Source: a virus. Taken from it: DNA of 36,926 nucleotides. The stretch lies in IMG/VR virus record IMGVR_UViG_3300037319_000092, positions 1-36,926 of that record; one strand, 5' to 3'. The position numbers and the translations under genes are program-made. The notes beneath the pieces were generated by a model, which saw nothing but the letters and a program-made list of their open reading frames with translations, was not told the origin of the DNA and did no database searches. Below, piece by piece: positions 1 through 36,926 of this stretch (positions are counted from its first letter, which is position 1; the number at the start of each line of letters is the position of its first letter).

Positions 1-2
1 AG

Positions 3-716
3 AAAGCCGTCAGATTCACCAAGAAGAGCAGAGCGTTAGGTTTGGGTTTGTGTGGCATTCATACACTGTTCATGCAAGAGATGTTACCATTTGAGGGATT
101 TGATGCACACATGCTAAGTCAAGAGATTCAGACAGTTATTTGGAATCAAGCAGAAACTGCTACAAAAGAAATGGCTGTAATATTAGGTGAACCAGAGTGG
201 TGCAAAGGCTATGGTATTCGCAACACCCACTTAATAGCTATTGCGCCTACTAAATCAACTGCTTTGCTAATGGGTGGTATATCAGAAGGTATAAACCCTG
301 ACCCCGCAATGAGTTACAATCAGACAACTTCTGCTGGTGAAATTGATCGATTGAATCCTGTGTTGCTTACTTTGATGAAAAAGAAAGGTGTTTATACAAA
401 GAAACATGTTCAGGAGATTACAGATAAGCAAGGTTCTGTTCAGCACGTAGAATGGTTGACTGAAGAAGAAAAGTTAGTATTTAAAACTGCTTTTGAGATT
501 AATCAGAAAGCTGTGTTAAGATTAGCTTCTGCACGTAGTAAGTATATTGATCAATGGCAGTCATTGAACTTGTTCTTTGCTGCTGATGAAGACCCCGCTT
601 GGATTGCTGAAGTTCACGCTGAAGCTTTTCGTGACCCTAATATCCTAGCTTTGTATTACATTTATACTCAGGCTGGTGTACAAGCAAGTAAAGGTGAGTG
701 CGAAGCTTGCCAATAA
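3..716 (+). CDS. nrdA: Ribonucleoside-diphosphate reductase large subunit, C-terminal part (5' end outside window)
   Basis: The reading frame is open from base 3, so the gene is cut by the window edge; the first in-window start-like codon (TTG at 42) is not a start. It encodes the catalytic alpha subunit that reduces ribonucleotides to deoxyribonucleotides for phage DNA synthesis. Visible hallmarks are the active-site barrel segment NTHLIAIAPTKSTALLMGG followed by SEGINP, and the extreme C-terminal cysteine pair (GECEACQ), the swinging-arm cysteines that pass electrons from thioredoxin or glutaredoxin to the active site. The C-terminal layout (LYYIYTQAG before the cysteine tail) resembles class I phage NrdA. 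A thioredoxin-like gene follows 12 bases later, a sensible electron donor. A partner NrdB must lie outside the window if the enzyme is class I. Confidence 0.93.
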   Translation, partial: KAVRFTKKSRALGLGLCGIHTLFMQEMLPFEGFDAHMLSQEIQTVIWNQAETATKEMAVILGEPEWCKGYGIRNTHLIAIAPTKSTALLMGGISEGINPDPAMSYNQTTSAGEIDRLNPVLLTLMKKKGVYTKKHVQEITDKQGSVQHVEWLTEEEKLVFKTAFEINQKAVLRLASARSKYIDQWQSLNLFFAADEDPAWIAEVHAEAFRDPNILALYYIYTQAGVQASKGECEACQ

Positions 717-728
717 CGAAAGGAAACA

Positions 729-971
729 ATGAAAAATCTAGTAGTATATAGTGCAAGTTGGTGTAACCCTTGTAAGCAACTGAAGAAGACAATCGAGTTG
801 TCAGAACTTACTATTCAGGTGACTTCAATTGACATTGATGAAGATGCTACTTCTGCATCTGAATACGCAATAAGAGGTGTACCTACTCTTTTGTTAATTG
901 AAGATAATCAAGTACTTAAAAGAAGTACTGGTGCAATGTCAGTAGAGCAATTACAAGAGTTCTGTGCATAA
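729..971 (+). CDS. Small thioredoxin/glutaredoxin-like protein
   Basis: An 80-residue thioredoxin-fold protein with the redox motif WCNPC at residues 11-15 and the conserved cis-proline in RGVPT (Pro52). It is shorter than cellular thioredoxin (about 105 residues), like phage T4-type thioredoxin/glutaredoxin. The Asn in CNPC replaces the usual Gly of CGPC. A ribosome site (AAAGGAAAC) precedes the ATG, and the gene directly follows nrdA, so it probably recycles the reductase's C-terminal cysteines. The stop codon lies inside a 7-bp inverted repeat. Confidence 0.88.
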   Translation: MKNLVVYSASWCNPCKQLKKTIELSELTIQVTSIDIDEDATSASEYAIRGVPTLLLIEDNQVLKRSTGAMSVEQLQEFCA

Positions 972-979
972 CGCACAGA
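961..979 (+). repeat. Inverted repeat over the thioredoxin stop codon
   Basis: TCTGTGC and GCACAGA form a perfect 7-bp stem around a 5-base loop (ATAAC) that contains most of the TAA stop. It lies just before the bidirectional terminator and could add to termination or protect the 3' end of the rightward mRNA. Function is inferred. Confidence 0.5.
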
Positions 980-985
980 CGTAAA

Positions 986-1027
986 AAAACCCCTATAGGA
1001 AACCTTACGGAATCTTATAGGGGTTTT
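986..1027. terminator. Bidirectional intrinsic terminator between convergent operons
   Basis: Arms AAAACCCCTATA (986-997) and TATAGGGGTTTT (1016-1027) are perfectly complementary around an 18-base loop, with A-rich sequence on the left and TTTTCTTTTT on the right, so a U-tract follows the stem in both directions. It separates the rightward nrdA-thioredoxin unit from the leftward structural/lysis operon, which ends at 1032. Confidence 0.9.
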
Positions 1028-1031
1028 CTTT

Positions 1032-1499
1032 TTATATATGAATACCGTTTAAATAAACAGTCTTACCTTCTGTATTTTTTACAGCAGTAATTACTTGGCA
1101 TTTCAAGTTGTTAGGGTCATAAGATACATGAACCCAACCACTATCAGGAATACCTTGAGTATAAAATTCTAATATAATCTGAGTAAACTTAAAATTTTGT
1201 GATATGAAAAGAGCAAGGTCTGCGTTTGGTACAGAAGGAATCTCTATGTCAGCAGCAGCACCTGTCATGTGATCACTTGTTCTACTCCCACCAACAGCAC
1301 TATTGACAAGAGGACTACGGTAACCACTGTTAACTTTTACACCCATCTTATAATGGTCACGAACAGGTTGTAAGATTTCCTGTGCTAAAATTATCAGACT
1401 GTTCAATTCGGTTTCTGATGGTTGATTGTCCATACCTTTTCGTAATGCAGTTTCACTCTTGGTGAGTTCGTGCAAAGTGAAGTTCTTTGTTAGATTCAT
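1032..1499 (-). CDS. M15-family peptidase endolysin (peptidoglycan peptidase)
   Basis: A 155-residue protein of the peptidase M15_3 / D-Ala-D-Ala carboxypeptidase-like family. The zinc-binding pattern is visible: GYRSP near residue 60, then SDHMTGAAADIEI (His77, Asp84) and WVHVS (His124); Glu111 in QIILEFY is a plausible catalytic residue. Such enzymes cut the stem peptide of peptidoglycan and serve as single-domain phage endolysins. No signal peptide is visible, so release would depend on the holin. The start overlaps the stop of the upstream holin gene by 4 bases (ATGA), indicating translational coupling. It is the last gene of the leftward operon. Confidence 0.85.
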   Translation of the reverse strand: MNLTKNFTLHELTKSETALRKGMDNQPSETELNSLIILAQEILQPVRDHYKMGVKVNSGYRSPLVNSAVGGSRTSDHMTGAAADIEIPSVPNADLALFISQNFKFTQIILEFYTQGIPDSGWVHVSYDPNNLKCQVITAVKNTEGKTVYLNGIHI

Positions 1500-1906
1500 T
1501 TTTTACTCCTTAACTCTGTGATTTTCTCAAGGCTACGTGAACCGAAATACGCACCAAAAACCAACATTCCCCAATTTCCTAGCAATGTTACATATGACTC
1601 ATTGGCGTTGTAACCAAATGCTGACATCATGGCGAAAAGAAAATAACCACCAAAAATTGCAATTAAACTCATTGGTCTGATGTTCTTAGATAACCAAGAA
1701 TCGCTAGACATATCAGAAGTCCACCTGTTAGAAACATTAGTTTGTTCTAACTCGAACATTTTAGTGTCGTTAGCCATACTAGCCAATTCACCATCTTGTG
1801 CCATTTTAGCCAACTCTATTTGAGCCTTGGCTTTTTCTTGCGGGTCTGGAATGAGCTTGTCAATTAGCTTACTACCAATACCTAGTAACGCTGTAAGAGG
1901 AAACAT
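1496..1906 (-). CDS. Holin of the three-TM (GTA-type) family
   Basis: 136 residues. The N-terminal part (LIPDPQEKAKAQIELAKMAQDGEL) matches the 3TM holin family known from gene transfer agents and many proteobacterial siphophages (PF11351-like). A polar middle segment is followed by two clear hydrophobic helices (roughly residues 77-97 and 104-124) and a charged tail. It would permeabilise the inner membrane at the end of infection and release the M15 endolysin encoded by the next, overlapping gene. Assignment rests on sequence pattern and on its place next to the lysin. Confidence 0.75.
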   Translation of the reverse strand: MFPLTALLGIGSKLIDKLIPDPQEKAKAQIELAKMAQDGELASMANDTKMFELEQTNVSNRWTSDMSSDSWLSKNIRPMSLIAIFGGYFLFAMMSAFGYNANESYVTLLGNWGMLVFGAYFGSRSLEKITELRSKK

Positions 1907-1928
1907 GAAATGTCCTTATGTAAATAAA

Positions 1929-2423
1929 TTAATAACCACAACCACTGATTTGGCAAAAACTATATGCCTCATATATGCTGTAACCAGATAGAGATAATAA
2001 AACAACCATTATCAAGATTGCTAAGATTAACTTGGCTCTTTCTTTTCGTTTTTTTGCTTCAACGTTTCTTGTTCTTTGTTTCACTTTGGAATCTTTTTCC
2101 ATCGTAGCAGCACGATTGAGTATCTTATTCCAAACGTCTATCTTGTTCGCTTGAAAGAACATCATTTGCACTTGTCTTTCAAACTCTTTCATCTTGTCTA
2201 ACTCAAGTTCTATTTCCATAGCATATGCCATGTTAGAACCTTCAAAACTACGCTGTTGAGCCTTCTGATAATGTTTAGTTATCTTCTGCTTGCTGTCAAA
2301 GTATTTGCCTAGCATTGGTCCTAGACTTGAAACATCGTCTATTGTCTTGCAAGATTCTTTGACTAAACCTACAATTTGTTTTACTACACCAAGTGCAGCA
2401 AATGCTGTTGTGATCGGTTCCAT
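1929..2423 (-). CDS. Conserved phage membrane protein of unknown function (lysis region)
   Basis: 164 residues from the ATG at 2423; an in-frame GTG nine bases upstream (2432) has no ribosome site, whereas AGGTGAAG sits about 8 bases before the ATG. The protein is helical and rich in Lys/Glu/Gln. The segment LGPMLGKYFDSKQ and the EIELELDKMKEFERQVQMMFFQ stretch resemble a family of hypothetical proteins I have seen in tailed phages of aquatic bacteria. A single transmembrane helix (AKLILAILIMVVLLSLSGYS) lies near the C-terminus after a basic stretch. Position between an XhlA-like protein and the holin suggests a lysis or membrane role, but this is inference. No spanin motif or lipobox is visible. 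Confidence 0.6.
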   Translation of the reverse strand: MEPITTAFAALGVVKQIVGLVKESCKTIDDVSSLGPMLGKYFDSKQKITKHYQKAQQRSFEGSNMAYAMEIELELDKMKEFERQVQMMFFQANKIDVWNKILNRAATMEKDSKVKQRTRNVEAKKRKERAKLILAILIMVVLLSLSGYSIYEAYSFCQISGCGY

Positions 2424-2435
2424 TCTCTTCACCTA

Positions 2436-2660
2436 TTATAAAACTATAGCTTTCAATACATTGGTAATGCCTATGGCTTGACTAAGAATCACAAATATAG
2501 CACCTGTTGCTAAGTATTTTATTTGATTTAATGATTTCTCAATACCGCTCAAGGACTTTCGTAAATCTGTAGATATATCTTGAAGCTTTTTAAGTTCTTC
2601 CGCGTGATCTTGTACTCTCAATTCTAGCTTTATTACGCGGTGTTCAATTACATCTTGCAT
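2436..2660 (-). CDS. XhlA-like small coiled-coil membrane protein
   Basis: 74 residues: a heptad-rich amphipathic segment (about residues 8-47) followed by one transmembrane helix (about 48-68) and a very short tail. This is the architecture of haemolysin XhlA/holin-accessory proteins, though no unique family motif is visible. It lies three bases upstream of the next gene and three genes upstream of the endolysin, in keeping with a role in membrane disruption at lysis. A GGAAAGAG ribosome site precedes the ATG. It is the first gene after the promoter-hairpin element at 2696-2765. Confidence 0.5.
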   Translation of the reverse strand: MQDVIEHRVIKLELRVQDHAEELKKLQDISTDLRKSLSGIEKSLNQIKYLATGAIFVILSQAIGITNVLKAIVL

Positions 2661-2691
2661 TATGCTCTTTCCATACGGTTAGTGGTGAATA

Positions 2692-2719
2692 TAAAATAGG
2701 CCACCCGAAGGTGACCTAT
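2692..2719 (-). terminator. Hairpin with UUCG tetraloop (terminator or 5' mRNA hairpin)
   Basis: On the minus strand ATAGGTCACC-TTCG-GGTGGCCTAT forms a 10-bp stem (one G-U pair) with a UUCG tetraloop, followed by TTTTAT. It looks like an intrinsic terminator for the adhesin operon, but it begins only about 10-15 bases after the predicted start of the promoter at 2737-2765, so it is also the 5' hairpin of the lysis transcript. Confidence 0.8.
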
Positions 2720-2736
2720 GATAACTATTATAATAT

Positions 2737-2765
2737 ATTATAACATTGTTATTTACCTAAATCAA
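2737..2765 (-). promoter_or_regulatory. Sigma-70 promoter for the lysis genes
   Basis: -35 TTGATT (2765-2760), 17-base spacer, -10 TATAAT (2742-2737) preceded by TGT, giving an extended -10. The -35 overlaps the TGA stop of the 91-residue gene at 2762-3037. Predicted start is near 2730. Confidence 0.8.
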
Positions 2766-3037
2766 GGTTGTTGTGTATCTGTGTATTCTGGATATAAAGT
2801 TTCATCATATACAAAGTCTGGTTGAGCTACAGGTTCACCATTTTCATCAGATTCACTTTGAGTCCATGAACCATCTTCATTTTCTACAAGAACTGTGATT
2901 GCGAATAAACCTTCAATATTAGCTAGATATTCTTCTCTGATTCTTGACTGAATAATTTTAATATCAGAGAAGTCAATTGCCATTTCTGACTGACCTGTCA
3001 GTTGATTGTAAACTTCATACTTTTTGTTTGTTGACAT
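2762..3037 (-). CDS. Hypothetical acidic protein next to adhesin
   Basis: 91 residues, strongly acidic, ending in a Pro/Asp/Tyr/Glu-rich tail (residues 70-91). Not recognised. A good ribosome site (AAGGAAAATAT) precedes the ATG, and the start lies 12 bases after the glycine-rich adhesin-like gene. Its place directly after a fibre tip candidate is typical of small tail-fibre assembly factors, but no chaperone motif is visible and this remains a guess. The promoter for the lysis genes overlaps its stop codon. Confidence 0.65.
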   Translation of the reverse strand: MSTNKKYEVYNQLTGQSEMAIDFSDIKIIQSRIREEYLANIEGLFAITVLVENEDGSWTQSESDENGEPVAQPDFVYDETLYPEYTDTQQP

Positions 3038-3049
3038 ATATTTTCCTTA

Positions 3050-4078
3050 TTAACTAGTTGCGCCGTAGCGAGTACCTGTTGCATTGAATGTGACTGAGTT
3101 TCCATTTAAGGCTATAGCTTTTCCACCAGCACCTCCAGCTCTATTAATAGAACCAGTACCTCCCGATGCTCCCCAACCACCACCACCACCACCTACCCCG
3201 TCTCGATTGTGTCCACTTCCGCCACCAGCATTACCTGCGGCACCTCCAGCGCCTCCACCAGCTTGTGATTGTATTGCTCCACCACTACCGGGAAGACCTG
3301 AAAGCCTGAAAGAACCTCCAGAACCCCCAGCACCACCTCCTTGGGCGGCTCCACCAGTTCCACCACTAGCACCACCACTACCGGGAAGTTGCCTTCCACC
3401 TCCTGCGCCATGAGCCATTGAAGTTACAGGAGATGGTTGACCGCCACCTTGACAAGTACCACCTTGTGCACCTACTGCGCCTATTGCTCCACCAGCACCG
3501 GGGCTACCTGAACTACTTTGACCAGTACCACCAGAGCCACCACCTGCGCCACCACCACCATTTCTTTGACCTCCACTGCCACCACCACCAGCTATATAGC
3601 TGTTATTAGTCATGTTCACGTTGTGAGAAATAGACATTGCTGGCCCACCGGGGTTACCAGCGGAGTTGAGAGCGCCGGAACCGTTGCCACCCCTACCAAT
3701 GATGAAACCATTGTTGGTAATATTTATAGTGCCGCCTGATAATGAACCTGTATCAAAACCTGCCGTAGCAACACTATCAGACCATACATATACACCAGAG
3801 TTAATTGTTATCGTTGCATTAAATGCACCACTACCCGGATATCCCGCTGAGAGCATAGCACTGCGTAGATTGTAGTTTTGTACACTGCTTGAGATTGTCT
3901 GAGTAAATACAAAGGCATTAGCTTTACCATACCCATTGCTCATTGAGATAGCACCACTAGCAACATCAAACAAACCACGAACACCAGAGCTTCCCATGTT
4001 GATAGTTGCTGTAGCTCCTAAATCTAATTCTACGTTAACTTGTGAAAGTGATATTGCACCACTACTTGGTAAAGCCAT
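3050..4078 (-). CDS. Glycine-rich tail adhesin-like protein
   Basis: 342 residues from the ATG at 4078. The in-frame ATG at 4084 lies only one base after AAGGGG, too close, whereas 4078 has 7-base spacing. The N-terminus (LPSSGAISLSQVNVELDLGA...VRGLFDVASGAISMSNGYGKAN) is a module common at the start of phage tail/fibre proteins and probably docks the protein. The middle resembles a beta-structured stretch (NITINSGVYVWSD...). Residues about 160-325 are dominated by GGGG and GGxGG runs, as in the polyglycine-II sandwich of T4-like gp38 adhesins. It follows the S74-tipped fibre gene, mirroring the gp37-gp38 order. Receptor binding is inferred. Local GC is high because of Gly codons. Confidence 0.7.
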   Translation of the reverse strand: MALPSSGAISLSQVNVELDLGATATINMGSSGVRGLFDVASGAISMSNGYGKANAFVFTQTISSSVQNYNLRSAMLSAGYPGSGAFNATITINSGVYVWSDSVATAGFDTGSLSGGTINITNNGFIIGRGGNGSGALNSAGNPGGPAMSISHNVNMTNNSYIAGGGGSGGQRNGGGGAGGGSGGTGQSSSGSPGAGGAIGAVGAQGGTCQGGGQPSPVTSMAHGAGGGRQLPGSGGASGGTGGAAQGGGAGGSGGSFRLSGLPGSGGAIQSQAGGGAGGAAGNAGGGSGHNRDGVGGGGGGWGASGGTGSINRAGGAGGKAIALNGNSVTFNATGTRYGATS

Positions 4079-4112
4079 AAACATTCCCCTTAAAATTTTG
4101 TATATTATTCAT

Positions 4113-5213
4113 TTAAATACTTTCTAGTTTACGAAGACGTTCTTTTAGATCAACCACTTCTTTAGCTAATTCGATACAAGCAGCCAGTGCAGCATTTCCA
4201 TAAGCAACAGAAAGATAATCACCATTGTTTTTGATTGCTTCAGGTATCAAAGATTGTAGACTCTGTGCTGATACACCAACTTGCCTATCTCCACTGTCAA
4301 TTCTTGTATAAGTACCCACCTTTACACCTGAAAGTTTATCAACAAAGTCCAAAGGTAATACTTCCCAATCTTTTTTCAGACGTTCATCTGAATAAGCGGT
4401 TACGTTACCACCAGCGTAAATATCACCAGTGGTTGTTAAATTAGCAATAGACAATGCTGTCGTTGTTGGTAATATTTCAGCTACGGACCAAGCGACATCA
4501 ACAGAACCACTTAGTGACTTTCCAGTAGCACCTATGGTAATAGTTCTAGCTGTACCCCAATTAGATGTTGTTATATTAGCACCACCATTAAAGGAAGTAC
4601 CATTAATAGTTCTTGCTGTAGTTAAAGTAGCAGCCGTACCTGAGACACTAATACCCCAAACACCACTTGCTCCTACTCCAAGAACAGATGGTGCGCCTAT
4701 AGTGTTATAACTTACTGTAGTAGCATTGCTACCACTGTAAGCAATACCAGATGCTGAACCCGTTCCTGTGTTATTAAAAGTAACATTGTTGTTCAAGTTA
4801 ATTGAAACAGCTACTGTACCATCAAAAGGTACACCGTTTATATTTCTAGCATTGGATAACTTAGTTGCACTCAGAGAGTTGCCTGAGATGTCACCAGTAA
4901 TCTTTGTACCAGACAGTGAAGTAATGAAAGTTGGATTTGAATAGGTAGCATTGGTATAAACACCATTTGTCACTGACCCTGCATTTCCTGAGATGTTTAT
5001 AGAGTACAAAGACGATAAGTCAACGTATCCTGAACCATTGAATTTCTGCCATTTGTTACTAGCACTTGACCATCGTATAGAACCAGTAGGTAAATTTGTT
5101 GCTGTAGTAACAGCAGGGTCCAGCCCCACTGCTAAGTCATCAAATCTACCGTCTAGTTCAGTTACAAAGTTAGCATAAGTACTAGTAATCGTTGGCTTTA
5201 AATGATCTGCCAT
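4113..5213 (-). CDS. Tail fibre with C-terminal S74 intramolecular chaperone
   Basis: 366 residues. The N-terminal region mentions the particle link (MADHLKPTITSTYANFVTELDGRFDDLAVGLDP), followed by repetitive beta-rich fibre sequence with recurring TARTINGxSFNG-type motifs. The C-terminal 92 residues start at SDERLKKDW (Ser275) and form a Peptidase_S74/chaperone-of-endosialidase domain, which in characterised members trimerises the fibre and then cleaves itself off at that serine; the final AxELAKEVVDLKERL segment is a coiled coil. A similar domain ends the fibre at 22331-24481. The gene directly follows the tail-tip gene, the usual place for a central or side fibre. Confidence 0.88.
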   Translation of the reverse strand: MADHLKPTITSTYANFVTELDGRFDDLAVGLDPAVTTATNLPTGSIRWSSASNKWQKFNGSGYVDLSSLYSINISGNAGSVTNGVYTNATYSNPTFITSLSGTKITGDISGNSLSATKLSNARNINGVPFDGTVAVSINLNNNVTFNNTGTGSASGIAYSGSNATTVSYNTIGAPSVLGVGASGVWGISVSGTAATLTTARTINGTSFNGGANITTSNWGTARTITIGATGKSLSGSVDVAWSVAEILPTTTALSIANLTTTGDIYAGGNVTAYSDERLKKDWEVLPLDFVDKLSGVKVGTYTRIDSGDRQVGVSAQSLQSLIPEAIKNNGDYLSVAYGNAALAACIELAKEVVDLKERLRKLESI

Positions 5214-5217
5214 GTTT

Positions 5218-8200
5218 TTAATATCCTTTAATAGACCAAGACGTTGTTGAACTTACTCTTATACCTGAATTATCAAATAAGTAAATTCTGAAAGATTGAG
5301 GGTACATCGAAGAAGTTCCTGTTGTATCTGCTGTTGCCATTGTTATGGTGAAAGTGTTAGTAGTAAAACCAGTTACAGTGTAAATACCAGATATAGCACC
5401 ACCAGAGTTAGTAAAGAACTTCAAGTCCTGACCCGTTATAAGACCATGAGAATTGATAGTAACAGTACATACACCTGAACTTACTGAATAAGTACCCGAA
5501 GCAAAATTATCTTTGATGTCATAAACAGCAATGATTGGTGTAGTTGCTAATGGGGACAAATTAATACTTTGAACATCAATAAACTCTTTGGTAAAGTTGA
5601 CTATTGAACCCAGAGCATCAGAAGAAGACGCTGATATTTTACCAGTGTCACTTTTGAGTTTAGCATCTAACCTTACTGACAATTGAGTTATCTCAAACAA
5701 ACCTACATTTGGAGGTGCACTATTTACAACAACTTTAATTTTTATATATCTAAAGTTCGTACCAAAAACATCAGTTACACCATTATAATCTATGTAAGTA
5801 GAATTGTCAAGTGACAAACTTATGTTTGGTACTACAACTGGAGAACCTGCAATAGCCGATCCTTCTATGCTCAAAAGAATTCTACTTGAAGCAAGTGGTT
5901 GACCGAAATCAAATACTTCTTCATAAAAGCCTGATGCATTAGTAGGTTGGATAAAGATAGGAAACCCTGCGGTAACTTGAGACTGTGGGCTAACCCATGA
6001 TCTTGTAGTAAAGTGCTGTTCAAAAGTTTCAGTAGTGTTTATAGGCAATGCCAATATACTTCCATCAAAAGCAGCAGAAGATTTAGTACCTGTGAAATCA
6101 CTAATGAAATTCGCATTAAAAACGAAATCAGGAGGTTCTGCTACTGTTGCGGTAATTGAAATTGGTTCACTTTCTATGTTTTCTGTATCCACAGCAGCTA
6201 ACCAGTAAGTAAACACACCTCCTGTATTTTCAGTAATAGTAGTAAATGCTCCTTTTTTGTCACCAATTACAGAAGCGGATTCGTAAGTATTACCTCTCTT
6301 TAGCAATATGTGGTCAATTGGTAAAGAAGTTCTATTTGGCAATGTCCAAAATAACATGACGTTGTTATCAACAACTTGCGATCTTAGATCAAAGGGAGGA
6401 TTAGGAGCTAGTTTTGCAATAATTTCAGAATAACCAGACGACTCATTACCTTGCAAATCTACTGTTTTTATAGTAAACAATCTATCACCAAGCCAGTTGG
6501 CAGGTAAAGTTATATTGTTAGCTCTAACAGTTCTTACTATTGAATCGTAATAGATTTCGTAATAAGAAACCTCAAACTCAGAAGTAGTAACATCTGCCCA
6601 AGTTAACGTAACAGTAGCACTTGTCAATGCTGTATCTGAATATGAATAATCAATATCTAAAATATTTGGAACATCTTCAGGTATAAAAGTAACCAAAGTA
6701 CTGTTCAAACTATAATTACCAGAAGTGTCAACTGCTCTTACATAGAAAACAGCGGAACCATTTGCTCTGTATTTAACAAAAGTCTTAGTAGCATCACCGT
6801 AGAATATTCTGCGGAAATCTTCAACTCCGAAACCAGAATCCTCTGTTCTTACTTCATAAGTAGAAACATCATACTCAGCATTGGGATGCCAAGATAAAAG
6901 CAATTGACCGCTTGACTTGTCAGCAGAAATAGTAAGCAAAGTAACATCAGATGGAGCAGTTGCTTTTCCAACAACAGTGTGATCACTGTAATTAGTCCAA
7001 TTTCCTATCTTACCATTGCGACCGATGTATCTCATTCTAACTTTATAAGTTTCGTTTTCGTTCACATCAGTAATATTTGCAGAACCTTTTTGGAAAGGTA
7101 CAATTATTGACTTAAAGTTAACAGATGTGTTTGATGAGGACAAATCATACTGTACTTCTATATAATCTGTAATTACAGGCAACGCAGCAGCATTAAAGTA
7201 TGAAACATTTATGTTGTATTTAAACACACCTTTAGAAACTCTTTCCATTACCGATTCGTCACTTACAAAACCAGTTATGCTTGGAATTTTATCACCGAAA
7301 CCTTCTATCTGAAAAACAGGAGGTAAAGTAATCTGTGATTCAAATACTGTACTTTCACTTAGTGTTAAATATTGATTAAAGATATTATAATCATTAGCTA
7401 CACCATAATCAACCATTACTATTCTAGCTGTATTATTACTAGAAGGTTCTATACTCAAAACTATCAAGTCTTCAGATTCCTGATTCAATTCACCGAATAA
7501 GAACAAATCTCCATAATCTGCCTCATTAGCAGTAACTGAACTTGTCAAATCGATTATTGAGTAATAACCACCTATAGTTTTAGGAGCAAGAGTTCTTGTG
7601 ATTGAAGCACCAGTTTTACTTCTGAAACGAATCGTGTATTGATTGTTTGCTTCAATTGGAATCTCTTCATCTAATTCAAGTTGTGTACTAGACAATCTGT
7701 TTTTAACTCTACCAGAACCTAAACCCCACAGTGGAACATCGTGCATTACTTTTACACGATCACCACGATTACATACTAAATATTCAATATCTGTTTCTAT
7801 AGTATAAATCTCTGGACGAAGTTTCATTTGAGCAAGATGCCAACGAGCATGATCAACTACAAGAGAACTTTTGGTAACCCCCGGAAGAGTCATGCTTTCA
7901 AATAAACTAGAGTTTGAATCGTTCTTACCTATTTCATATACAATTATTTCAGATTCTTGATAGTCTTTTTCTTCATCGTAATAAGTAATACGCAAACCAT
8001 CAGGACGCTTTGGCAATACCTTACTACCTTCAAAGTTGAAACTGTTATGTGGACTGAAATGCTGAACAACATTGGATTTCTCTTGGTCAATAATTACTGT
8101 CCATTTACCATCTATCAGTGCAGGACTTGCTCTACCAGCAGCACAAACATCTCTAATAACTTCCAATACGCTTCTGACATCACCTAAGATACTGTTGTAT

Positions 8201-10131
8201 TCAAAACCATTAGTTTCACAGTAATCGTAAAAATACTGCAACTGAGGAAGATCAGTCTGAGTGTTTACATCTGTCACCTTTCTAGGGTTTGCAGGATGCT
8301 CTAGAATGTACCGCATTAAGGCTGCAGGGTTGCTTGTAGCACCGTCTACCCATGCTGAACCGTTCCATACTTTACAGAATGTTTGAACAATTGCACTTAT
8401 ACCTTCAATGTTTCCGTTTAGTTGATCGCTGGCTTTGATTTTAAACGCAGTCTTTGCGATCTTAGCCCCAACAGGGTCAACAGCAGGATTTGCATTTCTT
8501 AAGAAAGTAACGTTCTGCAAAACGGATGTAAAGTAGTATCTTACAGTTGCGTTATCTTCAATGTTGTCACCAGTTTCTCTACGAACTCTAACAATCAATC
8601 TGTCGTAGTTTAAACCAGAATAAGTTTTGGTAAATGTAAAACCATCTTTCTTAGCAGAATCACCACCAATTGTAAATGTCTCTAACAAGGAATAAGTGGC
8701 ACCAACATCTGTAGAAACTTCTGCTCTAAATGTTACTGACGTTGCAGAAGAATTTCCAGAACCATCACCCTTCACAATTATTCTTCTTAGTCCTTGCGGG
8801 AAGTGCAAAGCCAATGTCAAAGAGTTAACGGCTTCTGTCGTTGCCGCTTCAAAGAAAGGACCGGGAGTTACAGAAACTTCAGGGTTACCATCACAAACTA
8901 ATACAGCATTTGTATTTACTTGCGTAACATCTTTACCGTAAATAGCATCAAAGTTTCTTTTGACTTCTTCACTTGGTTCTATCTTGCGATCTAATGTAAT
9001 TTTTGTTACTTCAGTGAAACCGGACAATGGTACTTCACCAATTTTATAACTATTGTCATCAATTTCTAATGGACCATATCCCCAAACTAAAAGCATTGAT
9101 AAGAAACTATCTCTTTCGTTTTCATAAGTAAGAAAGTTGTTGCTACCAAGCAAAGGTGTAATTCTCATTTTACCTAAAACAACAGGAACAGCACCATAAG
9201 GGTTTCCTCTGTTCTGACCACCGTTGACCAACAATTGACGTTCTGCTGAACCGGGGTCTTTACCTGAACCACCACCACCACCATTGACTGAAGGTCTAAT
9301 TGGTGCAATAGCATTGATTAAGGATGAACCAACCATGACAATAGCAGCAGAAGCAGCAATGTTCATAGCAACCAGACCCAATCCAACTGACCCACCCATC
9401 ACTGTAGCAGCGGCGGCAGCAGAAGTAAACCCTGTGAGTGAACCAGCAAGCATTGGTGCGTAATACGCTAAAGCTATGACAGCTACTAGTCTGATTGCAC
9501 TTTTACCAGCTACAGCCCTGTACTCGATTGCATCGTGTTCTTTGATAGTAGTTGTCAACCACTCATCTTGATTTACTAATTTACCATTTACTAAAACATT
9601 AATTCTGCTTTTTAATTCTGCAGCGATATTGTATTGCAAACTTATGTTCTGCACTAACTCAGCTACATTTGTACCGGGTACGACAGCTAATGTGTATCTT
9701 TGTGTTTTTAAAGGATGAGGCACTGCATTTAGTACAACATTATTTTTCTCAGAATACTTATAAAAACCAGTAATTCTTCTAGCCCACTTAGCGTTAGCAA
9801 AAGATTCAATAACAGTATCTCTACCTTCTCTAGAGTGAATAAAATGAGTTGCACTTACAGCCATACCAACGTGTGACTCATACCCAAAAACTCTAAATAC
9901 TACAACATCACCTTCAGAAGGAGAATCTGATTCTTCCCAACCTTCTTTATACTGTGCAAACAACTCTTCAATTCTATCACTATCTTCTGTTTGATATTCT
10001 GCACTAAAACTAGGTAAAGTAATATTATATTCATTCTTATAGATTAAACGAATTAATCCCCAACAATCAATACCTGTATCTACCCTACCTTTTTCAACGT
10101 AAGGGATACCTATATATTTTTCAAAATTCAT
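5218..10131 (-). CDS. Giant tail-tip protein: NlpC/P60 (K-like) + I-like + J-like fusion
   Basis: 1637 residues. Residues about 1-126 are an NlpC/P60-type cysteine peptidase domain (Cys23 in GIDCWG; His87 in ESHVGMAV; His99 in THFIHS), equivalent to the peptidase part of lambda K. Residues about 140-208 resemble the ubiquitin-like fold of lambda I, followed by its long Ala/Gly-rich hydrophobic stretch (about 212-280) ending in INAIAPIRP. From about 295 on it is a J-class central tail protein (RQLLVNGGQNRGNPYGAVPVVLGKMR...), with fibronectin-III-like repeats in roughly 1080-1370 and a beta-rich C-terminus. In lambda K, I and J are separate genes; here they are one frame with no internal stop. 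It should form the tail-tip complex, cut peptidoglycan and contact the host. The ATG is preceded by AAAGGAAT. Confidence 0.85.
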   Translation of the reverse strand: MNFEKYIGIPYVEKGRVDTGIDCWGLIRLIYKNEYNITLPSFSAEYQTEDSDRIEELFAQYKEGWEESDSPSEGDVVVFRVFGYESHVGMAVSATHFIHSREGRDTVIESFANAKWARRITGFYKYSEKNNVVLNAVPHPLKTQRYTLAVVPGTNVAELVQNISLQYNIAAELKSRINVLVNGKLVNQDEWLTTTIKEHDAIEYRAVAGKSAIRLVAVIALAYYAPMLAGSLTGFTSAAAAATVMGGSVGLGLVAMNIAASAAIVMVGSSLINAIAPIRPSVNGGGGGSGKDPGSAERQLLVNGGQNRGNPYGAVPVVLGKMRITPLLGSNNFLTYENERDSFLSMLLVWGYGPLEIDDNSYKIGEVPLSGFTEVTKITLDRKIEPSEEVKRNFDAIYGKDVTQVNTNAVLVCDGNPEVSVTPGPFFEAATTEAVNSLTLALHFPQGLRRIIVKGDGSGNSSATSVTFRAEVSTDVGATYSLLETFTIGGDSAKKDGFTFTKTYSGLNYDRLIVRVRRETGDNIEDNATVRYYFTSVLQNVTFLRNANPAVDPVGAKIAKTAFKIKASDQLNGNIEGISAIVQTFCKVWNGSAWVDGATSNPAALMRYILEHPANPRKVTDVNTQTDLPQLQYFYDYCETNGFEYNSILGDVRSVLEVIRDVCAAGRASPALIDGKWTVIIDQEKSNVVQHFSPHNSFNFEGSKVLPKRPDGLRITYYDEEKDYQESEIIVYEIGKNDSNSSLFESMTLPGVTKSSLVVDHARWHLAQMKLRPEIYTIETDIEYLVCNRGDRVKVMHDVPLWGLGSGRVKNRLSSTQLELDEEIPIEANNQYTIRFRSKTGASITRTLAPKTIGGYYSIIDLTSSVTANEADYGDLFLFGELNQESEDLIVLSIEPSSNNTARIVMVDYGVANDYNIFNQYLTLSESTVFESQITLPPVFQIEGFGDKIPSITGFVSDESVMERVSKGVFKYNINVSYFNAAALPVITDYIEVQYDLSSSNTSVNFKSIIVPFQKGSANITDVNENETYKVRMRYIGRNGKIGNWTNYSDHTVVGKATAPSDVTLLTISADKSSGQLLLSWHPNAEYDVSTYEVRTEDSGFGVEDFRRIFYGDATKTFVKYRANGSAVFYVRAVDTSGNYSLNSTLVTFIPEDVPNILDIDYSYSDTALTSATVTLTWADVTTSEFEVSYYEIYYDSIVRTVRANNITLPANWLGDRLFTIKTVDLQGNESSGYSEIIAKLAPNPPFDLRSQVVDNNVMLFWTLPNRTSLPIDHILLKRGNTYESASVIGDKKGAFTTITENTGGVFTYWLAAVDTENIESEPISITATVAEPPDFVFNANFISDFTGTKSSAAFDGSILALPINTTETFEQHFTTRSWVSPQSQVTAGFPIFIQPTNASGFYEEVFDFGQPLASSRILLSIEGSAIAGSPVVVPNISLSLDNSTYIDYNGVTDVFGTNFRYIKIKVVVNSAPPNVGLFEITQLSVRLDAKLKSDTGKISASSSDALGSIVNFTKEFIDVQSINLSPLATTPIIAVYDIKDNFASGTYSVSSGVCTVTINSHGLITGQDLKFFTNSGGAISGIYTVTGFTTNTFTITMATADTTGTSSMYPQSFRIYLFDNSGIRVSSTTSWSIKGY

Positions 10132-10140
10132 ACTATTCCT

Positions 10141-10662
10141 TTAAAACATTCCGGGGAAATACCTCGGAGTAAACGAGTGCATTGGAAAGGGTTCTCTTTC
10201 GTAATCAGTCATAGCCAAATCTGCTGTAACTGAGTTCTTGTCATAACTAAAATTATTGATGTAAAAATCAGAGAAAGAAACTTCTACTACGTCTGGTGAT
10301 TTAGTCAGTACTAGCTCTAGTTTAATTCTAGGAGGTGCAGACATTGTTCTGATAATAGGAGTCAGATACCTAGTAACATCATGCATTACAATTGAACATC
10401 TTGGAGCCTGTGCTTCATCTTCAGACGGTAGCGATATTTGCATGGGAATAAAAGTATAGTCAAAACTATTACTTGTTACCCCATATATTACTTCATCATC
10501 TGTTTCAGATATTCTCTTAGTAAAACCGTCTGATAATCTTACGAGTACTTCTGACTCGTTCACAGGATTGTAGACTGTCAATAAAATAATCAAATCATCA
10601 TCTGAATCTGGAGAGAATACAGCTTTCAGTGCATTTGGTGATAGTGAAGTTAAACGACTCAA
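10141..10662 (-). CDS. Tail-tip protein, DUF1833 family (lambda L-like position)
   Basis: 173 residues. The pattern FIPMQISLPSEDEAQAPRCSIVMHDVTRYLTPIIRTM...PPRIKLELVLTKSPDVVE is characteristic of the DUF1833 family of tail assembly proteins, found between tape measure and central tail protein in siphophages. The position is that of lambda gpL, a tail-tip component. The start overlaps the stop of the upstream gene by 4 bases, and the stop is 9 bases before the K-I-J fusion. No cysteine cluster for an iron-sulphur centre as in lambda L is visible. Confidence 0.75.
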   Translation of the reverse strand: MSRLTSLSPNALKAVFSPDSDDDLIILLTVYNPVNESEVLVRLSDGFTKRISETDDEVIYGVTSNSFDYTFIPMQISLPSEDEAQAPRCSIVMHDVTRYLTPIIRTMSAPPRIKLELVLTKSPDVVEVSFSDFYINNFSYDKNSVTADLAMTDYEREPFPMHSFTPRYFPGMF

Positions 10663-11024
10663 GGTAATATCTCCATGTTTATGGCAATTTGATAAAAGTC
10701 AGGTAAGATGTAACTTATGGTATACATCTGACCATCACCTTGAGGAATTATCCTCGCTTCAACAACACTAAGTTTTCTCGGATGAGTAAAACCAAAACGC
10801 ATAGTACCTCTCAGTGTATCTTGTACAAAAGCACGTAGCGTTTCGCATTGCGTAGTAGACATGTTGAATGTTAGATTCAATATGTCAGGACGCTGCGCTC
10901 TTCTGCGTTGCTTTGCAGGACCAAGATCAGTCTGAGTACGAATGACGATCACACCAATTGTTTCAGAATAATTACTCAAAGGTATTTGCGGTAAAGCCAA
11001 AGGCCATGATACACTATAAGCCAT
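10659..11024 (-). CDS. Minor tail (tail-tip) protein, lambda M-like position
   Basis: 121 residues. The opening MAYSVSWPLALPQIPL and the segments RRRAQRPDILNLTFNMS and TMRFGFTHPRK match a widespread siphophage family encoded immediately after the tape measure. By position and size it corresponds to lambda gpM, which joins the tip complex to the tape measure and the first tube ring; the exact biochemical role is inferred from context. It sits 3 bases after the tape-measure stop. Confidence 0.72.
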   Translation of the reverse strand: MAYSVSWPLALPQIPLSNYSETIGVIVIRTQTDLGPAKQRRRAQRPDILNLTFNMSTTQCETLRAFVQDTLRGTMRFGFTHPRKLSVVEARIIPQGDGQMYTISYILPDFYQIAINMEILP

Positions 11025-11027
11025 TAA

Positions 11028-14000
11028 TTATCTCCTAATTAGTTGAGGTTGTAAACCGAATGTTGATTTTATAGATTTCTGAGAAGCGCTACCACTGCGT
11101 GATATTTCACCTGCAGTCATGTCGCCAATAAGAACTTCAATTCTGCGGTTACCTTTAGAATCAGTAGTTTCAGTTGTGCGAGCTTGAGATGTACTGTTGT
11201 TTACAACATTGACAGATACATTACCTGTGGAACCACCACTAGCGACAACACCCAGTGAGCCGTCTGAGCCTCTGCGTAAGGGCATAATGGCCTCTGGACC
11301 AGCCTCACCCATCATACCAGTACCTTTAGCGAACTTGAACAGCGTAGGAGAGTCCACAACTGAGTTGCTAAATGAACCACCTTTAGCGAATTGTTGAATT
11401 CCACCACCACTGAATGAACCACCATTAGCAAAACCAAACATTGCACCTATACTAGACATTATACCTGAAGCACCACCAGATGCTTTAAGAGCATTGGTCA
11501 TCTGCATTTGAACTTCAAGTTTAAGCAATCCAATTAACATTGATTCTACCATATCGGAGAATGATGACTTACCTGTTAAAGCAAAATCAACAATGGAATC
11601 ACCCATTCCTTTGAATAGATTTTCGAAGGCATCACTGTACGCTTGATTGCGCTTGAAAGCATCTGTCAAGGTGTCTTGTTCTCTAGCCAAACGCTCTTCT
11701 AGGAAGTCTTTTTGCAATTGATTTTCAGTAGTATAAAGTATCTTTGCTTGCTCGAAATCAGCAACATTCATTACTTTTCTAGCGTCTGAAATTCTTTTCT
11801 CCATTTCTACATCAGCTTTTAGACTATCGCTCTTAAATTTAGAGAGTGAAGTAATCGAAGCCTTTTCATCATCTGATTTAAAATCCATACCATACTGAGA
11901 TGCAATACCTTCACGAGCAGCATTTATATCAGAAATATTCTTACCTACTGAAGAACCAGCAGATTCCAAAGCTTTGAAAGAAGAAGATGTCTTATACACA
12001 ACGTTTAGCAGTTCTGCGTATTCCTTCAATGAAACATTACCTGACAACAAAGCAGTGTCTAATTTTTCAATTGTAGCGTAGTACTGATCACCCATGTTTG
12101 AACTCTTGCCGTACAAACCAGCAATCAAATCAACATCTCTTTTTCTTTCGTCTTCTGTGCGCTTCAACAATTCAGTAGCATTGGCTTGCTCATAAATCTT
12201 ATTGATGTTTTCTTGTCTAGTGCTAGACTGTTTCTGAAAGTCTTCAGTAGATTGCACTTTAGATAAAGCTATTTCAGATTTTGTAAGATTTTCCACAGCA
12301 CCAGCTTGAGAAAGTAAAAGTGCAGTAGCTTGCTCTATCATTCTCTGGTAAGAGTCTTCAATTTTATTTGCATCTGATTGTGCTTTATTAGCTGCGGTTT
12401 TTCTGTCTTTAGCATCTTTTTCGAACTGAATAGCAGCCAGTGCGTTTTTCTGACGTTCTGCTGCTAAATCTTTCTCAGCTTTGATCTGAGCTTCCAAATC
12501 CCTAACTACGGATTCTGCCTTGCCAAGTCTTTGTCCACTACCTCTAAGATTGTTAGCTGACTGTTGTAGCGATATTCTTGCTGCTGCAGTAATCGCATCA
12601 TCTAATTGATCTTGCAAAGGTACTTGTCTACCAACACCCATGATGGTTTCCCAAGTCTCATTCCAAACTTCTTTCAGTGAAATACCCAATCTTGTAAGTG
12701 TTCCAAAACTATCAACAGTTCTAAGAGATGCTTCTTTTGCTGCATTTTCATATGATGTAGTAGCAAGTGCTATTGCTTTTACAGAATCACCAGCTTTTTC
12801 GTAAGCATCAACTTGTTTTAAAATCTCAAGAGGTATAGTACCTAAACCAATAGCTAACTTAGTTAACGATTCTGTTGGTTTTTCCTGCAACTCTTTGAAT
12901 TTCTTTATTGTCTCTTCAATTGGTATATCAAAAGCAGTTTGCAATGCTTGTGCTGTTGTAGCGATCATTGCCAAACTGTCGGAAGTCATTCCACCAATTT
13001 TAGACATCTCAGTCATAACAGATAGAGCAACACCAGTACTTACACCAAGATCATTCATTGACTTAGCAGAAGCATATGCCATGTTTAATGAAACACCCAT
13101 AGCAGCACCTGTTAAGTTCAGCGCTTTGTTTAATTCGTTTTCTTCTTTGATTACCTTACTTATTGATGCTACCAGTCCTACAAGACCTGCACCTAATGCA
13201 AAAACAGCTACACCAACAACTGCTGTAAGCACCGCTCCGATTGCTAAGAAAGCTTTCATTGCCATACCACTTGAGCCAGCTAAAAGGGCCAACTGATATC
13301 GCAAGTATTCTACAACTTGTGCAGTACCTGTAACTTTCATTGCAAAAGCAACAACAGCTTTTCCAGAACCCAATACTGCATTTACAAACACCTGACCAAT
13401 AGCAAGACCAACGTCCTGAACACTGCTAATCATGCTTGCAGCAGCCTTGGTAAGCATCTTACCCATATCAGCACCAGCTACACCAGCTAACGCGAACTGA
13501 TCTCGTAACTGACCACCCTGCTGAACTAAAACTGTCATTGGAGATTGACCTGAGTACAGACCAACGAAAACGTCAGTAATCTGTGGACCTAATGCTCTGG
13601 ACAAATAATCAACCTGACGATCACCACCAGCTTTCTGTATACTTTGAAGACTTCTTTTGTATCGTTCCAAAGAAACAACTTGTTGTTCTGCAGTTTTACC
13701 TGAGAGTTTCAAAGCTTTCTCGAACTTGATAATTTTACTATTTGTAGCTGTTGTAATGTTTCCACCAGACGATGTTAAGCGGTTAACCCTGTCTAATTCG
13801 GTCGCCATATAAGCACTTGCTTTAGCGGTGTCTTCTTGTACTTTGATCTGAGACTTCATTTCATTTGTACGAGTGTTATTAGCCTGATTAATACTTACGC
13901 TTTTCTGAATCAATGCATCGTAATCAGCAGTAAGACCTTTTACATCTTTACCTTCAATACCGTACAATGTAATCAGTCTTTCCTTTTCACGAGAAAGGTC

Positions 14001-14525
14001 AACCATTTGTTTCTCTGTTAAACCTAAGTTCTTGTTGAATAAAGAAGATACTTCCGTACTTGTCTTAAATTCATTCTTAAGCTTCTGCATCAAACCAATA
14101 CTCTTATCGAATGGGTCACCACCGATCAAAGCTCTTTGTGTTTTAAGTGTAGCGTTCAAAGAAAGCATATCGGCATCTAAAGCACCGGCAGCTTTGGCTG
14201 TAGCTAGAATAGAGGATTGACCTTTTGAATTACCTTGAGCCATGAACTCAAGAATTAAATTCTGACGCTCCAACATGGTGGTTGATTTACCAGTGGCTTC
14301 ATTTGCTTTTTCTTGAGCTATCTTTAGCTTTTCTTGAGAAGCAGCAGCTTTGGCAGCAGATTGTTCAGCTTTAACTAGTTCCTTGTTGCTCTTTGCAGAC
14401 TCCTTAGACATCTCCTGCAAGGGTTTGTTTATTTTACTTACAGCAGTGCCTAGTTCCGCTATTTTCTTAGCAGCAGCATCCAATTCTGACGTATCTACTA
14501 CGAATTTTAGTTCTGAAAGTTCCAT
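11028..14525 (-). CDS. Tail length tape measure protein
   Basis: 1165 residues, the longest helical protein here. The N-terminal half is coiled-coil-rich (Lys/Glu/Gln/Ala heptads). A conserved core (ITDVFVGLYSGQSPMTVLVQQGGQLRDQF) and a hydrophobic block (about residues 415-455) typical of tape measures follow. Near the C-terminus lies the lambda H-type motif FAKGTGMMGEAGPEAIMPL. It is encoded just after chaperones G/GT, as in lambda. By the usual 1.5 Angstrom per residue rule the tail would be roughly 170 nm before any processing. The start has a strong AGGAGA site. Confidence 0.93.
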   Translation of the reverse strand: MELSELKFVVDTSELDAAAKKIAELGTAVSKINKPLQEMSKESAKSNKELVKAEQSAAKAAASQEKLKIAQEKANEATGKSTTMLERQNLILEFMAQGNSKGQSSILATAKAAGALDADMLSLNATLKTQRALIGGDPFDKSIGLMQKLKNEFKTSTEVSSLFNKNLGLTEKQMVDLSREKERLITLYGIEGKDVKGLTADYDALIQKSVSINQANNTRTNEMKSQIKVQEDTAKASAYMATELDRVNRLTSSGGNITTATNSKIIKFEKALKLSGKTAEQQVVSLERYKRSLQSIQKAGGDRQVDYLSRALGPQITDVFVGLYSGQSPMTVLVQQGGQLRDQFALAGVAGADMGKMLTKAAASMISSVQDVGLAIGQVFVNAVLGSGKAVVAFAMKVTGTAQVVEYLRYQLALLAGSSGMAMKAFLAIGAVLTAVVGVAVFALGAGLVGLVASISKVIKEENELNKALNLTGAAMGVSLNMAYASAKSMNDLGVSTGVALSVMTEMSKIGGMTSDSLAMIATTAQALQTAFDIPIEETIKKFKELQEKPTESLTKLAIGLGTIPLEILKQVDAYEKAGDSVKAIALATTSYENAAKEASLRTVDSFGTLTRLGISLKEVWNETWETIMGVGRQVPLQDQLDDAITAAARISLQQSANNLRGSGQRLGKAESVVRDLEAQIKAEKDLAAERQKNALAAIQFEKDAKDRKTAANKAQSDANKIEDSYQRMIEQATALLLSQAGAVENLTKSEIALSKVQSTEDFQKQSSTRQENINKIYEQANATELLKRTEDERKRDVDLIAGLYGKSSNMGDQYYATIEKLDTALLSGNVSLKEYAELLNVVYKTSSSFKALESAGSSVGKNISDINAAREGIASQYGMDFKSDDEKASITSLSKFKSDSLKADVEMEKRISDARKVMNVADFEQAKILYTTENQLQKDFLEERLAREQDTLTDAFKRNQAYSDAFENLFKGMGDSIVDFALTGKSSFSDMVESMLIGLLKLEVQMQMTNALKASGGASGIMSSIGAMFGFANGGSFSGGGIQQFAKGGSFSNSVVDSPTLFKFAKGTGMMGEAGPEAIMPLRRGSDGSLGVVASGGSTGNVSVNVVNNSTSQARTTETTDSKGNRRIEVLIGDMTAGEISRSGSASQKSIKSTFGLQPQLIRR

Positions 14526-14553
14526 TTTAATTTCTCCTGTTATGGATACGAAT

Positions 14554-14588
14554 CTATGTTTATGAACTGTTTAAATTCACAAACATAG
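14554..14588 (-). repeat. 13-bp stem-loop in the leader of the tape-measure gene
   Basis: Arms 14554-14566 and 14576-14588 pair over 13 bp with a 9-base loop. The one non-Watson-Crick position is G-U on the minus-strand RNA but A-C on the plus strand, so the fold is favoured in the leftward transcript. It lies between the gpGT stop and the tape-measure ribosome site. A role in translation control or mRNA processing is inferred. Confidence 0.55.
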
Positions 14589-14589
14589 A

Positions 14590-14607
14590 AGCCCTCGTTA
14601 GAAGGCT
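14590..14607 (-). repeat. Small hairpin after the gpGT stop
   Basis: AGCCTTC-TAAC-GAGGGCT (minus strand) makes a 7-bp stem with one G-U pair directly after the chaperone stop at 14614. There is no strong U-tract, so it is at best a weak terminator or a processing/stabilising hairpin, immediately followed by the larger stem at 14554-14588. Confidence 0.45.
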
Positions 14608-14613
14608 ACTACT

Positions 14614-15406
14614 TTATTTTTTAGACGCTCTCTTTCGCTCTGACTCAGCTTCCTTTGAGTAAGAATTCAATGCTTCATTATCAATTCTCTTGATAAGATA
14701 TAACTCCCACTCTTCTACCTCAACACCTATCAGATCAAGATATGCTTTGATATCCGAATAAGACAAAGGGTTGACACCAAACCCGTTAGAAGACCTTGAA
14801 TTGTTTAAGTCGATAAACCATTTCCATACTGGAACACAAGATTCCGGTAGTTCTTTCAACTGTTCTAACTCTTTTGGTTTTATACCAGTTTGTCTCCATA
14901 CGGAATTAAGCTGATCACGCAATGTCCCTGAATTACCTAATTTTCTACCAAGTTCAAATTCTTGTTTAGCAAAAGATACTGCGTCTTCTATCTCTTCTTC
15001 AGCGAAAGTTTAACAGTTGACCTGCTTCCTCCATTACTGCATCTTTAATCCAAGAATAGTCAGTAAAGATACGTTCTGCGTTTTCTTTGGTGAAAGGAAC
15101 TTCTTTAGTATTCTCTGTGATGTTGGACCAACCAATAACTCTCACAACTGCTGACTCAATACTCAATTCTTCAGCTTCTTCCAATGTCATGTCATCAGCA
15201 TCTTTACCTCTGCGTTTGGCTTGTTGCTCACGCAGCTTGAATTCACTGTACTTTTTACGACCGAAAGCTTTTACTGTTTTTGATTGATCACCTCTTACGG
15301 TAATGAACACTCCAGTACCTTCACCTGTTCCGGGAAGTTTTAACTCAAACTTATAACCGACTTCTGCAATTTCTGTGTAATTATGTTTTGCCAAATCAAA
15401 TGTCAT
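14614..15406 (-). CDS. Tail assembly chaperone gpGT (product of +1 frameshift)
   Basis: The frame encoding the 102-residue C-terminal ORF is open well upstream of its TTG (14922) and continues to 15003 without a stop, reading A-EEEIEDAVSFAKQEFELGRK...; an in-frame TAA at 15012-15010 closes it further upstream. It has no ribosome site or ATG of its own. Joined by a +1 shift on the UUU codon (15007-15005), gpG residues 1-134 continue into this frame to give a protein of about 263 residues, close to lambda gpGT (279). This longer form binds the tape measure and recruits tail tube subunits during assembly, and is not in the virion. Confidence 0.8.
14999..15012 (-). other. Programmed +1 ribosomal frameshift window (gpG to gpGT)
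   Basis: The downstream frame is closed by TAA at 15012-15010 and the gpG frame by TGA at 15001-14999, so the shift must occur within AAC TTT CGC. Only UUU slipping to UUC (+1) gives improved pairing, because tRNA-Phe (anticodon GAA) is cognate to UUC. A -2 slip gives poor re-pairing at every codon. A Shine-Dalgarno-like GGAGG lies at 15032-15028, 20 bases upstream. Confidence 0.75.
14999..15406 (-). CDS. Tail assembly chaperone gpG
   Basis: 135 residues, starting at the ATG at 15406 after a GGCTCC-type weak ribosome site about 16 bases downstream of an A/G-rich AGAAAGG. Acidic, helical and located between the major tail protein and the tape measure, as is lambda G. The stretch DDMTLEEAEELSIESAVVRVIGWSNI resembles tail chaperone families of proteobacterial siphophages. 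The 3' end (CTG TTA AAC TTT CGC TGA) holds the frameshift site that makes gpGT. The short form normally greatly exceeds gpGT. A sigma-70 promoter lies just upstream. Confidence 0.8.
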   Translation of the reverse strand: MTFDLAKHNYTEIAEVGYKFELKLPGTGEGTGVFITVRGDQSKTVKAFGRKKYSEFKLREQQAKRRGKDADDMTLEEAEELSIESAVVRVIGWSNITENTKEVPFTKENAERIFTDYSWIKDAVMEEAGQLLNFR

Positions 15407-15438
15407 GATGGAGCCTTTCTATTGTTAATCAAGTAATG

Positions 15439-15467
15439 ATTATAACATAATTTTCAAGATAAATCAA
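15439..15467 (-). promoter_or_regulatory. Sigma-70 promoter for tail chaperones and tail genes
   Basis: -35 TTGATT (15467-15462), 17-base spacer, TGT then -10 TATAAT (15444-15439). It lies between the terminator after the major tail protein and the gpG start, so tail assembly genes can be transcribed independently of the capsid genes. Confidence 0.8.
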
Positions 15468-15477
15468 GAGGTTGTAA

Positions 15478-15514
15478 ATAAGAAAAAACCCTCCGGCTTT
15501 TGACCGAAGGGTTT
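15478..15514 (-). terminator. Intrinsic terminator after the major tail protein
   Basis: Minus-strand stem AAACCCTTCGG / CCGGAGGGTTT (15514-15504 with 15496-15486; 11 bp with one G-U pair, 7-base loop) is followed by TTTTTTCTTATT. It lies 24 bases after the stop of the major tail protein and just before the promoter at 15439-15467. Confidence 0.85.
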
Positions 15515-15537
15515 ATATCAAATTAACTCGTCAACTT

Positions 15538-16743
15538 TTAAGCTGCTGAGTCTTGAATCTGAATTGTAGTAGCAGGTAAACCACCAGTGGTAACATCGTT
15601 CAACAAAGCTTGGAAGCTTGAAGAAGCGATCAAACCCAATTCGTTATCGTCTTTTGTGAAACTACCAAGTTTGACTTTAGGTAGAGTAAAAGTAACGAAG
15701 TTAGAATTAGCAGAACCATCTGCAGTTAAAGTCAAGACAATAGAAACAGGTGTCTCATTATCAAAGAATCCACGAAACTCTTGATCTTGAAAGTAAACAC
15801 TTAAGTTACCTGTAACTCGAATGCGACCTGTGAAAATCTCTGATACTGAGTTTGAACCAACAGCAGTAGCGTTTTCTGTAGCGCGTTCTACTGAGAAATC
15901 AGCAGAGGTAACCAATGCAACTGGTACACCAGCAATAAGCAAAACACCGTTTACCGCAGCAAAAATACCACTGTTACTTTGTGCAGTAGGTGATGTAAAG
16001 TATTGTGTTGTTCCTGTCTGTGTCAAATCTTTACCAGCAAAGGCGAAGTCAACAGTTGTCAGACCAGTAGCAGGTAACTGAACAGACATGCTGTTTACCT
16101 TCATACCAGTGTAGACTTCAGACTGTGCAATGTCAGCGTAGAACTCTTCAACAGTGTAAGAATCGTCTGTGTGACCAGTAGCAGGTACAAACGTCTGCTT
16201 ACCGGGAGAAGTGAGAGTAACACCTGTAGCAGAGGCTTGAGCCGCCATAGTGCCGCCGTTCAGAGGAACAACAACCGCTTCTGTAGCACTCAAAGAAGCA
16301 ACAAGAAGGTTTCTAGCGTTGTCTACTGTAGCTGTTAGACCAGTGGCACGAACAACCATACCAACTTTAACACCGTCTGTTAAAAATGAACCAGAAGCAC
16401 GAACTAATGTGAAAGTTGTACCTGAAACAGTAACAGTAATTTGAGCTGAAGCACCTAGACTCACAGCAACGAAGTCTTTACCTACGATTGAACCCATGAA
16501 TTCAGAGTAAGCTGCTGCGGATAGTTCACCGTTCAAACTACCTTCTGCGGAACGAACACCGTGACGAAAGTCTGCGACTTGACGGTCAGTGCGAATTTCA
16601 CCTGATTCGTATGCTTCTTTCATCAGGTTAAAACTAGCAGTAACCCTACGAAGTAATTTAGCACCAGAGGCACTGGGTAAAACACCCCATGTAGTTTCTT
16701 TCTTGAATCCAACTTGCTTGGATACACCTTTTGAGATTGCCAT
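15538..16743 (-). CDS. Major tail (tube) protein
   Basis: 401 residues, rich in Thr/Ser/Ala/Val and beta structure. The N-terminus (SKQVGFKKETTWGVLPSASGAKLLRRV) and the segment RTDRQVADFRHGVRSAEGSLNGELS match the tail tube protein family common in proteobacterial siphophages (Phage_tube_2 type). A central insertion around residues 95-165 repeats small beta motifs, possibly an Ig-like or surface domain, as in lambda V. It is flanked by the tail terminator and the chaperones, and is followed by its own strong terminator, consistent with very high expression. Confidence 0.85.
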   Translation of the reverse strand: MAISKGVSKQVGFKKETTWGVLPSASGAKLLRRVTASFNLMKEAYESGEIRTDRQVADFRHGVRSAEGSLNGELSAAAYSEFMGSIVGKDFVAVSLGASAQITVTVSGTTFTLVRASGSFLTDGVKVGMVVRATGLTATVDNARNLLVASLSATEAVVVPLNGGTMAAQASATGVTLTSPGKQTFVPATGHTDDSYTVEEFYADIAQSEVYTGMKVNSMSVQLPATGLTTVDFAFAGKDLTQTGTTQYFTSPTAQSNSGIFAAVNGVLLIAGVPVALVTSADFSVERATENATAVGSNSVSEIFTGRIRVTGNLSVYFQDQEFRGFFDNETPVSIVLTLTADGSANSNFVTFTLPKVKLGSFTKDDNELGLIASSSFQALLNDVTTGGLPATTIQIQDSAA

Positions 16744-16768
16744 ATCATTTTCCTTAATTTAATTATCA

Positions 16769-16782
16769 ACATTTGCAAATGT
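16769..16782. repeat. 14-bp perfect palindrome upstream of the major tail protein
   Basis: ACATTTGCAAATGT is a perfect two-fold symmetric sequence 26 bases before the major tail protein start, in the 64-base gap after the tail terminator gene. It could be a protein-binding site or a short mRNA hairpin. No promoter with good -35 and -10 boxes was found beside it. Confidence 0.4.
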
Positions 16783-16807
16783 ACTGGTTTAGGTTCAGCA
16801 ACCGTGT

Positions 16808-17215
16808 TTAATAAGAGTAAACTTCTGCAACCAACTGAATGATCACAGGACAAATTACTCTTTCTGATGCAATAGAATTACCTGCAATTTGTGGAGTTTT
16901 TAGAACATGAATCTTTATACCGTCTTCATCTAATACTAAACCTTTTGCAAAATGATTGCGAACAAGTTCAGCACGCTCTAAAACTTCCGAAGTACCTTTG
17001 TTGGTATTACCAACTATAAACACCTGCATTGTCACTCGTTCTCTATAAAAACCAGTACCAAGAACAGGGTCATCAGGAGCTTGAATTGTAAATTGAACTC
17101 TTTGGTGTAAACCAATAGGAGGGTCAAAAGTAACTGATTCAAACGCCGTAGGTAATGAAGGAGACAAAGCAATAAGTTTTCTTTCTGCTGCTCTTTTAAT
17201 TTGTATAATTGCCAT
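16808..17215 (-). CDS. Tail terminator-like protein (DUF4128/lambda U-like)
   Basis: 135 residues. The pattern RVQFTIQAPDDPVLGTGFYRERVTMQVFIV and its position between the gp10-like neck protein and the major tail protein fit the tail terminator family, whose hexameric ring caps the finished tail and joins it to the head. The start overlaps the upstream stop by one base (TAATG), implying coupling. Confidence 0.72.
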   Translation of the reverse strand: MAIIQIKRAAERKLIALSPSLPTAFESVTFDPPIGLHQRVQFTIQAPDDPVLGTGFYRERVTMQVFIVGNTNKGTSEVLERAELVRNHFAKGLVLDEDGIKIHVLKTPQIAGNSIASERVICPVIIQLVAEVYSY

Positions 17216-17706
17216 TAACTTGCCTTATAATAGTCATCTAAATGATCTTGATATGTTCTCATAATTGAGTCAATAGTAGGTTTCATGATGGGTTTATTTT
17301 TATTATACTTCTGAAAGTCCATTTCTAAAGATTTGATGTAAGGACCAAAGTTACTAATCATAACTGTGTCACCCAACTTATACTCCATCATATCAGCCTT
17401 GACAAGAGTAAGTGCCATTTCGTCTGAACTTGGGCCATAAAGTGTTTGCATTTCCAAAGTACCATCTGTTGACACTCTCCAAGAACCTTTTGCAAAACCT
17501 TCTATTGGTTCCAGACCTATTTTCTTTTGCCTTAAGAGATACAGACTTTGCCATTTCTCAGAATCACCTATTGGTGTATTATCCATAGCTGTCCATGCTA
17601 TTGTATAAGTAAACTTCTGAACCATCCCCTTTAGTTTACGAACAGCTTCTTCATGGAACTTCTTTAGACTTTCTTCTAACTTTGAAGTATCGGAGGATAT
17701 AAACAT
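17215..17706 (-). CDS. HK97 gp10-like tail completion/neck protein
   Basis: 163 residues. The N-terminal amphipathic helix (SKLEESLKKFHEEAVRKLKGMVQKFTYTIAWTAMDNTPIGDS) followed by TP-x-G-D-S and the SNFGPYIKSLE segment are typical of the HK97 gp10/minor tail protein Z-like family, which works at the head-tail junction. It lies between a head-closure protein and the tail terminator in the standard order. Role is inferred from family pattern and gene order. Confidence 0.7.
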   Translation of the reverse strand: MFISSDTSKLEESLKKFHEEAVRKLKGMVQKFTYTIAWTAMDNTPIGDSEKWQSLYLLRQKKIGLEPIEGFAKGSWRVSTDGTLEMQTLYGPSSDEMALTLVKADMMEYKLGDTVMISNFGPYIKSLEMDFQKYNKNKPIMKPTIDSIMRTYQDHLDDYYKAS

Positions 17707-17707
17707 A

Positions 17708-18064
17708 CTAACCTTTTACAGTCAGTATCTTATATAGTATCACAAGACCATTGGCAGAATGTTCCGTAATTGAATCTACTGTGTAAACAATAGCGTCAAC
17801 AGTAATTTTATCTTTAACAGCAGGTTTGAAACTCAAGCTGTTATTTGCCAAATGGAACAATGCAGCATCTCTACCTACTAAACTTGGAAAGTTAAACTGA
17901 TTGGTACGAAGATGTTTCTTGTACATCTTGATAGAATAATTAGTTTCTGTATTGACAGTACTTGATGTTTCTACATCATAAACACCTTCAGTCACTACAG
18001 TATATGTACAAGTTTGACCGTGTTGAGCAATTGCTCTTATTATAATTGCCAAGTATTTATCCAT
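17708..18064 (-). CDS. Head closure (stopper)-like protein
   Basis: 118 residues of mainly beta character. The region FPSLVGRDAALFHLANNSLSFKPAVKDKITVDAIVYTVDSI has the look of the small beta-barrel neck proteins that plug the portal after packaging. The assignment depends mostly on position: second neck gene after the capsid protein, one base upstream of the gp10-like gene. Confidence 0.55.
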   Translation of the reverse strand: MDKYLAIIIRAIAQHGQTCTYTVVTEGVYDVETSSTVNTETNYSIKMYKKHLRTNQFNFPSLVGRDAALFHLANNSLSFKPAVKDKITVDAIVYTVDSITEHSANGLVILYKILTVKG

Positions 18065-18078
18065 AGTATCACCTTACT

Positions 18079-18483
18079 TTAAATACGAAATGCACTAGGG
18101 CGATAAGTAAAAATCTCAGTCTCTGGTTGCACAACACTGTTATTATCTAAATTAGAATCGTTGGCTAACATATCTGCTTTGGAGATACCACCAGCGTAAC
18201 CTTGTATTTTGTCGTATAATGAATTTAGACTTGGATTCTTTATATACAACTGCAGAGCTTGCATGTAGTTCTTAGCAGCAGATGAGCCTTTGATAGAAAA
18301 GATGTCAACACTTTCATCAGTTCTCATAGAGAGCTTAAGCATGATGCTCTTGGCAGCATCCATAGAAGCTCTTTGGATATTCCAATCGTGCTTACCCAAG
18401 AAATATGTATACTCGTCATCTGACATAATAGGAAATTCTACGGACGTATCTCCTAGTTCTATTCTCAATGCTTGAATTGTCAT
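18079..18483 (-). CDS. Head-tail adaptor-like protein (gp6-type)
   Basis: 134 residues, mostly helical, starting MTIQALRIELGDTSVEFPIMSDDEYTYFL, a pattern of adaptor/connector proteins that bind under the portal (LGD..PP-like start, then DDEY). It is the first gene after the capsid protein in transcription order. The ribosome site is AAAGGACATGTT before the ATG, nearly identical to that of the gene at 32406-32888. Function is inferred from order and the N-terminal pattern. Confidence 0.62.
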   Translation of the reverse strand: MTIQALRIELGDTSVEFPIMSDDEYTYFLGKHDWNIQRASMDAAKSIMLKLSMRTDESVDIFSIKGSSAAKNYMQALQLYIKNPSLNSLYDKIQGYAGGISKADMLANDSNLDNNSVVQPETEIFTYRPSAFRI

Positions 18484-18518
18484 AACATGTCCTTTATTAT
18501 ATCTAACATAAATATTAA

Positions 18519-18527
18519 ATTATAACA
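18519..18527 (-). promoter_or_regulatory. Extended -10 element upstream of the neck genes
   Basis: TGTTATAAT (18527-18519) is identical to the extended -10 of the promoters at 2737 and 15439, but there is no good -35 (nearest hexamer TTATCT at 17 bases). It overlaps the end of a 12-bp palindrome, ATCATTAATGAT (18527-18538). Possible promoter for the neck genes. Confidence 0.5.
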
Positions 18528-18555
18528 TCATTAATGATATAAGATAACACTTATG

Positions 18556-18583
18556 TTAGACACCTCAATTAAGAGGTATCTAA
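18556..18583 (-). repeat. 11-bp inverted repeat after the capsid terminator
   Basis: TTAGATACCTC and GAGGTGTCTAA (minus strand) pair over 11 bp, one G-U, with a 6-base loop. It follows the capsid gene's terminator and precedes the extended -10 at 18519. Possible second terminator stem, RNA-stability element or operator. Confidence 0.5.
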
Positions 18584-18590
18584 GGTACTT

Positions 18591-18608
18591 CAAAAAGCCC
18601 CGAAGGGC
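18591..18608 (-). terminator. UUCG-tetraloop terminator after the major capsid protein
   Basis: Minus-strand GCCC-TTCG-GGGC followed by TTTTTG, starting 6 bases after the capsid stop codon. The stem is only 4 bp but has the very stable UUCG loop, the same loop as the hairpin at 2696-2719. Likely partial termination, giving more capsid than neck transcript. Confidence 0.7.
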
Positions 18609-18613
18609 AATTA

Positions 18614-19627
18614 TTAGTTAGAAGTTGTCAACTGAATAACAGCAGCAGGACGGCGAACCAAGTTCAAGAAGTTAGCTTCTGATTGGATCAAAATTTCACT
18701 GTCTTTAGGGTCACGGTAAGTGAACACATAAGCTTGCTCACCAATGGTGTTGACATGGCTGAACTTGTTAGCAGGGCTAAAGTAAGTCTTGAACATGTCG
18801 TTAGTACCAACTGGAAGCATGTATGCCTCACCAGCGGGAATCAAAAATGCACCGTTGTATGAACCACGGTACTCAATGTACTCAACGCCACCGTGGATGA
18901 ATCTTCGGTATACGCCTGAACCCAAACGGTTACGCAATGGCTCTTGAGTGCTAGTGTAGTACTTGTAAGCTTCTTTAACAGTAGCATGGTTAATCAACTT
19001 AGCAAAGAAACCTGTTGAACACAGGACGATGATGTTGTTAACTACTTCACCACTCAAGATATTGTCTTGAATGTGTGCGATACCTTCTTCTGACTTAGCG
19101 TTCAAGTCAGTAGTTGATGTACCCAGCAAGAAGTCAATGGTTTTACGTGTTACGCCGAAGTCGGTGTAGAAGTTACCAGCAACAGTACCGTTAGGAGCGT
19201 AGATTGCACCTGCTGTAATAGCATGTGCACGAGCAGCTTCCAGAGTCACTGAGTGATTCATGCGGATACGTTGCAGTTTACGAGCGATAACAGCAGCTTC
19301 CGTTTCAGCCAAATCAGCAGAACCGTAAGCACGTTTACCTTGTACATCTTCTGGCTTGATACCGTCATCAAGTGGGAAGTGTGGAATAGCGAATGAACGC
19401 AATGTACGGGTATCACCTTTGTTTACACTGTTGCGTTCGCCACGGGTCTTGTCGGTAACTAAACCTAAAGTACCGTCACTTGACTCAACTGTAACACTGT
19501 GTTGGGCTACGCCCTCTTCACCAAAAAGACCTAATTCGTTGATCAAGCCCCATGTGTTAGGTACCAAGAGCAGTTCTTCTGTGTAATCAACTAGCTCAAA
19601 GGGTTTTTCAAAACTACGAGTTTGCAT
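18614..19627 (-). CDS. Major capsid protein (lambda gpE family)
   Basis: 337 residues, the same size as lambda gpE (341). Characteristic elements include the start RSFEKPFELVDYTEELLLVPNTWGLINELGLF, the RTFAIPHF-like TLRSFAIPHFPLDDGI, the ARxLQRIRMNHSVTLEAARAHAI helix, and VYRRFIHGGVEYIEYRGSYNG. It forms the HK97-fold shell. It follows the decoration protein as in lambda (D then E) and is followed by a terminator. Codon use is slightly richer in C/G than its neighbours, as is common for highly expressed genes. Confidence 0.92.
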   Translation of the reverse strand: MQTRSFEKPFELVDYTEELLLVPNTWGLINELGLFGEEGVAQHSVTVESSDGTLGLVTDKTRGERNSVNKGDTRTLRSFAIPHFPLDDGIKPEDVQGKRAYGSADLAETEAAVIARKLQRIRMNHSVTLEAARAHAITAGAIYAPNGTVAGNFYTDFGVTRKTIDFLLGTSTTDLNAKSEEGIAHIQDNILSGEVVNNIIVLCSTGFFAKLINHATVKEAYKYYTSTQEPLRNRLGSGVYRRFIHGGVEYIEYRGSYNGAFLIPAGEAYMLPVGTNDMFKTYFSPANKFSHVNTIGEQAYVFTYRDPKDSEILIQSEANFLNLVRRPAAVIQLTTSN

Positions 19628-19666
19628 TATATTTTCCTTGTTTTATGTTCGATAATCTGATTGGTA

Positions 19667-20062
19667 TTAAACAGCGTCATTGCTGTTAATACCTTTAGCT
19701 ACTAATGCAGCGTACACAGCTTCTTTTTCAGCATCCAGATCATAAGAAGCATCTAAGATTAGACCTGCCTTAGATACAATAGCTGGGCCTTTTACGAGGC
19801 AAAGAACTGTGATGTCAGTGTTTAGAAGTGTGGTTTTTTCAACCAATACGATGGCATCAGCAACTTGTGAACCATCGGAGGCAGTTTGAATAGCAACTTT
19901 GTATTTACCATCGGCAGTTACTTTACCAAGCACTGTGCCGGGAACCAAACTAGCTGCAGTGCCGTTGTATGTCACGGCAATGCGGCAGTAGCCAGACTCA
20001 GGGAATAGTTCTTGTTTAACTACGTTGGAGATGCGTTTTGCTTCAGTGGCAATTACAGTCAT
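19667..20062 (-). CDS. Head decoration protein (lambda gpD-like)
   Basis: 131 residues. The pattern LVPGTVLGKVTADGKYKVAIQTASDGSQVADAIVLVEKT...VLCLVKGPAIVSKAGLIL is that of the lambda head decoration protein D family, a trimeric cement protein that stabilises the expanded shell. It sits directly upstream of the major capsid gene, as in lambda. It is longer than gpD (110) by an N-terminal extension and a C-terminal stretch (EKEAVYAALVAKGINSNDAV) that is common in proteobacterial homologues. Confidence 0.87.
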   Translation of the reverse strand: MTVIATEAKRISNVVKQELFPESGYCRIAVTYNGTAASLVPGTVLGKVTADGKYKVAIQTASDGSQVADAIVLVEKTTLLNTDITVLCLVKGPAIVSKAGLILDASYDLDAEKEAVYAALVAKGINSNDAV

Positions 20063-20080
20063 TTTATTTTCCTTTTAATA

Positions 20081-21310
20081 TTACTTGTGTGCTTGCTTGG
20101 CTTTAAGTAATTTTGCCACAGCAGATTCTTTAACAACGGTTTCTTCTTGCGTTGAAACACCTTTTTCTACGAACATCTCAGATGTTTCAACAGTAGTCAT
20201 CAAAGCTTGCATAGCTGTGAGAAACGCTGTAAAATCATCTTCAGATTCTAATGATAGAGCAGCCTTAGCGATTGCTTCTACCTTACTATCGTCTTTAACG
20301 ATAGATTTAACTTTTTCAGTTTTTGCCTTATTGATAGCTTCTTTTCTCTCAGCTTCAAACAGAGCAATTGTATCCAGAGCTTTTTGTAGTTGTACCTTTT
20401 GCTCATCTAGAGCTTTTTGCACAAGTTCAAACTGAGCTTTTTCAACGGTTTCGATTTTAATTTCGTCTTCCATCTTAGATTTCTCCAATTCTTCTTTGTT
20501 AACAGAGGTAGATACCCCTTCAATATTCTCAACGCCAGCGTTTGTTGAGGCATCATTACCGTCTGCAGAAGCAGCAGGGTCAGATTCTTTATCTAGAGAC
20601 TTCTGTACTTTACTGAGTGTACCAGCCCTGTGACCAACAACTGTTTCGGTTGGCTCACCATCTCTATAAATTTGTATCAAAGCAGCAGGATTCTCTGCAG
20701 TAGCATTTAGTGTAAAGTCAGTACCGGGAACTTTCAAAGAACCTTCTCTAACTATCTCTTGAATCTTACCCGTGGCTTTACCACCACTTGAATTCCAAGA
20801 CACCATATCACCAACTTTGGGCTTATATGCTTTTTCTAATTTATCAAATGCTTTTTCGATCAAAGCTTGATCATTCAACATTGATAAATATTCGCTTTCA
20901 TCTAACTCAGATAGAACTTGTGAAAGACTCTCAGCATCATAAGCAGACTTCATTAACTCGTAAGATTCTAACTTAGACTGAATGTAATCTTCATGAGTTT
21001 CACCAGCCATAACATCACCATTAGGCATCGTGTGTGTTGGTTCGTAACCCATCATGCGAGCAAGAACTTCAGCATCACTACCGTACACTGAGAAGAACTT
21101 TTGCAGAAAATCAGGCAGTTCCATTGTTACACGAACTTGTTGCATTTTCTCTATGAATTCTTCACTGAAGTTATTTGCTTTTAATACCAGAGCGTAGTCA
21201 TGTGTATTTGCGGGGCCACCTTGTGACTTAGAAGTCAGGGCTACGTGAGCGCCTTCTTTTTCAAAACTAATATCCGATAGTTTTCTTTTAGCTTTTCGTT
21301 GTGTTGCCAT
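20081..21310 (-). CDS. Putative scaffold/capsid assembly protein with DUF2945 (Tudor-like) domain
   Basis: 409 residues in three parts: a helical N-terminal region; residues about 163-233, which match the DUF2945/Hva1 Tudor-like domain (VGDMVSWNSSGGKATGKIQEIV...AENPAALIQIYRDGE...VVGHRAGTLSKV); and a highly charged coiled-coil region (about 265-345) with a helical C-terminus ending in a basic KAKQAHK. The C-terminal half looks like a scaffold. Position between protease and decoration/capsid genes supports a role in prohead assembly; lambda has Nu3 there. The Tudor-like domain's job in a phage is unknown. The start overlaps the protease stop by one base. Confidence 0.65.
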   Translation of the reverse strand: MATQRKAKRKLSDISFEKEGAHVALTSKSQGGPANTHDYALVLKANNFSEEFIEKMQQVRVTMELPDFLQKFFSVYGSDAEVLARMMGYEPTHTMPNGDVMAGETHEDYIQSKLESYELMKSAYDAESLSQVLSELDESEYLSMLNDQALIEKAFDKLEKAYKPKVGDMVSWNSSGGKATGKIQEIVREGSLKVPGTDFTLNATAENPAALIQIYRDGEPTETVVGHRAGTLSKVQKSLDKESDPAASADGNDASTNAGVENIEGVSTSVNKEELEKSKMEDEIKIETVEKAQFELVQKALDEQKVQLQKALDTIALFEAERKEAINKAKTEKVKSIVKDDSKVEAIAKAALSLESEDDFTAFLTAMQALMTTVETSEMFVEKGVSTQEETVVKESAVAKLLKAKQAHK

Positions 21311-22104
21311 TATTCATCCTCTTCTATTGATTCGACAGATGCTAAAGCACCAATACTCAGACCATTGATTTCACCAGACTTAATTAACTCCCAAAGACCA
21401 TCATCTAATGATTGAATAGTTGCTAACCAAGTACCTTTTTTTACAATCTTATCACCCAGAACAAAATCTGTAGGGCAGCAGTAACTTTCACAGAACTCAA
21501 AAGTATCAGTTTCAACTAAATGAAATAGATTTGCTTTCATAGAATACTTGTTGAAATTATGACAAGCTTTGCGAACTTCTGCTTCACTAGTGATATCACC
21601 ATGAGCGTCCACTTCTTCTGGAACCATTACAATAAATGTAGCTTGTTTCAATTCTTCATCGACTGCTTTTGTAACGGGTAATTTCATTCCCATTAAAACG
21701 TCTTCTGATTCCAACTCATCATCTGTAATTTCTTTTATGTAACTCTTAAGAATGTCTTCTTCTTTTAACACACGCCTAGAGAAAGCTAAACCTGCTGAAC
21801 CACCCCAAAGTAACCAAGCAATGGTTCCTGCTGTAGGTCCACCATCTGGCATCTTCTTCTTAGGTGCGTAATTCTTTTCATGCCTACTAAAGAAAGCATA
21901 TGAGCGTTTCACAGTATTCAAACTAAGGTTTCCATTTATAATGTCTCTAGCTCTAGCCACACCAGAACCAACACCTTCAGCATTAGCTTGTGAAGCATCT
22001 AAACCACCTCGATTGTATTTCTCTCGCAGTGCCAGACCTCTCCTAGCGTTATTACGCATTGCTTCTGTGGGAGCAAAGCTTTTAGCTTTATCAATTGTTT
22101 CCAT
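21310..22104 (-). CDS. XkdF-type putative prohead protease with N-terminal phage domain
   Basis: 264 residues from the ATG at 22104, which has GGGA five bases upstream; an in-frame GTG at 22122 has no ribosome site. Residues about 1-110 match a small phage domain of unknown function that often stands alone (ARRGLALREKYNRGG...GSGVARARDIINGNLSLNTVKRSYAFFSRHEKNYAPKK...GTIAWLLWGGSAGLAF). From about 145 on it matches XkdF putative phage serine protease (FIVMVPEEVDAHGDITSEAEVRKACHNFNK...GTWLATIQSLDDGLWELIKSGEINGLSIGALA). The protease would cleave scaffold during maturation. A sigma-70 promoter lies at 22135-22163. Confidence 0.78.
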   Translation of the reverse strand: METIDKAKSFAPTEAMRNNARRGLALREKYNRGGLDASQANAEGVGSGVARARDIINGNLSLNTVKRSYAFFSRHEKNYAPKKKMPDGGPTAGTIAWLLWGGSAGLAFSRRVLKEEDILKSYIKEITDDELESEDVLMGMKLPVTKAVDEELKQATFIVMVPEEVDAHGDITSEAEVRKACHNFNKYSMKANLFHLVETDTFEFCESYCCPTDFVLGDKIVKKGTWLATIQSLDDGLWELIKSGEINGLSIGALASVESIEEDE

Positions 22105-22134
22105 ATTATTCCCATTAACCACAATATAAGTATT

Positions 22135-22163
22135 ATTATATCATATTTTTATTAGAAAATCAA
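22135..22163 (-). promoter_or_regulatory. Sigma-70 promoter for the capsid genes
   Basis: -35 TTGATT (22163-22158), 17-base spacer, TGA then -10 TATAAT (22140-22135). The -35 lies in the downstream arm of the hairpin at 22159-22193, so terminator and promoter overlap. It should drive protease, scaffold, decoration and capsid genes. Confidence 0.8.
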
Positions 22164-22193
22164 GTGCAATAACAAATTGTATTAGCACTTGAT
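22159..22193. terminator. Hairpin/terminator between fibre and capsid genes
   Basis: ATCAAGTGC and GCACTTGAT are perfectly complementary (9 bp); a bulged A and four further A-T pairs extend the stem around an 8-base loop. Followed by TTTTC on the minus strand and by ATGTTTTTA on the plus strand. Likely ends the fibre transcript. Confidence 0.7.
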
Positions 22194-22235
22194 ATGTTTT
22201 TACGAATTAGATAGTAAATTGATTTCTACTCTGAG

Positions 22236-22331
22236 TTATTTAATACCTTGAACTAATAAAGGTACTAACATTTCGTAGCGAACAGTTTAACACCTATCAG
22301 CAATTGATGCAGTAGGAACTACTTCACACAT
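22236..22331 (-). pseudogene. Remnant of a tail-fibre C-terminal segment with an in-frame stop
   Basis: From an ATG overlapping the fibre stop (TGATG, 22333-22329) the frame reads [14 protein letters not shown], a TAA (22289-22287), then TVRYEMLVPLLVQGIK and a final TAA at 22238-22236. The second half has the typical end of a fibre or S74-like chaperone (YEMLVPLLVQGIK). The fibre gene's AAAGGAGGGATTTG provides a strong ribosome site. Best read as a decayed leftover of a former fibre end; a functional 14-residue peptide is possible but unsupported. The rest of the 22123-22330 gap holds the promoter and hairpin. Confidence 0.5.
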
Positions 22332-24481
22332 CAAATCCCTCCTTTTAGAGCTTTAATCTCTGCACGTAATTCAGCAACTTCTTTAGCCAATTCGATAACT
22401 GCTAGAAGTGCTGCATTACCATAGGCAACCGACAATGTTTGCTCGCTATCTGTACCTACCGAAACTAATTCAGGAAAAGCTTTTTGTAAGTCTTGCGCTG
22501 ATACACCAGCTTGACGTTCTCCGCTATCAATACGAGTGTATGTACCGTGTTTACTATCTACAAGCGCTTTAATAAACCCAGTAGGAGTTGCATCCCAGTC
22601 TTTCTTCAACCGCTCGTCTGAGTAAGCGGTAACGTTGCCGCTAGAAGTAATACCCGTACTGTCGACTGTTAACCTAAGCACGCCACCAGTAGTAAACCCA
22701 ATAGTATCAGTCGTTGGGCGATACATGCCTGTGTTTAAATCAGCAGTCCAAGTGAAAGAAGGCGTTGTGGCTGAATCGGCATCAATACCTTGGAAGCCGC
22801 CGTTTGTTGTTGACGTAGCGTTAAAGGTAGGTGCGTTTATCGTACCTGTTGTAGTCCCGCCAGCCAGTGGGAGCTTGGTAGCATCCACAACAGTAACGTT
22901 GGAGGAACCATTAAACGACACGCCGTTGATGGTGCGAGCGGTCTGTAAAGTGGTCGCTGTAGCTGCGTTGCCCGTAGTGGACGCAGACGAACCACTTGTG
23001 TTCTGGTTGCCTGTGGTATTTACGCCGGGCAGGTTGATGTTAGCGGAGCCGTTGAAGGACACACCCCCAATTGTACGAGCCGTTTGCAGAGTGGTAGCAG
23101 TTGTGGCGTTACCAGACAACGCGCCCGAAACAGTAGGGACAGTTAGTACATTTGTGCCGGGGTTATAAGAAAGATTCACGTCTTCATTCAGTCGCTTGTA
23201 CCCCGCAGTCGAATCATCAACAAACGTGATGTAGCGGGTAACACTTGTGGTAACAGAGTCTTCAACATAAGGCTCAACAGTAACGTTGGCGGAACCATTA
23301 AACGACACGCCGTTGATGGTGCGAGCGGTCTGTAAAGTGGTCGCTGTAGCTGCGTTGCCGCTAGTGTTCTGGTTACCCGCGCTGTTTACGCCGGGCAAGT
23401 TGATGTTGGCAGAGCCGTTGAAGGATACCCCACCAATTGTGCGAGCCGTTTGAAGCGTGGCTGCCGTTGTGGCATTAGGATTAACCGGACCTGTAGCTCC
23501 TGTTGAACCAGTGGCTCCCTGTGGCCCTGTAGCACCTTGTGGACCAGCAACTGTTGAATCAGCACCTGTAGCTCCTGTAGCTCCTGTAGCTCCTGTATCG
23601 CCTTGTGGACCAGCAACTGTTGAATCAGCACCTGTAGCTCCTGTAGCTCCTGTAGCTCCTGTAGCGCCTTGTGGACCAGCAACAGTTGAATCAGCACCTG
23701 TAGCACCTGTGGGACCAGTAGCGCCAGTATTCCCTTGAGTTCCTTGCGGTCCTGTAGCACCAGTAGCACCTGTTGGACCCGATACACCATCTGACCAAAT
23801 GCCATCACCTCTCCAGAATGTAGATGAGGATGCACTTGTACCACTGTTCAAGCGACTTATTGGCAGGTTCGCAGACAATGAAGCGGCATCACCCGTTACA
23901 TTAATACCCCATGTACCTGAAGCACCAGTGCCTGTAGTAGAGGGCGCACCAACGTCAGTATAGCTAAGAGCCTTACTTGCCAGACCCGTCACATGACCAT
24001 AAGTATCAAGAGTAATATCTTGAATTACAGTGCTACCAGTATTGTTTACACTAACTTGAGAACTAGTATCAGCATGGCTAATTGTTACACCAGAAGCACC
24101 ACTCTGATTAGCAGTACCAACTTGACCACCACCTGTTAAACCTGAACCAGCGGTAACTGTCATTGCACCATTACCAACACTAGCAGCAGTTGCGTAATAA
24201 GCGCCTGACTGTCCGTCTAATAGATCAGCATCTAGACCAGACCCAGAACCGTCAACTGTTTTGATTAAGTTTAGAATTTCTGAAGCCGTTTGATCACCAG
24301 TATTTGTACCAGTATTTGTACCAGTTACGAGTGAAAAACCAGCAACTGTTACTCCATCTGCTTTTTTGAAGTATAACTTACTGTCAGTATAGTTAAGCGC
24401 CAGTTCACCAAATTCTAAATCACTAATAAGAGGAACCTTATCAACTACTGATGATTTCTTTAATATAATTTTACTTGACAT
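22331..24481 (-). CDS. Tail fibre: collagen-like repeats and C-terminal S74 chaperone
   Basis: 716 residues. The N-terminus ([13 protein letters not shown]...[19 protein letters not shown]) is the common fibre anchor module. Then follow a beta-rich stretch, a collagen-like Gly-X-Y region (roughly residues 230-335, with GATGATGA and GPQG units encoded by 66-bp tandem repeats), two copies of a [25 protein letters not shown]-type module, and a C-terminal S74 chaperone starting at SDERLKKDW (Ser621) with a final coiled coil. The chaperone resembles that of the fibre at 4113-5213. The self-cleaving domain predicts a trimer. It sits in the head gene block rather than beside the tail-tip gene. Part of the gene is notably GC-rich, suggesting recent exchange. 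Confidence 0.87.
22888..23359. repeat. Two 85-bp near-identical direct repeats in the fibre gene
   Basis: Copies at 22888-22972 and 23275-23359 differ at one of 85 positions (GGAGG versus GGCGG). Following them, segments starting near 23025 and 23391 are a second, more diverged repeat pair. The units encode the [18 protein letters not shown] module. Near-identity in DNA implies recent duplication or ongoing recombination. Confidence 0.85.
23535..23722. repeat. 66-bp tandem repeat encoding collagen-like Gly-X-Y
   Basis: Units begin at 23535, 23601 and 23667, each opening with CCTTGTGGACCAGCAAC. The first two are 66 bp long and almost identical; the third diverges after about 40 bases. On the minus strand each encodes a 22-residue block including [19 protein letters not shown]. 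Copy number is likely variable. Confidence 0.88.
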
Positions 24482-24500
24482 TTGATATCCTTAATAAAGG

Positions 24501-24527
24501 TAAAAGAAAGGGCAGTAGAAACTGCCC
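24501..24527 (-). terminator. Intrinsic terminator between two fibre genes
   Basis: Minus-strand GGGCAGT-TTCT-ACTGCCC (24527-24510, perfect 7-bp stem, 4-base loop) followed by TTTCTTTTA. It lies 18 bases after the stop of the 466-residue fibre gene and upstream of the S74 fibre gene, with no promoter seen between them, so read-through would be needed for the second fibre. Confidence 0.78.
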
Positions 24528-24545
24528 ACAAATCATTTAATGATT

Positions 24546-25946
24546 TTAATATGTTCCACCATCAATTGAGTTTGAAAAGTAAGGATTACCAGTTGCATCT
24601 TCTCTTAAGAAACTACCATCGACTAATGAAGCTGATGTAACACCAAGTACAGAAGTACCATTGCCAAACATTATAGCACGAGCAGCAACTGCTGTCAATC
24701 CTGTACCACCGCTAGCAACAGCGATTTCTGTACCATTCCAAACACCATTAGCTACAGTACCGAGAGTAGTTATAGATGTTTGTCCAACATAACCAGTATC
24801 AATACTTAGAGTGTTTCCTGATTTTGTTAAACCGGAACCAGCTACAATTTGACCTGCACCACTAAATTGAGCGAAAACCAAAGCTGTTGTACCAACAGCA
24901 ATAACACCATCTGTGCTTAATACAAAACCAGAATCGGCATTTGCAGTACCTTGTTCTACAAAGGTGAACATTCCTGATGTAACTTCTACATCAGAATCAG
25001 CGTCTGCTGATCTTGACCACGCACCAGAAGCAACAACGTATATTCCGTTTTCAGAACCAGTTGTCTGATTTTTAACCAAAACTCTATCACCAACAGAAAG
25101 AGCAACCCCATCAACGGTTTTTGTACCTGATAAGGTAATGTTTGCTGTAGTAGCAACTACCACAGAAGCCTTTACGTCCAAGCCGCTTCTTGCAGTATCT
25201 ACTGCAGTTGTAACGAACTCTGTTGTTGCTAGTTGTGTAGTGTTTGTTCCACTTGCAGCAGTAAGTGCAGTAGGAGTACCTGTTAAAGCAGCAGATACGC
25301 TAAGAACGACAGAACCAGAACCTGTGCTAGTAGATGAACCAGTACCACCATTAGATACAGGTAAAACACCAACAACACTTGCGTTAGCAACATCTATTTG
25401 CGTAACAGCAATTGCAATATTAGATGTACCGTTAAAACTAGTTGCAGTACCTGTAACTCCACCGCTGATGGCAATTGTGCGAGCAGTTTGTAAAGCAGTT
25501 GCTGTAGAAGCGTTGTCAGTCAACCCCTGAACAAAAGTAGTTAAAGATGTTGAGGCATCAGTAAATATATTTGCAATTATTGTCTTACCAGAACCAATGG
25601 GTGTAATATTGATGTTACCATTAGCGTCTGTTGAACTAATAGTGTTGCCATCGATATCAATATTATCTATTTTAAGATTATCTAATTTACCGTCTGAATC
25701 AACAAGCAAGGCTGATGAAGCAGTTAGAACACCCAGAGTGTGATCTAATTTATCCGTAAAGAACTTACCGCCAATTATGGAATGATTAACAGCATTACCT
25801 GATGTTTCAGTTCCCGTACCAATATACAGACGATCACCACCGTTTGAACCATTGTCAGCCAAAGCTGAGTAAGCAAATTCACCTTGTGCAAGTACAGCAG
25901 GATTACCTGACGTTTCCGAACGCTTAATTTTTAAAATAGAAGCCAT
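24546..25946 (-). CDS. Tail fibre/appendage protein
   Basis: 466 residues. The N-terminus (SILKIKRSETSGNPAVLAQGEFAYSALADNGSNGGDRLYIGTG) is the fibre anchor module shared with the gene at 22331-24481. The middle has the widespread phage fibre module GLDVKASVVVATTANITLSGTKTVDGVALSVGDRVLVKNQTTGSENGIYVV...AWSRSADAD. It ends in NSIDGGTY, a C-terminal motif shared with the small proteins at 25961 and 26571. There is no S74 chaperone, so it may build a side-fibre shaft or need another trimerising partner. Exact location in the virion is unknown. Confidence 0.78.
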   Translation of the reverse strand: MASILKIKRSETSGNPAVLAQGEFAYSALADNGSNGGDRLYIGTGTETSGNAVNHSIIGGKFFTDKLDHTLGVLTASSALLVDSDGKLDNLKIDNIDIDGNTISSTDANGNINITPIGSGKTIIANIFTDASTSLTTFVQGLTDNASTATALQTARTIAISGGVTGTATSFNGTSNIAIAVTQIDVANASVVGVLPVSNGGTGSSTSTGSGSVVLSVSAALTGTPTALTAASGTNTTQLATTEFVTTAVDTARSGLDVKASVVVATTANITLSGTKTVDGVALSVGDRVLVKNQTTGSENGIYVVASGAWSRSADADSDVEVTSGMFTFVEQGTANADSGFVLSTDGVIAVGTTALVFAQFSGAGQIVAGSGLTKSGNTLSIDTGYVGQTSITTLGTVANGVWNGTEIAVASGGTGLTAVAARAIMFGNGTSVLGVTSASLVDGSFLREDATGNPYFSNSIDGGTY

Positions 25947-25960
25947 TGTTTATTCCTTAG

Positions 25961-26185
25961 TTAATACTGACCAGAGTCTATAATCTGGTTTTCAAGTTGA
26001 GTTATTGCTACCCATTTTTGAACAGCAGTAGAGTAAACCAGAACAGAACCTTCTGTTTTATTAGTAGAATCTACATCTGATAGTAGATTTAAAAGTGTAG
26101 CACCCGATACACCTTGTGGGCCTTGTTCACCCTCAGTAATCACGGTTACAATATCGCAACTCTCTATAATTGTAGTTGTGGTCAT
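25961..26185 (-). CDS. Small collagen-like linker/appendage protein
   Basis: 74 residues: a beta-strand start (TTIIESCDIVTVITEG), a short collagen-like EQGPQGVSG, then a fibre-head-like stretch (LLNLLSDVDSTNKTEGSVLVYSTAVQKWVAITQLENQIIDSGQY). The C-terminus IDSGQY resembles the IDGGTY/VDGGTY ends of its neighbours. The start overlaps the preceding gene's stop by 4 bases. Probably a structural part of the appendage; not an enzyme. Confidence 0.62.
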   Translation of the reverse strand: MTTTTIIESCDIVTVITEGEQGPQGVSGATLLNLLSDVDSTNKTEGSVLVYSTAVQKWVAITQLENQIIDSGQY

Positions 26186-26538
26186 CTTGTTACCTCCGGT
26201 GATGCTCTTACGCTACCTTGAATTATTCTAACTACACTGTTATCTGAAAAAACGATCTCTAAATCATAAACACCACTTGTAAAAGTATATTTATTAGAAA
26301 CATCTGGTGCAATTATAATTTTAAACTTACCTTCTAAAGGTTCATGAATTGATAATTTTCCATTTTCAGTAGTAAGAGTATCCATTATAGCCACATCATT
26401 CACAGCTTTTCTAATTTGCATTCTAGCAGTACAACCAGTAAGATTAACTGCTACAGGAGTTGTACCTGTCTTCCATTGGATTAATTTAACAAAGTTAGAA
26501 CCTTTGTAAACATCCAGATCAATATTTGCTGGTTGCAT
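26182..26538 (-). CDS. Phage appendage protein, BppU-like N-terminal type
   Basis: 118 residues, all beta. The pattern LDVYKGSNFVKLIQWKTGTTPVAVNLTGCTARMQIRK...VYDLEIVFSDNSVVRIIQGSVRASPEVTR is typical of a small family found in many phages near baseplate or fibre genes, similar to the N-terminal domain of the upper baseplate protein BppU. It may attach fibres to the virion. Overlaps the next gene by 4 bases. Confidence 0.62.
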   Translation of the reverse strand: MQPANIDLDVYKGSNFVKLIQWKTGTTPVAVNLTGCTARMQIRKAVNDVAIMDTLTTENGKLSIHEPLEGKFKIIIAPDVSNKYTFTSGVYDLEIVFSDNSVVRIIQGSVRASPEVTR

Positions 26539-26570
26539 TTTTATTTCCTATTATAAATTGATTTCATTTA

Positions 26571-26693
26571 TTAATATGTTCCCCCGTCAACTGATTGACC
26601 AGTTGCAGCATTAACAGATTCTTGTAGCAATCTAGCTTTTTCTTGTAGTTCAGCTATTAATTGCAGCACTGCTGTAAGTTGTTTTTTGCTCAT
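26571..26693 (-). CDS. 40-residue coiled-coil peptide with fibre-type C-terminus
   Basis: A small gene starting one base after the stop of the preceding gene (TAAATG), with GGAGAG six bases before the ATG. Residues about 3-28 (KKQLTAVLQLIAELQEKARLLQES) form one amphipathic helix with leucine heptads; the protein ends GQSVDGGTY, nearly the same as the end of the 466-residue fibre. It probably binds other appendage proteins through the helix. Too short for most gene callers. Confidence 0.68.
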   Translation of the reverse strand: MSKKQLTAVLQLIAELQEKARLLQESVNAATGQSVDGGTY

Positions 26694-27341
26694 TTACTCT
26701 CCAATACTTATTGATGAACCACTCCAAGAATATAAAGTATTGCCTGAGTTGGTGTTCCATTCCAAGCCGGATATTAAACCATCGATTTTTAATTCAGTAA
26801 AAGAGATTCCTGTAGCAGAATCAACTTTACCGAGGATAGCTTCTTGCACTGGTTGCATAGTCATAAAATACAAAGTAGTTATGTTTCTTCTAATGAAGTT
26901 TTCATCAACTAAATTACAAAACTCAGCAAAAGCAAAAACAAGACTGTTCGCTTTGACGATTACAGTATCTCCTGCTACATTAGAAGCGACCTGAACAAAT
27001 ACATTTTCCCATTCAGAAGCATCTTTTACAAAAAATCTCTGTGAATAGATAGTTGTTGATTCTGAAGGTAGTGCTGGTTGACTTACAGGAGCAAAAGTAA
27101 ACAAAGGAGTACCATCTGATTTCACAATGCGAACTGTTCTGAGAGTAGCACCAACTGCGTTCTGAAGACTGATCTTTATAATAATAAACTCACCAGTAAA
27201 AACTGAAGGTGACAATACTGGGAGGTTTACTGTGTAGAAATTTGGCGAAACAGCAGTGCATGTTGTAGCGACATCTGCTAAAGGTAACTCTGCCAAAACT
27301 CCAAACCTTGCGACTTTAGGTGTTAATATTATTCTAGCCAT
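26694..27341 (-). CDS. Hypothetical structural protein of the appendage cassette
   Basis: 215 residues, beta-rich, no signal peptide, no recognised domain. It opens MARIILTPKVARFGVLAELPLADVATTCTAVSPNFYTVNL and ends in a Gly/Ser-rich LYSWSGSSISIGE, as in a virion surface protein. The start overlaps the upstream stop by one base, and the gene is tightly linked to the small peptide and BppU-like gene. A structural role is inferred only from location and composition. Confidence 0.6.
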   Translation of the reverse strand: MARIILTPKVARFGVLAELPLADVATTCTAVSPNFYTVNLPVLSPSVFTGEFIIIKISLQNAVGATLRTVRIVKSDGTPLFTFAPVSQPALPSESTTIYSQRFFVKDASEWENVFVQVASNVAGDTVIVKANSLVFAFAEFCNLVDENFIRRNITTLYFMTMQPVQEAILGKVDSATGISFTELKIDGLISGLEWNTNSGNTLYSWSGSSISIGE

Positions 27342-27844
27342 TATTCGTTAAACAAGAGATTATACGCAATTACATCATCCATTGTTACTCCTTGTGGGTT
27401 TATGTTTAAATACTGATCAATATGTTGTTCAATATTTGGGGTATTAGTTGTGATTTTTTCACCAGTGTCGAAAGTTAAAACAAGCTGATTTTTTTCATTA
27501 AAATCTGCGCTTATAATAGTTCTTTCTTTATTGAAAGGCAACACTGATTTACCAACAATTGAGTTTCTAACAAACTCTTTGGTTTCTACAGTTTGACTTA
27601 CTATTTCAAAAGGGCTTGTATAACTTCTAAGAGAATCTACGTGAGACGGTACTTTTCTCTTCTTTGGCTTTTCGGGTTCGTTCTTGCGCTCTTCTATTTT
27701 TACAGCACTTGTGCCAGCAAAGACAGATTCTTCTTTTGACAGACCCTTGTCGAGAGAAGCATTCGCTACTTTTGCAAATAACTCCCTTAAACTTAAGGAC
27801 TTACTTTGAATAGCGGGTGTTGTGTTATCTGCAGACCAATGCAT
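27341..27844 (-). CDS. Hypothetical protein, first gene of the appendage operon
   Basis: 167 residues from the ATG at 27844, which has AAAGGAGAG five bases upstream; the longer frame to 27880 would start inside a stable hairpin. A Lys/Glu/Pro-rich basic linker (KIEERKNEPEKPKKRKVPSH) separates a helical N-terminus from a C-terminal domain with beta pattern (ISADFNEKNQLVLTFDTGEKITT). Not recognised. Lies directly downstream of the promoter-hairpin at 27870-27931. Confidence 0.6.
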   Translation of the reverse strand: MHWSADNTTPAIQSKSLSLRELFAKVANASLDKGLSKEESVFAGTSAVKIEERKNEPEKPKKRKVPSHVDSLRSYTSPFEIVSQTVETKEFVRNSIVGKSVLPFNKERTIISADFNEKNQLVLTFDTGEKITTNTPNIEQHIDQYLNINPQGVTMDDVIAYNLLFNE

Positions 27845-27869
27845 GTTCTCTCCTTTATAAACAACAATA

Positions 27870-27891
27870 ACCCCGGACATTTAGCCGGGGT
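27870..27891. terminator. GC-rich hairpin at the 5' end of the appendage transcript
   Basis: ACCCCGG / CCGGGGT (27870-27876 with 27885-27891; 7 bp, 8-base loop). On the minus strand it is followed by TTATTGTTGTTT, a weak U-tract. It begins only about 5-10 bases after the predicted start of the promoter at 27903-27931, so it caps the new transcript, and may also terminate read-through from the GIY-YIG gene. Confidence 0.7.
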
Positions 27892-27902
27892 ATTTGTAAA
27901 CT

Positions 27903-27931
27903 ATTATAGCATAGAATCAGTATTAATTCAA
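27903..27931 (-). promoter_or_regulatory. Sigma-70 promoter for the appendage cassette
   Basis: -35 TTGAAT (27931-27926), 17-base spacer, TGC then -10 TATAAT (27908-27903), in the gap after the GIY-YIG endonuclease stop. Predicted start near 27896. Confidence 0.82.
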
Positions 27932-27944
27932 GTATTTGTTTTTA

Positions 27945-28301
27945 TTAGAATCTTGCACCATTTCTCTTCCTTTTGATCATACCTATTACAGTAGGTGACA
28001 ATTTACCACCTTGTACAGAATTCCAACCAATACCGTCATACGGTCGGAACATTTTCTCAATGCAGTAAGCATCTTCAGCTAAACAAGAATGTAGTTCACT
28101 TAAAATTATGTTTGGTAAACCAACATTAAGAAAAGCAAGATGTAAAGGATTGTATGAATTATATGAACTTCTAAATTTGTTCATATGCTCTCTGAACCTA
28201 ATTTTCACAGATCGGGTAGTTACACCAATGTATCCTTGTGTGAACACATCAGTGCAATCTACAGTATGTAACCAGTAAACAACAGCTTCTTTATCCTGCA
28301 T
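27945..28301 (-). CDS. GIY-YIG family endonuclease
   Basis: 118 residues. The family motif is visible as VVYWLHTVD (Tyr9-Trp10) and TQGYIGVTTRSVKIRFREHM (Gly23-Tyr24-Ile25-Gly26, Arg35, His39), with a likely metal-binding glutamate in CIEKMFRP (Glu82) and a C-terminal IGWNSVQGG typical of phage enzymes of this type. It cuts DNA at specific sites; free-standing members are homing endonucleases that spread between phages. It overlaps the portal 3' end by 11 bases. There is no linked intron and the portal frame is intact, so this is a free-standing gene. Confidence 0.82.
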   Translation of the reverse strand: MQDKEAVVYWLHTVDCTDVFTQGYIGVTTRSVKIRFREHMNKFRSSYNSYNPLHLAFLNVGLPNIILSELHSCLAEDAYCIEKMFRPYDGIGWNSVQGGKLSPTVIGMIKRKRNGARF

Positions 28302-29769
28302 TTTCTAAGTTACCAGAACTGGTATCTGAACCAGAAGGTGAAAGAGATGTACCTTCTCCTGCTGTTTTGAATCCATCACCACTCCGTGAAGTCATCTCAG
28401 GCAACAACTTTTGATTTGGCTCTTGATCTTGCGGTAGAGAATCTACACCAATTGATTCACGAACTCTGTTCAAAACTGCTCTGTCAATCTCAATAACAGA
28501 AGTACTTGCAAAACGTTGTACAGCTTTAGAGAATGCTTCCAAATCTTCTGACTGCAAGTTGTCAAAGTCCATATGACCCATGCGAGAAGTATTCCAACCG
28601 TTTAGTTCATAAGTTTGCTTGATCAAATCCTCATTAATAACATCACGAATTTTCCTAAGCATTGATTCTGCTGCTGTGGAAGACAATGAGTTCTTAATCT
28701 GACCAAGAGCGTTGGAACCACCACCTGATTGACCCATAACTAAGATATCTGCAAACAAAGATGTCAATATCAGATTCTTGTAGTATTCTTTTATTCTGGA
28801 GGTATCCATTGCTTTTCCACCATTAAGCGAAAGCAACTCAAGTTCAAAAAGAGGTTGTTTTGTATCAGGGTCATGAGCTTGTGGTAGAATCAAAGCTGAT
28901 TGCTGATTCAACTGCAAGTTACGCATTACGTTCTCGTAATAAGCACGAATAGCTTTTTGATCTGGTGAAGCGTCAGAAGAAAGATACTGCGGTGGTAACT
29001 TAAGCACTGGTAAACCAGCTAAGTCCTTTGCTACACCATTTGCTTCAATCTCTTCAATTACACTCAAGAATCTCCAAGCTAAGTAAGCATCACGAAGCAT
29101 TGACTTACCAAAAGGATCACCTTTATGTCTGCCTGCACGAAACAGCATTACCTTGCTACGGGGTAAAACAACTTCATTGTTTGTACGACTTGTGTATCTA
29201 TTGTATACATCTGAAACGGCAGAAAGGTTTTGCTTTACACCTTTGATTTCGTTACCATCTTCAGTAAAGATAAACTTCTCGATAGTCTCTTGGTTTCTGA
29301 TTGGTAGCTTTTTCCAAGCAATTAGACCGTCATCAAACTTAGAACCATTCGACTTCAGTCTTCTGCGATATACTTTCTCATGAACAGAAAAACCATACAT
29401 ATTTGCAGATAGAGCTTCCGAAATAAACTCAGACCAAGTTTGATCTGTAAGATCATTCATCATTTCATTTATGATTTCAGCTTCTTTTTTCTCTTGTTCT
29501 GTAGCGTTAACAACTGGTTTAAACAACCAATCAACTTTGTTAATCATGTTGTCATACAAGGTCAGTGCGGAATTAACAGTACTATGGTAAGACATCTGCT
29601 TAAAAGTATTGATACTATTTGGGAAGTTCAATTCTCTCTTAAGTTCTGCATTGGAAACACCATTGAATATGTTTAAACCCAGATACCCTGCTTCAGCTAG
29701 TTTAAAACGCTCTGGAGTCTCATCTGCTGCTTTTGTTATCGAATTATTTTGTGATTTACTTGCTGCCAT
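28291..29769 (-). CDS. Portal protein (DUF935/Mu gp29-like)
   Basis: 492 residues from the ATG at 29769 (AAAGGAG six bases upstream; the TTG at 29772 is not used). Features of the DUF935 portal family include STVNSALTLYDNMI, EALSANMYGFSVHEKVYRRR, GDPFGKSMLRDAYLAWRFLSVIEEIEANGVAKDLAGLPVLKLP and LFADILVMGQSGGGSNAL. The dodecameric portal is the DNA entry and exit channel of the head and docks the terminase. It follows the large terminase by 15 bases. The C-terminal tail is Ser/Gly-rich and probably disordered. Confidence 0.9.
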   Translation of the reverse strand: MAASKSQNNSITKAADETPERFKLAEAGYLGLNIFNGVSNAELKRELNFPNSINTFKQMSYHSTVNSALTLYDNMINKVDWLFKPVVNATEQEKKEAEIINEMMNDLTDQTWSEFISEALSANMYGFSVHEKVYRRRLKSNGSKFDDGLIAWKKLPIRNQETIEKFIFTEDGNEIKGVKQNLSAVSDVYNRYTSRTNNEVVLPRSKVMLFRAGRHKGDPFGKSMLRDAYLAWRFLSVIEEIEANGVAKDLAGLPVLKLPPQYLSSDASPDQKAIRAYYENVMRNLQLNQQSALILPQAHDPDTKQPLFELELLSLNGGKAMDTSRIKEYYKNLILTSLFADILVMGQSGGGSNALGQIKNSLSSTAAESMLRKIRDVINEDLIKQTYELNGWNTSRMGHMDFDNLQSEDLEAFSKAVQRFASTSVIEIDRAVLNRVRESIGVDSLPQDQEPNQKLLPEMTSRSGDGFKTAGEGTSLSPSGSDTSSGNLENAG

Positions 29770-29784
29770 CAATGGCTCCTTTAA

Positions 29785-31254
29785 TTATGAAACTAATGAA
29801 TTGTTAAAAGTTGGAATATTGGAACCTGATGAGTTACCATCAAATGGGTTGCCTCCGCTTAAGTCCGGCAATGAGAAAACTGGTAATTGAATGTCTTTAT
29901 TCAAAAGCAGCATCGCGTCAGAACAACAATCAACCTGATCGTCTTTCTTCTTAGGGTCACCATCGAATATTTCCAGTTCATCAAAGAAAGCTGTGTTCCA
30001 ATGCCCAGTTACTACATTTACGAAACCTGCTTGTGTTATACTTGAGAAAGGAGCAAAACGGATTACTTTTGACTTCACAGGCTTGGACAGTCTTACGTTA
30101 AAACCCATCTCAGCAAGCTTTCTTTGCAAATCACGGGCATATGCACCAGCGGCTGCTGCGGGGTCAATAGGGATTGATACAGTGACTTCCTGACCGTCTC
30201 GCATAGCTGTCTCAAAGATTAACTTCTCAACTTCATGCACTCTTTCCCTTATGGACACAACATCTTCTACTGTGTACATGCTTGTCTTATCTTTTGATAT
30301 TAGAACTCCACGAGTCCAATCTGGGTTTGGATACTGTTCGGAAGGTTTGCTAAAAGCGAAATCCCAAGCTCTGATCCTTTTAGTAGCTCTAGCATTAGGG
30401 TAATCAACCATATTGACCCATTCCCGTTTCCATAAACCAGCGGATTGCTGACGGGCATACCAACTGCCTAAAAGCAATCTTTCCATTTCTACTCTAGGCA
30501 AAGCTTTTAACTTGCTAACATAAGTAGGGTCAGCTTTCATCAAAGGAGGGTTATCGTAGATAGTTCCCGGAATGAACGTAAAAGAAAGAATACCTGAATC
30601 ATCACCTGCACCAAACTGATCTTCTAATTCTTCTTTGGTGTTAGACCACTGCAGGTTACCGCCTTCAATCTGAATCATGTACCTCGTAGGATACACTTCT
30701 TTTCTTACTGGTATTCCGCGCTCATCTAGTGCAAACTCTACCCAATTGCGTATGAAACTGTCATAATCAGGATTACCTGTAGCGACAATCTGTTTCTTGT
30801 AATCAACTGAAGTTGAACGCAAACGAGACAACATGTACATTACATTTGACTCACTCAGTTGCTGAATCTCATCAAAACCAATATAAGTAAGCTCTGCACC
30901 TTGATAGGAGTATTTATCAGAAGCATTGTCGAGGTATCCGAATTTCAGTTGGGCACCACTGCTGAAAATTAACTCAAGCTCTCGTACTCTAATCCTAAGC
31001 TTTGGGTCTACCAGCTTAAACAGCGTAATGGCAGAATCGAATAAACCACCGGGATTTGAAATCTGCTTGGTTGTTCTGCGAAAGATTACACCACGAGTTC
31101 TTGGGTGATGGCAGAACTTTAAAAATGAACCCAGTAAACAATGTGATTTACCAGCCCCTGCTGCACCACCGTAGAAGGTAATGTCAGCATTGCTGTTCAA
31201 AAACTGCTCTTGAGCTTTTGATGCTGGTGAAAATACAATGTTATTGTCGCTCAT
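29785..31254 (-). CDS. terL: Terminase large subunit
   Basis: 489 residues. ATPase domain: Walker A GGAAGAGKS (residues 29-37), Walker B LTYIGFDE (about 122-129), and coupling motif VATGNP (157-162). The nuclease domain begins around RAWDFAF (Asp298), with a later acidic motif in KKKDDQVDCCSDAM near the C-terminus. It drives DNA translocation into proheads and makes the packaging cut. It follows terS and precedes the portal, the standard order. The last 25 residues are a low-complexity Ser/Gly/Asn tail. Confidence 0.95.
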   Translation of the reverse strand: MSDNNIVFSPASKAQEQFLNSNADITFYGGAAGAGKSHCLLGSFLKFCHHPRTRGVIFRRTTKQISNPGGLFDSAITLFKLVDPKLRIRVRELELIFSSGAQLKFGYLDNASDKYSYQGAELTYIGFDEIQQLSESNVMYMLSRLRSTSVDYKKQIVATGNPDYDSFIRNWVEFALDERGIPVRKEVYPTRYMIQIEGGNLQWSNTKEELEDQFGAGDDSGILSFTFIPGTIYDNPPLMKADPTYVSKLKALPRVEMERLLLGSWYARQQSAGLWKREWVNMVDYPNARATKRIRAWDFAFSKPSEQYPNPDWTRGVLISKDKTSMYTVEDVVSIRERVHEVEKLIFETAMRDGQEVTVSIPIDPAAAAGAYARDLQRKLAEMGFNVRLSKPVKSKVIRFAPFSSITQAGFVNVVTGHWNTAFFDELEIFDGDPKKKDDQVDCCSDAMLLLNKDIQLPVFSLPDLSGGNPFDGNSSGSNIPTFNNSLVS

Positions 31255-31264
31255 TTTATATCCT

Positions 31265-31624
31265 TCATTCTTCCTTGTTGCTATTTAATACAGTAAGACT
31301 AAATGCAGGTTTGGGGTTATTCTCTTGTACTTGCTTACCTGTATTCCCTGCAATATCTTCACCGTCATACACATCCATAGTCAACTTACGGTAGTTATCC
31401 AAAAGGATGGTTGCAGCTTTCAATTGATTGTGATGACCAGCTTCTTCATTCTTCATGATCTTTGCCGCCTGAATTATGGCATCTGCAATATGAGGTTTGA
31501 TCTTACGCAACAGCATTATTAGCTCTCGCTCCTTAAGGTCACGGTTGGTTGGTTTATCAAATACGCTCTTATCTTCTTTTGGTCTACCTTCGTAGTTACC
31601 TGATTGGCCTTTAATAAATGGCAT
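31265..31624 (-). CDS. terS: Terminase small subunit-like protein (DUF5681 N-terminus)
   Basis: 119 residues. The N-terminal KGQSGNYEGRPK is the signature of the DUF5681 domain found on phage packaging proteins; a helical, probably DNA-binding and oligomerising segment follows (REL..LLRKIKPHIADAIIQAAKIMKNEEAGHHNQLKAATILLDNYRKLTMDVYDGE). Its place ten bases before terL supports identification as the small terminase that recognises the packaging site. The non-coding stretch directly upstream (31640-31876) is the natural place for that site. Confidence 0.8.
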   Translation of the reverse strand: MPFIKGQSGNYEGRPKEDKSVFDKPTNRDLKERELIMLLRKIKPHIADAIIQAAKIMKNEEAGHHNQLKAATILLDNYRKLTMDVYDGEDIAGNTGKQVQENNPKPAFSLTVLNSNKEE

Positions 31625-31639
31625 AGTATTTTTCCTTAT

Positions 31640-31876
31640 TTATAAGTTCTGGTTACGATTCCAGAGTAGCCTTTTCGTAACTACCGCAGAAAATACGCTA
31701 TCGTTTGTCACAAGGTTTGGCAAACTCGTGCAGAGCTTCCTATGCTCTTGTTACATCGCCTCAAGGCACGATGGACACTTAAACCGAGGGTCACGGTCAA
31801 CTAAGGTAGTTGTTCTTGGCTCCACACCTGATTAACAATCCAGCACTTGTGCACTGCTTGGGTTCTGTGGAATATT
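31640..31876 (-). other. Structured non-coding stretch upstream of terS (cos or ncRNA candidate)
   Basis: About 235 bases with no supported reading frame and several inverted repeats on the minus strand: TCCACA/TGTGGA enclosing about 40 bases, CAACTA-CCT-TAGTTG, ACCG/CGGT, CATCGT/GCGATG, AGAGC/GCTCT, GTTTG/CAAAC, GTTACGA/TCGTAAC and CTGG/CCAG. It is locally more GC-rich than its surroundings and lies between tRNA-Thr and terS. Position fits a lambda-like cos region; the density of hairpins also fits a structured RNA. No known ribozyme or riboswitch core was recognised. Confidence 0.5.
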
Positions 31877-31952
31877 TGGTGCTGAATATAGGATTCGAAC
31901 CCATCACCTACGCATTACAAGTGCGTTGCTCTACCAAATGAGCTAATTCAGC
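31877..31952 (-). tRNA. tRNA-Thr (anticodon TGT), CCA encoded
   Basis: A complete cloverleaf reads leftwards: 7-bp acceptor stem GCTGAAT/ATTCAGC, D-arm GCTC-ATTTGGTA-GAGC, anticodon stem ACGCA/TGCGT with loop CTTGTAA (anticodon TGT at 31919-31917), variable AGGTG, T-arm ATGGG-TTCGAAT-CCTAT, discriminator A and encoded CCA (31879-31877). Reads ACA and, by wobble, other Thr codons that are frequent in this AT-rich genome. It lies 8 bases after the zinc-ribbon gene and would be cut from the same transcript. Confidence 0.95.
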
Positions 31953-31960
31953 TCTTATTA

Positions 31961-32149
31961 TCAGCAGTCATCTTCAGGGTCATGGTAAAGTAGAGGTACT
32001 GTTTTCCCTGAAGGGTTTATTAGCAAGTTGAGGTCAACCTGTAGTTCTGAGTCAGAATTTACATAAGAAAGGTCTAAGCACTCTTCGCATTCGCTACTTT
32101 TGTCAAACGCATTGATCTTAAAATACTTGTTGCAATTTACACAGTTCAT
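31961..32149 (-). CDS. Small four-cysteine zinc-ribbon protein
   Basis: 62 residues from the ATG at 32149; a TTG 21 bases upstream gives a longer frame without a ribosome site. Two CxxC pairs (Cys3/Cys6 and Cys21/Cys24) make a compact zinc ribbon, followed by an acidic stretch and LLINPSGKTVPLLYHDPEDD, a tail seen in small hypothetical proteins of aquatic phages. Function unknown; such proteins may bind nucleic acid or polymerase. The promoter at 32368-32396 drives it with a leader of about 210 bases. Confidence 0.6.
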   Translation of the reverse strand: MNCVNCNKYFKINAFDKSSECEECLDLSYVNSDSELQVDLNLLINPSGKTVPLLYHDPEDDC

Positions 32150-32170
32150 ATTATTTATTCTTTTTATCAA

Positions 32171-32360
32171 GTAAAATTAGTGCCAGTTACTTATCTGGCG
32201 TGGACTAAATTCAAGCACTGGGCACTGGTTTGGCACAGGTATTATGCTTGAAGAAAGTAAACAGGTTGAATCCATGAAGGGTTAAGTTATGTTTTAACTA
32301 AGCAGACTTGGTTCGCTTAATGAAACAATTTACAGAGTTTATTATTCTTAATTTGCAAGG
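32171..32360 (-). other. Leader region of the zinc-ribbon/tRNA/terminase transcript
   Basis: No supported gene. On the minus strand GTGCCA and TGGCAC are complementary about 45 bases apart, enclosing repeated CAGTG units, with an inner GCCAG/CTGGC hairpin near the zinc-ribbon start; TAAGC/GCTTA forms another small hairpin upstream. The leader could fold and affect translation or processing; no known riboswitch core was seen. Confidence 0.4.
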
Positions 32361-32367
32361 ATGCTTA

Positions 32368-32396
32368 ATTATAGCACAACAATCTGCTTTTTTCAA
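32368..32396 (-). promoter_or_regulatory. Sigma-70 promoter upstream of zinc-ribbon, tRNA and terminase genes
   Basis: -35 TTGAAA (32396-32391), 17-base spacer, TGC then -10 TATAAT (32373-32368). It lies 10 bases after the stop of the gene at 32406-32888, and is the best candidate for the start of the packaging-gene transcript. Confidence 0.82.
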
Positions 32397-32405
32397 GTGC
32401 AAAGT

Positions 32406-32888
32406 TCAATCGAATACACAATACTTATTCAATATCTTAGCGTACTTAAGCTGAAGTTTGTTGTAAGCTCTCTTTACCATTACTACATCTTGCACAACTA
32501 ACGTTCTGTTCTTAGAATCTTCTTTCCATATTAATAAATATGAAAACATATCTTTAGGATGTGGTTTTATTTTAAGATAACCAGATAAGTTCTTATGAGC
32601 TTCTTTTATTATATTATACGTCTTATTTGATATAAGCACTAAATTACAATACCTAAAATCAGTTTCATCTAAATTCTTATGCAATGGTACTTTATCCTTT
32701 ACAACATCAATATTGTTTACTAATTTAAATACAAGCTTATTAGCTTTTAACTTAATTCTTTTACCATTTCTATAGAATATTAGATACCCATCTTCATTTG
32801 CAAATATCTTTCGGTATCTTAAGTTGTTCTTTAGTATAAAGAAGGAACCATCTAACATATCATAATCAATTAGTTCTTTTATTTCCAT
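32406..32888 (-). CDS. Hypothetical protein, possibly a degenerate HNH-like endonuclease
   Basis: 160 residues, Lys/Asn/Tyr-rich. The N-terminal part (ILKNNLRYRKIFANEDGYLIFYRNGKRIKLKANKLVFKLVNN...VPLHKNLDETDFRYCNLVLIS) follows the layout of phage HNH endonucleases (GY..I...GK.....H.L ... HK..D....N.NL), but only one His is clear, so it may be inactive. The C-terminal LQLKYAKILNKYCVFD looks family-specific. The ribosome site AAAGGTCATGTT is nearly identical to that of the adaptor gene at 18483. Transcribed from the leftward promoter at 33368 or from upstream. Confidence 0.5.
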   Translation of the reverse strand: MEIKELIDYDMLDGSFFILKNNLRYRKIFANEDGYLIFYRNGKRIKLKANKLVFKLVNNIDVVKDKVPLHKNLDETDFRYCNLVLISNKTYNIIKEAHKNLSGYLKIKPHPKDMFSYLLIWKEDSKNRTLVVQDVVMVKRAYNKLQLKYAKILNKYCVFD

Positions 32889-33110
32889 AACATGACCTTT
32901 AATTATAAATTATCTAAAGTTTTTGTACAATTCTGATAAGACTACTAGAAGCCTTCTAAGCGTTTTTTATACCTTCAAGCTAGGTGGCTATGCCTTGGTA
33001 CAAACAAACGCCGTCTGATGCCTATACGTGCGTTGTACGAACGTTTTGACGTTTGATTTGCACATTCAAATTGAAGAATCATCTGAACCGTCTGTAAGAC
33101 ACCCCAACGG
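32889..33110 (-). other. Long leader region with inverted repeats, no supported gene
   Basis: The transcript from the promoter at 33368-33396 would have about 470 bases before the next ATG. The 32960-33110 part is more GC-rich than the flanks and has imperfect stems on the minus strand: AACCCGT/ACGGTT, GTACAA-CGC/GCG-TTGTAC (with bulge) and TAGG/CCTA. The palindrome TAGAAG-C-CTTCTA lies at its downstream end. A 100-residue frame over this area lacks a ribosome site and starts within the iterons, so it was not accepted. Could be an untranslated regulatory RNA. Confidence 0.35.
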
Positions 33111-33172
33111 GTTGAGTTCAAGCAAAAGAGATTAAACAATAGAAAAACATAAAAGATAATAAAATTACGTAG

Positions 33173-33228
33173 ATAATAACTTAAGTTAAAATATAAGTAA
33201 CAATCTACATATAAGCTTAAGTTATTAT
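33173..33228. repeat. 13-bp perfect inverted repeat in the control region
   Basis: ATAATAACTTAAG (33173-33185) and CTTAAGTTATTAT (33216-33228) are exact reverse complements separated by 30 bases. They lie beside the tandem repeats at 33262-33314 in a very AT-rich stretch. Confidence 0.75.
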
Positions 33229-33345
33229 ATCTTATATATCTTATTTGTTTAATATTTAGTACATCAGTAGTTAACATCAGTAGTTAACATTAGATATTAA
33301 CATCAGATGGTTAATCTAGGTAATAACCTACATATAAACTTAAGT
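33205..33345. repeat. Iteron-like tandem repeats flanked by an 18-bp direct repeat (origin/operator candidate)
   Basis: Four tandem units: CATCAGTAGTTAA (33262-33274), the identical CATCAGTAGTTAA (33275-33287), CATTAGATATTAA (33288-33300) and CATCAGATGGTTAA (33301-33314). They are bracketed by CTACATATAAGCTTAAGT (33205-33222) and CTACATATAAACTTAAGT (33328-33345), which match at 17 of 18 positions. Tandem iterons in an AT-rich, gene-free, divergently transcribed region are typical of a replication origin or of cooperative repressor binding. Confidence 0.65.
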
Positions 33346-33367
33346 ATATAACTCTTAGTATTTCTTT

Positions 33368-33396
33368 AGTGTAGCACACTTTTTCTGGTTTGTCAA
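33368..33396 (-). promoter_or_regulatory. Leftward promoter of the divergent control region
   Basis: Perfect -35 TTGACA (33396-33391), 17-base spacer, TGC then -10 TACACT (33373-33368, 4 of 6). Predicted start near 33361, just before the iteron region, so the iterons lie in its transcribed leader. Confidence 0.7.
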
Positions 33397-33418
33397 CTAC
33401 TTATGTAAAATATTTATG

Positions 33419-33446
33419 TTGACATACTGTGTATTCGTGCTATAAT
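33419..33446 (+). promoter_or_regulatory. Strong rightward promoter of the control region
   Basis: Perfect -35 TTGACA (33419-33424), 16-base spacer, TGC then perfect -10 TATAAT (33441-33446). The next gene starts at 33481 with AAGGAGATAT, so the 5' leader is short. Likely an early promoter driving the AT-hook protein, PhoH and ClpP-like genes. Confidence 0.9.
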
Positions 33447-33480
33447 TTGTCTATGGTTAATTAATTACTTAAGGAGATAT

Positions 33481-33750
33481 ATGCAAACTAAACGAATTGA
33501 AACTTACAGTTTATTTGAATTTTGTCAGGTTGTTGAGCAGAGTGTAATTGAAGGTTGGAGGTTTGATTTTGAATCAAATGAACTGTTTCCTACAGCTTTT
33601 GGAAGTATGTTAGTTACAGGAATGGTTAAAGCTGAAGATAAAGCAGTTGTGCTGCAATTACCAGAATCAGATGCAGTTGTATTCGAGATTAATACTGATT
33701 CTAATGCTCAAGTTAAACGAGGTCGCAAACCAAAGGATGTTGCTATTTAA
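33481..33750 (+). CDS. Small protein with C-terminal AT-hook-like motif
   Basis: 89 residues. The main part is an acidic, mixed alpha/beta domain (SLFEFCQVVEQSVIEGWRFDFESNELFPTAFGSMLVTGMV) and the C-terminus is QVKRGRKPKDVAI, whose RGRKPK core resembles an AT-hook that binds the minor groove of AT-rich DNA. It is the first gene of the rightward operon, close to a strong promoter and perfect ribosome site, so it is probably made early and abundantly. A DNA-binding or regulatory role at the neighbouring AT-rich repeats is inference. Confidence 0.65.
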   Translation: MQTKRIETYSLFEFCQVVEQSVIEGWRFDFESNELFPTAFGSMLVTGMVKAEDKAVVLQLPESDAVVFEINTDSNAQVKRGRKPKDVAI

Positions 33751-33769
33751 TTTTAAATAAAGGACGATA

Positions 33770-34570
33770 ATGAAAAGAAACCAAAAAGTACAAACAGATC
33801 GTGTACTAAAAGAAAAGTTTACTAGAACTCAGTTTCCAGTACTAAACCCTTTGAATGATCGTCAGACCGAGTTGCAGGAAGCCATGAAGTACAACACACT
33901 GGTTGTAGCTCGTGGTAGTGCAGGTACTGGTAAGACATTGCTAGCTATTCATCACGCTGCCAGAAAGCTTCATTTCAGTGATGTTAAGAAGGTTGTGCTA
34001 ATTCGTGCATACCAACCATTAGCTGGTAGAAGTATTGGTTTCCTTCCCGGTACAGCAGAAGAGAAATTGCTTCCATTCTACCAACAGATGATTGATTACT
34101 TTGAAGATTACTTAGGTAAAGCAACTACAGAGATTCACATGAAGAATAAATCAATTGAAATCTGCAGCTTGGAGACTATCAGAGGTAGGAACTGGAATGA
34201 AAGTATAATCATAGTAGATGAAAGTCAAAACTTATTTGTACCAGAGATTCAAGCACTGACTACTCGTGTAGGTAAAAACAGTCAGATTATCTTCTGCGGT
34301 GACAATACAGGACCACAAACCGATCATAAGAAAGGTATGGATGGTTTGACTTACTTGGAGAAAATCTGCATAAAGTACAATATTAGTGACTGCAGCTTCA
34401 CTACATTCAACAGAGAACACGTTGTTCGCAGTGGATTGACTAAAGAGTTCGTTATCGCTTTTGAAGATGAAATTGATGCAGAATACACCAAAAGCAGTGT
34501 ACTGGATGAAACGACTGCAGTAACATCTACTAACAAAGTAAAAGGAGTGAACAATGCACGATTTAAGTAA
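33770..34570 (+). CDS. phoH: PhoH-like ATPase
   Basis: 266 residues. Walker A GSAGTGKT (residues 49-56) and Walker B IIIVDES (146-152), with PhoH-type flanks: LNDRQTELQEAM before the P-loop, LPGTAEEKLLPFYQQMIDYF, the TIRGRNWNE motif and IIFCGDNTGPQTD. The PhoH family belongs to the superfamily 1-like ATPases and is common in phages of aquatic bacteria; its biochemical role in infection (RNA handling, phosphate stress) is not settled. Ribosome site AAAGGACGATA. The 3' end overlaps the ClpP-like gene by 17 bases. Confidence 0.9.
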   Translation: MKRNQKVQTDRVLKEKFTRTQFPVLNPLNDRQTELQEAMKYNTLVVARGSAGTGKTLLAIHHAARKLHFSDVKKVVLIRAYQPLAGRSIGFLPGTAEEKLLPFYQQMIDYFEDYLGKATTEIHMKNKSIEICSLETIRGRNWNESIIIVDESQNLFVPEIQALTTRVGKNSQIIFCGDNTGPQTDHKKGMDGLTYLEKICIKYNISDCSFTTFNREHVVRSGLTKEFVIAFEDEIDAEYTKSSVLDETTAVTSTNKVKGVNNARFK

Positions 34571-35225
34571 ATATAAAAATCTGAAGTCTAAAAACAAAAT
34601 CAGTGATGAAGATGAAATGGTAGAAGATGGTATTCGAATGTTCCAAAGTCATTTACCTTATTTCGAAAGCATTAAGACTAACCGCATCCTTAAGATCTTC
34701 TTGGATGAAAGTATCAGGGAACCTAAGTACTACCGAACGGTTCTCCAAGGTATGGATTCACTAAGTGAAGGTGATGTGGTGATTTTTAACATAGATAGCT
34801 ACGGTGGTATGCTAGACGGTGCAGTTGCTATCATTAACGCCATTGAGAACACGGAAGCTGAAGTTCATGCTAGTATCGAGGGTGTAGCAGCTTCAGCAGC
34901 ATCTATGATTGCTTTGGCAGCACCAAGCCTCAGTGTAGCACCTTACGCTAGTATGATGGTTCATTGCGCTACTTTCGGAGCTTTCGGTAAGCAGTCAGAT
35001 GTTATGTCTCATGCTTCTTTCGTAGATAAACAAGTTCGTACTCTAATGGGTGAAGTCTACAAGGACTTTCTAACTGAGAAAGAACTGGAAGATTTGTTCA
35101 TTGGTAAAGAGTTCTGGTTTGATTCTGATGAAATCGTTCAAAGATTAGACAAACGACAAGAACTGCAGGAAAAACGAGCAAAAGCAAAAGAAAGAGTAGT
35201 TGGTACTAAGAAAAAGATTATTTAA
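34554..35225 (+). CDS. ClpP-like serine protease
   Basis: 223 residues. The ClpP/S14 pattern is visible: VVIFNIDSYGG near residue 75-85, nucleophile in EGVAASAAS (Ser114), and catalytic His137 in SMMVHCATFG; an Asp downstream (likely in the SHASFVDKQV region) would finish the triad. Length and core match ClpP-like proteases of phages; no ClpX-docking feature can be judged. It starts inside the PhoH gene with its own AAAGGAGTG site, so both are translated together. In other phages such proteases mature proheads, but here an XkdF protease is already in the head module, so this one may act on host or early proteins. The C-terminus is basic. Confidence 0.82.
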   Translation: MHDLSKYKNLKSKNKISDEDEMVEDGIRMFQSHLPYFESIKTNRILKIFLDESIREPKYYRTVLQGMDSLSEGDVVIFNIDSYGGMLDGAVAIINAIENTEAEVHASIEGVAASAASMIALAAPSLSVAPYASMMVHCATFGAFGKQSDVMSHASFVDKQVRTLMGEVYKDFLTEKELEDLFIGKEFWFDSDEIVQRLDKRQELQEKRAKAKERVVGTKKKII

Positions 35226-35250
35226 CTTAATTTATTTTTTAAATTTATAG

Positions 35251-35281
35251 CCCCTTGGTTGAAAGACCTTGGGGTTTTTTT
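35251..35281 (+). terminator. Intrinsic terminator after the PhoH-ClpP operon
   Basis: CCCCTTGG and CCTTGGGG pair at both ends with two central U-U mismatches around an 8-base loop, followed by seven T. It lies 25 bases after the ClpP-like stop. Confidence 0.8.
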
Positions 35282-35806
35282 ATTGCTAAAATATCAAGGT
35301 CATTAGAAGGTTTGTATGCGATTATTATGTATTCTGGGTACACCTTATGCTGGTTGCTGTTTAAAGCTTGTAGCGATCGATTTAGCTATGCTGTTGAGGA
35401 CGTTGAGCTGTCTAATTGCAGTTAAGAGTGATTGATCTGGTGTTGTTTAAGGCAAATGTACTTGGGTTGCATCTACGGATGATAAAAACGTTATTTTTAA
35501 GAGTAAGACTTGAGTGCTTGTTGGAGCTTGCGTACCCTGATTGACTATTCGATACGATTCTAAAATATCTACGTTGTTTTTAATATGTGTTTATTATCTA
35601 TGATCAAAATAAACTTACGTCAATATAAATAATGATAGATATACGAAGAGAAAATTTTTTTTGTTTAATTCGTGGTTATAATCTTCGGTGGTTTTTGCTT
35701 GGGTTTCCTTTGTGCACTGTCATTCGCTTTGCGTTTAAGCAAACAAAAGAAAAACAACTGCATTATCACCGCCATATCAATGTCATTTAATCAGTGGATA
35801 ATAGGC
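35282..35806. other. Intergenic stretch with no convincing gene
   Basis: About 525 bases between two terminators. A 39-codon frame at 35316-35435 on the plus strand has AGAAGG before its ATG, but the product (MRLLCILGTPYAGCC...) is unrecognised and the composition is not clearly coding. There are AT-rich stretches near 35570-35680, including a T8 run, and a TATAAT at about 35688 without a usable -35. It may hold decayed genes or binding sites; nothing firm can be assigned. Confidence 0.4.
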
Positions 35807-35842
35807 CAAAAAAAACCCTAGTATTTACACTAGGGTTCTTTT
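35807..35842. terminator. Bidirectional terminator between convergent units
   Basis: AACCCTAGT (35814-35822) and ACTAGGGTT (35829-35837) form a perfect 9-bp stem with a 6-base loop, with an A8 run on the left and TTCTTTT on the right. It ends the leftward unit at 35847-36926 just after its last stop codon. Confidence 0.88.
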
Positions 35843-35846
35843 CGGT

Positions 35847-35969
35847 TTACTTGTTTTTTAATTGTCTGATCTTATGTTTAACTATTTCCAACATTACAAT
35901 TGAAATCATACAAACCCAACATATTACATATGTGCTAACTAGCACAATGAACAACTGTTTGATTATCAT
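35847..35969 (-). CDS. 40-residue single-pass membrane peptide
   Basis: The ATG at 35969 overlaps the TGA of the upstream gene (ACATGATAA) and has AAAGGTG seven bases before it, showing translational coupling; the longer frame to 36062 lies inside the upstream gene and is not needed. Residues about 5-30 (QLFIVLVSTYVICWVCMISIVMLEIV) form one hydrophobic helix, followed by a basic tail (KHKIRQLKNK), so the C-terminus would be cytoplasmic. Unknown function; could be a small inner-membrane effector. Confidence 0.6.
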   Translation of the reverse strand: MIIKQLFIVLVSTYVICWVCMISIVMLEIVKHKIRQLKNK

Positions 35970-36736
35970 GTTGTTGCACCTTTGAATTTGTTCCTGCTTG
36001 TACCGTGTGCAACTATGGCGATCGATTTTGCTTTGCTCATACTGCCAGTGCAAAGCTTGCATTCATTGCATGTGATGCCTTTGTCGTTTTCTTTTGAAGC
36101 TGGACATAATATTTCATTTTTCAACAATGCATTCATCCCTTGGGTTTCATATGTAATAACGGGTATTACCCTAAAAGTTCTGTATCCTTTGGTGTGTGCC
36201 TGCTGTGCATCTTTGATGCTGTCTGCTGAATACATCATCTTTTTGTAATTTGGGTTGATACCGTGCTGATGAGTGTATCCTGTGTGACCTGTGCTATGCA
36301 TTAATAAGTTGTCCCATATGCTTTGTGGTACTGCAGCCGGGTCGCCATATGTGCCTAGTCTGACCATTCTACCCCTTGCGAGTTCTTGGGTTTGTTCTGC
36401 TGTGATGGTGTTATATTTTCCTGCGACATATGCCTTGTACACCTGATTAGGCCCCTGCCCTAGGTTGACATAGCATGTTCTACCTTCTGCTGTCTTGCGG
36501 TCTGGGTTGGTGCTGGGTGTACCCCTGTGGGTGCAATCCCCGCATATAGAATAATCTGCGCCTGTTTTGCTGGCCTGCATTGGGCTGACATGAGCGCGGA
36601 TAATATGCGTCTGAATTAAATTTCCCGTTTTAATATTGTTTGATTTCACAATGCATACAACAATTATTTGTTTTCCGTCAATCATTGATGGACCGTCATA
36701 TATAATTGAATTTTTAAGTTTGATTTGCTTTGCCAT
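35966..36736 (-). CDS. Conserved cysteine-rich phage protein of unknown function
   Basis: 256 residues. Family-type features: IYDGPSMIDGKQIIVVCIV at the N-terminus, SICGDCTHRGT (CxxC) and RTCYVNLGQGPNQVYKAY, then GRMVRLGTYGDPAAVP, a HTGYTHQ motif, GYRTFRVIP, and a C-terminal cluster ILCPASKENDKGITCNECKLCTG followed by KSIAIVAHG. I recognise this as a family of uncharacterised proteins in phages and some bacteria. The Cys clusters suggest a bound metal or iron-sulphur cluster (ferredoxin-like CxxCxxC pattern at the end). Its enzyme activity is unknown. Codon use (TGT/TGC, CCC) is visibly different from the structural genes. Confidence 0.72.
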   Translation of the reverse strand: MAKQIKLKNSIIYDGPSMIDGKQIIVVCIVKSNNIKTGNLIQTHIIRAHVSPMQASKTGADYSICGDCTHRGTPSTNPDRKTAEGRTCYVNLGQGPNQVYKAYVAGKYNTITAEQTQELARGRMVRLGTYGDPAAVPQSIWDNLLMHSTGHTGYTHQHGINPNYKKMMYSADSIKDAQQAHTKGYRTFRVIPVITYETQGMNALLKNEILCPASKENDKGITCNECKLCTGSMSKAKSIAIVAHGTSRNKFKGATT

Positions 36737-36750
36737 AATATAAACTCGAT

Positions 36751-36926
36751 TTACAAACTGCGCTTAATTACTATTGAGAATTCGGCTTCATCATCCCTGA
36801 GATTAAATAAATAATCCATTGCTTTGTGTTCATTCTCGAATTGCTTATTTATACTATATTCGTGCCCTTTGTGGTTTATATATATTCCATTGCAAACTGT
36901 CTCATTTGAATTTATACACAATTGAA
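36751..36926 (-). CDS. Partial hypothetical protein (5' end outside window)
   Basis: The frame is open from the right edge to TAA at 36753-36751, giving 57 visible residues ending in INHKGHEYSINKQFENEHKAMDYLFNLRDDEAEFSIVIKRSL. Charged, probably alpha/beta, not recognised. The stop is 14 bases before the ATG of the cysteine-rich gene, so both may form one leftward operon. Start not visible. Confidence 0.5.
   Translation of the reverse strand, partial: QLCINSNETVCNGIYINHKGHEYSINKQFENEHKAMDYLFNLRDDEAEFSIVIKRSL

Follow-up and report, generated by a model that had tools for sequence, protein, structure and literature searches.

An AT-rich array of short repeats in the 36.9-kb record of a freshwater phage lies within the first ~190 nt of the predicted leftward transcript, and at the same locus its relatives keep a lattice of short pseudo-palindromes with a 12-bp pitch. 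From comparison of these sequences we propose that the array is an operator lattice, that is, a cis-acting strip on which protein would dock at the head of the leftward (late) transcript; we give this reading about an even chance of being right. The array had originally been predicted to be an origin or a master operator. The operator half of that prediction gains from the finding that a conserved array, present at one locus only, stands where the leftward transcript begins, and the origin half is weakened by a cluster of DnaA boxes elsewhere.

The locus and its relatives

The whole stretch of DNA that was analysed (36,926 nucleotides; hereafter the window) comes from a relative of Limnohabitans phage DC31, with 74% nucleotide identity over 80% of the 2.3-kb locus. 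DC31 is a 76-kb long-tailed phage (PMC12195039). Its sequence record (PQ492658) carries the label Pakpunavirus, which looks doubtful: according to the paper, the phage has a long tail and shares very little with phages already known. Curvibacter phage P26059A is a more distant relative (34% identity in the 89-aa protein described below, 43% in the HNH-like protein). For comparison we used these two phages together with ~40 IMG/VR loci, gathered via PhoH and via the HNH-like protein. Two publications on the isolated relatives (PMC12195039, PMC5964084) do not mention promoters and describe neither a replication origin nor the region studied here.

Leftward from 32888 run genes for the HNH-like protein, a zinc-ribbon-like protein, a tRNA, the terminase and structural proteins; rightward from 33481 run those for the 89-aa protein, PhoH and ClpP-like proteins, and the window ends 3.2 kb past phoH. 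The genes and promoters that frame the array are as follows.

32406–32888, minus strand: HNH-like protein of 160 aa, first gene of the leftward operon, present at the locus in relatives
33368–33396, minus strand: PL, a leftward sigma70-type promoter sequence, TTGACA-17-TACACT with an extended −10 (TGTGCTACACT), conserved in aligned relatives and visible in the sister clade
33419–33446, plus strand: PR, a rightward promoter sequence, TTGACA-16-TATAAT (12/12), conserved in the alignment of relatives
33481–33750, plus strand: 89-aa protein with a beta-alpha-beta-beta core (residues 1–50), a disordered middle and a conserved basic tail, KRGRKPK

In the alignment of relatives, few bases of the region are conserved as well as the hexamers of PL and PR. 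The original prediction had set the array between a leftward and a rightward promoter; both are in fact found on its right, so that transcription leftward from PL would pass through it. Judged from its sequence, PL would start RNA near 33361. The HNH-like protein matches PHROG 99 (E 6e-7); its match to Pfam HNH_3 (E 0.016) falls below the cut-off, and the motif looks degenerate in the alignment. A second good promoter-like site (TTGAAA-17-TATAAT, with TG) stands at 32368–32396 on the minus strand, upstream of the zinc-ribbon gene and the tRNA, and may contribute to late transcription.

Repeats in the window array

The array is 77% AT and contains several kinds of repeat, all of which had been predicted and all of which are present in the sequence.

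33173–33228, no strand: 13-bp perfect inverted repeat, ATAATAACTTAAG (33173–33185) and CTTAAGTTATTAT (33216–33228)
33205–33222, plus strand: left copy of an 18-bp direct repeat, CTACATATAAGCTTAAGT
33261–33313, no strand: four tandem units of 13–14 bp, two of them identical
33328–33345, plus strand: right copy of the 18-bp direct repeat, CTACATATAAACTTAAGT, matching the left copy at 17 of 18 positions

The tandem series opens with two exact copies of ACATCAGTAGTTA (33261–33286), followed by the degenerate units ACATTAGATATTA (33287–33299) and ACATCAGATGGTTA (33300–33313); TRF reports 33261–33306 with a period of 13 and 3.5 copies. The 18-bp direct repeat, which brackets the tandem units, sits within a 45-nt repeat at 78%, and a palindrome, TAACTTAAGTTA (33177–33188), falls within the span of the inverted repeat. 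Over 33205–33345, repeated 8-mers form 19 direct pairs where 1.5 are expected, a number that none of 500 dinucleotide shuffles reached; inverted 8-mer pairs over the same interval show no excess over dinucleotide shuffles. Across the window, exact tandem duplications with a period of 10–16 occur at just two places, of which 33261 is one, and the identical 13-bp pair has the look of a duplication that is recent and local. No conserved gene covers the array, in agreement with the original prediction: a 100-aa ORF there (32975–33277, minus strand) has no counterpart in relatives.

A 12-bp lattice in relatives

The 13-mer itself is not kept by relatives and is specific to the window phage. What the relatives have in common at the locus is AT-rich DNA, TAAC-N4-GTTA pseudo-palindromes and a 12-bp pitch, and in the window the corresponding feature is the following.

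33170–33355, no strand: lattice of AT-rich, TAAC-N4-GTTA-like pseudo-palindromes, recognised by unit counts, spacing and density

The original prediction had named a lack of conservation in relatives as a point that would tell against it; this holds for the 13-mer, but the array is conserved as a 12-bp lattice. Unit spacings over 19 arrays include 52 at 12 bp where 1.1 are expected, with 25 at 11 and 15 at 13 (~1 expected for each) and an echo, or second cluster, at 23–25, all counted with a motif that was defined after looking at the data and among relatives that are not independent observations. Autocorrelation that uses no motif gives a peak at 12 over 14 arrays (z 12.3), and 12 bp is individually the strongest period in most arrays; P26059A on its own reaches a z of 4.6. 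The units often stand head to tail, which produces GTTATAAC at the joints.

The lattice is weaker in the window than in relatives (period 12/13, z 2.1), and the 13-mers of the window can be read as lattice units with one extra base (TAACATCAGTAG, TTAACATCAGTAG). The 316 bp to the left of the leftward promoter hold nine units scoring at least 6/8, compared with 3.7 in shuffled sequence, and three unit pairs are spaced at 11–13 bp, compared with 0.17 in shuffles (0/40 shuffles). In both the window and DC31, the densest 250-bp stretch for the unit is the array, at 5.9 and 6.1 times the density of the rest, respectively. In two loci (L006 and L008), a homing endonuclease gene, which carries a promoter-like sequence of its own, parts the array and PL from the 89-aa gene. 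The array and PL stay together there, a sign that the array is functionally tied to PL.

The sequence of the unit drifts quickly while its pitch is kept. An AT-rich intergenic tract that merely gathers short tandem duplications, with no specific function, would be in keeping with this rapid change and with the seemingly recent 13-bp duplication, but the 12-bp spacing goes far beyond shuffles, and both locus and pitch are kept where the 89-aa proteins share only 34% identity; we regard such an explanation as most improbable. The array is real and conserved. The regularity of its pitch is somewhat unusual, but arrays of repeats at the control regions of phages are in general a known type.

Tandem hairpins in the leader

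Between the array and the first leftward gene, ~250 nt from the predicted PL start, the leader contains a second conserved element.

33090–33112, minus strand: two tandem RNA hairpins, ACCCGTTGGGGT (33112–33101) and GTCTTACAGAC (33100–33090), recognised by covariation and fold

Over 12 sequences, 100% of the hairpin pairs are standard, and 16 two-sided changes occur compared with 5.8 when shuffled (0/500); none of the slid controls came close. A search of the leader against Rfam matched no family, and the RNAalifold signal for the whole leader is weak because it aligns poorly. In phage HK022, the put antiterminator RNAs form a tandem pair of hairpins within the leader of a long operon. The window likewise has two tandem hairpins in a long phage operon leader, and by this analogy we would guess that they are a put-like antiterminator; they differ in their distance from the predicted start and in that no sequence similarity is shown. 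After the hairpins comes a leader block (ACCTTCAGC...GCCCCTAG...CTAGGGGTATGTAGCCTGAAGGT) that is kept in most relatives (DC31 14500–14600, minus strand) and has diverged in the window. The block shows apparent long-range pairing, and a partial second copy lies beside the DnaA boxes of DC31 (20195–20230).

The array might itself act as RNA: the PL transcript would then have a structured, AU-rich 5′ leader in which the array and the two hairpins work together. In favour of this, the array is part of the leader, its units are each able to form a hairpin of 4 bp, the tandem hairpins downstream are clearly RNA structure, and the array RNA of DC31 folds better than shuffles (z −2.6). However, the folds of the window and L007 arrays are no better than those of shuffles (z −1.4 and −1.0), the unit arms are conserved as sequence and often asymmetric, and a 12-bp pitch, which suits the helix of DNA, has no evident explanation in RNA. 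We consider a role of the array as RNA distinctly unlikely.

Candidate replication origins and the sister clade

In a sister clade (L018–L025), PL would drive a minus-strand winged-helix gene that lies upstream of the 89-aa gene and matches replication initiation families (DUF6945/PHROG 8102, E 2e-12; phrog_270; O-like). Directly after this gene come three iterons of 22 bp, which in the genomes searched match in full nowhere else, and then AT-rich DNA. The iterons differ between phages (GGCGAAATTTGC, GTCCGAAAATTAG, CGGTAAAAATTTTATAC), and it is possible that initiator and iterons co-evolve as pairs. The locus holds either the initiator–iteron module or the lattice; L018 combines iterons with lattice-like spacing. 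Homology of the array to the AT-rich stretch of the sister clade (AACTATACTGATAT vs AACTACTGATGTT) seemed suggestive at first but was rejected, as local alignment scores did not go beyond shuffles.

What the sister clade carries at this locus raises the question of whether the array is a secondary replication origin, that is, an AT-rich unwinding element beside a promoter, either as the remnant or counterpart of an initiator–iteron system or as an R-loop origin at which the PL transcript would invade the AT-rich DNA of the array and prime synthesis. The combination seen in L018, the strong promoter with AT-rich DNA immediately after it, and the presence of 13-mers in AT-rich DNA, which recall the DUE 13-mers of RK2 and oriC (PMC4980987), are all consistent with this idea. 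Against it, the lattice is palindromic whereas DUE 13-mers are strand-asymmetric, and the array in the window clade comes without DnaA boxes, iterons or an initiator gene. The window contains no strict DnaA box, and we rejected a DnaA-type origin at the array because it has no such boxes. Profile searches found no initiator homologue in the window or in DC31, only in the sister clade; the DC31 gene at 20751–21173 was considered as the absent initiator and rejected, its only match being to a PHROG whose function is unknown.

Iteron plasmid origins (RK2 oriV, F and P1) and the lambda ori resemble the window in that a promoter adjoins AT-rich DNA with short repeats in tandem, and the sister clade adds an O-like or Rep-like winged-helix gene and its three iterons. 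Three or more direct initiator sites of 17–22 bp mark an iteron-type origin, together with an AT-rich unwinding region containing 13-mers. The window clade, in contrast, has pseudo-palindromes of 12–13 bp and neither iterons of that length nor an initiator gene nor DnaA boxes; the array is 77% AT and has 13-mers, but these are palindromic and not conserved as 13-mers, and in relatives a DnaA cluster lies ~5 kb away.

This cluster is a better candidate than the array and, going by its sequence, is probably the replication origin of the group. It consists of two to eight TTATCCACA boxes around CTTATATAAGA, 3.9–5.7 kb to the right of the phoH start and thus beyond the end of the window. All 11 loci that are long enough have it, in both clades (L007, L013, L020, L022, L024 and L026 among them), as does DC31 at 20.2–20.4 kb (within L032:20100-20700). 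In P26059A the counterpart is partly degenerate, with TTATCCCGT and TGTGGATAA around CTTATATAAGA. About seven 20-bp direct repeats accompany the cluster in DC31 and L007. Cumulative GC skew, originally put forward as a way to place the origin, gives no support to the array: in DC31 its minimum is at ~35 kb and not at the array (14.8 kb). The skew follows the strand of the genes (early genes have +0.13 to +0.14 on their coding strand whichever way they run) and is for this reason uninformative as a test for origins. Taken with the cluster, a secondary origin at the array seems to us unlikely.

A putative operator lattice

The operator reading starts from what the sequences show: the repeats themselves, the 12-bp pitch that relatives keep, where the array lies with respect to the promoter sequences, its concentration at a single place and the covarying hairpins of the leader. 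Promoter activity, protein binding, the protein concerned, repression and its timing are predicted from these. RNA starting at PL would pass through the array and then through the hairpin leader, the HNH-like and zinc-ribbon genes, the tRNA, the terminase and the structural genes. A phage-encoded and probably oligomerising protein would sit on the AT-rich pseudo-palindromes, which lie about one helical turn apart (12 bp; 13 locally), and its occupancy of the array would block or delay PL; it could also affect PR, which would drive the 89-aa/PhoH/ClpP operon. The lattice begins close to the expected RNA start of the conserved PL and lies in the leader of the operon for the tRNA, terminase and structural proteins. 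Its position at this start, its presence at a single place and a pitch that is kept despite drift fit a cooperatively bound, oligomerising protein. The operator reading is further supported by the conservation of place and architecture in close relatives, in DC31 and in the distant P26059A; most of the sister clade, which has PL without a clear lattice, speaks against it. A TAACTTAAGTTATAAC stretch upstream of the rightward early operon of DC31 (35361) is suggestive only as a further copy of the operator.

Lambda OL/OR and the stoperators of mycobacteriophage L5 are multi-site phage operators. Such operators have repeated dyads at a promoter, and the array has them too, near a strong promoter in an arrangement that suggests cooperative occupancy; it differs in its many more and more degenerate units, in its regular 12-bp pitch and in its restriction to one locus. 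The sites of phi29 protein p6 and the TubR/ParR centromere arrays have a regular spacing near one helical turn. As an analogy of design, this spacing suits an oligomer on DNA, but the window has no recognised homologous protein or nearby NTPase, and its array is confined to a single control region.

The same analogy opens another explanation, in which the array is a centromere-like, nucleoid-type or packaging-type site that nucleates a protein filament for segregation, organisation or packaging. The repeats are concentrated at one place in the genome, are short and contiguous at about one helical turn as in the ParR/TubR arrays, and lie ~1.7 kb from the gene for the terminase small subunit. 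However, no ParM-, TubZ- or ParA-like gene is recognised near the array, nothing points to maintenance as a plasmid, pac sites are usually located within terS or next to it, and DC31 forms clear plaques (PMC12195039). The literature on partition offers general analogies only, and we hold such a site to be very unlikely.

As to the protein that would bind the operator lattice, only the position of its gene makes the 89-aa protein a candidate. AlphaFold predicts its core confidently and its basic tail as disordered. The AT-hook-like tail originally ascribed to it is borne out in part: the protein ends in KRGRKPK plus four residues, a basic tail that contains RGRKP, but the canonical AT-hook core RGRP is absent. 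The KRGRKPK tail is found in the window and most array-bearing relatives, and KRGPKPK in most of the sister clade; RGRP occurs only in L022. Assignment to a known DNA-binding fold was rejected, with no PDB match at E <0.001.

Implications

At one fixed position, these phages show an apparent evolutionary swap between a repeat lattice and an initiator gene with iterons. A bolder and, in our estimate, distinctly improbable extension is that in a widespread group of freshwater phages this one unique lattice, drifting fast in sequence but held to its 12-bp pitch, nucleates a filament of a phage-encoded protein on DNA, which would link late transcription to replication or to the organisation of the genome, and that the sister clade swapped the locus for an initiator and iterons. 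The isolated relatives come from hosts that are abundant in fresh water, members of the Comamonadaceae, and the locus offers a defined late-control region open to testing. Late control and replication in this group both become directly testable.
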